NCBI RefSeq assembly: GCF_009939295.1
Contig: NZ_WVIC01000004.1
Coordinates: 1-64,000 of the forward strand
DNA from: Petrachloros mirabilis ULC683
GTDB taxonomy: Bacteria; Cyanobacteriota; Cyanobacteriia; Thermosynechococcales; Thermosynechococcaceae
Length of the DNA: 64,000 nt
Reading direction: 5' to 3'
Shown here: positions 1-64,000 of the stretch, piece by piece
How positions within the stretch are numbered: the first letter of the stretch is position 1
How the letters are laid out: the number at the start of each line of letters is the position of its first letter
The notes under the pieces: model-generated
Seen by the model: the letters and a program-made list of their open reading frames with translations, nothing else
Database searches by the model: none
Told to the model about the DNA's origin: nothing
Made by a program: the position numbers and the translations under genes

Positions 1-82
1 TCATTACAATCATTGTTGACTGATTTGACGACTTAAGCTCTTCTTACTTCTGTTTGGTTTGCCGTCAATTTTCATCGCAATC

Positions 83-1024
83 ATGCCCTTTTTTCAACCT
101 GACCCACAGCTTGCTGAGCAAGGGCAAGCGATTCTAGAGTCTGCTTGGCAGACCTTTCCCTGGTTGAGCCGTACCCAACTGGCCTTGACTTGGCTTGTCT
201 ACGATCCACCCTTTCCAGTGAATACGGGGGGTGCCCTCAGCGCTGAAGAATTCTGGCGCTACCCGGTGCGAGGGTTTAGCTATCGAGGTCTAGAGCAAAT
301 TTATCCGGCCAGTGTAGTAAAGCTTTTTTATTTGGTAGCCTGTTACGAATGGCGTCAGCAAAAAATGATTGCTCCAACCTCAGAGCTAGATCGCGCCCTT
401 CGGGACATGATTGTCAACTCTAGCAATGATGCCACTGGCTATGTGATGGATGTGTTGACGGGCACTACCAGTGGCCCGGAACTGCCCCCAGGCCCTTTTG
501 AAACTTGGCAAAGTCAACGAAATATCGTGAATCGCTATTTTCAGTCGCTGGGCTGGGAAGAGCTAGAGTCAATCAATGTGAATCAAAAAACTTGGTGTGA
601 TGGTCCCTATGGTCGTGAGCAAGCCTTTGTGGGGGCGGAGCGGCAAAATCGTAATATGCTCACCACCGACGCAACGGCTCGGCTCCTACACAGTATTGTG
701 GGGGGAGTCGCAGTAGGATCGGAGCCGTCACAGACCATGCTGTCGCTGATGCGACGCAGTTTGGATTCAACCCATCTGGCTGCTGACCCCGAAAATCAAG
801 TGACGGGGTTTCTTGGGGGAGGGGTGCCGCAGTCGGCCTCTGTTTGGTCAAAGGCAGGACTGACGAGTCGTGTTCGCCATGATGCGGCCTACATTGAGTC
901 ACCCAATTGCTATCCCTATCTGCTGGTGGTCTTTACGGAAGGCTCCCAGGCTAGTCAAAATGAAGCGTTGTTGCCCTTTCTCTCGCAGCAGATTGCGGAG
1001 GCTGTGCCCAAATGTCCGACTTAA
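83..1024 (+). CDS. Class A beta-lactamase-fold serine hydrolase
   Basis: Protein of about 313 aa in the serine beta-lactamase/DD-peptidase superfamily. Visible motifs are SVVK (S77-K80, the S-x-x-K nucleophile), SND at 114-116 and K-A-G at 257-259, matching the three active-site boxes in order and spacing. Cyanobacterial relatives are usually annotated as serine hydrolases of unknown substrate, so peptidoglycan or beta-lactam activity is inference. I chose ATG 83; an in-frame TTG at 59 would add eight residues. No clear signal peptide is visible, which is odd for a periplasmic enzyme. It stands alone on the plus strand, facing a convergent minus-strand operon 190 bases away. Confidence 0.8.
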   Translation: MPFFQPDPQLAEQGQAILESAWQTFPWLSRTQLALTWLVYDPPFPVNTGGALSAEEFWRYPVRGFSYRGLEQIYPASVVKLFYLVACYEWRQQKMIAPTSELDRALRDMIVNSSNDATGYVMDVLTGTTSGPELPPGPFETWQSQRNIVNRYFQSLGWEELESINVNQKTWCDGPYGREQAFVGAERQNRNMLTTDATARLLHSIVGGVAVGSEPSQTMLSLMRRSLDSTHLAADPENQVTGFLGGGVPQSASVWSKAGLTSRVRHDAAYIESPNCYPYLLVVFTEGSQASQNEALLPFLSQQIAEAVPKCPT

Positions 1025-1211
1025 TATCGAGGTCGATTGACCTTAAGTGCTCTAAATAATTTTGTGGCTTGGTCACTAACTTTTCAGGTTATCGACCTAT
1101 ATTTTCTGTCTAACGACTCCGTTCACCCGCCGCAAGTAACCTTTCGATCTTGCCGACAATCTTGATCCAGTCAGTGTGCAACAGGATTGTTATGCGTTGC
1201 AATCTAACGTT

Positions 1212-1718
1212 TTATCTTTTCTCTTCTTTCGCTTGAATGATGAAAGAGAGATATTTTTTCACCCAATAAATCGGATTGGGAATTTGCCAATAACGTTGGT
1301 GCCGATCGAGATAGTTGCTATGGAATGGAGGAAAATCCCAAATATCGGCTGGCGGTGATCCAAAATAACTTTGATAGAGTTCGATCGTATAATCATATCG
1401 CTGACTGGCTCCGCTATCGCCGGGATAATGATGGAGCGATTTTTTCAAAATCTTGCCGCATAACTCTTCCCAATAGGAATGGGTATAGAGTAGATGATAG
1501 TGCCAGATGCAATCGATCGCACTCGATGGAGATACCATACCTTCAGCAATCACGGCTAGAAAAATATACTTTTTATATTCGTACATCGCTCGCAAGGTAT
1601 AAATTTCACTCCAATGATATTCCCATGCTAATTTAGCCGACATGGGATAGGGAGCAGTGGGATCATCTAGCTTAAATTCACAAAGTTTGGCATAGAGTTG
1701 GGCTTCTATTTCATTCAT
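1212..1718 (-). CDS. GRDP-like (DUF1399-type) protein downstream of kinase
   Basis: Protein of 168 aa rich in W, Y and H. The core IDCIWHYHLLYT followed by a Y/W-rich helix and LHHYPGD resembles the D-x-x-W-H-x-H-L signature of glycine-rich-domain-protein-like (GRDP/DUF1399) proteins; the family assignment is from memory of that signature. Its biochemical role is unknown. The ATG at 1718 overlaps the TAA stop of the upstream kinase by one base (TAATG), so the two are a translationally coupled operon. A TTG 18 bases upstream is a less likely start. Codon and base usage is AT-rich like the kinase, suggesting they moved together. Confidence 0.6.
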   Translation of the reverse strand: MNEIEAQLYAKLCEFKLDDPTAPYPMSAKLAWEYHWSEIYTLRAMYEYKKYIFLAVIAEGMVSPSSAIDCIWHYHLLYTHSYWEELCGKILKKSLHHYPGDSGASQRYDYTIELYQSYFGSPPADIWDFPPFHSNYLDRHQRYWQIPNPIYWVKKYLSFIIQAKEEKR

Positions 1719-3247
1719 TAACAACCACCTCCACAAGTAGGTGCAGGAGGCACTTCGGGAGTGGGATAAATGACTTGGAGTTCGAGATTGAGAAAGTCAC
1801 TTAGTTCCTGACCCAACCACCATAATTCTGCCTGGGAAAATTCGGTAGAGGAAAAACGAGCAGGAAGGGAATATTCAAAATTTCCGCAATATAAATACAA
1901 TTTTGGTGGGATGGTAATGGTACTGCCTGGAATAAGTTTGCCGTTTGTATCTAAGCATTTGTTGAATGTATAGCCAGGATTGTACGCCAAGATTTCAATT
2001 TGCGATCGCGAATGATCTGATAAATTAATAGGGTTGTGCCCGTTTCTGCGATTTTTAGATTTGTAAATATTCCGACCATCTACGACCAGACTATAGCCTG
2101 TTTTAGGAATAAATTTATAGATCTGCTGACACCAACTGAGTAGTACTTTGACTATAACTGCATATCCGAATGAATATAAAGCTAATAACAATATAAAAAG
2201 GAAAGGATTCATCAATTGTATGTTTGTAATGAGTTGTATATCTGTAATGAGTGAAACTAATAGCTCAAAAATTTTGAATGGCATTGCTACTGAAAAGCCA
2301 ATTACTAGAATTGAAGAAATTAAATTAAGAACACCACTAATCCTGCTTGCTTCGTGCCAGGTGATTTGTAATCGATTTCGATCTCGGTATAGGCGAATTT
2401 GAGTATGGGCGGGTTTTAATCGATCGAAACTTCCATAGCTGCCATCTTCAGATTTCAGCGCTAGTTGTGCCACTTTGGCACTATCGAATCGTTTGTCAAG
2501 ATGGGGATGGGTCATTTTTTCTAGCCATCGCTCGAACTGCTTGCTAATCTCAGCATTAAATTTCACCCGTCCATCTACTTGGGGTAATTCTGCGGGATGC
2601 GTGCCCGTAAGTAGATAAATCAACGTCATCCCCAGACTATATAAATCTGAGGCAGTTGTCGTTTGTCCGCCAAATTGTTCGAGAGGAATATAGCCATAAC
2701 TGCCAACAATTGTAATGGTTCCTTCTTCTTTTTTGGCAACCGTTTGCACTGAGCCAAAATCAACGAGATAGACATCACCAATACTATTGCCAGAGCGATT
2801 TCTAAGCAGAATATTACTAGGCTTAATATCTCGATGAATTACAGGGGGGTGTTGCCCATGGAGATAGGTCAGTAGATCTAATAAGCGATCGGCTAGTTCG
2901 ATAATTTCAGTTTCGGAAAATTTGCGACCTCTAGTGATGAGAGTTGCTAGTGAAGGTGCCTCGATATATGATTGCACCAAGGCAAAACCAGGAATATCGA
3001 CTTCATTAACCTCAAAGTAGTCGAGATATTTAGGAATTTCAGGATGATCGAGATTTTTAAGCGTGGAGGCTTCGCGCTCGAATAATTTTAGATCATCCCA
3101 TCTAAAGTCATCTCCAAATCGCAGCAGTTTAATGATAACTGGCACTTGAGATTGGAGATCTTTCGCCAAAAAAGTTCGTCGTCCAGCTTTTTGACTCAAT
3201 AATTCTTCGATTTGATAACGATCGGTAAGAACGGTATCAGTTGCCAT
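1718..3247 (-). CDS. Membrane Ser/Thr protein kinase with Cys-Gly tail
   Basis: About 509 aa. The N-terminal 270 residues form a Hanks-type kinase domain: lysine K40 in VIIKLL, HRD at 138-140 within VIHRDIKPSNILL, and DFG at 163-165. The Gly-rich loop is replaced by SQKAGRRT, a form seen in many cyanobacterial kinases. Two hydrophobic stretches around residues 305-375 should be transmembrane, followed by a roughly 130-residue C-terminal domain of unknown function that ends in CGGGC. The ATG at 3247 has an AAGGAT ribosome site 7-8 bases upstream; a GTG one codon earlier is also possible. It is cotranscribed with the GRDP-like gene. Likely a membrane sensor kinase; substrate unknown. Confidence 0.85.
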   Translation of the reverse strand: MATDTVLTDRYQIEELLSQKAGRRTFLAKDLQSQVPVIIKLLRFGDDFRWDDLKLFEREASTLKNLDHPEIPKYLDYFEVNEVDIPGFALVQSYIEAPSLATLITRGRKFSETEIIELADRLLDLLTYLHGQHPPVIHRDIKPSNILLRNRSGNSIGDVYLVDFGSVQTVAKKEEGTITIVGSYGYIPLEQFGGQTTTASDLYSLGMTLIYLLTGTHPAELPQVDGRVKFNAEISKQFERWLEKMTHPHLDKRFDSAKVAQLALKSEDGSYGSFDRLKPAHTQIRLYRDRNRLQITWHEASRISGVLNLISSILVIGFSVAMPFKIFELLVSLITDIQLITNIQLMNPFLFILLLALYSFGYAVIVKVLLSWCQQIYKFIPKTGYSLVVDGRNIYKSKNRRNGHNPINLSDHSRSQIEILAYNPGYTFNKCLDTNGKLIPGSTITIPPKLYLYCGNFEYSLPARFSSTEFSQAELWWLGQELSDFLNLELQVIYPTPEVPPAPTCGGGC

Positions 3248-3431
3248 CACGGTTATCCTTCTTCACTAGCGAGTGTTACAGCATTTCTAGAGGAGTACTC
3301 CAGTGGGGGTCTGCTGGGATGCAGCACAAAGCGGGACAGTTTCATCTGGCTCTAGCCGACCAAAAATGGTTGTAAAGCTCACTCTGTCAGACAAAAGCTC
3401 CAATCCTTGCAGAATAAGCTGTTCCGCCTTA

Positions 3432-3583
3432 GAGGTAGTTTGAGAAGTTGCTTAGACCTTGCACTTACCCCCCTAGCCCCCCAAAATTGGGGGGAAATGA
3501 GCAGAGTTTTTGGCTTTCTCCCCCCAATTTTGGGGGGTCGGGGGGGCTAATGCAGGGATGAATGAGGCTTTTCAGACGGCCTC
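3432..3583. repeat. Family A MITE-like element, copy A1 (GAG ends)
   Basis: A 152-bp element of C- and G-runs. Its ends are imperfect inverted repeats, left GAGGTAGTTTGAGAAG and the complement of the right end GAGGCCGTCTGAAAAG (12 of 16 match). It is flanked by TTA on both sides (3429-3431 and 3584-3586). GAG ends with TNA duplications are characteristic of the IS1031 group of the IS5 family, so this is probably a non-autonomous derivative. Short reading frames inside it (giving PP-rich peptides) are not genes. It occupies most of the 507-base gap between the kinase and the next gene. Confidence 0.75.
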
Positions 3584-3678
3584 TTAAGTTGATACCCGGT
3601 GTGCTCGTGTAGGCACTGAAGGTGCTAAACGGTATGATCATCATTGACTGCATCTATAGATGTGTCAATATTGGGGAA

Positions 3679-3715
3679 CTGTAGTGAAGTGTAATCAGGT
3701 GTAAGTGAGCTACAG
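3679..3715 (+). promoter_or_regulatory. Candidate operator upstream of HTH/HDO pair
   Basis: Inverted hexamers CTGTAG (3679-3684) and CTACAG (3710-3715) bracket two direct copies of GTGTAA (3689 and 3699) exactly 10 bases apart, one helical turn. It lies 43 bases upstream of the HTH-protein start. The geometry suits a binding site for the HTH protein itself, but that is inference; I see no strong sigma-70 boxes here. Confidence 0.35.
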
Positions 3716-3757
3716 AATGCTGCTGTCGTTTTGTCTGTTGCCAAGTAGTGACTGATT

Positions 3758-4660
3758 ATGAGCTGGGATTCATTTTTAGAAACACTTTCCAATTGTCCAG
3801 AGTACAGATTGACCTCTCTTGAAGCTGAAGTTGTGATGTGTCTTCAAGAAGCTCAATGTCCAACTAAAAGTCAACTACTAGAAGCGTATGTTAAATTATA
3901 TTCGACAATTCAAGAAGAAGCTTTCACCCAAAGACTGAAAAATATCTATAAAAAATTTCAAATTGAGGGCAAAGGACATAAACTTCCACACCTCTATAAA
4001 CGTTTAAATGAACAATATCTTCAATATCAGAATAACGATATATTCTTTTCGGAGATTGGTTTGAATTACATTTATCCAAATTTTCCTAGAGATGGCTTTG
4101 GGAAAGCCATTGATAATTTGATCGATTCGGACAATTCAGAACATAAGCAGGTAGGCATCCTTCAAACCTTTGCACCCAATTTGAATGACTATTTTGAACA
4201 TTTAATTCGATGTCTCCAAAATGACGTTCAGGTCAGAATATTACTAGCTTGGCCTTATTCCGAAGCAGCAAAGCTGCGAGAAGAGGTTTTAAGGCGGTAT
4301 GCCAATGGCAACATCAGGGATGAGATTAATATTCAAGATTGTGTGATTGCCAATCTGGAAACGTTAGAAAAAATTATCAGAGTTTCAGATACTTCTAAAT
4401 TTATCGAGATTAAGCTCTATGATACGCTGCCTTCTCTCGCAATTTATCGAGCTGGTTCTTATATGTTGGCAGCACCTTTTCTACACGGATCGCTTGCCAT
4501 TAATACATTCCAGCTAGAGTTAACGCTAAACTCTGCCAATCAACTCATCACGCATACCTTACAAAAAGATTTTGAGTTAATGTGGCAAGTCGCTCGTCGC
4601 TTTCATCCAGACCCAAATCAAAATTGGAGAAATGATCTGAAAATCTTATTTACGGGTTAA
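3758..4660 (+). CDS. HTH-like plus PLD/DUF5919-like sensor protein
   Basis: 300 aa, AT-rich. Residues 1-75 are helical and basic with a winged-HTH or effector-associated look. Residues about 125-290 follow a pattern I know from DUF5919/PLD-like sensor domains: a strand with VRILLAWP, then IEIKLYDTLPSLAIYR, and a closing F-x-L-M-W-x-x-A-R near the C-terminus. The catalytic HKD motifs of phospholipase D are absent, so it should sense or bind rather than cut. The next gene starts five bases after the stop, so they form an operon. ATG start; the upstream operator-like repeats suggest autoregulation. Exact family is uncertain; function unknown. Confidence 0.6.
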   Translation: MSWDSFLETLSNCPEYRLTSLEAEVVMCLQEAQCPTKSQLLEAYVKLYSTIQEEAFTQRLKNIYKKFQIEGKGHKLPHLYKRLNEQYLQYQNNDIFFSEIGLNYIYPNFPRDGFGKAIDNLIDSDNSEHKQVGILQTFAPNLNDYFEHLIRCLQNDVQVRILLAWPYSEAAKLREEVLRRYANGNIRDEINIQDCVIANLETLEKIIRVSDTSKFIEIKLYDTLPSLAIYRAGSYMLAAPFLHGSLAINTFQLELTLNSANQLITHTLQKDFELMWQVARRFHPDPNQNWRNDLKILFTG

Positions 4661-4665
4661 AAAAT

Positions 4666-5430
4666 ATGATTGAAACCCTCAACGATTATGAGATTTCCTT
4701 GATTACGAAGTTTAGATCTCATCCATTGTTTAACCAGATTGATGCGATCGCTTGGCAAAATCTGCTTACAATTCTTATCCAGCGACGCTTTCTATCACTT
4801 TCTGTTGTCAACTTTTACGAATTTGTGATTGATGCTCTAACTGATGAGCAGATCAAACGGACAGTTAGAGGAATTCTGAATGAGGAATTTCCACGTGATA
4901 CAAAAGGGATTCCCCTACCTTCTCATCGAGAGCTACTTTTCCAAGATCTGATCAATCTAGGTGCGACTTCTGAAATGATATTAATAACACCGGAAACACC
5001 TACCACTCACAAGGTTAGAAATGAGAGCTATCAGCGGCTGGTCAGTTGTCTGGGAGAAAAGCATTGTCAGGTGGGATTGGTTGCATTTCTTCGTTTTTGG
5101 GCAGAGGTACTGGCCTCAGTTGAGTATTCTTGTCTCTGGCAACGAATTTCTGAACGCCTATGCAACGGACAATCACCACACAAAATCAGATCGGAGTTCT
5201 ACTATTTTCATATGATCCATGACAGCAGAAATTCAGATATTGGACAAGAAAGCATTCTAGGCGGATTGACCCATTCTCAAGAACTGGCGATTCATCTAAA
5301 GAGACTCATTTTGACTGAAAATGCTCTAGTTTACTGCCTTAACCTTCAAGAGAATGCATATCAGCTTAAATGTCACTTTTATGATCAGTTCATCAACGAT
5401 CGCTCTGATTTGCATCTTTCACCCACATAA
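4666..5430 (+). CDS. Heme-oxygenase-like diiron-fold (HDO) protein, altered ligand
   Basis: 254 aa, all-helical. It fits the HDO/iron-containing redox enzyme superfamily (UndA, CADD, SznF central domain): candidate ligands are E73 or E74, H87 in PSHRELL, E153 in ASVEY, then H182 and D186 in FHMIHDSRN. The family pattern in the last helix is H-x3-D-x2-H; here the third position is N189. The DNA reads AAT, so the substitution is real in this sequence. Either the enzyme uses a five-ligand site or it is a degenerate binder. It is cotranscribed with the HTH/PLD-like gene, implying that it acts in the same response. Substrate unknown. Confidence 0.6.
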   Translation: MIETLNDYEISLITKFRSHPLFNQIDAIAWQNLLTILIQRRFLSLSVVNFYEFVIDALTDEQIKRTVRGILNEEFPRDTKGIPLPSHRELLFQDLINLGATSEMILITPETPTTHKVRNESYQRLVSCLGEKHCQVGLVAFLRFWAEVLASVEYSCLWQRISERLCNGQSPHKIRSEFYYFHMIHDSRNSDIGQESILGGLTHSQELAIHLKRLILTENALVYCLNLQENAYQLKCHFYDQFINDRSDLHLSPT

Positions 5431-5581
5431 GTGTGCGGCGATTGACGCATAATTAAACTCAGTGAGGCTGTCACCAGCCCCGCTGGTCTACAAAGCTGGA
5501 CGTGAATCGTTTCGATTCATCCGGCTTCTCAACAGTTTGGTCGTTGTCATCGATTCCTCTCAACGGCTAGGGAACTTAAAT

Positions 5582-5884
5582 ATGACTCAACCTCCTTTGT
5601 CCAGCTCCACAGAATCCAGGCCGACAACGGCCACATCACTAGACCTGGCTCAAGCCCTGGCCGCAAAACTCAGTATTGCCTCCCAGGATTGGCATCGCCT
5701 CAAAGCTAACCGTCAGGCTCGGGCACTGGAGCAGGTCGCTGCCGCCATGGTGTTTCTGCTTAAAGATCAGCCCCAAGAAGCCCTTGTAAGGCTACAGCAG
5801 GCCATCGGCTGGCTCGATCGCTCTGTTAAAGCCCCCCCTTGCCCGACCCATGGTCATCGATCCTCGCCTGCTGATGAGGCTTGA
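5582..5884 (+). CDS. Small conserved cyanobacterial protein (DUF6439-like)
   Basis: 100 aa. The central block, LAAKLSIASQDWHRLKANRQ followed by a helix with LKDQPQEALVRL and ending PPCPTHGH, matches what I remember of cyanobacterial DUF6439 proteins; no function is established. ATG 5582 is preferred over an upstream in-frame start at 5462 because the extension has no family character. The leader contains a perfect 7-bp hairpin (TGAATCG/CGATTCA, 5503-5519) and a CCAG/CTGG stem before it; whether they regulate is unknown. Base composition returns to the core-genome level here, marking the end of the AT-rich accessory block. Confidence 0.6.
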   Translation: MTQPPLSSSTESRPTTATSLDLAQALAAKLSIASQDWHRLKANRQARALEQVAAAMVFLLKDQPQEALVRLQQAIGWLDRSVKAPPCPTHGHRSSPADEA

Positions 5885-6043
5885 TTGGGCGATACTGATG
5901 GTGGTACATCCTACTAGGTGATTTATTCTTGTCGATATGTGTAGAATCTTTAAGGTTTTTCAGACTCAGCCTGTCGTTGACTTCCTTTGGGATCGGTCAA
6001 CTCGGTAAACTATCAGTGATATTAAAAGGGTGACAAAAACGTT

Positions 6044-6529
6044 ATGAGTGTCGTCAGTCAAGTTGTACTCCAGGCCGATGATGAGTTGCGCTACCCTAGC
6101 GTCGGTGAGCTCAAGAGCCTCGTGAATTTCTTCCAGACCGGCGAGATGCGAATGCAGATCGCCACGACGCTTGCTGAAAATGAGAAACGAATTGTCGATC
6201 AAGCCAGCAAAAAGCTGTGGCAAAAGCGTCCAGATTTTATTGCCCCGGGTGGGAATGCCTACGGGAACCGGGAGCGTTCTCTGTGCCTGCGCGACTATGG
6301 GTGGTATATGCGGCTCATTACCTATGGCCTGATTGCAGGTGATAAAGGACCCATTGAAAAAATTGGGTTGATTGGTGTGCGAGAAATGTACAACTCTCTG
6401 GGCGTGCCTGTTCCTGGTATGGTTGAGGCGATTCGCTGCCTGAAAGAAGCCTCTTTATCTTTGCTTTCTGAGGATGAGGCAGCCGAAGCGGCTCCTTATT
6501 TTGACTACATTATTCAAGCCATGTCTTAA
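6044..6529 (+). CDS. apcD: Allophycocyanin-B alpha subunit ApcD
   Basis: 161 aa, full length. It is a phycobilisome core subunit that works as a terminal energy emitter, passing excitation mainly toward photosystem I. The sequence follows the ApcD subfamily closely ([18 protein letters not shown] at the start, [17 protein letters not shown] in the middle). C81 in [11 protein letters not shown] is the phycocyanobilin attachment site. An AAAAGGG ribosome site precedes the ATG. It is monocistronic: a strong hairpin terminator follows within 25 bases. ApcD is usually encoded away from apcABC, as here. Confidence 0.96.
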
Positions 6530-6553
6530 CTCAGGGTTTTGACTGAGCGCTTT

Positions 6554-6589
6554 CAACAAACGGGGTAGGGCATCCAACCCCGTTTGTTG
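6554..6589 (+). terminator. Hairpin terminator after apcD
   Basis: Perfect 13-bp stem CAACAAACGGGGT / ACCCCGTTTGTTG with a 10-base loop, starting 25 bases after the apcD stop. There is no long T-run, but the stem is very stable; AT-rich stem base may substitute. It isolates apcD from the next gene. Confidence 0.8.
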
Positions 6590-6627
6590 CTGCTTGGTTG
6601 ATGGGTAAACAGGGCTAGAGGTGCGAT

Positions 6628-7224
6628 ATGAAACTCGGCAAAGTAGTGAAATCTAACTCACACTGCGACTATGTGGTGCAGGTGGATGATGAAATGGAGG
6701 TTGTCAGCCCGCCCGCCCCGGAGGATTTTGGCTTTGGCTCCTTTGTGAAGCTAGAAACCGAGTCTCGCCATTGGGCTGTGGGCTTAATTTACAACTCGCA
6801 GTTGTTTAATCCGGCCTATCTCAATACCGGCCCGCGTTTGGTGAGCAATGCGGATCCTTTTTTTACCCCTGATTTGATTCGAGAAACCCGAACACTGCTG
6901 TGGACCGTGTTGATTGGCACCCTGGAAAAAACTGAGCGAGACGCTTATGGACAGCAGGGCATTCCTCGAATGGTTGTGCCCGTTAATACGCCGGTCTGGA
7001 CGATGTCGCCAGGGGAAGTGCGAGACTTTCACCGCGATGGGCTGCAACAACCCCAATTTTCTTACTACAGTTACTTACTGCGCTCTGGCGGCACTTTTGC
7101 AACGCAACTGGTGGAGCAAGTTCTGGGTGAGGTGAGTCCGCTGTTTTCGGGCAGTGACCGGCGAGCCTTAGAAATTCTGCAAAAAGAACTGTCCTGGAAA
7201 CATACGGTGGGCACCATGCGCTAG
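6628..7224 (+). CDS. HAS-barrel-like conserved cyanobacterial protein
   Basis: 198 aa. The N-terminal 70 residues (MKLGKVVKSNSHCDYVVQV, then FGFGSFVKLE and WAVGLIYNS) look like the HAS-barrel fold found at the N-terminus of HerA helicases and ATP synthase subunits. No ATPase domain follows; the remainder is an uncharacterised helical region. Function unknown. It begins 38 bases after the apcD terminator, so it should have its own promoter, though I see no convincing boxes. The 296 bases downstream hold no gene I can support. Confidence 0.55.
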   Translation: MKLGKVVKSNSHCDYVVQVDDEMEVVSPPAPEDFGFGSFVKLETESRHWAVGLIYNSQLFNPAYLNTGPRLVSNADPFFTPDLIRETRTLLWTVLIGTLEKTERDAYGQQGIPRMVVPVNTPVWTMSPGEVRDFHRDGLQQPQFSYYSYLLRSGGTFATQLVEQVLGEVSPLFSGSDRRALEILQKELSWKHTVGTMR

Positions 7225-7520
7225 CCTTCTCTGTGGCCTGTAGCGCCTAGTGCTTGTCAGTCTTGATTTAGGAATAGGTCGAGCGAGAGTAAGGTGAATG
7301 GGGTTGAATTTTGAGGGTCTTTGACCCATCCAAAATTTCCTGGCAGAAGCCTAGATAGAGAAAACCGACAAGCGTAGATCGCCTGCCGGTCTTGTGTGTT
7401 CCCCATTGATTCACTCAGCCATTACTGAGCTAATCGTAGTATGTCAGGCTGGGTTAGGAGACTGAAGGATGGGGATCACCCGTTATTCGTGATGTTTATC
7501 ACGGGGCTGATTTTTGTACC

Positions 7521-7757
7521 TTATTCATTAGGGATAAGGGTGCTGGTGTAAGCATCAAGAGGGCCATATCCAGGGGTACGTTGCGTGTAGTCTGTCTCTT
7601 GGCCTGTGATGGCTTGGGCTAGGGTTTCAAACCCCTCGGAACGCCAGTTGCGCTCGTGGATAGGTTTGGATTGCTCTCCTCGAAAGTAGGCTTGGGTGCC
7701 CAAAACGGCGGCGGCAGCCCATCCTAAGACAAATAAACCGGCTAAGAAAATCAACAT
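7521..7757 (-). CDS. psb35: Photosystem II assembly protein Psb35-like
   Basis: 78 aa with one N-terminal transmembrane helix (LIFLAGLFVLGWAAAAVLG) and a conserved soluble tail containing QAYFRGEQSKPIHERNW. I recognise this as the cyanobacterial family of Synechocystis Ssl2148, named Psb35 and reported to stabilise the CP47 assembly module with Hlip proteins in the thylakoid membrane. The assignment rests on recalled similarity. The ATG is preceded by GGAG. It lies on the same strand as pgr5, 180 bases downstream of it. Confidence 0.62.
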   Translation of the reverse strand: MLIFLAGLFVLGWAAAAVLGTQAYFRGEQSKPIHERNWRSEGFETLAQAITGQETDYTQRTPGYGPLDAYTSTLIPNE

Positions 7758-7936
7758 ACGGTACTCCTAAATTGCGAACGTAAAAGGGTAACAGTGGCGG
7801 GAATGCCTCAAGGTTCAATGCCTATGAGGGATAAGAGGGGGGAACATCCCCAAGGGCAAAGGATTTGCCAGTGATTGAACTGAAGCCATCTACAGCCGTA
7901 AAGAAGCGAGCTGAAAAGCTTGGTACACGCTGGGGT

Positions 7937-8134
7937 CTAAGACAGAAAGCCTAGGCGCTTGCCATTGTCGCGGGCAAGACGAATGAAGTTTTGACGCTGG
8001 GTGCGATCAATGCCGATGCGATCGCACACCTTGGTAATCGCTTGAGCATGAAGGGCGATTGCCTTACCCCGAAGCTGATTAAACTTTGCCTTGCCCATAG
8101 AACGGCGCATCAAGATCACGATCGGTGCAAACAT
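7937..8134 (-). CDS. pgr5: Proton gradient regulation protein Pgr5
   Basis: 65 aa, full length for cyanobacterial PGR5 (Synechocystis Ssr2016 type). PGR5 supports ferredoxin-dependent cyclic electron flow around photosystem I. The sequence shows the family core: MFAPIVILMRRSMGKAKFNQ, then RGKAIALHAQAITKVC, then an RQNFIRLARDNGKRLG end. The ATG at 8134 has an AAGGAAG ribosome site eight bases upstream; an in-frame extension to 8164 is not needed. The upstream region carries two TTTATGTAAAT copies near 8218-8251, a possible regulatory repeat between this gene and divergent ilvE. Confidence 0.88.
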   Translation of the reverse strand: MFAPIVILMRRSMGKAKFNQLRGKAIALHAQAITKVCDRIGIDRTQRQNFIRLARDNGKRLGFLS

Positions 8135-8398
8135 ATTTAGCTTCCTTGTTTCACGCAACGACACAGGTGGGGCTGTAGCTTTGAGGCATCGTTAATGACC
8201 GCCACTGCTGCTTTTGTAACTTTATGTAAATGAATATAGCTTTTATGTAAATCTTTGTCAAGCAAGATTGACAAATTTTGTTTATGTGTGCATTTGTAAC
8301 GAACTAGAGATGCACTGAAGGGTGCTTGCCAGGCGCTATGCAGTCTCATAGGCTGAAGAGAGGGTTCGTCTTCTCCCTTCATCAGCGACCGTGACTAT

Positions 8399-9316
8399 AT
8401 GTACAACTTTCTGCCCATCGCCTATTTTCAGGATCAGTTCTTACCCTTTGCTGAAGCCAAGCTCTCCATTGCCACCCATGCGCTACACTATGGCACTGGG
8501 GCTTTTGGGGGTCTACGTGGCATTCCTGACCCTCAAAGACCCCAGCAGATTCTGTTATTTCGCCTAGATCGTCACTGCCAGCGACTCAGCCAGAGCGCCC
8601 GTTTTTTGCACTTTGACCTCTCTGCCAAGTTTATTCAAACTAAAATCACCGAATTTGTTCAAAAGAACCAGCCTCAAACCTCGTTTTACATTCGCCCATT
8701 TGTCTATACCTCAGACCTAGGCATAGCCCCACGTTTGCACAACATTGAGAAAGACTTTTTTATCTACGGTATTGAGCTAGGAGACTATCTTTCCCCCGAT
8801 GGCGTCAGTTGCCGCCTCAGTTCTTGGTGTCGGCAAGAAGATCGCAGCCTGCCCCTGCGGGGCAAAATCAGCGGCGCTTACATTACATCTTCCTTGGCCA
8901 AGACAGAAGCCCATGCCTCTGGGTTTGACGAAGCCATTTTGATGAATGCTCAAGGCAAAGTCAGCGAAGCCTCCGGGATGAATATTTTTGTGGTCAGAAA
9001 TGGCCAGATTTTGACCCCTAGCGCCGATCAAGACATCCTAGAGGGAATCACTCGCGCCAGCATCATTCAGTTAGCACAGGCTTCTGGCATTGAAGTGATT
9101 GAGCGCCCCATTGATAAGTCAGAACTGTTCATTGCCGATGAAGTATTTCTCAGTGGCACCGCCGCTAAAATTACACCCGTCAAGCAAATTGAAAATTATC
9201 CGCTGCCAACGATTCGTCCCATTACGGACAAGCTCAGAGCCAAGTTAACGGCCATTACCGAAAACCGTGACCCTGAGTATCAACACTGGGTGTATGTGAT
9301 TCCCTTGCAACCCTAG
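8399..9316 (+). CDS. ilvE: Branched-chain amino acid aminotransferase IlvE
   Basis: 305 aa, class IV PLP aminotransferase. It catalyses the last step of valine, leucine and isoleucine synthesis. K156 in RGKISGAY is the expected Schiff-base lysine; further family blocks are FDEAILMNAQGKVSEASGMN, LEGITRASII and DEVFLSGTAAKITPV. Length is normal. D-amino-acid or 4-amino-4-deoxychorismate enzymes share the fold, but the GTAAKITPV block favours IlvE. It converges on the TonB-like gene with an array of 15-bp repeats between them. Confidence 0.9.
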   Translation: MYNFLPIAYFQDQFLPFAEAKLSIATHALHYGTGAFGGLRGIPDPQRPQQILLFRLDRHCQRLSQSARFLHFDLSAKFIQTKITEFVQKNQPQTSFYIRPFVYTSDLGIAPRLHNIEKDFFIYGIELGDYLSPDGVSCRLSSWCRQEDRSLPLRGKISGAYITSSLAKTEAHASGFDEAILMNAQGKVSEASGMNIFVVRNGQILTPSADQDILEGITRASIIQLAQASGIEVIERPIDKSELFIADEVFLSGTAAKITPVKQIENYPLPTIRPITDKLRAKLTAITENRDPEYQHWVYVIPLQP

Positions 9317-9339
9317 TGGTCTGTCAAAGCGCTAGAGCC

Positions 9340-9399
9340 ACTGGTTGCGTCACAACTGGTTACGTTACAACTGGTTGCGTCACAACTGGTTGCGTTACA
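9340..9399. repeat. Four tandem 15-bp repeats between convergent genes
   Basis: Four back-to-back 15-mers, consensus ACTGGTTRCGTYACA, differing only at two pyrimidine/purine positions. They fill the space between the ilvE stop and the stop of the convergent TonB-like gene. They are not CRISPR: no spacers. Probably a minisatellite formed by slippage. Confidence 0.9.
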
Positions 9400-9404
9400 A
9401 CTTG

Positions 9405-10826
9405 CTAGGGCGCTTCTTCTTCGGAGGTCTCTGCTGCTGGCTCAACTGCTGATTCTGACTCTGCTGGCGGATTTTGCAATAGATCAAGAAGATCCGCTTT
9501 GGGCGCAGACTCCTGAATATCTTGGGTTTCCTGGGGAGGAGTGGCCTCTACAGCAGGGGAAGTGACTTCTAAAGAAGGAGATGTTTGCCCATCCGTTGAA
9601 GTATTATCTGGGGCTGATAAGGATGCCTCGTCGGAGGTTTGGGAACTGCTAGGCTCCGGCGATGCATCAGTTTCGGGAGTTTCGGGAGCACCACCTTCAG
9701 GCTCTTCCTCTCCTTCAGAGTCCTCTGCTGCTGGGGATTGAGACTCCCCTGCTGCTGGGGATTGAGACTCCCCGGAGGTGAGACCCGCCGCCGCTGCTTT
9801 CTGGCAAGTTTCGGCGTTGTATTGAAAGTCAACTCGAAACACTCGTGCCTGGTGGTACCCAGTAACCTCGGGTTGAAATGTCTTGACCCGAGCCAAAAGC
9901 GCATCATCCAAAATAGTCTGCCCTGAAGATTGGATGAAGACAGGATTTCGGTTCACATTAAAGGCATACTGTTGCTGCGCGTCTGCCAGATTCGTTTCAT
10001 TCGTTGCAAGTCGGCCATTCTGATCATAGAGGGCAGCCACTTTTGCGGTGCCCTCAAGTTGATCGGCACAGGCTGCAATGGGGTACTCCAGGGCAAGCTC
10101 GACCTCTTGGGGCAAAATTTGGGGGTCATGGACATTCCGGCTGTTTCTAACCCAATCGTTGAGCAAGACGGAAGACTGATAATCTTGATTCTCACCTGCG
10201 CCAGGCAGAGTGCTAGACAATCCGTCAGAGGGGGACTGCTGCGAGGGTGATTCAGAACTGGGTGACTCGTTGGGCAAGGGCTGTCCGAGGCCACCTGGCA
10301 ACTGAGGTGGATTTAAGGCAAAGGGAGATTCTAGGGTTGGTAGGGTGCTGGGGTCTCCAAATTCATAGTCTTGCGGGGATGGGGTTCTCGGAACTGAAGG
10401 AGATGGGTTTGAGGATATCGCACCCCGTGACGGCAGCGAGGGAGGGATGGCGGGAGAGCCTCGTGACGGCAGTGGCATGGTCGGAAACGACTGTCGAGGC
10501 GGGGTGGTCACGGAGGGGGGCGTGAAAAAAGACTGCGCAGGCGGTAAAGGGGGAGCTTCTGGCATCTCTGGGAGGTTGCCAATTGGCGGAAATTCAAAGT
10601 TTGAAAAGTCTAAACCGGGCGGGGGAGCATTGGAACCTGAAGCCTGGCCTGATGAGGGTTCATTGACTAGCCCCACAATGCGGAGATCTCCAGATTCTTG
10701 CTGGCCGCCGGCGGGCATCAATGCTAGGCCAGCAAAGACAACGGCATGAAACCCCACAGAGGCCATCAAGCCTATTCCGCCGGGTTGGCGCCAAAAGGGG
10801 GGCAGATTTCGGGAAGAAGATTTCAT
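9405..10826 (-). CDS. TonB-like envelope protein with Pro/Ser-rich linker
   Basis: 473 aa. Residues 16-38 are a single N-terminal transmembrane helix (GGIGLMASVGFHAVVFAGLA), followed by a long Pro/Ser-rich region to about 215. A globular domain around 220-345 shows a TonB-C-like pattern (EGTAKVAALYDQNGRL). The last 120 residues are an acidic, low-complexity tail that includes duplicated GESQSPAA. TonB proteins transmit inner-membrane energy to outer-membrane receptors, but no exbB, exbD or receptor gene lies nearby, so energy transduction is inference. It could be a structural cell-envelope linker. Confidence 0.6.
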   Translation of the reverse strand: MKSSSRNLPPFWRQPGGIGLMASVGFHAVVFAGLALMPAGGQQESGDLRIVGLVNEPSSGQASGSNAPPPGLDFSNFEFPPIGNLPEMPEAPPLPPAQSFFTPPSVTTPPRQSFPTMPLPSRGSPAIPPSLPSRGAISSNPSPSVPRTPSPQDYEFGDPSTLPTLESPFALNPPQLPGGLGQPLPNESPSSESPSQQSPSDGLSSTLPGAGENQDYQSSVLLNDWVRNSRNVHDPQILPQEVELALEYPIAACADQLEGTAKVAALYDQNGRLATNETNLADAQQQYAFNVNRNPVFIQSSGQTILDDALLARVKTFQPEVTGYHQARVFRVDFQYNAETCQKAAAAGLTSGESQSPAAGESQSPAAEDSEGEEEPEGGAPETPETDASPEPSSSQTSDEASLSAPDNTSTDGQTSPSLEVTSPAVEATPPQETQDIQESAPKADLLDLLQNPPAESESAVEPAAETSEEEAP

Positions 10827-11010
10827 AGGCTTTGAGGCTGTAGGTCAGGATTGGCAACGTCTCTTGGGTCAGCAAGGGTTCTTAAAGGTCGATCATAAAA
10901 TGGGACGAGTTTCCCCTCGGCGGGGTTTCAATTTCTACAACAGGCTCCTTTGGCTATGGTATCAATCCCGCTCTCGCTCTGTCAGAAGCTAGTTGAATGA
11001 GCAGCCACAA

Positions 11011-11040
11011 TTGACCCTGCTAGGGAGGGACGGCTGTAGT
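11011..11040 (+). promoter_or_regulatory. Candidate petG promoter
   Basis: TTGACC (11011-11016) and TGTAGT (11035-11040) are separated by 18 bases, a plausible SigA-type pair 47 bases ahead of the petG start codon. Read by eye only. Confidence 0.4.
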
Positions 11041-11086
11041 ACCATAGAAGCTGTAAACCATCCATAAGCAAAGTAGGATCTTCACT

Positions 11087-11200
11087 GTGGTTGAACCTTT
11101 ATTGTCTGGAATTGTTTTGGGGTTGATTCCGATTACGTTGGCTGGTCTGTTTGTGGCTGCCTGGCAGCAATACAAACGGGGTGAGGAGATGGGGCTTTAG
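11087..11200 (+). CDS. petG: Cytochrome b6f complex subunit PetG
   Basis: 37 aa, one transmembrane helix, read directly from the DNA as it is below usual ORF cut-offs. It begins at GTG with [13 protein letters not shown] and ends [11 protein letters not shown]. PetG is a small subunit needed for assembly and stability of the cytochrome b6f complex. Length and helix match the family (usually 37-38 aa). A sigma-like promoter lies 47 bases upstream. The next gene begins six bases after its TAG, so they are likely cotranscribed. Confidence 0.93.
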
Positions 11201-11206
11201 TTCACT

Positions 11207-11785
11207 ATGAGTTGGCATTGCCCAAAGGTTTTTTTGCTCGCCTCGGCGCTGAGTGTGCTGGGAACTTCAGGACTCAGCAAGCTTGTGGCCGCGCAGCCTG
11301 CGCCTATTTCTCTGCCCAATGTGGTGAGGTTTTATACTGGGTTGCCTCACCAGGAACGAGCTATTTTTATTTTGCAGCAGCAAATCAATCAAACCACCCC
11401 TGAGCTGCTCCAGGGTGATGATATTTTTGCCAATGTCTGGCGAGATAGCCCTACGTTACTCGGGCATGTCAATATTCTCAACCAGATTGCCCCTGGGGAT
11501 CGCAGCGGTTCAGATCCCCTGACTCTGGCGCTTTCCCAGGTTCAGCGCAGCCCTGGAACGGCGACTGAAATTGAGCTTTTGCCTGCGCCCAGTGTGGAGT
11601 CGCCGCAAATGGTGATGGTGAGCGTGACGCTATCTGGGTTGCTGGATGATTCGGTGGCGGCGCAACGTTACCGCTTTGATCTAAGACGGCAAGATACCAC
11701 CTGGGAAATTGTGCGGGCGGGTCGCCAAAATCGCTGTCGTCTCGGTCGGGGGTCTCAAACTTGGTCGAGTACGCTGTGTACTTAG
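11207..11785 (+). CDS. Secreted protein of unknown function after petG
   Basis: 192 aa. Residues 7-29 form a Sec-type signal peptide (FLLASALSVLGTSGL) with a probable cleavage after VAAQ. The mature part is soluble, with no cofactor motif, and has two cysteines at the end (NRCRLG and STLCT) that could pair. I do not recognise the family; similar proteins of this size occur next to petG in cyanobacteria by recollection only. It begins six bases after petG. Its stop is two bases from the convergent recQ stop. Confidence 0.7.
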   Translation: MSWHCPKVFLLASALSVLGTSGLSKLVAAQPAPISLPNVVRFYTGLPHQERAIFILQQQINQTTPELLQGDDIFANVWRDSPTLLGHVNILNQIAPGDRSGSDPLTLALSQVQRSPGTATEIELLPAPSVESPQMVMVSVTLSGLLDDSVAAQRYRFDLRRQDTTWEIVRAGRQNRCRLGRGSQTWSSTLCT

Positions 11786-11787
11786 GG

Positions 11788-13314
11788 CTATTTCCTGAGG
11801 ACTATGTTCCTCGAAAAGAAGCTTTTGTTGGGGCTGGGGCAGCAGCGATCGCAGTGTCCGCACTGAAGCTGAGCAGCCTCTTGGCAGAATCCAAAGGCAT
11901 GTAAGATAAATTGCCATCGGCATTGGGAATCGTTAATAAATTTTGGCAGATCGGTTACCCCGTGGGTATGCAGTGTCCCCTGGGGGGTACGGCCAGTAGG
12001 CATAAGTTCATAGTGAAAAGGATCAGGCCACTGCAACCGGCCAACACTGTGCAGGAGCGAGAGTGCCAAAGCCCCGTGGGGATATTGGCGACTGATGGCT
12101 GCCACTTCGCCTTGAGGGGGAATTTTTTTGATCAAGGCTTGAGCCTGTTGCTGTTGCGATCGCAGCTGCCCCAAAAAATACTGTCGTTGCTGTCGGTCTT
12201 GGGGATCAAGCCAGCCCGTCGGCTCACTGACCAGCATCAGCGCTTGGGCGGGCAAACCATCCCGTCCACCTCGGCCTACTTCTTGAACATATTCAGCCAA
12301 AGTTAGGGGAGGCCGAAAATGGCACACCCAGCGGACATTGGCCTTGTTGACACCCATACCAAAAGCATTGGTACACACCACAAAAGGGATCTCTCCCTCT
12401 AGCCAGCCGGCTTCTAGCTGCCGCCGCTGGTGAGAGCCAAGTCCGCCATGGTAGGCAGCAGTTCTGTAGCCCTGTTGATGCAGCCAGGTGGCCAGGGCTT
12501 CACACTCGCGGCGGCTGCGACTGTAGATCAGTCCGGTGGTCTGCCCCTGAGCTCGGATAAAACGCAGGAGCTGCTGTCGGCGGCAAGCTGGCGTCCAGGC
12601 GATACTGACTTTTAGAAACAAATTGGGACGATAGGGGCTTTGGCGAAAGATCTGGGGCTGCCGTAGGTGCAAAACCTGCTGAATCCCTGCTACGGTCTTG
12701 GCATCAGCCGTGGCAGTAAAGGCGGCAATGGCCACCGTGCGATCGCCGCCTGCCGAGCCAGGAGATCCTCCATCCATCTGCAACGCCAAGCGAGCAGCTC
12801 CCAAGCGCCGGTAGACCGGGCGAAAGCTGTCACCCCACTGCACCAAGCAGTGGGCTTCATCAATGACAAGGGCGCGCACCGGGGAACGACACAGGTGAGG
12901 CCAAATCGCCTCACTCAGGAGAGATTCAGGAGACAGGTATAATAGCTTTAAGGACTGAGATTCCAGTTGCCGCACTGTTCCCCGCCGCAATCCCGTGCCC
13001 ATTTGACTGTGGAGCAGGGCTGCCTTAACCTGGCGTTGATGTAGTTCTGCCACCTGATTTTCCATGAGGGCAATCAGGGGCGAAACCACAATCGTTAACC
13101 CAGGAGCCAGAAGGGCTGGCAACTGAAAGCAAATCGACTTTCCTGCCCCAGTGGGCAGCAATGCCATAGTGTCTTGGTGGAGCAACTGTTGGGTAACGAT
13201 TTCAGCCTGCAAGGGTCGAAATTGTTCATAGCCCCAGATGTCCCGGAGCCCCAGATGCGCCCTTTGCCAAGCCTTCTGGTAGGCCAAGGTCTGAGCAGGA
13301 GAGTTTTGTGTCAT
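11788..13314 (-). CDS. recQ: RecQ-family ATP-dependent DNA helicase, short form
   Basis: 508 aa. The helicase core is complete: LPTGAGKS (Walker A, 53-60), DEAH at 152-155, ATADAKT, and motif VI QEVGRGGRDG. The C-terminus has a zinc-binding cluster, CGHCDRC preceded by a cysteine seven residues earlier, then stops within 15 residues, so the winged-helix and HRDC domains of E. coli RecQ are missing. A short form is common in cyanobacteria. Likely acts in recombinational repair, 3'-5' unwinding. A transposable element lies three bases upstream of the start codon, so the native leader and ribosome site may be lost (no Shine-Dalgarno visible). Confidence 0.88.
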   Translation of the reverse strand: MTQNSPAQTLAYQKAWQRAHLGLRDIWGYEQFRPLQAEIVTQQLLHQDTMALLPTGAGKSICFQLPALLAPGLTIVVSPLIALMENQVAELHQRQVKAALLHSQMGTGLRRGTVRQLESQSLKLLYLSPESLLSEAIWPHLCRSPVRALVIDEAHCLVQWGDSFRPVYRRLGAARLALQMDGGSPGSAGGDRTVAIAAFTATADAKTVAGIQQVLHLRQPQIFRQSPYRPNLFLKVSIAWTPACRRQQLLRFIRAQGQTTGLIYSRSRRECEALATWLHQQGYRTAAYHGGLGSHQRRQLEAGWLEGEIPFVVCTNAFGMGVNKANVRWVCHFRPPLTLAEYVQEVGRGGRDGLPAQALMLVSEPTGWLDPQDRQQRQYFLGQLRSQQQQAQALIKKIPPQGEVAAISRQYPHGALALSLLHSVGRLQWPDPFHYELMPTGRTPQGTLHTHGVTDLPKFINDSQCRWQFILHAFGFCQEAAQLQCGHCDRCCPSPNKSFFSRNIVLRK

Positions 13315-13317
13315 AAC

Positions 13318-13517
13318 TCAACCGTGTACACACAAGTCTTGAAAAGATTCAAAATCTTTGCACTCGCCCCCCTAGCCCCCCCTCGCGCAGCGTGCCCGAA
13401 GGGCGTAATTCTGGGGGGAAATAGTCCCAGTTTTTGTTGATCTCCCCCCAAGCTTGGGGGTCGGGGGGGCTAATGCAGGGTGGAATGGGTTTACCTAGAG
13501 ATGTGTGTACACCGTAG
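13318..13517. repeat. Family A element, copy A2 (GTGTACAC ends) at recQ start
   Basis: A 200-bp element with inverted ends ACCGTGTACACACA and, on the complement of the right side, ACGGTGTACACACA. It is flanked by GTCATAAC on both sides (13310-13317 and 13518-13525), an apparent 8-bp target duplication that contains the recQ start codon. Inside are the same C/G-run modules as the other A copies. It occupies about half of the 438-base gap before htrA; the rest shows nothing I can name. Confidence 0.8.
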
Positions 13518-13752
13518 GTCATAACCGGAGTCCGATCTTGCTCGGTCGGGGGCAATAGCCCCGTCAATGGAGCTAGAAAAATCGCTATAAAGAAAGGGAA
13601 ACTTTCTAACTTAGTCTATAGTCTTTGAAAGCAACGTGATCGTTTCAGTTCTCTTGAAATAAGCGGTCTAGAGTTCTGAAATTACTCCTTAGTTTCCCTA
13701 GAATCGCTTACCGTTGTCCTGTGTCGTCAGAGATTATCCTGAGCGTCTGGCT

Positions 13753-14943
13753 ATGTCTTCCAAATTCTCGATGCAAAAATCTGTCACCTATCTCTCGCTG
13801 CTGCTGGTTGGCGCGTTAGGGAGCTTCGTGGGTACTCAAATTTTGCCCAGTAGCAGCCTGCTGCCTCAACCCAGTGTGGCTCAATTACCCAACCCCCTCT
13901 CCGGGCAGAATGATCCGAACTTTATTGCCAACGCCGTGGATCGGGTTGGTCCTGCGGTGGTGCGCATTAATGCATCCCGTCGGGTCACAACTCAAGTGCC
14001 TGGCATCTTCAACGATCCCTTCTTTCGGCAGTTTTTTGGCATGGAAGGCCCTCCTCAGTCTCAGCCCCGCACCCGAGTGGAGCAGGGAACAGGGTCAGGC
14101 TTTATCATCAGTGCGGATGGCATGATCTTGACCAATGCCCACGTGGTGGCAGGAGCCGATTCCGTGACGGTAAACCTCAAAGATGGTCGTTCCTTTGAAG
14201 GTCGAGTTATGGGATCTGATGATCTGACCGATGTAGCTGTGGTCAAAATTGAGTCGAACAATCTGCCCACCATCCGCATGGGAGATTCTGATCGCCTGCG
14301 ACCCGGCGAATGGGCTATTGCCATTGGCAATCCCCTCGGCTTAGACAACACCGTAACAGCGGGAATTATTAGCGCCACCGGGCGCACCAGTGGCGATATT
14401 GGCGTCACCGACAAGCGGGTGGGCTTTATTCAAACCGATGCGGCCATCAATCCCGGAAACTCTGGGGGGCCTCTGCTCAACCAGTCCGGTGAGGTGATTG
14501 GCATGAACACCGCCATTATTGGGGGTGCCCAAGGTCTAGGGTTTGCCATTCCGATCAAAACGGCACAGCGGATCGCCCAAGAACTGATTGCCAATGGGCG
14601 AGTAGAACATGCCTTTCTGGGGATTCGCATGACCAATTTGACCCCGGAAATGCGCGATCGCATCAATAGCACCCCCAACGCCAACCTCCGGGTCACAGAA
14701 GATCGGGGCGTGTTGGTTGTGCAGGTAGTGCCCAACTCTCCGGCAGCTCGGGCTGGCTTGCGGACAGGCGACGTGATCACCCGCATTGACAATGAAAACG
14801 TGACCCGAGCCTCTGAAGTCCAGCAAAAAGTTGATCAGACCACCTTAGGCGATTCGCTCCAGCTCTCCATTCGTCGGGACGGACGGGACCTACAGGTGTC
14901 TGTGCAACCTGGACCGCTTCCGACCCAGATGGGACAAGGCTAG
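13753..14943 (+). CDS. HtrA/Deg-family serine protease with PDZ domain (1)
   Basis: 396 aa. N-terminal membrane anchor or signal (residues 11-27), trypsin-like domain with the triad H130 (LTNAHVV), D160 (DLTDVAVV) and S237 (NPGNSGGP), then one PDZ domain (about 285-390). This is the HhoA/HhoB/HtrA layout of cyanobacteria, envelope proteases handling misfolded proteins under light and heat stress. I cannot tell which of the three it is. ATG 13753 is preferred over a TTG 39 bases upstream. It is followed eight bases later by the glycosidase gene, probably cotranscribed. A paralogue lies at 60040. Confidence 0.9.
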   Translation: MSSKFSMQKSVTYLSLLLVGALGSFVGTQILPSSSLLPQPSVAQLPNPLSGQNDPNFIANAVDRVGPAVVRINASRRVTTQVPGIFNDPFFRQFFGMEGPPQSQPRTRVEQGTGSGFIISADGMILTNAHVVAGADSVTVNLKDGRSFEGRVMGSDDLTDVAVVKIESNNLPTIRMGDSDRLRPGEWAIAIGNPLGLDNTVTAGIISATGRTSGDIGVTDKRVGFIQTDAAINPGNSGGPLLNQSGEVIGMNTAIIGGAQGLGFAIPIKTAQRIAQELIANGRVEHAFLGIRMTNLTPEMRDRINSTPNANLRVTEDRGVLVVQVVPNSPAARAGLRTGDVITRIDNENVTRASEVQQKVDQTTLGDSLQLSIRRDGRDLQVSVQPGPLPTQMGQG

Positions 14944-14950
14944 TCGCTCT

Positions 14951-16135
14951 GTGCGTCTGCCGCCATGGCTCTGGATGAGTCTGCTGGTCATCGTGGGGAT
15001 AGGGCTATCGCTGTTACCCCTGTCCAGCCGCACCTTGGCTAACAGTCCGGCCACTGAACTGCGGGGGGTGTGGCTCACCAACATTGACAGCGATGTTCTC
15101 TATGGACGAGCCAACCCAGGCTACGAAGACTGGCAACAGACCCGCCTCAGTTTCGCGCTGAAGCGTCTGGCCGATCTGCGGTTTAATACCCTCTATCCCA
15201 CCGTTTGGAATGGTGGGTATACCCTTTACCCCAGTCCTGTGGCAAAAGCCACCCTTGGGTTTGACCAAGAGCCGAATCCTCGCTTGGCAGGTCGAGATGT
15301 CTTGTCTGAAATAGTAACCCAGAGCCACGACTTGGGTCTGAGCGTTTTGCCTTGGTTTGAGTTTGGCCTCATGGCTCCGGCACAATCAGAACTGGCCGCC
15401 CAGCATCCTGACTGGATTACCCAACGGCAAGATGGCACTCAGATTGTCAAAGAGGGTCAAGACGACCGGGTATGGCTGAATCCGTTCCATCCCGAGGTGC
15501 AGACTTTCTTGGTGGATTTAATCGTTGATGTTGCGGCTCGCTACGATATTGACGGCATTCAACTGGATGATCACTTTGGGTTACCCGTCGCTCTGGGCTA
15601 CGACCCCTGGACGGTCAACCTATATCAACAGATGCACCAGGGCAAGTCTCCCCCCCCAAACCCCCATGACCCCGACTGGATGCGCTGGCGAGCTGACCAA
15701 CTGACGGCCTTGATGAAGCGGCTGTTCTGGGCGGTGAAAGCGGTCAACCCCAACTGTCTGATTAGCCTCAGCCCCAATCCCTACGACTTTTCTTATACCC
15801 ACTTCTTACAAGACTGGCACACCTGGGAACGCCAGGGCTTCGTTGAAGAGCTGATTGTGCAAGTGTACCGCCGCACCCTCAGAGCCTATCGCCGAGAACT
15901 GGCAGATCCGGTCGTCAAAATGGCTCAAGAGCATATCCCCGTGAGCATTGGCATTTTGTCTGGCCTCAAAAACCGTCCCATGCCCCCAGATTTGGTGCGG
16001 CAGCAAATTCAGGTGGCGCGCGATCGCAACTTTGCAGGGGTTTCCTTTTTCTTCTATGAAACTCTAGCACCCCACGAACCTGCACTCAAAACCCTATTTC
16101 AGCAGCCCGCCCAACGTCCACAACTTAACCCTTAG
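14951..16135 (+). CDS. GHL10 (DUF187) family glycoside hydrolase-like protein
   Basis: 394 aa with a signal peptide (residues 6-24) and a TIM-barrel of the glycosyl hydrolase-like 10 family. The start of the domain reads ELRGVWLTNIDSDVL; further blocks are LYPTVWNGGYTLYPS, LGLSVLPWFEFGLM, DIDGIQLDDHFG and VNPNCLISLSPNPY. Substrate unknown; relatives are thought to act on envelope polysaccharides or peptidoglycan. Start is GTG 14951, eight bases after the htrA stop, with no clear ribosome site, suggesting translational coupling to htrA. Confidence 0.85.
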   Translation: MRLPPWLWMSLLVIVGIGLSLLPLSSRTLANSPATELRGVWLTNIDSDVLYGRANPGYEDWQQTRLSFALKRLADLRFNTLYPTVWNGGYTLYPSPVAKATLGFDQEPNPRLAGRDVLSEIVTQSHDLGLSVLPWFEFGLMAPAQSELAAQHPDWITQRQDGTQIVKEGQDDRVWLNPFHPEVQTFLVDLIVDVAARYDIDGIQLDDHFGLPVALGYDPWTVNLYQQMHQGKSPPPNPHDPDWMRWRADQLTALMKRLFWAVKAVNPNCLISLSPNPYDFSYTHFLQDWHTWERQGFVEELIVQVYRRTLRAYRRELADPVVKMAQEHIPVSIGILSGLKNRPMPPDLVRQQIQVARDRNFAGVSFFFYETLAPHEPALKTLFQQPAQRPQLNP

Positions 16136-16152
16136 CTCCCGACACCAACCGC

Positions 16153-16848
16153 TTAGGCATTGCCATAAACCGGAATCGCCGCACCCCGAATATCCCGAGC
16201 CGCATCCGAGGCTAAAAAGCAAATCACCCCTGCCAAAGAATCTGGCTTCACCCAAGATGCCGATGCCTCAGTCCCCATGGCTGCTCGATTCGCAGGCGTA
16301 TCAATGACGCTTGGCAACACCACGTTTGCCGTAATATCTGTCCCTTTGGTTTCATCCGCAATCGCCTGGGTCAACGCCACTACCCCAGCCTTAGCCGCAC
16401 AATAGGCCGCCAACTGTCCTGCTGGTTGCACAGCGCCCCGTGAACCCACCGTGACAATTCGGCCATAGCCCGTTTCCCGCATCCGTCGGAGGCTGTGCTT
16501 GCAGACCAGAAACGTGGTGTGTAAATTCAAGGCAATATCTCGCTGCCAAGCCTCGTAATCATAGGTATGGGTTGCCCCCATCGAAAATCCACCCACCAAG
16601 TGAATCAACACATCCACCCGCTCCATGCCATTGATTAAGCGCTCCACCGCTACCTCCTGGCTTAAGTCTGTTGCTGCAAACCTGACCCGCACCAACTCCG
16701 CTGGCGACAGGTGTTGCTTGAGCCGAGTCACGCTAGTCTCGTCCACATAAGGAACCGTCAACGTATCCCCCTGAGCCAATAGTTGAGGCGTCACCTCTCG
16801 GCCTAGCCCGCCCGTTGCTCCTGTCAGTAAGACTTGGCGATCGGTCAT
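16153..16848 (-). CDS. Short-chain dehydrogenase/reductase (SDR)
   Basis: 231 aa. Classical SDR with the Rossmann motif TGATGGLG (9-16), S136 and the catalytic Y149-x3-K153 (AAYCAAK). Substrate is not evident. The ATG at 16848 overlaps the TGA of lpxD (ATGA), so the gene is coupled to lpxD-zipN; a reading frame extends upstream inside lpxD but lacks SDR features. Being coupled to an acyltransferase could hint at fatty-acyl chemistry, but that is inference. Confidence 0.85.
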   Translation of the reverse strand: MTDRQVLLTGATGGLGREVTPQLLAQGDTLTVPYVDETSVTRLKQHLSPAELVRVRFAATDLSQEVAVERLINGMERVDVLIHLVGGFSMGATHTYDYEAWQRDIALNLHTTFLVCKHSLRRMRETGYGRIVTVGSRGAVQPAGQLAAYCAAKAGVVALTQAIADETKGTDITANVVLPSVIDTPANRAAMGTEASASWVKPDSLAGVICFLASDAARDIRGAAIPVYGNA

Positions 16849-17912
16849 TTGGAAATCCCTCTGTTGGAAGAAACCCTTGCATTCATGGGTGAATTTTGGC
16901 TGGCGTGATGTCGGTGGGGGAGTCGCCGCAAAATGGCCGTGGCCTTTAGCCACAAACGACTGGGCATCGCCGGAAAACCCGACACCACCTCACCCTCTCC
17001 AATATTTTGGGTGATGCCCGCCCGGGCGGTGGCCAGGGCACCTGCCCCAACCGTGACTTGATCCGCAACGCCAACCTGTCCCGCCAAAATCACCCCCGAC
17101 TCCAGGGTGACCCGACCCGCCAAGCCGACCTGTCCGGCCAGAGCACAATGGCTATGAATCTGGCAGCCATGGCCCACCTGCACGAGGTTGTCAATTTTAG
17201 TCCCCCGGCCAATTCGAGTCTCTCCCACCGCCGGACGGTCAATACAGGTATTGCATCCCACCTCTACTTGATCTTCGAGAACCGTGCGACCGGACTGGGG
17301 CATTTTATGCCAGCCCTCGGCAGTGCGCACAAACCCAAATCCCTCTGCCCCGAGCACTGCCCCACTGTGAATCACGCAGTCTTGACCAATTTCTGTGCGC
17401 TCGTGAATCACACAGTTGGCATGGAGAAGCGTGCGATCGCCCAAGACAACACCAGGGTAAATCACGCTATTGGCATGGATACACACCTGATCCCCCACCA
17501 CAGTAGGGCCATGAATGATCACATGAGCACCAATACTCACCCCCTGACCAAGCTGAACAGTCGGCTCAAGGATCGCCGTGGGATGAATTCCAGGCGAGGG
17601 ACACCAGGGCTGATAAAACTGCTGGAGAGCCTGGGCGAATTGCCATCTCGGCTGAGGCGTCGCCACCCAAGCTAGGTTTCGTGCCGTGGCCGCCGCCAAG
17701 AATCCAGGATCCTCTGGCAAAATTAAGGCGCTGGCATGAGTGGTAGTGATCCAGGATCGATAGCGTTTGCCCTCAATAAAGCTAAGGGTGTTAGCCGTTG
17801 CACAGTCAATGGCCGCAACCCCCTTCAGCTCTGGATCCACGGCTCCCGGTCTCGTTAAACTGGTCTGTGTGAGGGGAATCTTCAGCTCAACCATCAATTG
17901 GCTGAACTTCAT
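16845..17912 (-). CDS. lpxD: UDP-3-O-acylglucosamine N-acyltransferase LpxD
   Basis: 355 aa. N-terminal uridine-binding region (LSFIEGKRYRSW) followed by a left-handed beta-helix built of hexapeptide repeats from about residue 105 to 310. The conserved lipid A block around CVIHSGAVLGAEGFGF and VEVGCNTCIDR is present. It adds the N-linked acyl chain in lipid A synthesis, in the cytoplasm. The ATG overlaps the zipN TGA by four bases and its own TGA overlaps the SDR ATG, so three genes are tightly coupled. Confidence 0.9.
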   Translation of the reverse strand: MKFSQLMVELKIPLTQTSLTRPGAVDPELKGVAAIDCATANTLSFIEGKRYRSWITTTHASALILPEDPGFLAAATARNLAWVATPQPRWQFAQALQQFYQPWCPSPGIHPTAILEPTVQLGQGVSIGAHVIIHGPTVVGDQVCIHANSVIYPGVVLGDRTLLHANCVIHERTEIGQDCVIHSGAVLGAEGFGFVRTAEGWHKMPQSGRTVLEDQVEVGCNTCIDRPAVGETRIGRGTKIDNLVQVGHGCQIHSHCALAGQVGLAGRVTLESGVILAGQVGVADQVTVGAGALATARAGITQNIGEGEVVSGFPAMPSRLWLKATAILRRLPHRHHASQNSPMNARVSSNRGISK

Positions 17913-20212
17913 GGCACAACCTCCATCTCACGGATTCGCCACTGATCAGCTTGGCGCACCAACCGGTACTGCACCACATAGTCATTGTTATAGGAGTCAT
18001 CCGCTTGCGCTTGGCCATTTTGGAAAAATGTGGCGGTTTCCCGCACCCGCGCCCGCACATCGGCTTGGTCAGCTGCGATCGGGGTCACCGCTAAAATCTC
18101 TAGGGCATCTAATGTATATTGCCAGTAAGCTTGCTGCTGGCGTAGATCTTCCACACTGCCTTGCCATTCGGCCAAAACGGGCTCAACCAAAATCTCATTG
18201 AGACGATTGCTAGCATATTGTTGACCCATGGCTTCTGCTTTGCGGGTCTGCCAGGTTCGCACCACTTCAAGGGCATTGTCTTGGGTGAGTTCTGCTGTTG
18301 TCTCGGGCGCAGGTGTGACGGGGGGAATCGTGCCATCAGCAACTATCCCCGGAATTTCAATGGGAGGGGCTTCAAGCTGAATCAGAGGGAGTTCTGAAAT
18401 CTCGTTCGGTTCCCGGGCTTGCTGCTGCCAAATCCGGGTTAGCGCTAAGGCACCGCCCCCCACGCCAGCCAAAAGGAGTCCTGCAAGCATTAGACGCCGT
18501 CGGGCGCGAGCCTGCCGCTGTCGTCGTGCTGCTTGGGTTTTGCTCAACGGTCGATGGGTTGAACCGATCGCAACAGGAGAGAATTCCGAAGGGGTTAATG
18601 AGGTGGGAGATGAGGTAGCACTTGCCGCCAAGTCGGGGGGCGACCAACTAGGCGGTGATTGTAGCACCTCGTCTTCGGGGTCTAGGGCACTGGGGATGGA
18701 GGTTTCCCAGGGATCAGGGACACTTGACTCATAAGCCATCCCTGGGGTTGCCCGTGCAGCTTCGCCATGCGGTGCCGTCGTTGTGGGCAAGGCCAAGCCC
18801 CCAGAGCGCAGCCCTGAGGCTCCGTCTGCAACGGTTAAAGAGAGTTCATTTAAAACTTGTTGAATCTGCGGGTCGTTAAAATAAGCCTCTAAGTCAACCT
18901 GCTCTGTGGCTAAGTCCCGAAAGTAGGGATAGACTTCCTGCTGTAGCCATCGTTCGGTATAGAGGTACAGACCGGGCACCCAGTCTGGTGAATCAGAGGA
19001 ATACTGTTGAATAAACGTCAGGGAATCTTGATCTTGACTTTTGCGGGCACTTTGGGTGGCAGCGGCAGGCTGACCCAGGAGCAAACGGCACATGGCCTGC
19101 TCCAGATAGATGTCTTGACGATTTGCTAGGCTTTTTAAGCGCTCATCTGCCCGTTGAATCAGCTCAGGCATTCCATGGGCCACCCCTCGGGCAACCAGGG
19201 CATAAACCGCTAGATATTGCGCCACCGCTGAAGGTCGATCTGCTTCCTGCTCAAAGAGGGTTTGCTGTTCGTCAACTCTGAGATGTTCTCGGATCTGCTG
19301 GATGAATCGCAGAAAGTCATCCACGCTGAGCCCAGAGGCATCGTTTTGGCTGCCCTCAATGCCGCCGCGCTCATCTAACATTTCTTGTAAGAGGGTCATC
19401 CCACGCTCACGATCTGGAGCTTCACTTTCTGGAAGCTGCATGAGATCTAGGATGCGATAGGGACGTAGTTTCGCTAAATCAGATTGAATTTCTTGCTGAA
19501 TCTCTGGGAAGATTTGCTCTTCGATCAATAGATTTAGGCCAGCCTGCAATGAAAGTGCAGCTTGTTCTGACTGTCGCTGTTGCCAGCACTCTCGGCCATA
19601 TTCAAGATAGGCCAGAGCCATGCTCACAATCAGATCGGGCTCTGAAACTGAGATGTCTGTTGGCAGTTGATTGAGGTCGATGGGTCGCTCTAAAAAGGCT
19701 TGGCCGAGTTCAATAATCAGGTCGTAGTAGCCAATTTCATGGAGAAGCAACAACGCGCCACAGAGTTGAGATTCTTCAATATCTAGACCCTCTAGATCAG
19801 GGGCAGCAGGTTCGGCAGCGGGGGAAAGATCTGACGGGGACGAGGGGCAATCCTGGGGCAAGGTCACTTTTGTGACTGGAAGGGAGGGTGCAGCAGGTTC
19901 GTCCTCACAAGGGGTAGGCTCTGTAAACAGCGCTAGCAGATCTGCATCGGCATCTGGATCGCTGGGTGCGATCGCATCAGCACTGACATCTGGCACGAGA
20001 GCGTTTGACGGGGCTGGTTGGGCAGGGGGTTCAGCTTTAGTCAAAAGCCCATAGATTTGTTTCAGAAGTTGCTTGCGAGACGAGATGGCTACGTTGGAGT
20101 ATTGTGAACGGGGTAGCTGTTGCAGCCGATCTTCAAACGCTTGCTGTATTTGTTCTGGCGGTGCTTTGAAAGGCACGCCTAAAAGAGTGTACAGATCTAA
20201 AGGAATACGCAC
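17909..20212 (-). CDS. zipN: Cell division protein ZipN/Ftn2 (ARC6 homologue)
   Basis: 767 aa. N-terminal J-like domain (IPLDLYTLLGVPFKAPPEQI), a long helical/TPR-like region, a single transmembrane segment near residue 580 (MLAGLLLAGVGGGALAL) and a C-terminal IMS/DUF4101 domain (about 640-767, ending DQWRIREMEVV). ZipN tethers the FtsZ ring to the membrane in cyanobacteria; ARC6 is its plastid form. I chose GTG 20212: GAGGAAA lies eight bases upstream and RIPLDLY is the usual family start. A TTG extension to 20248 is unlikely. First gene of the zipN-lpxD-SDR operon. Confidence 0.9.
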   Translation of the reverse strand: MRIPLDLYTLLGVPFKAPPEQIQQAFEDRLQQLPRSQYSNVAISSRKQLLKQIYGLLTKAEPPAQPAPSNALVPDVSADAIAPSDPDADADLLALFTEPTPCEDEPAAPSLPVTKVTLPQDCPSSPSDLSPAAEPAAPDLEGLDIEESQLCGALLLLHEIGYYDLIIELGQAFLERPIDLNQLPTDISVSEPDLIVSMALAYLEYGRECWQQRQSEQAALSLQAGLNLLIEEQIFPEIQQEIQSDLAKLRPYRILDLMQLPESEAPDRERGMTLLQEMLDERGGIEGSQNDASGLSVDDFLRFIQQIREHLRVDEQQTLFEQEADRPSAVAQYLAVYALVARGVAHGMPELIQRADERLKSLANRQDIYLEQAMCRLLLGQPAAATQSARKSQDQDSLTFIQQYSSDSPDWVPGLYLYTERWLQQEVYPYFRDLATEQVDLEAYFNDPQIQQVLNELSLTVADGASGLRSGGLALPTTTAPHGEAARATPGMAYESSVPDPWETSIPSALDPEDEVLQSPPSWSPPDLAASATSSPTSLTPSEFSPVAIGSTHRPLSKTQAARRQRQARARRRLMLAGLLLAGVGGGALALTRIWQQQAREPNEISELPLIQLEAPPIEIPGIVADGTIPPVTPAPETTAELTQDNALEVVRTWQTRKAEAMGQQYASNRLNEILVEPVLAEWQGSVEDLRQQQAYWQYTLDALEILAVTPIAADQADVRARVRETATFFQNGQAQADDSYNNDYVVQYRLVRQADQWRIREMEVVP

Positions 20213-20428
20213 AGTCGATTTCCTCGGGAGCGAGTTAAGACAGCTCAAATGTCAACGCTCAGACAGGATACATTGTGAAATCATCATAACCCGCTGTCAG
20301 TAAACCAATATCGTATCCGTTAAGCATCTATCTAAATCAGCCTCTTGAGTATGATAAGCTCAGCTAGCATCTTTAGGCCGGATGTTAAAAATTTGCTTCA
20401 GCATCAAATTCAAGGATGTGGGTTATCC

Positions 20429-21466
20429 ATGGTTCAGGAAAGAATTCTGCCCCAATTTTCCAGCACTCAAGTGAAACTCAGCCGCAAAGAAGGGCTGACG
20501 CTATATGAAGATATGGTTCTGGGGCGGTACTTTGAGGACAAGTGCGCTGAGATGTACTACCGGGGCAAGATGTTTGGCTTTGTGCATCTCTACAATGGCC
20601 AGGAAGCGGTCTCCTCCGGCGTCATCAAAGCCATGCGAGCCGATGACTATGTTTGTAGTACCTATCGAGATCACGTTCATGCCCTGAGTGCAGGGGTGCC
20701 AGCCCGGGAGGTAATGGCCGAACTATTTGGCAAAGCCACCGGATGCAGCAAGGGGCGAGGCGGCTCCATGCATTTATTCTCTGCTGAACACAATTTGCTG
20801 GGTGGATTTGCTTTTGTGGCTGAGGGGATTCCGGTGGCTACTGGAGCAGCCTTTCAAAGTAAGTACCGCCGCGAGGTATTAGGGGATGCCAGTGCCGATC
20901 AGGTGACAGCCTGTTTCTTTGGCGATGGCGCTAGCAACAACGGTCAGTTCTTTGAATGTCTGAACATGGCAACGTTGTGGAAGTTGCCCATTTTGTTTGT
21001 GGTAGAAAACAATAAGTGGGCCATTGGCATGGCTCATGACCGGGCAACCTCTGATATTGAAATCTATCGCAAAGGTCCAGCCTTCGGGATGCCCGGTGTA
21101 GAGGTGGATGGCATGGATGTGCTGGCGGTTTGGGCCACGGCTCAAGATGCGATCGCACGCGCTCGGGCCGGTGAAGGACCCACGCTCATTGAAGCCTTAA
21201 CCTATCGATTTCGAGGGCACTCCCTGGCCGATCCAGACGAGTTGCGCTCCAAGGACGAAAAAGATCATTGGTTTGCCCAAGATCCGATTAAACGATTCCA
21301 AACCTATCTGATTGAGCAGAATCTAGCCAATCAAGACGAGCTAAAAGCCATCGACCAAAAAATCCAGATGCGAGTTGAAGAAGCAGTCAAGTTTGCCGAA
21401 GAAAGCCCAGATCCAGATCCCAGCGAACTCTACCGCTATGTGTTTGTGGATGAATCCAAATCCTAA
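20429..21466 (+). CDS. pdhA: Pyruvate dehydrogenase E1 alpha subunit
   Basis: 345 aa. Thiamine-diphosphate enzyme that decarboxylates pyruvate with PdhB and loads the E2 lipoyl arm. The TPP motif [12 protein letters not shown] through VVENN is intact, as are the RGGSMHLF and [15 protein letters not shown] blocks. I chose ATG 20429 ([10 protein letters not shown], a typical cyanobacterial start, with AAGGA upstream) rather than 20345. PdhB is not nearby, as is common in cyanobacteria. The nudix gene follows 22 bases later on the same strand. Confidence 0.93.
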
Positions 21467-21488
21467 CCCCCTGAGCGGGCTCTGACCC

Positions 21489-21917
21489 ATGCCCCCACGT
21501 AACCCCGCCCCTACAGTAGACATCCTCATTGAGATGATCGATCGACCCGCTCGACCGATTGTACTGATTGAGCGGCGCAATCCCCCCTATGGGTGGGCGA
21601 TGCCCGGGGGGTTTGTAGACTATGGCGAATCTGTAGAGGCCGCCGCTTGTCGAGAAGCCGCAGAAGAAACCTGCTTACAAGTAACGTTGCTAGAGCAGTT
21701 TCAGGTCTATTCTGATCCCCAGAGAGACGTCCGCCAACACACCCTCAGTATTGTCTTGATTGCCACGGCAACGGGACAGCCCCAGGCAGCAGACGATGCC
21801 AAAAACCTAGCTCTGTTTGAGATTTGGCAACTACCCAGCCCCCTGTGTTTTGACCACGCCCAAATTTTGCAAGACTATCGCCGCTACCGGCAGTACGGGT
21901 GGCGACCTCGCCTTTGA
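21489..21917 (+). CDS. NUDIX hydrolase
   Basis: 142 aa. The Nudix box is complete: [20 protein letters not shown] followed by ETCLQV. Nudix enzymes hydrolyse nucleoside diphosphates linked to other groups; the opening PTVDILIEM and [18 protein letters not shown] resemble ADP-ribose pyrophosphatase-like members. Substrate is not certain. Probably cotranscribed with pdhA. A hairpin follows 25 bases after the stop. Confidence 0.9.
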
Positions 21918-21930
21918 GGCTTAGCTTTCT

Positions 21931-21980
21931 CGGCGGGAAGCCCCGCACCGTACCCGATAGGGTCGGTGTCGGGATGATAG
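21931..21980 (+). other. Hairpin resembling IS200/IS605 right end (omega-RNA scaffold relic)
   Basis: GGCGGGAAGCCCC leads into a long stem, CCCG-CACCG-CCC / GGG-CGGTG-CGGG (21942-21973), closing with GATGATAG. The GGGAAGCCCC lead and hairpin resemble the 3' end of tnpB omega RNAs in IS200/IS605 elements. No tnpB frame is present. It could instead be the terminator of pdhA-nudix, though no T-run follows. Pattern match from memory only. Confidence 0.3.
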
Positions 21981-22137
21981 CCAGTCTTCGGCGTATTCCG
22001 CACGGTTTGGACTAGCCGACCAATTCTTGCTATCTTAATTTGAAGTGGGGTTGGGCGTCGCCTCACTATAAAACGCGAAGTCCTGAATAGGGATGGAGAA
22101 GCCCACATCGTATGCTTGCATCGATGTTAGGAGTACG

Positions 22138-22761
22138 TCACTTGCCCCCTACAAACGGTCGCACAAAGCCTTGATCGTAGTAGGCTTCGGCCATCTGTGG
22201 ATTGAGATTTCTAGCTCGGGCGTAATCCTGGCGTGCTAGCTGATTTTGCCCCAAGTCATAGTACGCCAATCCCCGACTGTAATAGGCCGCAACAAAATCA
22301 GGATCAACTTCTAAGGCCGCCGTATAGTCAGCAATCGCCTCAGTTTGATTGTGCAAGGCAAATTGTGCTAAGCCCCGGTTGTAGTAGGCTGCGGCAAATT
22401 GATCATCAAGCTGGAGCGCATAGGTATAGTCTTGAATCGCCAGTTGCAAATTCCCCCAATCTGCATAGGCCAGCCCCCGACTAAAGTAATAGTCTGCATG
22501 ACCTGGTTCTTTTTCTAGCGCAGTGGTGAATTTCTCGATGGCTGCCTCAAAGTGACCCTCACCCTGTAAGACCAGCCCTTGATTGTAAAAGTCGTCCGCA
22601 GTCTGTGGCCGAGTGTTCATCACATAGTCATAGTCTGCACCGGTCAGAGTCGCCAGCCGCATGGGAGCGGCCTGAGCCGGGAGCAGCACTGAGCCGAGAA
22701 GAAGAGCACCTCCCACAATGACTGTGCTGTTGATGGCATTGACCAATGGGTTGAGCTTCAT
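22138..22761 (-). CDS. Secreted TPR-repeat protein
   Basis: 207 aa. Sec signal peptide (about 1-31, GGALLLGSVLLPAQA with cleavage after AQA) followed by four TPR motifs of 34 residues (for example DYYFSRGLAYADWGNLQLAI and AAYYNRGLAQFALHNQTEAI). TPRs mediate protein contacts; the partner is unknown. A GAGGAG ribosome site precedes the ATG. A possible CRP-type site lies 100 bases upstream. It is not a lipoprotein: no lipobox. Confidence 0.85.
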   Translation of the reverse strand: MKLNPLVNAINSTVIVGGALLLGSVLLPAQAAPMRLATLTGADYDYVMNTRPQTADDFYNQGLVLQGEGHFEAAIEKFTTALEKEPGHADYYFSRGLAYADWGNLQLAIQDYTYALQLDDQFAAAYYNRGLAQFALHNQTEAIADYTAALEVDPDFVAAYYSRGLAYYDLGQNQLARQDYARARNLNPQMAEAYYDQGFVRPFVGGK

Positions 22762-22861
22762 AGTTGATCTCCTCGCAGACCGTAACGACGTAACTGTCTC
22801 TATCTCGGGTCTAATTTCTCAGATCTTGAGGGGATGCCCAAGGATAACGATCACTGCTTGA

Positions 22862-22877
22862 GGTGATATTAATCACA
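22862..22877. promoter_or_regulatory. Candidate SyCRP1-type cAMP receptor site
   Basis: GGTGATATTAATCACA matches the TGTGA-N6-TCACA cyanobacterial CRP consensus at all but the first base. It sits 101 bases upstream of the TPR gene and 253 bases upstream of the divergent ABC gene. The rest of the 368-base gap is AT-rich with no gene visible. Confidence 0.35.
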
Positions 22878-23129
22878 CAAAACAGTCAAAATAAACAGTT
22901 ACTTGAATACTGGAATAGATTGGCTTGTGGTGGTTTGACTTTCCGTTTATGATTTTATTTTATCGAATCTTGAAAGAATAAAAATCTGTCGTTCGTAGGA
23001 CTTTACATTAGGAAAATAGGGCAGAATCTCCTATCCCTGGAAGGTGGCGAGTCACCTATCGGTGATGGCAACCGTTGACTGAGTAGACGATGCTCAGCGA
23101 ATTGCAGGGGAACAGTCTGTTTTTGGAGT

Positions 23130-23939
23130 ATGGATATGACAGATGGGTCTGATGCGGTACCTCTGATTGAACTCAAGGGGATTCGGAAAGCCTTTGGCGG
23201 CAATATTGTCTTGAATGGAGCCGATTTGACCATTTATCGCGGTGAATCGCTGACGATTCTAGGGCCGTCAGGCACTGGTAAGTCCACGATTTTGCGAATT
23301 ATGGCCGGACTGCTGGCCCCCGACGAGGGAGAAATCTACATCAACGGGGAGTTGCAAACCCGTGCCATTGATGAAGTGACTCGCCCAATTCGGATTAGCA
23401 TGGTTTTTCAGCAAGCAGCCCTGTTTGACTCACTTTCTGTAGAAGAGAACGTGGGGTTCTTTCTGTATCAAAATTCTCGACTGTCTCCCCAGCGCATTCG
23501 CGAGCTGGTTAACGAGAAGTTGGAACTGGTCGGCCTCCCTGGCATTGGCGATCTATACCCAGCAGAACTCTCGGGAGGGATGCGCAAGCGGGTCAGTTTC
23601 GCCCGTGCCGTCCTTGACAATCCCGATGATGACGAGGATGATCCTCAAATTTTGCTTTATGATGAACCCACTGCTGGCCTTGATCCCATTGCCTCAACCG
23701 TGATTGAAGATCTGATTGTCCAGCTACAGAAAACCTCTGGCTGCGAGACCTATGCCATTGTGACCCACCAGGACAGCACCATTCGGCGGACGGGACAGCG
23801 GCTGGTCTTGCTCTATAAAGGGCAAGTTTGCTGGCAGGGGAATCAAGAGCAGTTAGACACCACCGATAATCCCTATGTTCGTCAGTTTCTCAGTGGGAGC
23901 ATCCAAGGACCCATGGAAGTTGTTGGGCAGAAAATCTAG
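23130..23939 (+). CDS. MlaF-like ABC transporter ATP-binding protein
   Basis: 269 aa. Walker A GPSGTGKST (45-53), signature LSGGMRKRVSFARA, Walker B ILLYDEPTAGLDP and H-loop THQD are intact. The YDEPTAGLDPIAS block and an MCE gene directly downstream place it in the MlaF/Ttg2A group, which powers lipid transfer between inner and outer membranes. The permease subunit (MlaE type) is not in this window, so it must be encoded elsewhere. The Asp-rich insert DDDEDD before the Walker B strand is unusual. Confidence 0.88.
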   Translation: MDMTDGSDAVPLIELKGIRKAFGGNIVLNGADLTIYRGESLTILGPSGTGKSTILRIMAGLLAPDEGEIYINGELQTRAIDEVTRPIRISMVFQQAALFDSLSVEENVGFFLYQNSRLSPQRIRELVNEKLELVGLPGIGDLYPAELSGGMRKRVSFARAVLDNPDDDEDDPQILLYDEPTAGLDPIASTVIEDLIVQLQKTSGCETYAIVTHQDSTIRRTGQRLVLLYKGQVCWQGNQEQLDTTDNPYVRQFLSGSIQGPMEVVGQKI

Positions 23940-24114
23940 CGGGGGCTGGTGCCAACCCGTGACGGGGTGAACTGGTGCGGGTGGCGTGGGGGTTGGTGTC
24001 ACAGTTCAGCCCTGCCAAAGTATGACCTCAAAACTGACGTTTTGCCTGAGGGGGCAGCAACCCTATTGCCACAGAAGTTGATGCTGAGTCTAGATCAAGT
24101 GCAAGGAAGGAGCT

Positions 24115-25485
24115 ATGCAATCACGTGCCGTTCGAGAAGGATCTGTCGGACTGTTAATTCTGTTGGGAGTTGGATTGTTTGCGGGTCTTTTTCTATGGGT
24201 TCGAGGGCTGACCCTGGGGGGACGAACCTATACCCTCAAGGTTGAGTTTGAGGATGCCTTGGGGCTAGACGTGGGCAGTCCAGTTAAGTTTCGGGGGGTT
24301 CGGGTCGGTCGGGTTAAACGACTGCGCCCCAGCGTTAATGGGGTGATTGCCGAAGCTGAAATCACCCCATCGTCTCTGCTGATTCCCCGAGACACCCTGG
24401 TTGAAACCAGTCAGTCGGGCTTTATTGGCCAAGTAACGCTGGAATTTCGCCCCCGCACAGCAGTGCCGACCGGTGATCTAGCGCAAAATCTCACTCCTTT
24501 TACTCCCGACTGTCAACCCCAATTGATTTTCTGTCATGAGGATCTGATTACTGGAGCAATTGGCTCTAATTTTGATGCACTGATTCGTTCAACTACCCAA
24601 ATTGCTGGCATTTTGGCCGAAAGTGACATCATTAGTACGGCCAATGAGGCGTTAGGCAATATTGGCGATGCAGCAGGAAGTATTAATCAGCTCAGTCGAA
24701 ATGCCAATGTGACGCTGCGCGATATCTCTCGGCTGGCACAGGGGGTGGGGGGACTGACTGGAGATGCTCGGGTTCAGCTCGAAAAGTTTGGGACAGCCGC
24801 AGAGTCGGTGACGACAGCAGCCAATCAAGTAGGGGTCTTGGGTGATCGGGTGGGCACGACGGCTGATCAGTTGGGAGATGCGGCGGGTCAAGTGAGTGGC
24901 TTGATTGCTGACAATCGGGGTACTTTGACCAGCACCCTACAAAATATGGATGCGGCAACGGCTGAACTCAAGGTGGCGGTGCAAAATCTGACGCCTATTT
25001 TGAGTCAGGTGGAGCAGGGTCAGCTCATTGAAAATTTAGAGACCCTGGCCGCCAATGGGGCGCAAGCCTCTGAAAATCTTAAAAATCTGACGTCTACGGT
25101 GAATAATCCAGTGACTATCTTTGGTCTTGCCCAAACCCTGGACTCGGCTCGGGTCACGTTTCAAAATACTCAGAAAATCACCACGGATTTGGAGCAAATT
25201 ACGGGCAGTCCTGAAGTTCGCCAGAATTTAATTCGGTTGATTAATGGCCTGAGTCGGCTGGTCTCCTCTAGTCAGGAGCTGGAGCAGCAAATTCAGGTGG
25301 CTAAAGCCACTCCCCCCGCTGCTGCGCCAGCCCCATCTCTGTCGGTGACCTTGCTGCCGCAGTCTTCTGTGATTTTTAATTCGACGCCACAGTTTTCTCA
25401 GCCCCTAACTGTGGAGATGCAGCCCCAAGCTTTTACCTTTTCCAAGGCAGAGCGCTCTTGGCTGTGGCCGGTGCCGACAAACTGA
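24115..25485 (+). CDS. MCE/MlaD-domain substrate-binding protein
   Basis: 456 aa. One N-terminal transmembrane helix (residues 11-30), then an MCE domain (about 38-118; GLDVGSPVKFRGVRVGRVKR), then a long helical region with repeated A/Q/N heptads, likely a coiled coil or needle-like stretch, and a Pro-rich tail. It is the periplasmic lipid-binding ring subunit of an Mla-type system, working with the ATPase 175 bases upstream. Cyanobacterial homologues include Ycf22 of plastids. Confidence 0.88.
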   Translation: MQSRAVREGSVGLLILLGVGLFAGLFLWVRGLTLGGRTYTLKVEFEDALGLDVGSPVKFRGVRVGRVKRLRPSVNGVIAEAEITPSSLLIPRDTLVETSQSGFIGQVTLEFRPRTAVPTGDLAQNLTPFTPDCQPQLIFCHEDLITGAIGSNFDALIRSTTQIAGILAESDIISTANEALGNIGDAAGSINQLSRNANVTLRDISRLAQGVGGLTGDARVQLEKFGTAAESVTTAANQVGVLGDRVGTTADQLGDAAGQVSGLIADNRGTLTSTLQNMDAATAELKVAVQNLTPILSQVEQGQLIENLETLAANGAQASENLKNLTSTVNNPVTIFGLAQTLDSARVTFQNTQKITTDLEQITGSPEVRQNLIRLINGLSRLVSSSQELEQQIQVAKATPPAAAPAPSLSVTLLPQSSVIFNSTPQFSQPLTVEMQPQAFTFSKAERSWLWPVPTN

Positions 25486-25561
25486 CGCTAGGCTAGTTGG
25501 CGTGAGCCTGTAGGGGGCAATGGTGAGTTTGAGTCCAATGCTGTTAGGGAAGCTGATGAAA

Positions 25562-25753
25562 ATGGATCGCTCTCAAGTGGTGGCCGTGGTTACGGGTGCG
25601 ATCGCACTCCTTCTAGGTTTGTTTTATCTTGCGGTGGTGACCTTGCTAGACTTCCGAGGTGAGATGCAACCGGCCCCCCTAGAGCTAACATTGCGCACCA
25701 TAGGGCAGGCAACCCCTGGGGGAAGCACTCTTTTGACTAAACTCTTGAGCTGA
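25562..25753 (+). CDS. Small single-TM membrane protein after MCE gene
   Basis: 63 aa from MDRSQVVAVVTGAIALLLGL. One transmembrane helix (about 5-28) and a short soluble tail with FRGEMQPAPLELTL. I do not recognise a named family. Its place directly after the MCE gene suggests a link to the Mla-like transporter, but this is inference. The start is uncertain: ATG codons lie at 25520, 25538, 25556 and 25562, with GGGAAG just upstream of the last two. The 278 bases that follow are AT-rich and carry no supported gene. Confidence 0.6.
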   Translation: MDRSQVVAVVTGAIALLLGLFYLAVVTLLDFRGEMQPAPLELTLRTIGQATPGGSTLLTKLLS

Positions 25754-26031
25754 CTTGTGCAACGAGCCAGCCTTCCTAGGGCACTACCCATCCATCACTT
25801 CCACTCAGGGGATTCTGGCTCCCCACCATCAGATCCTTGTTGAAATTTGGGATGAAATTCGCTATATTGAAGGTGTTGAATATAGTACTTTGTCAACTAT
25901 TTTTGGTTTTTGTTATTCCTAAATTGGGTTTATAACTTTATTTATTTTCAAGCACAAAAAAGAATTTACACTTTCGATATTTTCGCCAAATTCTTTTTCC
26001 ACAACCCTTAGGGTAAATAGTCTACTCATGT

Positions 26032-26514
26032 TTGGGGATTATTTGGGTGGTTGCTTTTACCTTTAACTCCGTCAATCGTCGGTGGCGAACGCTGAGTTTC
26101 CCATCCACATTATATCTGTGGCCAATCACAGATCTTCTTTTGGCAGACTTGCCGAAAGACCTCCATCCGGATCTTCACATTGGCCTTCAGGAAGCACTCG
26201 TCAACGCCGCCAAGCATGGCAACTGCCTTGACCCCAGCAAGACCATTCGAGTGCAGTATTGCTTAACCCAGCGAGATTGCTGGTGGGTAATTACCGATGA
26301 AGGCAATGGCTTTGCCCCCCCCCTGACCTGTCCCACCCGAGTTTCTTTTCTAGATAAGCCCGACGACTCCTGTGAGTGTGGCCGTGGACTCTACATCCTG
26401 CACCAAGTCTTTGATCATGTTCGCTGGAATGACGCGGGCACCGAACTTACCCTAGGGAAACAGTTGCGAAAGTCCATCAGACCCCTCCTGCTTGCAGAAT
26501 GGCAGCTTGGCTAG
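26032..26514 (+). CDS. RsbW-like anti-sigma factor (HATPase)
   Basis: 160 aa, GHKL ATPase fold. N box EALVNAAKHGN, G1 DEGNGF and G2 CGRGLYILHQ are all present. Such proteins act as anti-sigma factors or serine kinases of an anti-anti-sigma partner; no partner or sigma gene is adjacent. The start is uncertain: TTG at 26032 or GTG at 26047, the latter beginning MVAFTFNSVNRRW, nearer to family length. An ATG at 26028 is out of frame. It converges on uspA with 14 bases between stops. Confidence 0.82.
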   Translation: MGIIWVVAFTFNSVNRRWRTLSFPSTLYLWPITDLLLADLPKDLHPDLHIGLQEALVNAAKHGNCLDPSKTIRVQYCLTQRDCWWVITDEGNGFAPPLTCPTRVSFLDKPDDSCECGRGLYILHQVFDHVRWNDAGTELTLGKQLRKSIRPLLLAEWQLG

Positions 26515-26528
26515 TCTTTAATTTTTAG

Positions 26529-26963
26529 CTAGCCGTCATACTCTGGTTTCACCACCAACACCGAACATCGAGCATCAGATACCACTTGACTGCTGACAGA
26601 TCCGCGCAAGATGCGTTCAACGCCCGTTAAGCCTCGGCTTCCTAGCACAATCAACTCAGCCTGATAGAGATTTGCCAACCGAATAATTTCTTCCGATGGA
26701 TCACCGGTGACAATTTCAATCTCACTTTGACAGGGTAGCGCGTCTTGATAAGCCTGTAACTGTTGCTCAATGTGGCGAAACAGTCCCAACTCAGGATCAA
26801 TGTAGGGTCGGTCAGCCGGTTTTTCCAGCCCCGACTCTGAGGGGGAAATGACATGGGCCAACACTACTTTCATCCGAGGTTGCAGATTTAGGGTGTTGAC
26901 CACAGCCATGACCCGATCTGACAAATCTTGGGTATCCAGTGCAATCAGAATTCGGTTGAACAC
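26529..26963 (-). CDS. Universal stress protein UspA family
   Basis: 144 aa, single Usp domain. The nucleotide-binding motif G-x2-G-x9-G-(S/T) is seen as GSRGLTGVERILRGSVS. Starts RILIALDTQDLSDRV and ends SVLVVKP as usual. ATP-binding stress protein of the cytoplasm; exact role not known. It lies downstream of hisD on the same strand with about 97 bases between them, so cotranscription is possible. Confidence 0.92.
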   Translation of the reverse strand: MFNRILIALDTQDLSDRVMAVVNTLNLQPRMKVVLAHVISPSESGLEKPADRPYIDPELGLFRHIEQQLQAYQDALPCQSEIEIVTGDPSEEIIRLANLYQAELIVLGSRGLTGVERILRGSVSSQVVSDARCSVLVVKPEYDG

Positions 26964-27060
26964 TCTGGGACATTCCCTCCAGCACAGTCTCCAGCTTACA
27001 CGCTTCCTTGGTGTATCCTGTCAGTCTTCAGGCATGACATCGCCTTAGGCTAAGGACCCA

Positions 27061-28374
27061 CTAGGGTTCGGAGGCGCTAGGGCGCTGCATTCTCAGGCGA
27101 ACCGAATCCCGATGAGACGGCAGCCCCTCTGCATCGGCCAAACACTCAACAGCACTGGCAACCTTCGCCAAAGCACGAGGCGAGTACTGAATCAAGCTTG
27201 AGTGCTTCATGAATGTTTCAACCCCTAAAGCCGAGGCATAGCGTGCCGCCCCTGAAGTCGGTAGGGTGTGATTGGGCCCTGCCAGGTAATCTCCAACAGC
27301 CTCTGGCGTATGGGCACCCATAAATATAGCCCCCGCATGGCGGATTTGTTCCAAAAGCGCCCAAGGATCGGCTACCTCTAGCTCCAGATGCTCTGGGGCA
27401 AACTCATTGGACAGGGCTGCGGCATCCGCCAGAGACTCCACCACAATAATCAGCCCATAGTGTGCCAGGGCTTTTTCGGTCAGTGTGCGTCGGGGATGCT
27501 CAGCAAGCTGTTCATTGACGGCCAGCACGACGCGATTGGCTAGGGCGTTGTCCGTGGTAATTAGAATGGCGGCTGCGAGAGGATCATGTTCAGCTTGGGC
27601 TAACAAATCTGCGGCAACGTAGGCCGGATTTGCCTGATAATCTGCAATGATTAGCACCTCAGACGGGCCAGCCAGGGAGTCAATACCAACCGTGCCATAA
27701 ACCAGCTTCTTCGCCAGGGTGACATAAATGTTCCCAGGTCCAGTAATCATGTCTACTTTGGGTAGGGTTTCAGTCCCATAAGCCAAGGCTGCGATCGCTT
27801 GTGCTCCCCCAACCCGATAAATTTCCTCTACCCCCGCCTCTTGCGCTGCCACCAACACCGCCGGATTGATCCGCTTATCTGGTCCTGGAGGTGTCACCAT
27901 CACAATTCGAGGCACACAGGCCACCTTTGCTGGCACTGCATTCATGAGCACCGTACTTACATAAGCTGCTCGACCCCCAGGAACATACAGTCCAGCCGCA
28001 TCCACCGGAGTGTAGCGCTTCCCCAACACCACCTCATCATCCCCAAACTGCACCCAACTCTTAGGCCGTCGGAGTTGATGAAAGGCTTCAATTTGCTGAT
28101 GCGCCAAGCGAATCGCATCTAAGAGTTCCTTCGAGACCTGCTGGTAGGCTGCATCCAGCTCCGACCCACTCACCCGGAGCTCTTCTGGCATTAAAGTTTG
28201 GTGATCAAACTCCGCCGTGTAATGCAGCAAGGCGCGATCGCCCTTGCGCTTGACCGCCTGGAGCACCTCTCGCACCGTCGCTTCCTTGTGCACCACCTGA
28301 TCATCGTGAATGCGATTACAAATCCGCTGAAGTTCCGAGTGTGCCTCAGTTTGCTGAGTAACAATTCGCAGCAT
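27061..28374 (-). CDS. hisD: Histidinol dehydrogenase HisD
   Basis: 437 aa. NAD-dependent, zinc-binding enzyme of the last two steps of histidine synthesis. Family blocks include VPGGRAAYVSTVLMNAVPAK, VGGAQAIAALAYGTETLP, GPGNIYV, AGPSEVLIIAD, EFAPEHLEL and GPNHTLPTSGAARYASALGV. I chose ATG 28374 (MLRIVTQQ) rather than a frame extension to 28392. hisD is followed by uspA and divergent from rpsT, the usual cyanobacterial arrangement with rpoB downstream. Confidence 0.95.
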   Translation of the reverse strand: MLRIVTQQTEAHSELQRICNRIHDDQVVHKEATVREVLQAVKRKGDRALLHYTAEFDHQTLMPEELRVSGSELDAAYQQVSKELLDAIRLAHQQIEAFHQLRRPKSWVQFGDDEVVLGKRYTPVDAAGLYVPGGRAAYVSTVLMNAVPAKVACVPRIVMVTPPGPDKRINPAVLVAAQEAGVEEIYRVGGAQAIAALAYGTETLPKVDMITGPGNIYVTLAKKLVYGTVGIDSLAGPSEVLIIADYQANPAYVAADLLAQAEHDPLAAAILITTDNALANRVVLAVNEQLAEHPRRTLTEKALAHYGLIIVVESLADAAALSNEFAPEHLELEVADPWALLEQIRHAGAIFMGAHTPEAVGDYLAGPNHTLPTSGAARYASALGVETFMKHSSLIQYSPRALAKVASAVECLADAEGLPSHRDSVRLRMQRPSASEP

Positions 28375-28497
28375 AGGTATCAAGACTGCCAACCTTGTAT
28401 AGCCTTCAAGTTCACTCAGTCAGGGGATAATGCTTCCTCCCTGGCAAGCCAGCCCCAGACCTTGCCTCCATAGCTTAACCTGAATTTCAAAAAGCCA

Positions 28498-28524
28498 TTG
28501 ACCTTAGCCATCAGATGCTATGAT
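28498..28524 (+). promoter_or_regulatory. Candidate rpsT promoter
   Basis: TTGACC (28498-28503) and TATGAT (28519-28524) lie 51 bases ahead of the rpsT start. The spacer is only 15 bases, shorter than the usual 17, so the -35 assignment may be off. Confidence 0.4.
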
Positions 28525-28571
28525 AACTTTTTGGGTATTTTCTGTCTCGTTAACGAAGCTAGCCGAAGTAA

Positions 28572-28871
<300 letters not shown>

Positions 28872-28959
28872 CCTCAGGGAACAGCCAAACATTACGGACT
28901 CAATTTCCTGCTCATGCCTTGCTGTACCCATTTCTTGCTGCGACCCTGGGGACACCAAC

Positions 28960-29790
28960 ATGCAACTAATCGATACACATGTGCACCTCAACTTCGACGT
29001 CTTTACAAACGACCTCGAAGAAATTTGCCAGAGATGGCGAGAGCAAGGCATCGTGCGATTGGTTCACTCCTGCGTTACACCCTCTGAATTTCCAACGATT
29101 CAAGCCCTAGCCCATCGTTTTCCAGAGCTTTACTTTGCAGTAGGCCTGCATCCCCTGGATGTAGATCAGTGGACTGAAGCCTCTGCCAGGGAAATTCATC
29201 ATCTAGCCACTAGCGACCCTAAGGTCGTTGCCATTGGCGAAACTGGGTTGGATTATTTCAAAGCCAGTAATCGACCTCAACAAGAGCAAGCATTTTGGCT
29301 GCAACTCCAAATTGCCCAGAGACTCAATCTGCCCGTGATTATTCACTGCCGAGAAGCAGCACAGCCCATGGCAGATCTCTTGCGAGCCTTTTGGCGCGAA
29401 TATGCGCCGGTTGCCGGTGTCATGCACTGCTGGGGGGGCACTCCAGCAGAAACCCAATGGTTTTTAGATCTTGGGTTTTACATTAGCTTTAGCGGCACGG
29501 TCACCTTTAAAAAAGCCACATCTATTCATGAGTCAGCTTGTATGGTGCCAGAAGATCGGCTGTTGGTGGAAACAGACTGTCCATTCCTCAGTCCTTCGCC
29601 CGAGCGAGGTAAATATCCCAATGAACCCGCTCGGGTGCACCATGTAGCCACTCAAATTGCAAAACTGCGAGGGGTGTCTCTAGAGCATCTTGCCACCCAG
29701 ACCACTGAAAATGCCTGTCAGCTATTTGGCCTGACTCTGGGCTCTCGCACCCCCCCGCCTCCATTTCCCGTTAGTTCATCAGGAGGATAA
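28960..29790 (+). CDS. TatD-family metal-dependent hydrolase
   Basis: 276 aa. TIM-barrel deoxyribonuclease-like hydrolase: D-T-H-V-H-L metal site at residues 5-10, [24 protein letters not shown] and ETDCPFLSP are all present. TatD members are 3'-5' DNA/RNA exonucleases or related hydrolases; the specific activity here is unproven. A typical neighbour between rpsT and rpoB in cyanobacteria. The start [10 protein letters not shown] is fixed by the first metal motif. Confidence 0.93.
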
Positions 29791-29831
29791 ACCAAACTTA
29801 GATCTTGCCTTCAAGTCCCGTTGTGAATTAA

Positions 29832-29837
29832 TATAAT
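29832..29837 (+). promoter_or_regulatory. Candidate rpoB -10 box
   Basis: Perfect TATAAT 40 bases upstream of the rpoB ATG. No good -35 at 17 bases; TTGCCT sits 21 bases away at 29805. An AGAGGAG ribosome site follows just before the ATG. Confidence 0.4.
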
Positions 29838-29876
29838 GGATTACAGCGCGCCGGGCGTGACCTCTAGAGGAGACGC

Positions 29877-32800
29877 ATGACTAATCAGACCTACACCCAA
29901 CCCGCTTTTACTCTGCCGGACATGGTCGAGATTCAGCGGGAGAGCTTCCGCTGGTTTCTGGAAGAAGGCCTCATTGAAGAGCTGAATAGCTTTTCACCTA
30001 TTACCGACTATACCGGTAAAATAGAGCTTCACTTCTTGGCCAAAGATTACAAATTAAAACGACCTAAGTATAACGTTGATGAATCCAAGCGACGAGACAG
30101 CACCTACGCGGTGCAGATGTATGTACCCACTCGCCTAATCAATAAAGAGACCGGCGAAATCAAAGAGCAAGAAGTTTTCATCGGCGACTTGCCGCTGATG
30201 ACCGATCGCGGCACCTTTATCATCAACGGGGCTGAGCGAGTCATTGTGAACCAAATTGTTCGCAGTCCTGGTGTCTACTACAAATCTGAAACTGACAAAA
30301 ACGGACGACGCACCTACAATGCCAGCCTAATTCCCAATCGAGGTGCCTGGCTGAAGTTTGAAACAGACAAGCACAGTCTAGTGTGGGTGCGAATTGACAA
30401 AACGCGGAAACTGTCTGCCCAGGTGCTATTGAAGGCTTTAGGGCTCAGTACCGGAGAAATTTTTGATCGGCTCCGCCACGCTGAGTACTACCAAAAGACC
30501 ATCGAGAAAGAAGGTGAATTTGGTGAAGAAGAAGCCCTCCTAGAGCTGTATCGCAAACTGCGTCCCGGTGAGCCGCCCACCGTTTCAGGCGGACAGCAAC
30601 TCCTAGATTCTCGCTTTTTCGATCCCAAACGCTACGATTTGGGTCGAGTGGGTCGCCATAAGCTGAATCGCAAGTTGCGACTGAATACCCCAGAAGTGAT
30701 TCGAGTCTTGACACCAGACGACATTCTGGCCGCTATTGACTATTTGATTAACCTGGAATTTGACATCGGCAGCGTTGACGACATTGATCACTTGGGCAAT
30801 CGACGGGTGCGCTCTGTGGGTGAACTGCTCCAAAATCAGGTTCGCGTGGGGCTAAATCGCCTAGAGCGAATCATCAAAGAGCGGATGACGGTTTCGGATG
30901 TAGAAGCTCTGACACCAGCTTCATTGGTCAACCCCAAGCCCCTAGTGGCAGCGATTAAGGAGTTCTTTGGTTCCAGTCAACTCTCTCAGTTCATGGATCA
31001 AACCAATCCCCTGGCTGAATTGACCCACAAGCGTCGTCTCAGTGCCCTAGGCCCAGGCGGGTTAACTCGAGAGCGGGCTGGATTTGCCGTCCGGGATATT
31101 CACCCCAGCCACTATGGGCGGATCTGTCCCATTGAGACTCCAGAAGGCCCAAATGCTGGGTTGATTGGCTCTTTGGCCACCCATGCTCGGGTAAACTCCT
31201 ATGGCTTTATTGAAACCCCATTTGTCCCGGTCGAAAATGGTCAGGTGCTCAAAGGTCAGCCCCCCATCTACATGACCGCCGATGAAGAAGATGATCTGCG
31301 GGTAGCGCCTGGGGATATTCCCATGGATGCTGAGGGTCGTATTTTGGGCGAAGTCGTGCCTGTCCGCTATCGCCAAGAATTTACCACCACTCGCCCCGAT
31401 GAGGTGGACTATGTTGCCATCTCTCCAGTGCAAATTATTTCAGTGGCCACCTCACTGATTCCCTTTCTTGAGCATGATGACGCCAACCGTGCCCTCATGG
31501 GATCTAACATGCAACGACAGGCAGTTCCACTACTGCGTCCAGTGCGTCCCTTAGTGGGTACTGGCCTGGAAACCCAAGCCGCCCGTGACTCGGGGATGGT
31601 GATTGTCAATCGTACTGATGGGGAAGTGACCTATGTGTCCGCGAACTTGATTCGAGTTCGGGATGATCAAGGCGAGGAAATAACCTACGCGCTGCAAAAA
31701 TATCAGCGATCCAACCAAGATACCTGTCTCAATCAGCGACCCATCGTATTTATTGGCGACCGGGTAAAAGCCGGACAAATTATTGCGGATGGTTCTGCCA
31801 CCGAAGGCGGTGAGCTAGCGCTAGGACAAAACATCACTGTGGCCTACATGCCCTGGGAAGGCTACAACTACGAAGACGCCATTTTGATCAGTGAACGCCT
31901 GGTTCGAGATGATGTCTATACTTCAATTCACATTGAAAAATACGAAATTGAGGCTCGTCAAACCAAACTTGGCCCCGAGGAAATCACGCGTGAAATTCCC
32001 AATGTGGGTGAAGATTCGCTGCGGCAACTCGATGAAACCGGTATTATTCGTACGGGTGCTTGGGTCGAGTCTGGAGACATCTTAGTAGGCAAGGTGACCC
32101 CCAAGGGTGAATCCGATCAACCCCCTGAAGAAAAACTACTGCGTGCCATCTTTGGGGAAAAAGCCCGAGACGTTCGCGACAATTCTCTGCGAGTTCCTAA
32201 CGGAGAAAAAGGTCGCGTGGTAGACGTGCGGGTTTTTACCCGTGAACAAGGGGATGAGCTGCCCCCTGGAGCCAACATGGTGGTGCGCGTCTATGTTGCC
32301 TTGAAGCGCAAAATTCAGGTGGGAGACAAGATGGCGGGTCGCCACGGCAATAAGGGGATTATTTCCCGGATTTTGCCAGTGGAAGACATGCCCTACTTGG
32401 CTGATGGCACCCCCGTAGATGTGGTGCTCAATCCCTTAGGGGTGCCCTCGCGGATGAATGTCGGTCAGGTGTTTGAGTGTATGTTGGGCTGGGCTGGCGC
32501 TAACCTGGGCATGCGATTTAAGTTAACACCCTTTGATGAGATGCATGGCGCTGAAGCCTCCCGAGCCACAGTTCACAGCAAGCTGGAGCAGGCTCGCCAA
32601 GAAACCCAAAAAGATTGGATCTTCAATCCTGATGCACCTGGCAAGCTGAAGGTATTTGACGGTCGTACGGGTGAACCCTTTGACCAGTTGATCACGGTAG
32701 GCACAGCTTACATGCTGAAGCTGGTTCACTTGGTGGATGACAAGATTCACGCCCGCTCCACAGGGCCATACTCACTGGTGACCCAACAACCGCTGGGTGG

Positions 32801-33176
32801 CAAGGCTCAGCAAGGCGGTCAGCGCTTCGGAGAAATGGAGGTGTGGGCACTTGAAGCCTTTGGGGCAGCCTATATTCTTCAAGAGCTACTGACCGTGAAG
32901 TCTGACGATATGCAGGGTCGAAATGAAGCACTCAACGCCATTGTCAAAGGCCAAGCCATTCCCCGACCGGGGACGCCGGAGTCATTTAAGGTGCTGATGC
33001 GGGAGCTTCAGTCCCTCTGTCTAGACATTGCAGTTCATAAAATTGAGCCGGAAGAGGATGGAACTAGTCGCCATGTTGAGGTGGATCTGATGGCTGATGT
33101 CAGTCATCGACGCACACCCTCTCGACCCACCTATGAGTCCTTCTCTCGCGTCGATATCGAAGATGGCGACGCCTAA
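29877..33176 (+). CDS. rpoB: RNA polymerase beta subunit RpoB
   Basis: 1099 aa, full length for cyanobacteria. Diagnostic blocks: [31 protein letters not shown] (rifampicin region), [36 protein letters not shown], and [11 protein letters not shown]. Catalytic core subunit that binds nucleic acid and rifampicin. AGAGGAG lies six bases ahead of the ATG. rpoC1 follows after 124 bases. Confidence 0.98.
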
Positions 33177-33300
33177 GGTCGTCTATTGGCAGCAGCCCTC
33201 GCGGTGCTCGCGGTCGTCTATAGACAAGCATAGATTGTCGCAGTAAGAGGGACTGACTGCCCTAATCATTAACCCACAACCCAAGAGGAAGCTTGAAGCG

Positions 33301-35172
33301 ATGCCAAAGCTAGAACAGCGATTTGACTACGTCAAAATCGGGCTAGCCTCTCCTGACCGGATCCGACAATGGGGAGAGCGAACATTGCCCAATGGCCAGT
33401 TGGTCGGCGAGGTGACCAAGCCCGAAACCATCAATTACCGTACCCTAAAGCCAGAAATGGATGGCTTGTTTTGTGAGCGCATTTTTGGCCCTGCCAAAGA
33501 CTGGGAATGCCACTGCGGCAAGTACAAACGGGTGCGACACCGGGGAATCGTCTGTGAGCGCTGCGGCGTCGAAGTCACTGAATCCCGGGTGCGGCGACAT
33601 CGCATGGGTTATATCAAGTTGGCCGCTCCCGTCACCCACGTTTGGTACCTGAAGGGTATTCCCAGCTATATGGCCACGCTGTTGGATATGCCCCTGCGCG
33701 ATGTGGAGCAAATTGTGTACTTCAATGCCTACGTGGTGTTGAATCCAGGGAATGCTGATTCTCTGGCCTATAAGCAACTGCTTACCGAAGACCAATGGAT
33801 GGAAATCGAGGATCAGATCTACAGCGAAGATTCGACCCTCACGGATATTGAAGTGGGAATTGGCGCAGAAGCGATCCAACGCTTGCTGCAAGACATTGAC
33901 TTGGAAACCGAAGCCGAACAACTTCGCCAAGACATCGCCACCGCTAAAGGCCAAAAGCGAGCCAAGTTTATCAAGCGATTGCGCGTCATTGATAACTTTG
34001 TGGGCACGGGCTCCCTACCTGACTGGATGGTGCTGAGTTATATTCCGGTGATCCCTCCAGATTTGCGGCCCATGGTGCAGCTCGATGGGGGTCGGTTTGC
34101 CACCTCTGACCTCAACGACCTCTATCGGCGGGTGATCAACCGCAATAACCGTTTAGCCCGCTTGCAAGAGATTCTAGCCCCTGAAATCATCGTCCGCAAT
34201 GAAAAGCGGATGCTCCAGGAAGCCGTGGATGCTCTTATTGATAATGGTCGTCGGGGGCGCACCGTGGTGGGTGCGAACAACCGCCCTCTAAAATCCCTGT
34301 CCGATATTATTGAAGGGAAGCAGGGGCGCTTCCGGCAAAATTTGCTGGGGAAACGGGTAGACTACTCGGGTCGTTCTGTGATCGTGGTTGGGCCTAAGCT
34401 CAAAATTCACCAGTGTGGCCTGCCCAAAGAAATGGCTATCGAGTTGTTTCAGCCCTTTGTGATTAATCGGCTGATTCGCCAAAACCTGGTGAATAACATC
34501 AAAGCTGCCAAGCGTCTGATTCAGCGCAACGATCCGGTCATTTGGGATGTCTTAGAAGATGTGATTCAAGGCCATCCAGTGATGCTCAACCGAGCCCCCA
34601 CACTTCACCGTCTGGGGATTCAAGCCTTTGAGCCAATTCTAGTGGAAGGACGAGCGATTCAGTTGCACCCTCTGGTTTGCCCTGCCTTTAACGCTGACTT
34701 TGACGGGGATCAAATGGCGGTTCATGTGCCCCTCTCTATTGAGTCTCAGGCGGAGGCTCGGCTGTTGATGTTGGCTTCTAACAATATTCTCTCTCCGGCA
34801 ACGGGGCGACCGATTGTGACGCCCAGTCAAGATATGGTTTTGGGCTGTTATTACTTAACGGCTGACAATCCTAAGAAGCAGCATGGTGCAGGGGGATACT
34901 TTGCCAATCTGTCTGATGCCATTATTGCCTACGAACAACAGCAAGTAGATTTACATGCTTACATTTGGGTACGGTTTGATGGGCCGGTGGATGATAACGA
35001 TAGGGATGTTGCACCTGAAGTTGAAACTTCAGCCGAAGGAATTGTCACGGAAATCTATCCCTCACGACGAGTTCGAAAGGATGCCGAGGGCAACTTGATT
35101 TCACAGTATATTCGCACCACTCCGGGTCGGATTATTTACAACAAAACCATCCAAGATTCCTTGGTCAGCTAG
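33301..35172 (+). CDS. rpoC1: RNA polymerase gamma subunit RpoC1
   Basis: 623 aa. Corresponds to the N-terminal half of bacterial beta prime, split in cyanobacteria and plastids. Zinc-ribbon cysteines lie in [20 protein letters not shown]; the catalytic magnesium motif [12 protein letters not shown] is at residues 464-475. The split itself is a strong marker of cyanobacteria. rpoC2 begins 14 bases after the stop. Confidence 0.98.
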
Positions 35173-35186
35173 TTGGAGACAGAATA

Positions 35187-38100
35187 ATGGCAGTAGAGCA
35201 CGCATCCTTAACACAGCGAGAGGCTTCCTCTCCTGTATTTTGTAATCGCATTGTCAATAAGGGGCAACTGAAGCAGTTGATTGCTTGGTCATTTACCTAC
35301 CATGGCACCGCCCGTACCGCTGAAATGGCTGACCATCTCAAAGATCTTGGCTTTCGTTTCGCGACCCGAGCGGGGGTGTCGATTAGTGTAGATGATCTCG
35401 AAGTCCCGCCCATTAAGCAGCAATTGCTTGAGGCAGCGGAAGAAGAAATCCGCACGACTGAAGATCGCTACACGCGAGGTGAAATCACTGAAGTAGAGCG
35501 GTTCCAAAAGGTGATTGACACCTGGAACGGCACCAGTGAAGAGCTCAAAGATGAGGTGGTGCGTCATTTTCGTACCAGCAATCCACTCAACTCGGTGTAT
35601 ATGATGGCTTTCTCTGGGGCGCGGGGAAATCTGTCCCAGGTGCGTCAGTTGGTGGGAATGCGGGGTCTCATGGCTGATCCCCAGGGGGAAATTATTGACA
35701 TCCCGATCAAAACTAACTTCCGCGAAGGACTCACGGTAACGGAGTACATTATTTCTTCTTACGGTGCCCGTAAGGGTTTGGTGGACACGGCGTTGCGGAC
35801 TGCGGACTCTGGCTATCTCACCCGTCGTTTGGTGGATGTTTCTCAGGATGTGATCATTCGAGAGTTAGACTGCGGGACTCAACGGGGTATTCCTGTGCGC
35901 AGCATGAAGGATGGGGATCGCGTCCTGATTCCGATTCAAGATCGATTGCTGGGTCGGGTGGTGTTGGAGGATGTGATTCATCCCGAAACGGGCGAGTTGA
36001 TTTTGGCTAAAAACGGGGCGATCTCGGAAGATGTTGCCCAAGCGATTGGGAAATCTGGACTAGAAGAGGTGATGGTGCGATCGCCCCTCACTTGTGAAGC
36101 GGCTCGCTCGGTCTGTCAGCACTGCTACGGCTGGAGTTTAGCCCACGAACATCTGGTAGATGTGGGTGAAGCTGTGGGAATTATTGCTGCTCAATCTATT
36201 GGGGAACCGGGTACCCAGTTGACCATGAGAACTTTCCACACGGGTGGGGTGTTTACTGGGGAAGTGGCGCAGCAAATTCGTGCCCCTTTTGCTGGGGTGG
36301 TTCGCTATCCTAAAACTCTCCGCAGCCGTGTCTATCGCACCCGGCACGGAGAAGATGCGCTTACGGCTGAGCTGCCGACCAAGCTAACTCTAGAAGGGGA
36401 AAATGGCCGCAAAGAAGTCTTTGATATCACTCAAGGTTCAACCCTGCTGTTCAAAGATGGACAGTCGGCGAAAGTTGGGCAGATGTTAGCAGAGGTGGCC
36501 ATTACGGGACGAAATGTCCGCAAGTCCACCGAAAAAGCAGCAAAAGACGTGGCTTCGGACTTGGCCGGCCAGGTGAAGTTCTCTAATTTGGTGCCTGAAG
36601 AAAAGCGCGATCGCCAAGGCAACACCACCCGTATTGCCCCTCGGGGAGGGCTGATCTGGGTTTTGTCTGGAGAGGTCTACAATCTCTTGCCGGGAGCTGA
36701 GCCAACGGTCAAAAATGGCGATCGCATTGAAGCCAATGACGTGATTGCTGAAACCAAACTGATTACGGAGCATGGTGGGGTCGTGCGCCTGCCCGAGCAG
36801 GCAGAAGGCAAAGGAGGGCGAGAAGTTGAAATCATCACTGCCTCTGTGATGCTAGACAAAGCCACGGTGCGGCTAGAAAGCTCTCAAGGACATGAGCAAT
36901 ACATTATTCAGTCTCAGTCCAATCAAGAGTTCTTGCTCAAGGCGGCTCCAGGAACCAAGGTGGCCAATGGCCAAGTGGTGGCGGAGTTAATTGACGATCA
37001 CTACCGCACCCAATCGGGCGGCATCCTCAAATACTCTGGTGTTGAGGTTGCTAAGCGTGGAAAGGCTAAACAGGGGTATGAAGTGGTTCAAGGGGGCACC
37101 CTCCTCTGGATTCCAGAGGAGTGCCACGAGGTGAACAAAGATAGCTCTCTATTGATGGTCGAAGATGGGCAATATGTTGAAGCAGGACTAGAGGTGGTTA
37201 AGGACATTTTTTGCCAGAGCAATGGGGTGGTTGAGGTCACCCAAAAGAACGACATCTTGCGCGAAATTCTAATCAAGCCAGGTGACTTACATCTTCTAGA
37301 CGATCCGGAAGCGGTGATGTCAAAAAATGGAACTCTGGCGTACCCTGGGGATGAAGTGCTGCCGGGCGTAACCCTGACAGAATTACGCTACTTGGAATGC
37401 GTTGACACCCCAGAAGGCTATGCTTTGTTATTGCGTCCTGTGGTGGAATTCCAGGTGCCGGATCATCCTTCTCTGCCATCCCAAGAGTCTATCAATGAAG
37501 CGGGACGTGCCATTCAATTGCGGGCGGTGCAGCGTCTTCCTTACAAAGATGGGGAGCGGGTGAAGTCGGTGGATGGCCTCGATCTCCTCCGGACGCAATT
37601 GGTGCTGGAGATGGATACCGAAACCCCCCAACTGGCTGCTGATATTGAGGTAATTCCAGACGAGCAAAATCCGGAAACGGCTCGCTTGCAGTTGGTGATT
37701 CTAGAGTCCTTGGTCATTCGCCGGGATATTCCAGCGGATCAAACTCAGGGCAGCACTCACACAGAGTTGATGGTTGTCGATGGTCAGCAAATTGCGCCCA
37801 AAGCCGTGGTGGCACGCACGGCTATTAAGGCCAAAACGGCTGGGGAGGTTCAAGGAATTCGTCAGGGCAGCGAAACCATTCGCCGTCTTTTGGTGATTAC
37901 TGATGCTGATCTAGCTACTGTTGAGACCCAAAATCAGATGCCAAGTGTCAGTGTTGGCAAGCTTTTGTGTGCTGGGGACGAACTGGCTTCGGGGGTGACT
38001 AGTGCTGAGTCTGGAGAGGTGGTAGCTGTAGCGGGCAAGCAAGTCACTCTACGGTTGGCTCGCCCTTACCTGGTTTCGCCAGGTGCGATTCTCCATATCG

Positions 38101-39197
38101 ATGATCAAGACTTGGTGCAGCGGGGTGACAATCTGGCGCTCTTGGTGTTTGAGCGGGCTAAAACCGGCGATATCATTCAGGGTTTACCTCGAATTGAGGA
38201 ACTGCTGGAAGCGCGAAAACCCAAGGAGATGTGTCTGCTAGCCCAGCGTGCTGGTACGACCCAGGTCACTTATAACGAAGATGACAGCATTGATGTGAAG
38301 GTGCTAGAAAGCGATGGGACAGTGACGGATTATCCCCTTGGTCCTGGCCAGAGTCCGATTATCTCGGATGGGCAGCAGGTTGAGGCGGGAGAACCGCTCA
38401 CCGATGGCCCGGTCAACCCCCATGACATTTTAGACATCTATTTTCGGCTCTATCGAGAGTCTAAGGGGCTGTACGAAGCGGCGTTGATCAGCCTTGAAAA
38501 AGTGCAAACCTTCCTGGTGAATGAGGTGCAGTCTGTGTACCAGTCTCAAGGCATTGACATTGCTGACAAACACATTGAAGTGGTGGTTCGCCAAATGTCA
38601 TCTAAGGTGCGCATTGATGATGGTGGAGATACGACGCTTCTGCCGGGAGAGTTGGTGGATCTCTACCAGGCCGAAAAGGCCAATGACCCCATGTCAATTA
38701 CGGGAGGGGCTCCGGCGGAGTATACCCCTGTGCTACTGGGGATTACCAAGGCGTCTCTGAATACGGATAGCTTTATCTCGGCGGCGAGCTTCCAGGAGAC
38801 CACACGGGTGTTGACGGAGGCGGCTATTGAGGGCAAGTCTGACTGGTTACGAGGTCTCAAGGAAAATGTGATCATTGGTCGCTTGATTCCGGCTGGGACT
38901 GGATTTAATACCTATGAAGATCTCAATAGTTTGGTGGATATGGAGGCGGCTTACGAAACTGGCCTGTACACCGATGATAGTGATGTCATTGATGACCAGT
39001 CGGCGCGAAACTATACCTTGGAACCTGGCTTCACGGATGATGCGGTTCTGGCACCCATGGAGGATGAGCTGATTGATGATTCGGGGAATACCCTGGGGCG
39101 CGATCGCACCTCTCGCTCCGATAACGACGACGAGTATGGTCTGCTAATTGACGACGACATCGCCGAACAGTTTGACCCTGGCGACGACGATTTGTAA
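35187..39197 (+). CDS. rpoC2: RNA polymerase beta-prime subunit RpoC2
   Basis: 1336 aa. C-terminal half of beta prime. The trigger-loop region [20 protein letters not shown], the [16 protein letters not shown] block and the cyanobacterial SI3 insertion (about residues 350-990, rich in sandwich-barrel repeats) are visible. The acidic C-terminus ends DPGDDDL. Its TAA stop lies inside the left copy of an apparent target duplication of the repeat element that follows, so the 3' end has been a transposon target without loss of the frame. Confidence 0.97.
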
Positions 39198-39203
39198 TCC
39201 GTA

Positions 39204-39356
39204 ACGTGAGTTCGACGACTTATCCGCCCTCACCCCCTAGCCCCCTCTCCCAACATTGGGAGAGGGGGAACAGAGCAGAAATTCAACGTTTTAGCCCCTC
39301 TCCCAATGTTGGGAGAGGGGTTGGGGTGAGGGCAGACGAGAGCTGTCGAACTCACG
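39204..39356. repeat. Family C MITE-like element at the rpoC2 stop
   Basis: About 150 bp. Terminal inverted repeats ACGTGAGTTCGAC (left 39204-39216, right complement 39344-39356), with an inner hairpin of GGGAGAGGGG / CCCCTCTCCC arms. Both sides carry GTAATCCGTAA (39194-39204 and 39356-39366), a 10-11 bp direct repeat, the left copy including the rpoC2 TAA. Inner hairpins could also stop transcription. Confidence 0.8.
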
Positions 39357-39393
39357 TAATCCGTAAGTTGCTCAATTCGTCTCATGAGTTCAA

Positions 39394-39422
39394 CAAAAAC
39401 CGGGGGGTACCCCCCGGTTTTT
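39394..39422. terminator. Bidirectional terminator between rpoC2 and rpe
   Basis: Palindrome AAAAACCGGGGGG / CCCCCCGGTTTTT around the central TAC, giving a GC-rich stem with A-tract on one side and T-tract on the other. It suits convergent genes rpoC2 (plus) and rpe (minus). Confidence 0.9.
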
Positions 39423-39463
39423 GTATGTTTCAATCTAGATTTTGGGACTGACGCTCCAGAGGG

Positions 39464-40165
39464 CTAGACCGTTGCTAGCTCGGGCTGGGGGCGCTTGCTG
39501 TTGCGAATGGCTTCAATGGTCTGGGCGTAGTCACTGGCCTTGAACACCGCAGACCCAGCCACAATCGCATTGGCTCCCGCTTCTAACACCTGCCAAGTAT
39601 TGTTGGCCTTGAGTCCACCATCCACTTCAATCCAAGGATCTAGCCCCTTGGCATCGCACATTTGGCGCAGCTTGCGAATCTTGGGCACCACTTCCGGGAT
39701 AAAGCTCTGACCGCCAAACCCAGGGTTGACACTCATAATCAACACCAAGTCACACAGCTCTAGGACATATTCCAGCAACTCTAAGGAACTGCCGGGATTC
39801 AGAACAACTCCGGCCATTTTGCCCAGTTCTTTAATTTGACCGAGGGTGCGATGCAGATGAGTGGTGGAACTGGTTTCAGCATGGACAGAAATAATATCCG
39901 CGCCGGCCTTGGCAAAGTCAGCCACATATCGCTCTGGCTCCACAATCATCAAATGCACATCCAGGGGCTTTTGGGTGACAGGGCGCAGGGCTTCGACAAT
40001 CAGCGGTCCAATAGTGATGTTGGGGACAAAGCGACCATCCATGACATCGACATGAATCCAATCTGCCCCCGCTTCATCTACAGCGCGCACTTCTTCGCCC
40101 AGACGGCTAAAGTCGGCAGACAAGATGGAGGGAGAAATAACGGTGGGCTTGGGTGATGTCGTCAT
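39464..40165 (-). CDS. rpe: Ribulose-phosphate 3-epimerase
   Basis: 233 aa, TIM barrel. Interconverts ribulose-5-phosphate and xylulose-5-phosphate in the Calvin and pentose phosphate pathways. Blocks: [53 protein letters not shown]-like ([17 protein letters not shown]) and [13 protein letters not shown] 40165 (MTTSPKP) is preferred to a GTG nine bases upstream. Isolated gene facing rpoC2. Confidence 0.96.
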
Positions 40166-40275
40166 AGGGGTCACTCTTCTCTGAGTACAGGGTTAAAGAC
40201 ACAAGTGGGTCAGGGCGTACCGTATTCAGTTTAACAAAGTCTTTAACATCCCCCAAACTGAGCAAGTATTTCTAC

Positions 40276-40860
40276 TTACCAAGTCTGGGGTTGAAATTGA
40301 GCATCGTTCAGAATCACGACGCTGTCCCCAGACTGAGCCAGGACGAATAAACCGCGTCGATAGGCATAGCGAGCCACCTCAGGGGGAACGACTAGTCCGG
40401 CCACTGCACCCATGGCTTGCACATCACTATAGCGGGGCATCAATCGTTTGGACTTCGCCAGACGCTCTAGATGCTCATCGACATCCCCCTGGGTGAGCTG
40501 ACTTTTGACTTCAACCACGACCGCTGCGGTGCTGTTCACCACCAACAGGTCAATTTCTAAGCCTTCCTGACCCCGCTGCACGGAAATATCGGGCAGGAGT
40601 TCGTGAACATCTAGGCCCCGTTCCTGAAAGAGGCGGAGCACAGCAGGCCGCACTTGCCATTCCACAAACTCACCCAGGCGATTGCCGAGCCGGCCCAACT
40701 GCTGGTCAAGCCGCTGGCTCTGTTCTTTCAAGAGGCGCTCAGTTTCCTGGAAGCGTCGATCAGTTTCCTGAAATTGTCGGTCAGTTTCTTTACGGGCTTC
40801 TTTCTGGGCTTCGATCAGTTCGCCCAGTAAGCGCCAAACATCGTCGGCAGTGGTGGCCAT
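40276..40860 (-). CDS. DUF3782-like PD-(D/E)XK protein with coiled coil
   Basis: 194 aa. Residues 14-65 form a charged coiled coil with near-repeats TDRQFQE, TDRRFQE and TERLLKE. A C-terminal PD-(D/E)XK-like core follows: EGLEIDLLVVN then AVVVEVKSQL, giving the E/D and E-x-K residues. Such proteins are common in multiple copies in cyanobacteria and are grouped as DUF3782 or similar; no activity is established. Isolated gene, ATG start. Confidence 0.72.
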   Translation of the reverse strand: MATTADDVWRLLGELIEAQKEARKETDRQFQETDRRFQETERLLKEQSQRLDQQLGRLGNRLGEFVEWQVRPAVLRLFQERGLDVHELLPDISVQRGQEGLEIDLLVVNSTAAVVVEVKSQLTQGDVDEHLERLAKSKRLMPRYSDVQAMGAVAGLVVPPEVARYAYRRGLFVLAQSGDSVVILNDAQFQPQTW

Positions 40861-40967
40861 GGGGTCGTTCCTAGATGGTGAATCCTTAGCTCAATCCTAG
40901 CAAGTGCCCCTTTGAGTCTCAGGTCAGGCGAAAACCCAGTCCAATTGGGCTGCGGCTTTGAGAGCAT

Positions 40968-41171
40968 TCAGATTGTGGCTTCGGCGTTAAGCACCTGTGC
41001 TGCCGTGAGCGGCTGGGGAGAAGACAACTCTGCGAGTAAGTTGAATGCTATCTGGGTCTGTTCCTCAAAGGTAACTGCTTCGTATAGCCCTTCCACTCGG
41101 GTCAGCACGGTGACCCGCTGCACCATGGGGTCTACAATCCAATACTCGGCTGCGATCGCGGGTTGCGGCAG
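40968..41171 (-). pseudogene. Uma2-family nuclease remnant (C-terminal fragment)
   Basis: Minus-strand frame of 67 codons, reading EYWIVDPMVQRVTVLTRVEG near the start and ending LTAAQVLNAEATI. This is the last third of the Uma2 (DUF820) family: EYWIVDP and the terminal LT-x-x-Q-x-L are diagnostic. Upstream in frame is a stop codon and the N-terminal two-thirds with the catalytic site are missing, so it is a dead fragment. It lies between the DUF3782-like gene and the clpB promoter region. Confidence 0.75.
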
Positions 41172-41266
41172 TCACTGGTGCCAGAGCAATCACTTGCTAA
41201 GGATTATAGAATCCAGATTGCTATACTAGTCCTGAAAGTATTGCAATTTATAACGTTTGGAGCGCC

Positions 41267-43978
41267 ATGCAGCCCACTGACCCAGCCAAATTTACCGATA
41301 AGGCATGGGAAGCCGTCGTCAAGTCACAGGATGCAGCGCGGCAGTACAAAAATCAAACCCTGGAAGTCGAGCATCTGACGATGGCGCTGCTGGAGCATGT
41401 GGAGGTGGCCAGCACCATTTTGAAGCGAGCCGGGGCAGACCCAGCTCAGATGTTGGCTCGGCTCAGTGAGTTTACCAAACGCCAGCCAGGGGTGTCTCAG
41501 GTGACGTCGCTCTATCTGGGGCGAGGGTTGGATCGGCTCTTGGATCGGGCTGAAGATATCCAGGAGGATTTGGGCGATCGCTTTATTACGGTGGATCACC
41601 TGTTGCTAGCCCTGGTGGATGATGAGCGCATTGGTCGGGCGCTGTGCCGCGAACAAGAGCTGACCCGTGCCAAACTGGAAGCCGCCATCCAACAAATGCG
41701 GGGTAGTCAGACCGTTGCCGATCAAGATTCGGAGTCTCGCTACGATGCCCTCACCAAGTATGGCCGCGATCTTACCGAGCAGGCTGAGGCAGGTCAACTG
41801 GATCCGGTGATTGGTCGCGATGATGAAATTCGCCGGGTGATTCAGGTGCTCTCACGGCGGGTGAAAAACAATCCGGTGTTGATTGGGGAGCCGGGGGTAG
41901 GCAAGACTGCGATCGCAGAAGGCTTAGCCCAGCGCATGGTCAAAGGGGACGTGCCCGAATCCCTGAAAAATCGGCAGTTGATCTCTTTAGATCTGGGTAG
42001 CCTGATTGCTGGAGCCAAGTACCGAGGTGAATTTGAAGACCGGCTCAAAGCCGTCCTGCGCGAAGTTACTCAGTCCGACGGTCAAATTGTGCTGTTTATT
42101 GACGAGCTGCATACCGTCGTGGGCACCGGTGCTGGCCAAACCAACATGGATGCGGGCAACCTGCTTAAACCGATGCTGGCCCGAGGCGAGCTGCGCTGCA
42201 TTGGAGCCTCAACCCTGGACGAATACCGCAAACACATTGAAAAAGACTCCGCCCTAGAGCGTCGCTTTCAGCAGATCTATGTGGATCAGCCCAGCGTTGA
42301 GAACGCCATTTCGATTATGCGTGGCCTCAAAGATCGCTACGAAATCCACCACAACGTCAAAATTGCCGACTCGGCCTTGGTCGCCGCTGTCGTGCTATCC
42401 AGCCGCTATATCCCTGACCGGTTTTTGCCCGATAAGGCCATCGATCTTGTCGATGAGGCCGCAGCCAAGCTCAAAATGGAAATTACCTCTAAACCGGGCG
42501 AACTGGAAGTGGTCGAGCGGCGGCTGATGCAGCTAGAGATGGAAAAGCTCTCTTTAGAGCAAGAAGAAACCCGCAGCCGTGGAGGGGGACTGTATCAGAC
42601 CTCTCCGGATCGATTGGAGCGGGTCGCCCAAGAAATTGCTGAACTTAGCCCCCGCAAAGCCGAACTAGAAGCCCAGTGGCAAACCGAAAAGCTGCTCCTG
42701 GAGACCATTAACACCCTCAAAGAAGAAGAAGACCACCTGCGGGTGCAAATTGCCCAAGCCGAGCGGGAATATAACCTCAACAAAGCTGCTCAGCTCAAGT
42801 ATGGCCGCATGGAATCCCTACAGCGAGAGCTAGAGCAGCAAGAAGCCAAGCTGCTAAAGATTCAGGCCCAAGGATCGACCCTGCTGCGGGATCAGGTCAC
42901 CGAAGCCGACATTGCCGAAATTGTCGCTAAATGGACAGGCATCCCCGTCAATCGCCTGATAGAAACTGAACGCCAAAAGCTGCTCCAACTCGAAACCCAC
43001 CTACACGAGCGCGTCGTCGGCCAGCAAGAAGCAGTGGCAGCAGTCTCTGCCGCGATTCGCCGGGCACGAGCGGGCATGAAAGATCCCGGTCGCCCCATTG
43101 GGTCGTTCTTGTTTATGGGGCCTACGGGGGTTGGCAAAACTGAGCTGGCTCGGGCTTTGGCTCAACTGCTGTTTGACAGCGAAGACGCCATGATCCGCAT
43201 CGACATGTCTGAGTACATGGAGAAACACAGTGTCTCGCGCCTAGTGGGGGCACCTCCTGGCTATGTGGGCTATGACGAAGGGGGGCAGCTCTCGGAATCG
43301 GTGCGCCGCCGTCCCTATTCCGTGGTGCTCCTAGATGAGGTGGAAAAAGCCCATCCGGATGTCTTTAATCTGCTACTACAGGTGCTCGACGATGGCCGCA
43401 TCACCGACTCTCAGGGGCGCACCATTGATTTTCGCAATACGGTCATTGTCATGACCAGTAACATTGGCAGTGAGCACATCCTCAATGTAGCCGGGGATGA
43501 CTCCCGGTATGACGAAATGCAGCGGTTGGTGTTACAGGCTCTACGCCAACACTTCCGGCCTGAATTTCTCAATCGTGTGGATGACATTATCCTGTTCCAT
43601 GGGTTAGATCGCAGCCAACTCTGTGCCATTGTGAGACTGCTAATCAACCGGGTGGAGCGGCTGTTGGCCGACCAAAATATTGGTCTTCAAATGACTGACG
43701 CAGCACTCAACTTCATTGTTGAGGTGGGCTATGAACCGGCCTATGGTGCCCGTCCCCTGAAGCGGGCTATTCAAAAAACCCTAGAAAATCCCATTGCCAA
43801 CAAGATTCTAGAGAATGCCTATACCGAGGGGGACACCATTCTGGTGGATCTCCGTGACCAGGCTCTGCACTTTGATCAGATCTCTACCCCCGATCCAGTG
43901 AGTCTGGAACTCATGGAGCCAGAGAACGAGGAGGAGGCCTTAGCTGCGATGGTTGAGGTTGTTCAACCCCACGGATAG
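41267..43978 (+). CDS. clpB: ClpB disaggregase
   Basis: 903 aa, somewhat longer than the usual 860-875. N-domain (1-150), AAA1 with GEPGVGKT and LFIDELHT, a coiled-coil middle domain (about 410-530, [20 protein letters not shown]), and AAA2 with [11 protein letters not shown] and [10 protein letters not shown]. Hsp100 chaperone that works with DnaK to rescue aggregates after heat stress. A TATACT -10-like box sits 40 bases upstream. The C-terminal tail (from [16 protein letters not shown]) is an acidic extension. Cyanobacteria often carry two clpB genes; which this is, I cannot say. Confidence 0.95.
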
Positions 43979-44031
43979 AAGACCAATATAAAGGAATGTT
44001 ACGAGCCAAGAAGGTTGGACTGTTGAATGTC

Positions 44032-46569
44032 TCAACCCGAATGGACGCGCAGCCCCGCATCGGCTTGGGTATAGGTTTTCAGTGTGATTGGTATTGGCTG
44101 AACTCGCCAGATGTCCCGGCAGTAGTCGGCAATGGCTCGGTCGGAGGAGAATTTGCCCATGCGGGCGGTGTTGAGAATAGACATGCGGTTCCAGCGATCG
44201 CGATCGCAGTACACAGCATCCACCTGATCTTGGCAGTCTATATAGGCTTGATAGTCTGCTAGCACTCCGTAAGGATCGGTGGTGAGCAGGGAGTCAATTA
44301 AAGGCTGAAAGAGGCTGCGATCGCCATGACTAAAAAAACCTGACGAAACTAAATCGAGAGCCTCTCGCAAGGTCGCATTCTGTTCATAAATCATCCGGGG
44401 TTGATAGCGACTGCGCTGAGCCGCCATTTCCGCTGCCGTCAAGCCAAACAAAAAGAAGTTTTCTGCCCCCACTTCTTCACGAATCTCAATGTTGGCTCCA
44501 TCCAGGGTGCCAATGGTCAGGGCTCCGTTCAGGGCAAACTTCATATTGCCCGTGCCCGAGGCTTCTTTACCCGCCGTAGAAATTTGCTCCGAAAGATCAG
44601 CAGCCGGATAAATCCGCTGACTGTTGGTGACATTAAAGTCGGGCATGAAGACTATTTTGATGCGATCGCGCACCACCGGGTCATGATTGATCACCTCTGC
44701 CACCGACGTGATCAGCTTAATCATCAGCTTGGCCAGATTGTAACTAGGTGCAGCCTTACCCCCAAAAATAAACGTGCGCGGCACCATCTCCAAATCGGGG
44801 TTGTGCTTGAGACGGTTATAGCGGGTAATAACGTGCAGCACATTCAGGTGCTGGCGCTTATATTCATGAATCCGCTTCACTTGAATATCAAAGAGAGAAG
44901 TCGGATCCAAGGTCAGTCCTTGGGTTTGCTGCACATAGGCTGCCAGGGTTTGCTTCATCTGCTGTTTAATTGCAAACCACTCGGCTCGAAAAGCCCCATC
45001 CTCTGCCCAGGGTTCCAGTTGACGCAGCTCTTCTAGGTGCTTAATCCAACCCTCGCCAATAGTGCGACTGATCAGAGCCGTCAGCAGCGGGTTAATCAAC
45101 ACCAGCCACCGTCGCGGGGTAACGCCGTTAGTCTTGTTGCTAAACTTCTGCGGCCAGAGTTCATAAAAATCCTTCAGCACATCTTGCTTCAGCAATTCTG
45201 TGTGCAATGCCGCCACCCCGTTGATGGCATAGCTGCCCACACAGGCCAAGTGAGCCATGCGTACCGAGCGGGGTGCGGCTTCATCAATCAACGACAAACG
45301 TGCCACATGACCATTCCCCAAAAAGCGGGTGCGCACCTCATCTAAAAACCGCTGATTGATTTCATAAATAATCTCCAGATGGCGGGGGAGCATCTGACCA
45401 AACAGTTCCACGGGCCATTTTTCTAGTGCTTCTGGCAGCAGGGTGTGGTTGGTATAGGCAAAAGTCTGTTGGGTGACCTGCCAGGCCACATCCCAATCGA
45501 GATCATGCTCATCAACCAGTAGCCGCATCAGTTCCGTCACCCCAATGGCTGGGTGAGTGTCGTTCAGTTGGACGGCAAACTGCTCATGAAAAGCACTGAG
45601 TTGAACCCCACGCCGCTGTGCTGTCCGAATCATGTCCTGCAAAGCACAGGAGACAAAGAAATACTGCTGCTCAAGGCGCAGTTTCTTACCTTGCAGGGGT
45701 TCGTCATTGGGGTACAGCACCTTGGTAATGTTCTCAGACACCACCTTCTCGTTAATCGCACCGTAGTAGTCCCCCACATTAAAGGCGTGGAAGTCAAATG
45801 ACTCAGGGGCTTCAGCTTTCCACAGGCGCAGCGTATTGGCCGTATTCACCTGGTACCCCAAAATGGGCGTATCGTAGGGCACCCCCTTCACTACCTGGTG
45901 GGGCACCCAGCGCACCCGGTAATGTCCCTGATGGTCGGTATAGGCTTCAGTGTGACCACCAAACTTGACCGTAACTGCGGCTTCAGGGCGGGCAATTTCC
46001 CAGGGATTGCCATACTGAAGCCACTTGTCAGTCATCTCGACCTGCCAGCCATCGCGAATAATCTGATCAAAAATGCCAAACTCATAGCGAATTCCATAGC
46101 CAATGGCCGGAATTTCTAGAGTAGCGAGAGAGTCCATATAGCAGGCCGCCAGGCGACCTAGCCCCCCATTGCCCAAGCCGGGTTCTTCTTCTTGAGCCAG
46201 CAAGGTATCCAGATCCAAGCCCGACTCTGCCACCGCCTGACGCACTTCCTCTGCAATCCCCAGATTGATCAAGTTATTGCCCAAGTGCGGCCCCAGCAAA
46301 AATTCTGCTGAGAGGTAGCAGACAGTGCGTACTTTTTGCTTCAGGTAAGTTTCTGTGGTATTCAGCCAGTGCTTGAGGAGGCGATCGCGCACCGTATAGG
46401 CCAGAGCCATATAGTAGTCATTGCGAGTGGCAATCTCAGGGAACTTGCCCTGCACATAGTAAAGATTGTCCGCCATCGCCCGCCGCAGGGTTTCCACACT
46501 CAACCCCGTGCGGTCATCTTCAACATCCACAGTGGGACAGACAAACAGCTCGTCAGATATCGTCATCAT
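44032..46569 (-). CDS. glgP: Glycogen/starch phosphorylase
   Basis: 845 aa, full length. PLP enzyme releasing glucose-1-phosphate from glycogen. Blocks: EEPGLGNGGLGRLAACYMDS, RFGIRYEFG-type start of the central region, TNGVTPRRWL, DIQVKRIHEYKRQ and EASGTGNMKFALNG with the PLP lysine. GAGGAG precedes the ATG. Converges on clpB with about 53 bases between stops and no clear terminator. Confidence 0.96.
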   Translation of the reverse strand: MMTISDELFVCPTVDVEDDRTGLSVETLRRAMADNLYYVQGKFPEIATRNDYYMALAYTVRDRLLKHWLNTTETYLKQKVRTVCYLSAEFLLGPHLGNNLINLGIAEEVRQAVAESGLDLDTLLAQEEEPGLGNGGLGRLAACYMDSLATLEIPAIGYGIRYEFGIFDQIIRDGWQVEMTDKWLQYGNPWEIARPEAAVTVKFGGHTEAYTDHQGHYRVRWVPHQVVKGVPYDTPILGYQVNTANTLRLWKAEAPESFDFHAFNVGDYYGAINEKVVSENITKVLYPNDEPLQGKKLRLEQQYFFVSCALQDMIRTAQRRGVQLSAFHEQFAVQLNDTHPAIGVTELMRLLVDEHDLDWDVAWQVTQQTFAYTNHTLLPEALEKWPVELFGQMLPRHLEIIYEINQRFLDEVRTRFLGNGHVARLSLIDEAAPRSVRMAHLACVGSYAINGVAALHTELLKQDVLKDFYELWPQKFSNKTNGVTPRRWLVLINPLLTALISRTIGEGWIKHLEELRQLEPWAEDGAFRAEWFAIKQQMKQTLAAYVQQTQGLTLDPTSLFDIQVKRIHEYKRQHLNVLHVITRYNRLKHNPDLEMVPRTFIFGGKAAPSYNLAKLMIKLITSVAEVINHDPVVRDRIKIVFMPDFNVTNSQRIYPAADLSEQISTAGKEASGTGNMKFALNGALTIGTLDGANIEIREEVGAENFFLFGLTAAEMAAQRSRYQPRMIYEQNATLREALDLVSSGFFSHGDRSLFQPLIDSLLTTDPYGVLADYQAYIDCQDQVDAVYCDRDRWNRMSILNTARMGKFSSDRAIADYCRDIWRVQPIPITLKTYTQADAGLRVHSG

Positions 46570-46699
46570 CCATCTCCTCGTCTGCGTAACATCCTCTTAC
46601 CCTGAATCAGAGATTACAGGGTAGGCTTCCAACAGCCCTTAGACTTTATCAGACCAGGCTAGATCCGCTGGGGCTTGCCAACCAAAATTGACACAGCTC

Positions 46700-47773
46700 C
46701 TAGGGCGACCAACAGACCTGATCGCTCGTCACAGTCTCTGTTTCGGTCTTGGCACTGACCTGGAAGCAGACTGAGTTGGTGGCAACAGTGTGGCTAAAAA
46801 CCTTATTGGTACCTGTGTAGAGTGTTTTAGGCTCCTGACCCTCCTCGGTTTCACGAAGCACATATTCACTGATGATTTCCTGACCATCCCAAGTCCACTC
46901 CAGATTTAAACTGCTCCCTGTATTAGAGACTATCAAGGTTAAGGGTTGACTCTCGCCGGAACCGGTGCCAGGAATGCCTACCTCAATCAAGCGAGAAGAA
47001 ACCGCACTGCGAATATCTTTTGTCCCCACATCTGGAATCGAACTCTGAAAAAATAAATCCACCTGATTGCCCTGAACACAGGTGTAAAAGCCACCCGCCC
47101 CATACAGATGACCCGGACAGGCGGGGGCATCCGATCGCACCATCGATAGGGAATCAGCAATGGGATCACTGGCAATGGGACTGCGGCAGGGATCGACGCT
47201 GCCATCGGCATTTGGTACCCGGCCATAGCGCATCAGGGTTCCGGGGGGCAACCAGCCACTGGGACTGGTGCGAATGTCGTAGACCACCCGGTCAAAGTTT
47301 TTCGGCGCTGGGGGGACTTTCCCTGCATTGGGGCCGTCCGCTGGACATTTGCCGTTCTTCAGATGGTCGGTGCGGGTGGGTCGTTCTAAGTACAGCGCCA
47401 GGGTGCCATAGTTGCCTAGGTTCTGTAACGTAAGTCCTGAGGTTTGCACCACGGTCTGTAGCGACCCCGGTGTCCCATTGGCAGTGGTGCCACCAGTGGC
47501 ATTGATCTGCTGCGCCATGCGGATTTCATTGGTCATGAAGTCCAACGCCTTATTTAGTTCCATTTGCCGTGCCGTTTTGGCCTGAGCCGCATGACTCATA
47601 TCCATCACAGCCAATAGCCCTGTCCAAGCCAGGGTGGTAATTACACAAATCAAAATACTGGTCACCAGCAGTTCCACCAGCGTAAATCCCTGGCTTGAGA
47701 CCCGACGGCCTCTGGAGAAGCGGCGCAGACTAAGGGACTGTACCCTAGGCCAGGAGTGAGAAAATCGGGTCAT
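46700..47773 (-). CDS. Type II/IV-like pseudopilin, HpsC-like (GspJ/PilW type)
   Basis: 357 aa. Class III prepilin leader cleaved at G/FTLVE (E at +5), then a hydrophobic helix (LLVTSILICVITTLAWTGLL), and a large C-terminal domain with cysteine-rich loops and a fibronectin-like tail. Layout and partner resemble the HpsC minor pseudopilin of the hormogonium polysaccharide secretion set. Its ATG overlaps the TGA of the upstream pseudopilin (ATGA), a coupled pair. Function is inferred from family only. Confidence 0.72.
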   Translation of the reverse strand: MTRFSHSWPRVQSLSLRRFSRGRRVSSQGFTLVELLVTSILICVITTLAWTGLLAVMDMSHAAQAKTARQMELNKALDFMTNEIRMAQQINATGGTTANGTPGSLQTVVQTSGLTLQNLGNYGTLALYLERPTRTDHLKNGKCPADGPNAGKVPPAPKNFDRVVYDIRTSPSGWLPPGTLMRYGRVPNADGSVDPCRSPIASDPIADSLSMVRSDAPACPGHLYGAGGFYTCVQGNQVDLFFQSSIPDVGTKDIRSAVSSRLIEVGIPGTGSGESQPLTLIVSNTGSSLNLEWTWDGQEIISEYVLRETEEGQEPKTLYTGTNKVFSHTVATNSVCFQVSAKTETETVTSDQVCWSP

Positions 47774-48429
47774 TGCTTCCTCCAGTCCATGGCGGTACAG
47801 ATGCCTTCATCCGTGATGGCTTTGGGGTCGTCAGTGCTGCCTTTATAGTCGCCAATCCGAGCTAGACCCAGGGAACTGGAAATCACCACACATTTTTGAG
47901 CGGTCTCGCGTTCGGGCGAAAAAGTCACCATCTTGGCACTGGGATCAACTGGAGGGCTGGAACTCGATCGTGCCGTTTGCACTGCGAATTCAGCGCTGCC
48001 AGCAGGAGAGAATTTCACCTCAACTTCATTTTCATTCTTAGATCTAGGCTGAAGATTGGTGACAACCTGCACCTCATCGGGCACCTGTGCCGCAGCCGCA
48101 CAGTCGGCAACAAACTCCGTGCGCCAGCGATGGCCTTTGGCATGGCCAGAAGGATTAGAACCAGCGTTAGAGCTAGTGCTGAACCGCCGCACACCCACCA
48201 GGCAGATTGAGTCGGTACGGATGGCCTGCCGCTGGCTTTCTTGAAACATCGCTCGCAGTTCGGTGGTGACCTGATTGACTTTCATGGAATCTAAAAATGC
48301 TGCCAGACTGGGGGCAGTAAAGGCTACCAAAACCCCTATCACAATTACAATGACCAGGGTTTCCGGGAGGGTAAAGCCTCTTTGTCGTCCCTTAGATCGA
48401 TACCTGCGCGATCGCTGCCACATGCCCAT
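47770..48429 (-). CDS. Pseudopilin, HpsB-like (GspH/FimT type)
   Basis: 219 aa. Leader with many arginines, cleavage at G/FTLPE (E at +5), hydrophobic helix (TLVIVIVIGVLVAFTAP), then a GspH-like domain (TELRAMFQESQRQAIRTDSI). I chose ATG 48429; a TTG at 48450 overlaps the GAGGAGA ribosome site and is unlikely. Followed by the HpsC-like gene with a four-base overlap. Upstream lies the 1.6 kb repeat field that separates it from the divergent HpsA-like gene. Confidence 0.75.
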   Translation of the reverse strand: MGMWQRSRRYRSKGRQRGFTLPETLVIVIVIGVLVAFTAPSLAAFLDSMKVNQVTTELRAMFQESQRQAIRTDSICLVGVRRFSTSSNAGSNPSGHAKGHRWRTEFVADCAAAAQVPDEVQVVTNLQPRSKNENEVEVKFSPAGSAEFAVQTARSSSSPPVDPSAKMVTFSPERETAQKCVVISSSLGLARIGDYKGSTDDPKAITDEGICTAMDWRKQ

Positions 48430-48540
48430 GACCCAAAATTCTCTCCTCAATCTAAAATACCCAACTTTCTGCGAATCTTAACCATTACCTGAGTTCAATA
48501 ACTCTTTCGTGACCTCACCCCAACCCTCTCCCAATGTTGG

Positions 48541-48740
48541 CTACGGTGTACACACATCTCTAGTTCTCCGTGTTCCACGCTGCATTAGCCCCCCCAACCC
48601 CCCAAAATTGGGGGGAGAAATCCGAAAGTTAGAACTAGTTCCCCCCAGAATTACGCCCTGCGGGCACGCTGCGCGAGGGGGGGCTAGGGGGGCGAGTGCA
48701 AAGATTTTGAATTTTTCAAGACTTATGTATACACGGTAAC
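48541..48740. repeat. Family A element, copy A3
   Basis: About 200 bp with ends CTACGGTGTACACACA and, on the complement of the right side, TTACCGTGTATACATA. It interrupts a Family C remnant: CTCACCCCAACCCTCTCCC lies just before it and GTGGGTGAGGGG just after. A 149-bp stretch (48553-48701) is identical to copy A4 except for one base. Confidence 0.7.
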
Positions 48741-48767
48741 TGTTAGTGGGTGAGGGGTAAGGTCATG

Positions 48768-48947
48768 CGGACACATCTCTAGTTCTCCGTGTTCCACGCT
48801 GCATTAGCCCCCCCAACCCCCCAAAATTGGGGGGAGAAATCCGAAAGTTAGAACTAGTTCCCCCCAGAATTACGCCCTGCGGGCACGCTGCGCGAGGGGG
48901 GGCTAGGGGGGCAAGTGCAAGGTCTAAGCAACTTCTCAAACAAGCTC
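48768..48947. repeat. Family A element, copy A4 (chimeric ends)
   Basis: Body 48772-48920 matches A3 at 148 of 149 bases. The left boundary is the GTGTACAC-type shortened to ACACATCTCTAG; the right end is GAG-type (CTTCTCAAACAAGCTC) with TTA directly outside. So it joins the two end types found on other copies. Confidence 0.7.
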
Positions 48948-49276
48948 TTAGCAAAAAAAAATCTGCTTGTGCCTAAAACCTCAGATCCAAGAAGTTTCTG
49001 CGCACATTACGTTCAAACAATCATGTCTCAAGTTTACCTTGAGCTGAGGACACCCCAAAATAGCTTTTAATTTTCATTGATAAAGTAAATTTGCCATCAT
49101 CTTAACCCAGACTTTACGTTCGACGTGTAAGGTTCTATGGCAGCATAGGCACAGTCAACGTCTAAATAATGCTAAAGAGCTTGCCTCTAAAGCACAATCG
49201 CGCCAAAAGCCACTCAGGGAACAGCGTAAGCTGGAATGATCTCAAGCACCCATCTATCCCGAGGGCATTGTTTAGG
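48948..49276. other. Intergenic stretch without a recognised feature
   Basis: About 330 AT-rich bases between A4 and B1. I see no gene, no tRNA and no strong hairpin. It may include a promoter for the plus-strand HpsA-like gene, but 800 bases away. Confidence 0.5.
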
Positions 49277-49384
49277 TATAGCGGTTCTCACCTGAGTGAG
49301 GTACGGGGTGTGGGGGTGGAACCCCAACGCAGGGGGCACTGCCCCCTGCACCCCATGTACTCCATTGATCTGTAAACCGCTGTA
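49277..49384. repeat. Family B inverted-repeat element, copy B1
   Basis: 108 bp. Outer ends TATAGCGGTT and, on the complement, TACAGCGGTTTACA; inner GGGGGCACTGCCCCC hairpin. The inverted copy is B2 at 59894. It abuts element D1 directly; the two share the TATA at the junction. Confidence 0.75.
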
Positions 49385-49470
49385 TAGCAATCCTAAATTA
49401 GTTATGAACAAAGACAGCCGGGGGGTAGTGCAGAGTCTATGAGTTTTAAAATCATTTGGGATCGCTATAG
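49383..49470. repeat. Family D inverted-repeat element, copy D1
   Basis: 88 bp with terminal inverted repeats TATAGCAATCCTAAAT and, on the complement, TATAGCGATCCCAAAT (14 of 16 match). Ends TA...TA suggest a TA target as in IS630-type elements. A half copy lies at 51594. Confidence 0.7.
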
Positions 49471-49580
49471 TTGTAAATAGCATTCTGTAGATTTTTCTGT
49501 TCAGCAAGCTGTCCTCAACAAGCACCCTGATTGACTGACAAAAGTTGTACGCCCTCACCCCCAATCCCTCTCCCAAGGGG

Positions 49581-49780
49581 CTTCGGTGTAAACACAAGTC
49601 TGAGAAAAACGATTTCACCCTGCATTCGCCCCCTACATCCCCCATTCTGGGGGACTGTGAGATATTCAGAACCCCCCAAATTACGCCCTTCGGGCACGCT
49701 TCGCGAGGGGGGCAGGGGGGCGAGTGTAAGGATGTTAGAGGCTTTTAAATCATCTTCTTAAATTTGTGTGTACATCGTAG
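49581..49780. repeat. Family A element, copy A5, inserted in a Family C remnant
   Basis: About 200 bp with ends CTTCGGTGTAAACACAAG and, on the complement, CTACGATGTACACACA. It is bracketed by CGCCCTCACCCCCAATCCC on the left and CGGTGAGGGC on the right, the two halves of a degraded C element. No clear target duplication. Confidence 0.65.
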
Positions 49781-49810
49781 CCCTCGGGAAAGGTCTACGG
49801 TGAGGGCTTC

Positions 49811-50082
49811 TAGGGTTTTGGCTGAGAAGTTTTGTGGGTCAAGCAGCATCGTGGGTCATCTACTTTCAATCTTAGGCAAGACGAAACCTGGATGCCTCAG
49901 GGATTCTGCGGAAGTTTTGGGAAAAAGTCACCGCCAGTGAACAATGGACAGACTAATTGTGGAGTAGGAGTATGGGGATAGTCAAAAAGTCCCTTCCAAA
50001 AAAAATCATACAATAAAATAAAAATTGATTCAGTCCCGCCAAAAATGGGAATACTAACTGCGAGACTTTCCCTTGCCCACCT
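49811..50082. other. Leader region of HpsA-like gene, no feature recognised
   Basis: AT-rich from about 49980. I see no convincing promoter boxes or hairpins. It should hold the promoter for the plus-strand gene at 50083. Confidence 0.4.
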
Positions 50083-51552
50083 TTGCTGAGTTCATTTCCC
50101 GTGTTTGATCAACTTTGTCGGCTGCTGGTCTATTGCGTCGCAGTTCTGCGGGGTTTTTTCGCCTGGATGCAGCAACAGTTGGGTCTACGCCCCACCCGTA
50201 GACCTCAACCCCGGTCTTTGAGGCGCTCTCGCCCCAGGTATCGTCATGGTCAAACCCGACGGGTTCAGGGCTTTGCCCTGCCCATGGCCATGCTGATGGG
50301 GATGGTGATGATCATGCTGGGGATCACAACTTTGCTCCAGGCGCAGGGTGGGCAACTCAGCTCTTTTAGCCGTACCCAAACTGGCTCTAGCTTTTTGGTG
50401 GCAGAGGGTGGCTTGGCACGGGTACTGGCTCAGCTCTCCCAGCCTGAAAACACCATTTTGCTGACGCAGACCTACGACCCCACTACTAATCCTGCTAAGC
50501 ATACCTGGCCTTGGCCCAAGAATGACGACATTCCTAATTATCAGGGACAAGGCTCAACAGCTCCCCTTTGCACCTCTGAGGGTCAAAATGAGCCGGATAT
50601 TGAATACGAAGGTACCATTGGCAATAACGGCACCTACTACCTACGAGCCTACCGCTACGACGAAGCCCAACACACCGGCACGCTGCTGGTGGAGGGTGTG
50701 GAGGGGCCAGAGAAAGACTCTAAGTCTTTTATTAGTGTCACCCTAGACATCGAGTCGGAGGTAGCCAAGTTTCCGGGGCTGCTAGTCACGAAGGAATTGG
50801 ATCTGCGGGGGCGTAACGTGACCGGTGCCAATGGCCATGTTTACTACAATCCAGCGGAATCAGCCAACAAAAACTTAAAGGGCACAGCAAAGCCCGGTGC
50901 CCCCGATCGGCAAGACTACCTCAATGCCATCAAAACAACTGTAGATAACATTGCTGGGAATATTACGGCCTGTCAACTGACTCCTAACATGCGCAGCAAG
51001 TCTGAGGCTGGTGATGAACAGGTGGCTGCTATCAAGGGAGACAAAACCCTCAGTGCTAAAGCAGGCCAACAGATTACATCTTATAAAACCCCTGTGATTG
51101 ACTTAGAGAATAATCAGGTCTTGAGGGTGGATACCACCCTAGGTCGGGTCGATCTCTATGTGGATGGGGGGTTTGATATGGAAGACAATTCCCGCATTCA
51201 AAATATCCGCACCGACGGTAAGCCACCCAGAGTGGGTGATTTGCGCATTATTGTTACGAACTCAAATCACATTGAGATGGAAGATCGCACCTGTATTGAC
51301 ACGGCCTTTCTCTACGATCCCCATTCTCATGTACATATGGAAACAGATGGCGATGGTTGTCCGAGTGCAGGCAACAGCAATATTGATGGGGTTGTCTGGG
51401 CTGATACATTTCATAAAAGCCCAACCACAACCCAGGCTGGCATTTCGGTGCCGGAGGACTTATCCAGCCTAGAGGACGTGATTAAGCCGCTCAATTTGGC
51501 TCCCCGTAACCATATCAAAGCCATCACCAACTGGAATCGGCAGTACGGTTAA
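50083..51552 (+). CDS. PilX/HpsA-like pilin-type secretion protein
   Basis: 489 aa. Arginine-rich N-terminus, then a prepilin-like segment G/FALPMAMLMGMVMIML, followed by a large soluble domain with several short repeats and D/N-rich turns. The residue at +5 is M, not the usual E, as in GspK-type tip pseudopilins. It is divergent from the HpsB/HpsC-like pair. I suspect a role in polysaccharide or pilus secretion, but cannot place it firmly in HpsA. The start is uncertain (TTG 50083; GTG 50101 also possible). Confidence 0.6.
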   Translation: MLSSFPVFDQLCRLLVYCVAVLRGFFAWMQQQLGLRPTRRPQPRSLRRSRPRYRHGQTRRVQGFALPMAMLMGMVMIMLGITTLLQAQGGQLSSFSRTQTGSSFLVAEGGLARVLAQLSQPENTILLTQTYDPTTNPAKHTWPWPKNDDIPNYQGQGSTAPLCTSEGQNEPDIEYEGTIGNNGTYYLRAYRYDEAQHTGTLLVEGVEGPEKDSKSFISVTLDIESEVAKFPGLLVTKELDLRGRNVTGANGHVYYNPAESANKNLKGTAKPGAPDRQDYLNAIKTTVDNIAGNITACQLTPNMRSKSEAGDEQVAAIKGDKTLSAKAGQQITSYKTPVIDLENNQVLRVDTTLGRVDLYVDGGFDMEDNSRIQNIRTDGKPPRVGDLRIIVTNSNHIEMEDRTCIDTAFLYDPHSHVHMETDGDGCPSAGNSNIDGVVWADTFHKSPTTTQAGISVPEDLSSLEDVIKPLNLAPRNHIKAITNWNRQYG

Positions 51553-51593
51553 TCCCTTGGGTTTCCATGCAGGGTAGAGGGCTGCATAGGCTC

Positions 51594-51670
51594 TATAGCA
51601 ATCCTCAATCAGTTGGGAATAAAGACACCCCGCATAACCCCCGGCCATCACCGTTCCGGCCATCACCGTT
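51594..51670. repeat. Half Family D element and two 15-bp tandem repeats
   Basis: TATAGCAATCCTCAATCAGTT (51594 on) matches the left end of D1; the right end is absent. It is followed at 51641-51670 by two exact copies of CCGGCCATCACCGTT. Decayed transposon debris downstream of the HpsA-like gene. Confidence 0.6.
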
Positions 51671-51683
51671 CTTCCTTGGCAAG

Positions 51684-51750
51684 CTACTGTGTACACACAT
51701 CTCTAAGCCGAAGTCAAAATGCTGCATTCGTCCCCCTAACCCCCCCTTGC
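51684..51750. repeat. Truncated Family A element, copy A6
   Basis: Starts CTACTGTGTACACACATCTC like the other GTGTACAC-type ends, and reaches only GCTGCATTCGTCCCCCTAA before it breaks off. A broken copy next to mscL. Confidence 0.65.
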
Positions 51751-51811
51751 GAGCGGAGACGATATCGGCTTCAGCAAGAGCGTTGACAGATGGAGTCTGT
51801 CATGGGCGATG

Positions 51812-52258
51812 TCACAGGCTGCGAGTTTCGATGGTCTGCGTTAGCCGGTCTAGGGATGTGACCAGTCGTTCTTGGGCAACAATGGCAGGATCTGCTTCGG
51901 GCACAGCTTCCTCTACAATGGTTTCCTGGCGTTGGAGTCGGCGTCGTGTAGCTTCTATGGAGCGCACCATCAGAAAGATCACAAAAGCAATCACAACAAA
52001 ATTCAACACTGCGGCCAAGAAAGAGCCATAGCGAATGCCATTAAAGGTGAGTGACTCAATTTGCTCGACACCAGCCGCTTCCATGGCTGGGTTGAGTAGG
52101 GCAGGAGTGACAATATCTTCAATGAATGAAGTGACAATTTGGCCAAAAGCTCCCCCAATAATCACCGCAACGGCTAAATCTACGACATTTCCTTTGAGCG
52201 CAAAGTCTCGGAAGTCTCTAAAAAATCCACCTGTCTTCGCCCTTCCGTTTCTAACCAT
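51812..52258 (-). CDS. mscL: Large-conductance mechanosensitive channel MscL
   Basis: 148 aa. Two transmembrane helices: TM1 FALKGNVVDLAVAVIIGGAF with the gate-lining residues, and TM2 (about 78-98, VLNFVVIAFVIFLMV), then an amphipathic C-terminal helix. Releases osmolytes on hypo-osmotic shock. The gene is divergent from rsmH, which starts 141 bases away. Length is normal. Confidence 0.96.
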   Translation of the reverse strand: MVRNGRAKTGGFFRDFRDFALKGNVVDLAVAVIIGGAFGQIVTSFIEDIVTPALLNPAMEAAGVEQIESLTFNGIRYGSFLAAVLNFVVIAFVIFLMVRSIEATRRRLQRQETIVEEAVPEADPAIVAQERLVTSLDRLTQTIETRSL

Positions 52259-52399
52259 TGGATTTTACCTGGCTCCTCATACCAAAGATGAACTTAAAAG
52301 CATTTGAATTTTATCCCAAACTTGAGTTTGTAACTATCAAGTTCACTGTCTGCTGGGCAACGAAGGATCTGCTGGCTGCTGCCCCGGTAGAATCCAGAT

Positions 52400-53353
52400 A
52401 TGTCCACAGACTCCCCAAAACGACTGGCTATGAACTCCACTGACTTGCCTTTTGCCCATACGCCAGTGATGAGTGAGGCGCTCATTCAAGGGTTGGCGTT
52501 ACAAGCCCATGGGCATTATCTGGACGCTACAGTTGGGGGGGGTGGCCACAGTCATTTAATCCTTAGCACCTTGGCGAACACTCGTGTGACTGCCTTGGAC
52601 CGAGATGCCCAAGCCCTCTATGCTGCCCGCCAGCGGCTGCAGGCATTTGGGGATCGAGTGCAGTTCTGGCACGGAAATTTCGCAGACTACAACCCCGGTA
52701 ATGATCGTTTTGATGGCATTTTGGCTGATTTGGGGGTAAGCTCAGCTCAATTAGATCGCCCTGAACGAGGGTTTAGCTTTCGAGCCGAAGCCCCTCTGGA
52801 TATGCGTATGGATCAACGACAAGTGCTAACTGCGGCTGAGCTGATTAATCATGGGTCAGAAACGGAGTTGGCAGATATTTTTTTCCACTATGGAGAAGAA
52901 CGATACGCTCGCCGCATCGCTCGACGGATAGTGGCTAGGCGCCCCTTCACAACCACGACTGAATTGGCGGCTGCGATCGCAGCCGCCAACCGTCGTCCCA
53001 CAGACAAATCTAGCCGCCCCCCCCGAATTCACCCTGCCACCCGAGTATTTCAGGCACTCCGTATTGCCGTCAACCAAGAACTCACTGCCGTCGAAACATT
53101 CTTACAACGAGCACCTGACTGGCTTACCACCGGAGGTCGGATCGGCATCATTAGCTTTCATAGTTTGGAAGATCGCCAAGTCAAACATCACTTTCGCGCT
53201 GATCCCCGCCTAAAAGTGCTAACGAAAAAGCCTATTATTGCTGATCCCAATGAGATTTTTGCCAACCCTAGGTCTCGCTCGGCGAAACTCCGCATAGCAG
53301 TGCGAGTCGCCCAAGAAAGTCTGCCAAACCCTTCTCATTCCTCAGATCGCTGA
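52400..53353 (+). CDS. rsmH: 16S rRNA (cytosine1402-N4)-methyltransferase RsmH
   Basis: 317 aa. SAM-dependent methyltransferase (MraW). Blocks: [65 protein letters not shown] and [13 protein letters not shown]. Methylates C1402 of the small rRNA. Start may be ATG 52400 or ATG 52430 (MNSTDLPF). In many bacteria rsmH opens the division cluster; here ftsL- and ftsI-like genes follow after a repeat-filled gap, a remnant of that order. Confidence 0.96.
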
Positions 53354-53464
53354 CCCAACTTTCCCCTGATATGCTTTAGCGATATTGCCATCTTGCCCAA
53401 AACATTACTCTGAGTCGGATGGATGGGTGAGTTCTAGTGCATAATAAGTCCCAAACGCACTCTG

Positions 53465-53498
53465 ATCTATATCTGAATCTATATCTGATCTATAACTG
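53465..53498. repeat. Short tandem repeat, 11-12 bp units
   Basis: Three near-copies: ATCTATATCTGA, ATCTATATCTG and ATCTATAACTG, just before element A7. Slippage minisatellite in the gap after rsmH. Confidence 0.65.
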
Positions 53499-53518
53499 TG
53501 ACTGTGACGCTTCCCTCA

Positions 53519-53692
53519 GAGCTTGTTTGAGAAGTTGCTTAGACCTTTCACTTGCCCCAAGCCCCCCCTCGCGCAGCGTGCCCGAAGGGCGTAATTCTGG
53601 GGCGAAATGGTCAGAGTTTTTGGCTCTCCCCCCCCATTTTGGGGGGTCAGGGGGGCTAATGCAGCGAGGAATGAGGCTTTTCAGACGGCCTC
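53519..53692. repeat. Family A element, copy A7 (GAG ends)
   Basis: 174 bp. Left end GAGCTTGTTTGAGAAG; the complement of the right end is GAGGCCGTCTGAAAAG. Flanked by TCA on both sides (53516-53518 and 53693-53695), a 3-bp TNA duplication. Together with A1 it defines the GAG-type ends. Confidence 0.8.
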
Positions 53693-53890
53693 TCAAGAGA
53701 TCGATCTATGGAAGGCCAGGGATGGATGACTGAATGTATCAGGATTTTAACCTTCGCTAGTCAAGATCCCAAAAGAATCTAGATCATTTCGCCAATCCAG
53801 ACAAACTTATGCATTCATGGTTCAGAAGAGGAGTAGCGCTTGCTGCCCCTTTCCCTAAATCTTTTGTACCCGCCAAGAGGAGTGATACCG

Positions 53891-54370
53891 ATGCCTGCTG
53901 CTGTTAAGTCCTCCATGCCCTCGCCCCTGAACTTGAATTCTGTCAAACCCAAAGGTCGTTCACCCCATGTCTCATCTCTGCGCCTGATTGACCCACTCCC
54001 TGTTGCACCAAAGCCCTCATTTGGTGTGCAGTTGATTTTGACCCTGCGCAAAGTCTTGACCCCCCTAACCTTACTCGCAGTCATAGGGCTACTACCTCTC
54101 CATCACTGGACTATTAGTACCCAGCAAAGCTGGGGGAAAACCTACCGTGAACTGGAGCAACTCAGGCAAGATGAGCGGCAACTGATTAGTTTGACCGAAG
54201 CCCAGAAATATCAAGTCACTGAACAAATCGAGGCCGCTTCCGTTGGGGTGATTCCCCAGGGACCTTCCACCACAATTTTTCTACAGCCCCAGCCCCTAGA
54301 ACCTGCTCCAGTACCCACTGAGCAGCCCTTGATTCTGAATGAACCCATTCTCCCGCCCCTTGGATATTAA
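53891..54370 (+). CDS. FtsL-like divisome protein (bitopic, coiled coil)
   Basis: 159 aa. Short cytoplasmic part, one transmembrane helix (around residues 56-72, LTPLTLLAVIGLLPLHHW), a coiled coil of about 45 residues (RELEQLRQDERQLISLTEAQ), and a Pro-rich tail. I chose ATG 53891 because GAGGA lies nine bases upstream; the earlier frame extension adds nothing. It lies 9 bases before the FtsI-like gene and downstream of rsmH, the exact place of ftsL in the usual dcw order. FtsL has poor sequence conservation, so the call is positional plus topology. Confidence 0.6.
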   Translation: MPAAVKSSMPSPLNLNSVKPKGRSPHVSSLRLIDPLPVAPKPSFGVQLILTLRKVLTPLTLLAVIGLLPLHHWTISTQQSWGKTYRELEQLRQDERQLISLTEAQKYQVTEQIEAASVGVIPQGPSTTIFLQPQPLEPAPVPTEQPLILNEPILPPLGY

Positions 54371-54379
54371 GCCTGACCC

Positions 54380-56194
54380 ATGACAGCTTCCTCTTCCCGC
54401 TCCCGCCGTCAGCAAATTCGGGCTCGTATCCAGGCTCGCCAACCCGCCAACCAGCCCGGCTATCGCTGGCGAACCTGGCTGGTCTGGTGTGTGCTTTTTG
54501 TCGGACAGCTTGGGCTGAGTGCCCGGCTGGTCTGGCTTCAGGTCAACGAAGCACCCAGATTAAAACAGTATGCCCAAGGTCAACAGCTCGCGCTTTTAGC
54601 CCCGCGCACTAAGCGGCACCCCATTGTGGACATTAACGGCCAATTGCTGGCCAAAGATGAGCCGATTTTTCAACTGTTTGTCCATCCATATCTAATGGAA
54701 GAACATAATGAAGATCCTGCGGTTGTAGCGGCCAAGTTAGGGGAAATATTAGGAACCCCGGCAACGGAGTTGCTAGACCTATTTCAGACCGCAGAGAGTG
54801 GTATTCCCGTCCAGGATCGGCTGCCAGAAGATGTCGCTGAAAAAATTTGGCGTTTAGGCATTAACGGCGTGGATTTGTTGCAAAAATGGCAGCGACGCTA
54901 TCCGACTCAAGAGCTAACAGCGGGCATTTTGGGCTATGTCGATTTCGAAAATCAGGGACAGGCCGGTCTGGAATATAGCCAAAATGGACTACTAGAGGCG
55001 GAGTCTCGCCCCTGGTTGATTTCTCGGGATGGGATGGGATTGACCCTACCAGATCGGTTTCCCCTAGAGCCGCTAAACTCCCAGGACTTGACGCTTAAGC
55101 TAACCCTCAACACTCGCTTGCAGTGGGCTGCGCGTACTGCACTGGCTAAAAAAATGCAGGAGTTTAACGCCAGTCGCGGCACCGTCATTGTCATGGATGT
55201 CCAGAATGGGTCTCTGGCGGCACTGGTGTCGGAGCCATCCTTTAACCCTGAGGAGTATTACAAGGCAGATCCAGCCTTGTTTCGAAACTGGGCAGTGACA
55301 GATCTCTATGAGCCAGGATCAACCTTCAAACCCATCAATGTGGCGGTTGCCCTCGAATTGGGGGGAATTGAGGCCAATTCTGTTATTTTTGACGAGGGTC
55401 GCATTACTGTTGGGGGGTGGCCCATTCAAAACAATGACGGCATGGGACGGGGTGCCTTGACTATCACTCAAATTATGGAATACTCCAGCAATGTGGCCAT
55501 GGTGCGGATGATGGAGCGGGTCAAAGCCACGGCCTATTTCGACTTTATGAAAAAGCTAGGGCTAGGACAGATGACCGGAACCGATTTGCCCTTTGAAACT
55601 GCCGGGCAGTTTAAGGAACGCCAGCAGTTTGTAGACTACGGCATTGAACCCGCCACCACTTCCTTTGGCCAGGGATTCTCCCTGACCCCCCTGCAAATGG
55701 CTCAGCTCCATGGAGCCATCGCCAATGGTGGCATCCTCGTCACTCCCCACATCATAGATGGCATGTACAACATCGAAGGGGAGCGGGTGCAGTCGATGAA
55801 CTTGATTAAACCGCGACGAGTCTTTAGTCAAAAAAACGCAGACAGCGTTCGCCAGATGATGGGCAGTGTCGTTGCAAATGGAACTGGACAGTCGGCAAAG
55901 ATTCCTGGCTATCGCCTGGGGGGAAAGACAGGAACGGCTCAAAAAGCCATAGATGGGGTTTACTCTAATGAGCGGATCACCAGCTTTGCGGCTTCTTTTC
56001 CTCTAGAGGAACCTCAGTATGTGATTTTGGCAGTTGTCGATAACCCCAAGGGTGGGAATGCCTATGGTTCGACTGTGGCTGCCCCCATTGTCAAAGAGGT
56101 GATCGAGGCCGTGATTGCCATTCAGGGAATTCCCCCAACCCACCCTGAGGAGATGACGCAACCGGCTGAGTCCGTGGCTGGGTCAACAGACTAA
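54380..56194 (+). CDS. ftsI: Penicillin-binding protein FtsI/PBP3
   Basis: 604 aa. One N-terminal transmembrane helix (about 32-50), a pedestal domain, and a class B transpeptidase domain with S314-T-F-K317, S369-S-N371 and K516-T-G. It crosslinks septal peptidoglycan in division. Nine bases after the FtsL-like gene. The C-terminal motif [16 protein letters not shown] is typical. Its stop overlaps that of the convergent P-type ATPase (56191-56194). Confidence 0.93.
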
Positions 56195-58653
56195 TGGGTT
56201 GCGCTTCCTTGGGGGTAACCTAGGGGGGTGAACTTGAGGAGCAGGGCATTGGTGATCACACTCACCGAGCTAAGGGCCATGAGGGCAGCAGCAGCACCGG
56301 GGCTAAGGCCGAAGCCAAAGGCGGGCAGCCCCACCCCAGCCGCTAAGGGGATGCCAACTGCATTGTAGGCAAAGGCCCAAAATAGATTTTGCTGGATTTT
56401 ATGAAAGGTTGCGCGACTGAGGGTAATGGCGGCAATCACATCTTCGAGTTGAGTGGATTGTCCGGAGATCTGGCTTCGCATCAGGACAATTTGAGCGGCG
56501 TCGATGGCTGTTTTGGTGCCTGTGCCCAAGGCAATGCCAACATCCGCTTGGGCTAAGGCGGGAGCATCATTGATGCCCTCTCCCACCATTGCTACCCGGT
56601 GCCCCTGAGCTTGAAGCTGGGCAATAAAGGCTGCTTTCTGGTCAGGAAGCTTGTCCCCATGGATGGCGTGGGCAGGTAGATTGAGTGACTCAGCCAGGGT
56701 CAGGGCTGTAGCTTGGCGATCGCCAGTCAAAAGATGAATCGAAAATCCCATGGCTTGCAATTGGGCAAGGGTTTGGGGGGCAGCCGGTTTGAGGGGATCT
56801 TGGACGGCAATACCCCCAACTAGGTTTTGGTTAATGGCGACGTAGAGAACACTTTTGCCTGTTTTGGCGAATTGAGTGGCCAGCATTTGATCCCTGGCGG
56901 GGAAGAGAATACCCTGGGTAGTTAGCCAAGACTCAGTTCCCAGGCAAATGCGCTGCCCCTGAACTTGGGCCTCTACGCCACAGCCAGGAATGAGGACTTG
57001 AGACTGAGTGCTCACCAGCGGCAGCTTGAGGGCAGCCGCCTCAGCCACAATCGCAGTGGCGAAGGGATGGGAAACCCCTGCTTCAACTGAGGCCGCGAGT
57101 TGGAGTAGGGCTTCGGGGTTTGGCAGGGCTGGCGGATGACCGGAAAGCCAGCAGTCGGTGACGGTGGGATGTCCGGTGGTCAGGGTGCCTGTTTTGTCAA
57201 ATACCAGGGTGTCTAAGTGTTGAACACGCTCCAGCACCTCTCCCCCCCGAATCAGAAGACCCTGTTTGGCACCGAGTCCGGTGCCGACCAGAATGGCGGT
57301 GGGGGTGGCTAGTCCCAGGGCGCAAGGGCAGGCGACGACTAAAACGGCAATGGCTAGTTTCAGGCTGAGTAGGGTGCCCACAAACTCTAGACCGGATGGG
57401 GAGGGCGCGATGGCGGTAGAGATCATGCCACTGTGAGCCATGGGCACGACGGTTTCTAAAACCTGGGGCCACCAATGAACCCCAATCAGGCTCCAAAAAC
57501 CGAAGGTTAGGGCTGCGATCGCCATCACCCCATAGGTAAAGTAACCGGACACCTGATCAGCCAGTCGCTGAATGGGAGCCTTCTGAGTCTGGGCAGCCTC
57601 AACCAGGGTAATAATCTGAGCCAAGGTCGTCTCTGCACCCGTGCGAACGGCCTCCACCACAATGGCTGCCCCTTGATTGCGGGTGCCAGCGGTGACACAA
57701 TCGCCCACGACCTTGGTTACCGGGAGCGGTTCTCCAGTCAGCATGGATTCATCAACCAGGGATTGCCCCCAACGCAGGTGACCATCCACGGGAATGAGAT
57801 CCCCCGGCAACACCTGAATCCAGTCTCCCACGCTCAGCACATCTGTTGCCACTTCTTGGCTGGGTTGGAGGGGAGCAGGCTCAGCCTCTTTTGGCCTGGG
57901 AAGAATCAGCCGAGCGGTTCTGGCTTGCAGTGCCATCAATTCTGATAGTGGGGCGAGGGCCTGGCAACGGGCCTGTTCTTCAAGCGCCTGACCTAGCAAA
58001 ACTAAGCCAATAATCATCACCGGAGCATCAAAAAAACAGTCCCAGTTGAGGGCTGGCCAAGCCAGGGCGATGCAACTGGCTCCGTAGGCCGTACCTGCCC
58101 CCAAGCCAACCAAAGTATTCATGGTGGGAGCCCCTCGCCGTAAGGCTTGCCACCCCTCAACCCAAATGAGCCGCCCTGGACCTAGGAGGGCTAGGGTCGC
58201 TAGCGCCCAATGAAAGCCCATCTGCCCCAGAAACGGCAGCGACAGCCCCCAGGCTGGGATTAGATGCCCCACCCCAGATAGCACCACCAACACAATGGCA
58301 ATGGTGAGTCGCCAGAGCCGCTGGAGGAGCCGCTGTTGCTGGGTCTGCGCCGATGCCACAGGGTCTCTGCCTTGGAAATTGGCAGACAGAGGTTGACTGG
58401 GAAACCCGGACTGACTCAAGGCTGTTGCCACTTGTTCGGGGGTGGTTTGCCCTGGATAGTAGTAAATCCGAGCCTGTTCGGTTGCCAGGTTGACGCTGAC
58501 GTGAGTGACGCCGGGCTGTTGACCCAAGTGTTGCTCTACCGTGCGAACACAGCCTGCACATTTCATGCCCTGAATTTGGAGGGTCAGGATTTCAGACGTA
58601 GAAGGGGTCGATGCAGTGGAGGAGCAGCCCTCAGGGTCTAGAGAGAACGACAT
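56191..58653 (-). CDS. Copper-transporting P1B-type ATPase (CopA/PacS/CtaA type)
   Basis: 820 aa. One N-terminal HMA domain with C32-A-G-C35, eight transmembrane helices by hydrophobicity, TGEPLP actuator, CPC in [16 protein letters not shown], phosphorylation site DKTGTLTTG and HP in VSHPFATA. The hinge motif reads [11 protein letters not shown]692 stands where almost all P-type ATPases have Asp. The DNA codon at 56578-56580 is GAG on the coding strand. Either a tolerated change or a sign of reduced turnover. Cyanobacteria have two such pumps (plasma and thylakoid membrane); which one this is is not decidable here. Confidence 0.9.
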
Positions 58654-58671
58654 GGCCGTTGGTAATGAAGG

Positions 58672-59139
58672 TTAAAGGCGAGCAGAACACTCTAAGAGTA
58701 GCTTTTGGTTGATCAGTGCATGGGGTTGCACTTCTAGCGCCCGATGAAAGGCACGCACGGCGGCTGGATAGTCTCCAACGGCGGCATAACATAGACCTAA
58801 CCCGTGGAGTGCCCCAAAGTGGAAGGGGACTAAGGACAATACTTTTTGGCAATCTTGGAGGGCTTGGACATATTGTTTCTGGGTGTAGTATAGAACTGAG
58901 CGACGGTTCCAGGCTTCGGCAAAATCGGGTTGCGCTTGAATTAACGCTGTTAATATAGCCTCTGCGGCCTCAATTTCTCCGGAGTCCATGAGTGCTTGGC
59001 TGCGCTGAAGTCGTTCTAGCCCTGCGGATCCTTTTTGGCAAAACCACTGCTCCCAGAAGATCTGGGTGGCGCGATCGCGCACCTCTTCACTGGGATTCTG
59101 CAAATCGGCAAGGAGTTTCTTGATTGTCAAGTCATCCAT
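58672..59139 (-). CDS. TPR-repeat protein
   Basis: 155 aa, cytoplasmic, no signal. Two to three TPR motifs in the second half (AEAWNRRSVLYYTQKQYVQA, then FGALHGLGLCYAAVGDYPAA). The N-terminal 40 residues (LTIKKLLADLQNPSEEVRDR) resemble the start of HEAT-like or tetratricopeptide helper proteins. Partner unknown. It lies upstream of the copper ATPase on the same strand with 18 bases between, so the two may be cotranscribed. Confidence 0.8.
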   Translation of the reverse strand: MDDLTIKKLLADLQNPSEEVRDRATQIFWEQWFCQKGSAGLERLQRSQALMDSGEIEAAEAILTALIQAQPDFAEAWNRRSVLYYTQKQYVQALQDCQKVLSLVPFHFGALHGLGLCYAAVGDYPAAVRAFHRALEVQPHALINQKLLLECSARL

Positions 59140-59287
59140 GCTGTATGCCTCTTAAATCAAGCGATCCTTTCCCTCAGGGATGCATACCCCGACTCTAGTG
59201 TAATGGGCAGAGGTTCCTGAGTTAGATCATCCGGCAGAATGATTCTTGATAAAGAGACAAGACCAAGCCACAATCGCACCAAGGGGG

Positions 59288-59737
59288 CTACTCCCCAAAG
59301 GAAGACGAGGACTTTTGATGGCGAACCTCAATGACCGTATGCACATTGCCCCGAGGCGAAAAGTCGCCTTTGATTTTAGCTTCTAGGGGATCGCAGGCCG
59401 CCACAATATCATCCAAGATTTGATTGACAACCTCTTCGTGGGAGATGTAGCGATCGCGGTAGCTGTTGATGTAAAGTTTGAGCGCCTTTAGCTCCACCAC
59501 CCGTTGATCGGGCACGTAGATTAACTCAATGGTGGCAAAGTCTGGGTAGCCCGAAAAGGGACACTTGCAGGTAAACTCTGGCAGCGTCACCTGAATATCG
59601 TATCGACGACCGATGCGGGGATTGGGAAAGGTTATCAGTTCCCCTTCCGCAATGATGCGTTCGCCGTATTTGGCGTCTGGAGATACTGGCTGCCCCGTGA
59701 CGCTGGGCACCAGCCCCTCAGATGTTTGAGAACTCAT
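59288..59737 (-). CDS. queF: NADPH-dependent 7-cyano-7-deazaguanine reductase QueF
   Basis: 149 aa, T-fold type I enzyme. Converts preQ0 to preQ1 in queuosine synthesis. FTCKCPFSGYPDFA holds the catalytic C59 and D66; the QueF signature ELKALKLYI follows. ATG 59737 preferred over GTG 59743. I see no preQ1 riboswitch upstream. Length is normal. Confidence 0.94.
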   Translation of the reverse strand: MSSQTSEGLVPSVTGQPVSPDAKYGERIIAEGELITFPNPRIGRRYDIQVTLPEFTCKCPFSGYPDFATIELIYVPDQRVVELKALKLYINSYRDRYISHEEVVNQILDDIVAACDPLEAKIKGDFSPRGNVHTVIEVRHQKSSSSFGE

Positions 59738-59893
59738 AGGCACGACTCTCGATCTGGATGAACTTTGACGATTTGGGCACTGAATAGGAGTGTGATTCGG
59801 ATATCCCGCCGTGGCGGTCTCAGAGAAAGCAATTAAACTCTTATATAACCTAGCAAGAGATGTTCCTCGCCAAACACAAATCGGGTTGCATCT

Positions 59894-60011
59894 TACAGCG
59901 GTTTACAGATCAATGGAGTACATGGGGTGCAGGGGGTGCAGGGGGCAGTGCCCCCTGCCGTGGGGGTGGAACCCCCACACCCCGTACCTCACTCAGGTGA
60001 GAACCGCTATA
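59894..60011. repeat. Family B inverted-repeat element, copy B2
   Basis: 118 bp, inverted relative to B1, ends TACAGCGGTT and, on the complement, TATAGCGGTT. The core GGGGGCAGTGCCCCC and GGGGGTGGAACCCCC hairpins are strong. It ends 28 bases before the htrA start codon, so the hairpin lies in the leader of that gene. The rest of the 296-base gap holds no gene. Confidence 0.75.
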
Positions 60012-60039
60012 TTCTTGATTTGAGTGCATTTAAGGATCT

Positions 60040-61269
60040 ATGAAAATTTATCCAAAGCCATCTGGTCAGCGCCTCTTAAGCCACCGACTGCACCGCAAAC
60101 TTCAGCCCCTAGGGCCAGCCAGTCTTGGGGGACACCGGCAATGGATCTGGCTTGTCAGTGTATGGGTTGCGGCTTCTCTGTGGCTGCTGCCTGCTGCGGC
60201 CAGTGCAGCAGAAATGATGGCACTCTCTCCGGGGCAAGGGGCTTCCCATAGCTTTGTCGCTGAGGCAGTGCGCCAAGTCGGTGATACGGTAGTCCGCATA
60301 GATACAGAACGAACGGTGGTGCGCCCCAGTGTGGATCCGTTTTTGGGGGATCCGTTTTTTCAGGACTTTTTTGGGGGTGGGTTTTCTCAGCAGCCTCGCG
60401 AAGATCGGCTGCGAGGTCAGGGATCAGGGTTTATCATTGACAGTGGCGGGATCATTCTCACCAATGCCCATGTGGTCAATGATGCAGATACCGTTACTGT
60501 CACCCTAAAAGGGGGCCACACGTTTGCAGGCATTGTTCAGGGCGTTGATGAAGTTTCAGATCTGGCAGTTGTCAAGCTCAAAGGGGTGCAAGAACCCCTT
60601 CCGGTTGCCCAGCTAGGAGACTCAGATCAAATCCAGGTGGGAGATTGGGCGATTGCCGTGGGCAATCCAGTGGGTCTGGACAATACAGTAACCCTCGGCA
60701 TTATCAGCACCCTACATCGCACTAGCGCGGAAGTGGGCATTCCCAATAAACGCCTGGAATTTATTCAAACCGATGCTGCCATTAATCCGGGTAACTCCGG
60801 TGGGCCTCTCCTCAGTGAAGCAGGGGAGGTGATTGGCATCAATACTGCCATTCGGGCAGATGCCATGGGCATTGGCTTTGCCATTCCCATTAATAAGGCT
60901 AAAAGTCTCAAGGATCGGCTGGTGCGGGGCGAGGCGATTGAGCATCCCTATATTGGGGTGCAAATGACCACCCTCACTCCTCAGATTGCCCAAGAAAATA
61001 ACCGCAATCCCAATGCTTTGGTGCAGTTGCCTGAAGTGAATGGTGTTGTGGTCATGCAGGTGCTACCTAATACTCCAGCAGCCCGAGCGGGATTGCGACG
61101 GGGAGACGTGATCACGGCCATTGATGGTGAGCCGGTGACCAATGCTGGACACATGCAAGAGATTGTCGAAAATGCTGGGTTGGAGCAGCAACTCCAAATT
61201 ACGGTGCGGCGTCGCGATCGCACCCAGCAAATCAATGTGCGCACGGCAGAACTAAATCGAGCAGCCTAG
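60040..61269 (+). CDS. HtrA/Deg-family serine protease with PDZ domain (2)
   Basis: 409 aa. Signal peptide (35-57, cleavage after ASA), trypsin-like domain with H144, D174 and S253 (NPGNSGGP), and one PDZ domain (about 300-400). Similar in layout to the protease at 13753 but clearly diverged, so a paralogue. Envelope quality-control protease; which Deg subtype is not certain. ATG has AAGGATC upstream. Element B2 sits in its leader. Confidence 0.9.
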   Translation: MKIYPKPSGQRLLSHRLHRKLQPLGPASLGGHRQWIWLVSVWVAASLWLLPAAASAAEMMALSPGQGASHSFVAEAVRQVGDTVVRIDTERTVVRPSVDPFLGDPFFQDFFGGGFSQQPREDRLRGQGSGFIIDSGGIILTNAHVVNDADTVTVTLKGGHTFAGIVQGVDEVSDLAVVKLKGVQEPLPVAQLGDSDQIQVGDWAIAVGNPVGLDNTVTLGIISTLHRTSAEVGIPNKRLEFIQTDAAINPGNSGGPLLSEAGEVIGINTAIRADAMGIGFAIPINKAKSLKDRLVRGEAIEHPYIGVQMTTLTPQIAQENNRNPNALVQLPEVNGVVVMQVLPNTPAARAGLRRGDVITAIDGEPVTNAGHMQEIVENAGLEQQLQITVRRRDRTQQINVRTAELNRAA

Positions 61270-61491
61270 TGGCCTGTCACAGAACTGAGAAGGTTATCCC
61301 TTGGCATCTTACTAGGCAACCGCCCATCCATTGCAGCCAGAAGATCTAGGAGAAAACCCATGACCCAACCATCCGACATGCGCGTCGATTTGCACCAGGA
61401 GGAACTTGCCATTCGGTGAGCCAGCACCCTCTCGCTGCTGCTCTGTTTGGTCTGTTTTGGCTTGGGCTATGTCACCTTGCCGGAAAAGAAT

Positions 61492-61755
61492 ATGAGCGAT
61501 ATATCAAAAACAGATTGGTCTAGAATCGATGCAATGACAGATGAAGACATTGACACTTCTGATATTCCACCTCTATCAGAGAATTTTTTTGCAACAGCAA
61601 AACTGCGTCTTCCCATTTCCCTAGAGGCAACTGTTGCTGTTCGTGTTGATTCTCAAACTCTGGAATGGTTCCAGCATCAGGGCAAAGAAGCTGAGAAGCA
61701 CATGGCTTCTGCATTAAGAATTTATGCAGAAGCACATAAATATACTGATGCTTAA
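61492..61755 (+). CDS. BrnA-like antitoxin, orphan
   Basis: 87 aa. Reads DWSRIDAMTDEDIDTSDIPP and LPISLEATVAVRVDSQTLEW, then a C-terminal ribbon-helix-like segment (ALRIYAEAHKY), matching BrnA/DUF4415 antitoxins. No BrnT toxin frame is visible in the 220 bases upstream, which hold only a 19-codon frame (61361-61420) with a ribosome site. So it is an orphan or the toxin was lost. I chose ATG 61492; an extension to 61447 is unlikely. Confidence 0.7.
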   Translation: MSDISKTDWSRIDAMTDEDIDTSDIPPLSENFFATAKLRLPISLEATVAVRVDSQTLEWFQHQGKEAEKHMASALRIYAEAHKYTDA

Positions 61756-61786
61756 AGTAGCCTAACTATCAGTCGTTTCTCCCTAT

Positions 61787-62125
61787 TTGGTAGTGGACGA
61801 GGCCGATCGCACCATTCAGTTCCTCACTGAGGTGTTTGGAGCCACCGAACTGCGCCGCTTCTGCGATCTCCAAGGCCAGGTGATCCACGCTGAAGTGCGC
61901 CTGGAGGATAGCGTGATCATGCTGGGAGACCAAGCCGAAGGTTGGCTCCCCCGCTCTGCCCAGATTCATATATATGTGCCAGATGTTGATGCTACCTATC
62001 AAAAAGCACTTGATTGGGGGGCAACGTCGGTACAAGTGCCGAGCCAAAAAGATGACGAAGACAAGCAAGGCGGTGTCACCGATCCAGGCGGCACCACTTG
62101 GTGGATTGCCACCAAAGTAAAGTAG
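61787..62125 (+). CDS. VOC/glyoxalase-family protein, N-terminus damaged
   Basis: 112 aa from TTG. VOC metalloenzyme fold: VIHAEVRLEDSVIMLGD, AQIHIYVPDVDATYQKAL and GGVTDPGGTTWWIATK. The frame upstream still encodes SVVSPYL, the family's usual first strand, but then hits a TAA with no ATG or GTG, so the native start has been lost. It may still be made from TTG or GTG 61793, or be a pseudogene. Substrate unknown. The next VOC gene begins 14 bases after its stop. Confidence 0.65.
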   Translation: MVVDEADRTIQFLTEVFGATELRRFCDLQGQVIHAEVRLEDSVIMLGDQAEGWLPRSAQIHIYVPDVDATYQKALDWGATSVQVPSQKDDEDKQGGVTDPGGTTWWIATKVK

Positions 62126-62139
62126 CAGGAGAACCCATC

Positions 62140-62556
62140 ATGGAAAATACCAGCATTATTTCGCACCTATCCCTGGGCACCAACGACTTTGAGCGAGCAG
62201 TGGCCTTTTACGATCGCGTCCTCCCCACCCTCGGCTGTCAGTGCATTATGAGAGAACCGGGGGCGATCGCCTACGGTAAGCAACTGCCCGAATTCTGGAT
62301 TCAGACTCCCATTGACGGTCACTCCGCCACTGTTGGCAACGGCACCCATGTGGGGTTTATTGCCCCCACTAAAGAAGCCGTTCATGCCTTTTACGAAGCG
62401 GCCCTAGCGGCTGGTGCCCAGGGCGAAGGCTCACCGGGTTCTCGCCCCGACTATGGTGAACCCTACTATGGCTGCTTCGTGCGCGACCTCGACGGTCACA
62501 AAATTGAAGCCGCCTACTGGGATATGACCCTGATTCAGGCTCAGTATACTGATTGA
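62140..62556 (+). CDS. VOC/glyoxalase-family protein
   Basis: 138 aa. Two beta-alpha-beta modules: IISHLSLGTNDFERAVAFYD, then HVGFIAPTKEAVHAFYEAAL and FVRDLDGHKIEAAYW. Intact N-terminal H and C-terminal E fit a metal site. AGGAGA ribosome site ahead of ATG 62140. Substrate unknown; tandem with a damaged VOC gene. Confidence 0.82.
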   Translation: MENTSIISHLSLGTNDFERAVAFYDRVLPTLGCQCIMREPGAIAYGKQLPEFWIQTPIDGHSATVGNGTHVGFIAPTKEAVHAFYEAALAAGAQGEGSPGSRPDYGEPYYGCFVRDLDGHKIEAAYWDMTLIQAQYTD

Positions 62557-62600
62557 CTGGTGATGCACGTAAAACGGCTCACCCGTGCAGGAGGTTCATT

Positions 62601-62702
62601 ATGAATACTGTGCAGCAACGCTCTCAACAACGACTCTCTGATCCCCGCGCTGGTTGGGCTAGTTGGCTCGACCGTTTTGTGGAGCCGGAGGCCACCTCGT
62701 GA
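62601..62702 (+). CDS. Small ORF with a strong ribosome site
   Basis: 33 aa (MNTVQQRSQQRLSDPRAGWA at the start, ending FVEPEATS). A perfect AGGAGG lies seven bases ahead of the ATG. No family recognised. It sits just before a Uma2 fragment and may be a truncated relic whose signals survived. Treat as doubtful. Confidence 0.3.
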   Translation: MNTVQQRSQQRLSDPRAGWASWLDRFVEPEATS

Positions 62703-62710
62703 CATTGCCC

Positions 62711-62803
62711 ATGGACGGGCACCGCTATGAAATTGTGAATGGAGAACTGGTTGACATGGGAAGTTCGGGGCATTGCATGGATATATTTGTAGCCCACTGC
62801 TAG
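62711..62803 (+). pseudogene. Uma2-family nuclease remnant (N-terminal fragment)
   Basis: 30 codons from ATG to TAG reading HRYEIVNGELVDMGSSG, the diagnostic N-terminal strand of Uma2/DUF820 nucleases, then a run of unrelated residues and a stop. No catalytic core. A second, unrelated Uma2 fragment lies at 40968. It is not the missing piece of that one: different end, different strand. Confidence 0.6.
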
Positions 62804-62823
62804 CTGCTTTAGCCAGTTCTTTT

Positions 62824-63954
62824 CTAATCAGAGGTCGAAACGAGTTTTATCACCAGGGATTGCAGAGTCTTGGGGTGAAAGGGTTTCGATGCATAGGCTG
62901 TGGCACCAGACAGACGGATCCAGATGCGGTCAATTAACCGCTCAGCCGGACTGAGTAAGAGAATTGGCGTATTTTGAAATCCCGGCATTTGTCTAAGTGC
63001 GCGGCAAAACTGATAATTGTCTGGATCAAGGATTTGAGTATCTAAAATCACTAGATTGGGGCAATGGCGCTGAATTGCCAAGAGTGCATGTTGGGTCTGC
63101 TGTAGGGTAATAACTTCATACCCCAGAGGCTCAAGAAGTCGTCTAACCCAATGTCGGGTCAATTTACTCGAATCAATACAGATGACCGTTGGTCGTCGCG
63201 GAAGGGGACAGGTTTGATAGGGTTCCATTCCGAGCGCGCCGGACTTCACTAGAGGATGCAGCATTGCCGCCAAGTCTTGGGCATTTAGATGCAGTTGGCA
63301 CGCTAGTTGGTAGAGGCAGTGGTTTTGATTGAGCGCGTCTGTCAGAGGTTGCATACCCCAAACATCCCCCAAGAGGTAGCGCCCTTGGTGCACAAACTGA
63401 TCCCAATCTTGAATAAACGGTCGTCGAAAAGGAGAGCTGACTTCTGGGCGAATGGCTGTCCATTGCTGAATGAGCGCCTCAATGGGCAGAACTAGACTCC
63501 AAAAAGAGCTTGAGCATAACAGGGGATCTAAGTTGACGCTGGGTTCAAACAGCAGATTTGCCTTAGGAACTGCTAGCAACTGAATGAGAGCCTCTTGGGT
63601 GATGCGGGCGACTAAATGCCGGAGGTCACTCCAAGACAACCGCCTTGCTTCAAGCTGCTGATAGAGGAGATCGTAGGCTGTGGTATTAGCCTGAACTGGC
63701 GATAGATCCAAATTAGGCAGCACATCTTGGAGCAAGTAGGACAGGCGATCAGCCTGCCCCATAATACTTTCAGCAAAATGAATTTGTCCGCCGCTGAAAT
63801 AGACTCGCCAGCCGACAGAATGATCTTTGGGGTCTAGGCAACTGAGGCGTCCCGACTGCTGCTGACGAATATAATGCTGCAAGGCTACAATCGGGACGCC
63901 CTGAAGACCACTGGCAAGAACTGGAGTTATTGGATCACTCAGCGTATCAATCAT
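62824..63954 (-). CDS. PatA-type response regulator (DUF4388 plus REC)
   Basis: 376 aa. N-terminal PATAN/DUF4388 region (about 15-180, SGRLSCLDPKDHSVGWRVYF), a linker, and a C-terminal receiver domain from residue 257. Phosphoacceptor D305 (LVILDTQ) and K357 (ASKPF) are present; the acidic pocket has one Asp (D261 in IDSS) instead of the usual two. Same layout as PatA, PixG and PilG of cyanobacterial phototaxis or pattern pathways. The cognate kinase is not in the window, which ends 46 bases upstream. Confidence 0.82.
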   Translation of the reverse strand: MIDTLSDPITPVLASGLQGVPIVALQHYIRQQQSGRLSCLDPKDHSVGWRVYFSGGQIHFAESIMGQADRLSYLLQDVLPNLDLSPVQANTTAYDLLYQQLEARRLSWSDLRHLVARITQEALIQLLAVPKANLLFEPSVNLDPLLCSSSFWSLVLPIEALIQQWTAIRPEVSSPFRRPFIQDWDQFVHQGRYLLGDVWGMQPLTDALNQNHCLYQLACQLHLNAQDLAAMLHPLVKSGALGMEPYQTCPLPRRPTVICIDSSKLTRHWVRRLLEPLGYEVITLQQTQHALLAIQRHCPNLVILDTQILDPDNYQFCRALRQMPGFQNTPILLLSPAERLIDRIWIRLSGATAYASKPFHPKTLQSLVIKLVSTSD

Positions 63955-64000
63955 GACAACTCAGCTTGTTCAAGTGAGGAGGTGAAGTCAAAGTCCGGAT

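Follow-up and report, generated by a model that had tools for sequence, protein, structure and literature searches.

The recQ-htrA locus

The window, that is, the whole stretch of 64,000 nucleotides of Petrachloros mirabilis ULC683 that was analysed, contains a divergent recQ-htrA gene pair with a transposable element between the two genes. The features of the locus are listed below.

11788..13314, minus strand: recQ, intact, encoding a short RecQ-family helicase of 508 aa (TIGR00614 above cut-off; DEAD and Helicase_C only)
13310..13318, no strand: left target-site duplication GTCATAACT, with the recQ ATG on the minus strand
13319..13517, no strand: non-autonomous 199-bp MITE with ISSysp3-like (IS4 family) ends, terminal repeats CAACCGTGTACACACAAGTC / CTACGGTGTACACACATCTC
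13349..13522, minus strand: mechanically called ORF of 57 codons, from the duplicate ATG through the element to a stop 34 nt before the recQ ATG
13518..13526, no strand: right target-site duplication GTCATAACC, with the displaced duplicate ATG (13522-13520, minus strand)
13527..13596, minus strand: old recQ leader of about 70 bp, found once in the genome and now on the upstream side of the element
13597..13624, plus strand: intact GGAAAC-N18-GTC box, probable ECF-sigma-type htrA promoter
13714..14943, plus strand: HtrA/DegP-type serine protease, the divergent neighbour (Trypsin_2 and PDZ; probable start ATG near 13754)

The 508-aa helicase is a short RecQ paralogue. It scores 307 against TIGR00614, the model of the broad RecQ family (cut-off 219.8), and stays at 359 bits against the 640 of the full RecQ model TIGR01389. 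Among the domain models, DEAD and Helicase_C alone exceed their cut-offs, and neither RQC nor HRDC was found in the protein. A second, full-length RecQ with RQC and HRDC is encoded on contig 26.

The divergent pair is kept in eight relatives, whose recQ neighbours are 63-71% identical to this HtrA, and the element lies between the genes in none of them. The empty site was reconstructed and reads ...CTCCGGTTATGACACAAAAC..., as the genomes compared include none of the same genus and no close relative was found in two genome collections. The old leader was considered as a possible second repeat, which its single copy in the genome rejects.

In the relatives, recQ and htrA have a very tight common intergenic region. 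A GGAAAC-N17/18-GTC box is found on the htrA strand once in each of the eight relatives with the htrA-recQ pair (L010, L012, L013, L015, L016, L019, L022, L124), and in seven of these the distance between its -35 box and the divergent recQ start is 4-16 nt. In relatives for which no htrA neighbour was found, the region upstream of recQ lacks the box. In P. mirabilis the distance from the box to the recQ ATG was 74 nt before the insertion and is 282 nt now. Read on the recQ strand, the same GTTTCC box had been a candidate for a conserved recQ leader. It is found only at loci where htrA diverges from recQ, and its opposite strand reads GGAAAC-N18-GTC; the box was therefore assigned to htrA instead, where it is probably an ECF-sigma-type promoter. 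We take it to resemble such a promoter, as would be expected for an htrA/degP gene. Literature on htrA with SigG was searched for and nothing was found.

The 199-bp element and its copies

The element occupies window positions 13319-13517, contains no gene and has the ends CTACSGTGTACACACAWSTC. Its limits were set by the family consensus ends (CTACCG...CGTAG) taken from other copies. The only reading frame in it is the mechanical one of 57 codons, and a transposase-type ORF is absent. The element thus has what defines a MITE: it is short and without a transposase gene, has terminal inverted repeats and a target duplication, and is present in many genome copies.

Searches for the MITE ends in the 4.1-Mb genome returned 293 matches with at most three mismatches and 264 with at most two, while a reversed-pattern control returned 0. 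A copy number of roughly 130-147 was derived from these end counts, and similarity comparison places copies at 49 sites. For 46 copies the wider surroundings were compared with mechanically called ORFs, and 44 of these copies are not within an ORF. Leaving aside an internal length difference of 24-25 bp, the copy at recQ shares 97.1% identity with a consensus built from 44 copies and is among the closest to it. This closeness suggests that the insertion at recQ is fairly young, probably one of the younger of the family. The element DNA had no match in plasmids, and an Rfam search with it had none either.

The target-site duplication

The sequence GTCATAAC at 13310-13317 is repeated at 13518-13525, and the left copy holds the complement of the recQ ATG (13314-13312). 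With the element delimited by the consensus ends, the target duplication measures 9 bp, of which all but one match (8/9; GTCATAACT/GTCATAACC). The 9-bp duplication and the family ends confirm the earlier proposal that a transposable element was inserted at the recQ ATG and that the ATG was duplicated. Two details of that proposal are revised: the consensus ends put the element four bases from the ATG (AGTT on the recQ strand) instead of three, and the leader was not replaced by the element but displaced 208 bp upstream.

Of the 49 MITE copies with both ends, 24 are flanked by duplications of 9-12 bp that differ at no more than one position; most of these are 10-11 bp long. Because of these duplications, and because the end sequence occurs 264-293 times against none in the control, the duplication at recQ is not due to chance. 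Dyad symmetry is higher in the target sites of the family than in shuffled versions (0.39 vs 0.24; 0 of 2000). At recQ the target is the quasi-palindromic site GGTTATGAC, with the start codon inside. A preferred target is another palindromic repeat, CTCTCCCnnnnnnGGGAGAG, with many MITE copies at its centre (loci L047, L049, L055, L063, L065, L069 and L172 of the same genome; window 39245-39317).

The probable parent insertion sequence

A full-length element with such ends was found in G019, a relative of the same family. There, two ends lie 1,490 bp apart within a perfect 10-bp duplication, CCATGCTTGG, and a transposase is encoded between them. This transposase matches NF033590 (IS4 family; 351 bits, cut-off 160) as well as PF01609, and the Y-2-R-3-E-6-K motif of DDE transposases is read in its translation as YKFRWRIERLFAQLK. 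Its identity is 97-98% with plasmid-encoded proteins of Acaryochloris 'Moss Beach', and 59% with the transposase of ISSysp3 from PCC 7002. Ends of this type, with duplications of 10-11 bp, also occur in ISSysp3 and in the elements of Nostoc C057 and Acaryochloris 'Moss Beach'. ISSysp3 itself, on plasmid pAQ7 of Picosynechococcus sp. PCC 7002, has the same terminal repeat as the MITE, there CTACTGTGTACACACAAG. Target duplications of 10-11 bp are shared by all four full-length elements and the majority of MITE copies; the one at recQ has 9 bp. Judged by the shared ends and the duplication length, the probable parent of the MITE is an ISSysp3-like member of the IS4 family. The MITE differs from such an IS in having no transposase gene, and its interior is unrelated to that of the full-length element. 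Literature on ISSysp3 was searched for and nothing was found. In G019 the full-length ISSysp3-like element (contig 3, L192, 1039-2990) splits a gene for a putative metal ABC transporter substrate-binding protein.

No ISSysp3-like transposase was matched in the 79 contigs of the P. mirabilis assembly, so the MITE family looks orphaned in this genome as assembled. The PF01609 matches that the genome does contain were rejected as the parent IS, being two other transposases. Several contigs of the assembly terminate within copies of the MITE family. A full-length IS hidden at these contig ends was considered and rejected, as they led to nothing but further MITE sequence.

The start of recQ and its predicted folding

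Just upstream of the ATG the recQ frame ends at an in-frame TGA (13320-13318), so the plausible starts are now limited to ATG 13314 and TTG 13287 (codon 10). The initial annotation saw no Shine-Dalgarno sequence in the new leader, and none is present at ATG 13314 or TTG 13287. A Shine-Dalgarno sequence is likewise missing from the reconstructed empty site and, by the same simple motif test, from 74 of the roughly 79 cyanobacterial relatives whose recQ ATG is at the usual position. On this comparison of sequences, its absence is normal for recQ and not caused by the element.

The RNA of the element on the recQ strand is predicted to fold strongly (-88.4 kcal/mol, z -5.6), and most of the predicted hairpin is to be expected of any MITE that has terminal repeats. 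The 8-bp core of the duplication, GUUAUGAC, can pair along its full length with its own copy, two of the pairs being G-U, as about 2% of 8-mers can. By thermodynamic folding, which may not hold in the cell for a co-transcribed and translated leader, the recQ ATG is 0-8% unpaired in predicted transcripts starting upstream of 13525 (18 end combinations) and 33-77% unpaired in the joined empty site (5' and 3' ends varied). The predicted pairing partner of the recQ start region is the upstream duplicate copy, GTTATGAC. When this copy is shuffled in silico, or when the transcript starts inside the element, the ATG is about 50-60% unpaired.

A likely account of the locus, in our judgement, is that an IS4-type MITE was inserted at the start of recQ, that the ATG was regained, and that the start is now buried, which lowers recQ translation. 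An ISSysp3-like (IS4 family) transposase would have mobilised the 199-bp MITE into the recQ/htrA region at GGTTATGAC. Because IS4-type transposition duplicates its target, an ATG was restored on the recQ side and the reading frame was kept intact. The sequence shows that the first ATG was moved 208 bp upstream together with the old leader and the promoter region, and that the probable htrA promoter was not hit. If transcription of recQ still begins in the upstream region, the element would now be the 5' leader of the gene. This leader would fold to a long hairpin, lengthened at its base by the GUUAUGAC/GUUAUGAC pairing, so that the recQ start codon is buried. Initiation at the upstream duplicate ATG would yield a 57-residue peptide instead. 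With the start codon buried and the 57-codon frame upstream, the folding model makes reduced recQ translation, and not new activation, the most likely net effect. Lower translation of recQ may be tolerated because a second, full-length RecQ is present in the genome.

Alternative readings

Translation of recQ might begin at TTG 13287, in which case the ATG in the duplication would be incidental and the element would merely lie in the 5' untranslated region. The positions of the starts favour this: recQ starts of the relatives are mostly 16-19 residues ahead of the conserved WGY (79 of them at 19), which TTG 13287 fits at 17 residues and ATG 13314 does not at 26; that is, they lie 7-10 residues further in than ATG 13314. 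However, ATG is usually a stronger start than TTG, the missing Shine-Dalgarno sequence does not set TTG above ATG, and the reconstructed empty site also has the ATG in an open frame. We consider a TTG start unlikely. The initial annotation had instead supposed that recQ expression may depend on the element, and in its full form this means that the MITE supplies the promoter, with transcription starting near its recQ-side end and a very short leader. Many bacterial MITEs carry promoters (review PMC10969869), and the ATG is predicted to be about half unpaired in transcripts that start inside the element. Yet a scan of the recQ strand, which covers limited kinds of promoter, found no sigma-70-like site in or near the element. 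The old upstream region is intact, including the conserved htrA promoter box, and only one other copy of the 46 examined is, like that at recQ, 30 nt or less from an ORF start. We therefore regard an element-borne promoter as improbable, somewhat more so than the TTG start.

The contigs that end inside MITE copies also raise the thought that the assembly has falsely joined two loci through the repeat. A false join would not give a matching target duplication on both sides, and the recQ/htrA neighbourhood is kept in the eight relatives; we regard such an artefact as extremely improbable. Returning to the buried start codon, a bolder form of the account is that the duplication made a switch. The paired GUUAUGAC copies would silence recQ on transcripts from the old promoter, and the gene would be expressed only from transcripts that start within the element or lack the upstream arm. 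As the transposase favours dyad-symmetric targets, MITE insertion at a start codon would then tend in general to lock the start codon of the gene that was hit. We hold this extension to be doubtful.

Relation to known elements

Like Nezha and the Correia elements of Neisseria, the MITE at recQ is short and non-coding, has terminal inverted repeats and a high copy number, and is almost always intergenic (44/46 here). The ends and the parent IS of Nezha and Correia differ from those of this MITE. Nezha, a cyanobacterial MITE, is cited in a review (PMC10969869). The copy at recQ differs from promoter-bearing MITEs in that no promoter was found.

Inhibition of read-through by a hairpin is known for IS10 and IS50. 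Leader hairpins have been described for IS200 (PMC3196728). The likeness to these three is that only in transcripts entering from outside would the hairpin hide a start site; the difference is that the start predicted to be hidden here is that of the host gene, paired with the second copy of itself that the target-site repeat contains. In Amoebophilus asiaticus, IS elements lie too near a downstream start codon for a Shine-Dalgarno sequence (PMC3196728). The element at recQ similarly ends a few bases before the gene start, whereas the Amoebophilus cases are full IS elements for which co-transcription was measured. The insertion is of an ordinary kind and the element belongs to a known kind of MITE; the predicted start-codon pairing is the sole unusual point. 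With more than 100 intergenic copies, one hit on a start codon is unsurprising. The locus illustrates that a duplicating transposon can land exactly on a start codon and yet leave the gene a start codon. If the folding holds, a MITE would have a simple way to lower the expression of its host gene without breaking it, by means of its own target duplication.

A second repeat family

A second repeat family, with ends like AGAGCTTGTTTGAGAAGTTGCTTAGACC, has 68 ends in the genome (control 0), with copies at window 53517-53697 and 48771-48949 and at loci L070-L075. It has a G/C-rich interior of about 130 bp in common with the MITE at recQ (86-89% identical), and the ends of the two differ. We read this as two MITE families with one interior module. 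At window 48541-48949, a copy with 87% identity to the recQ-site MITE adjoins a second copy of the interior that bears the end of the other family, an arrangement that is nested or chimeric.
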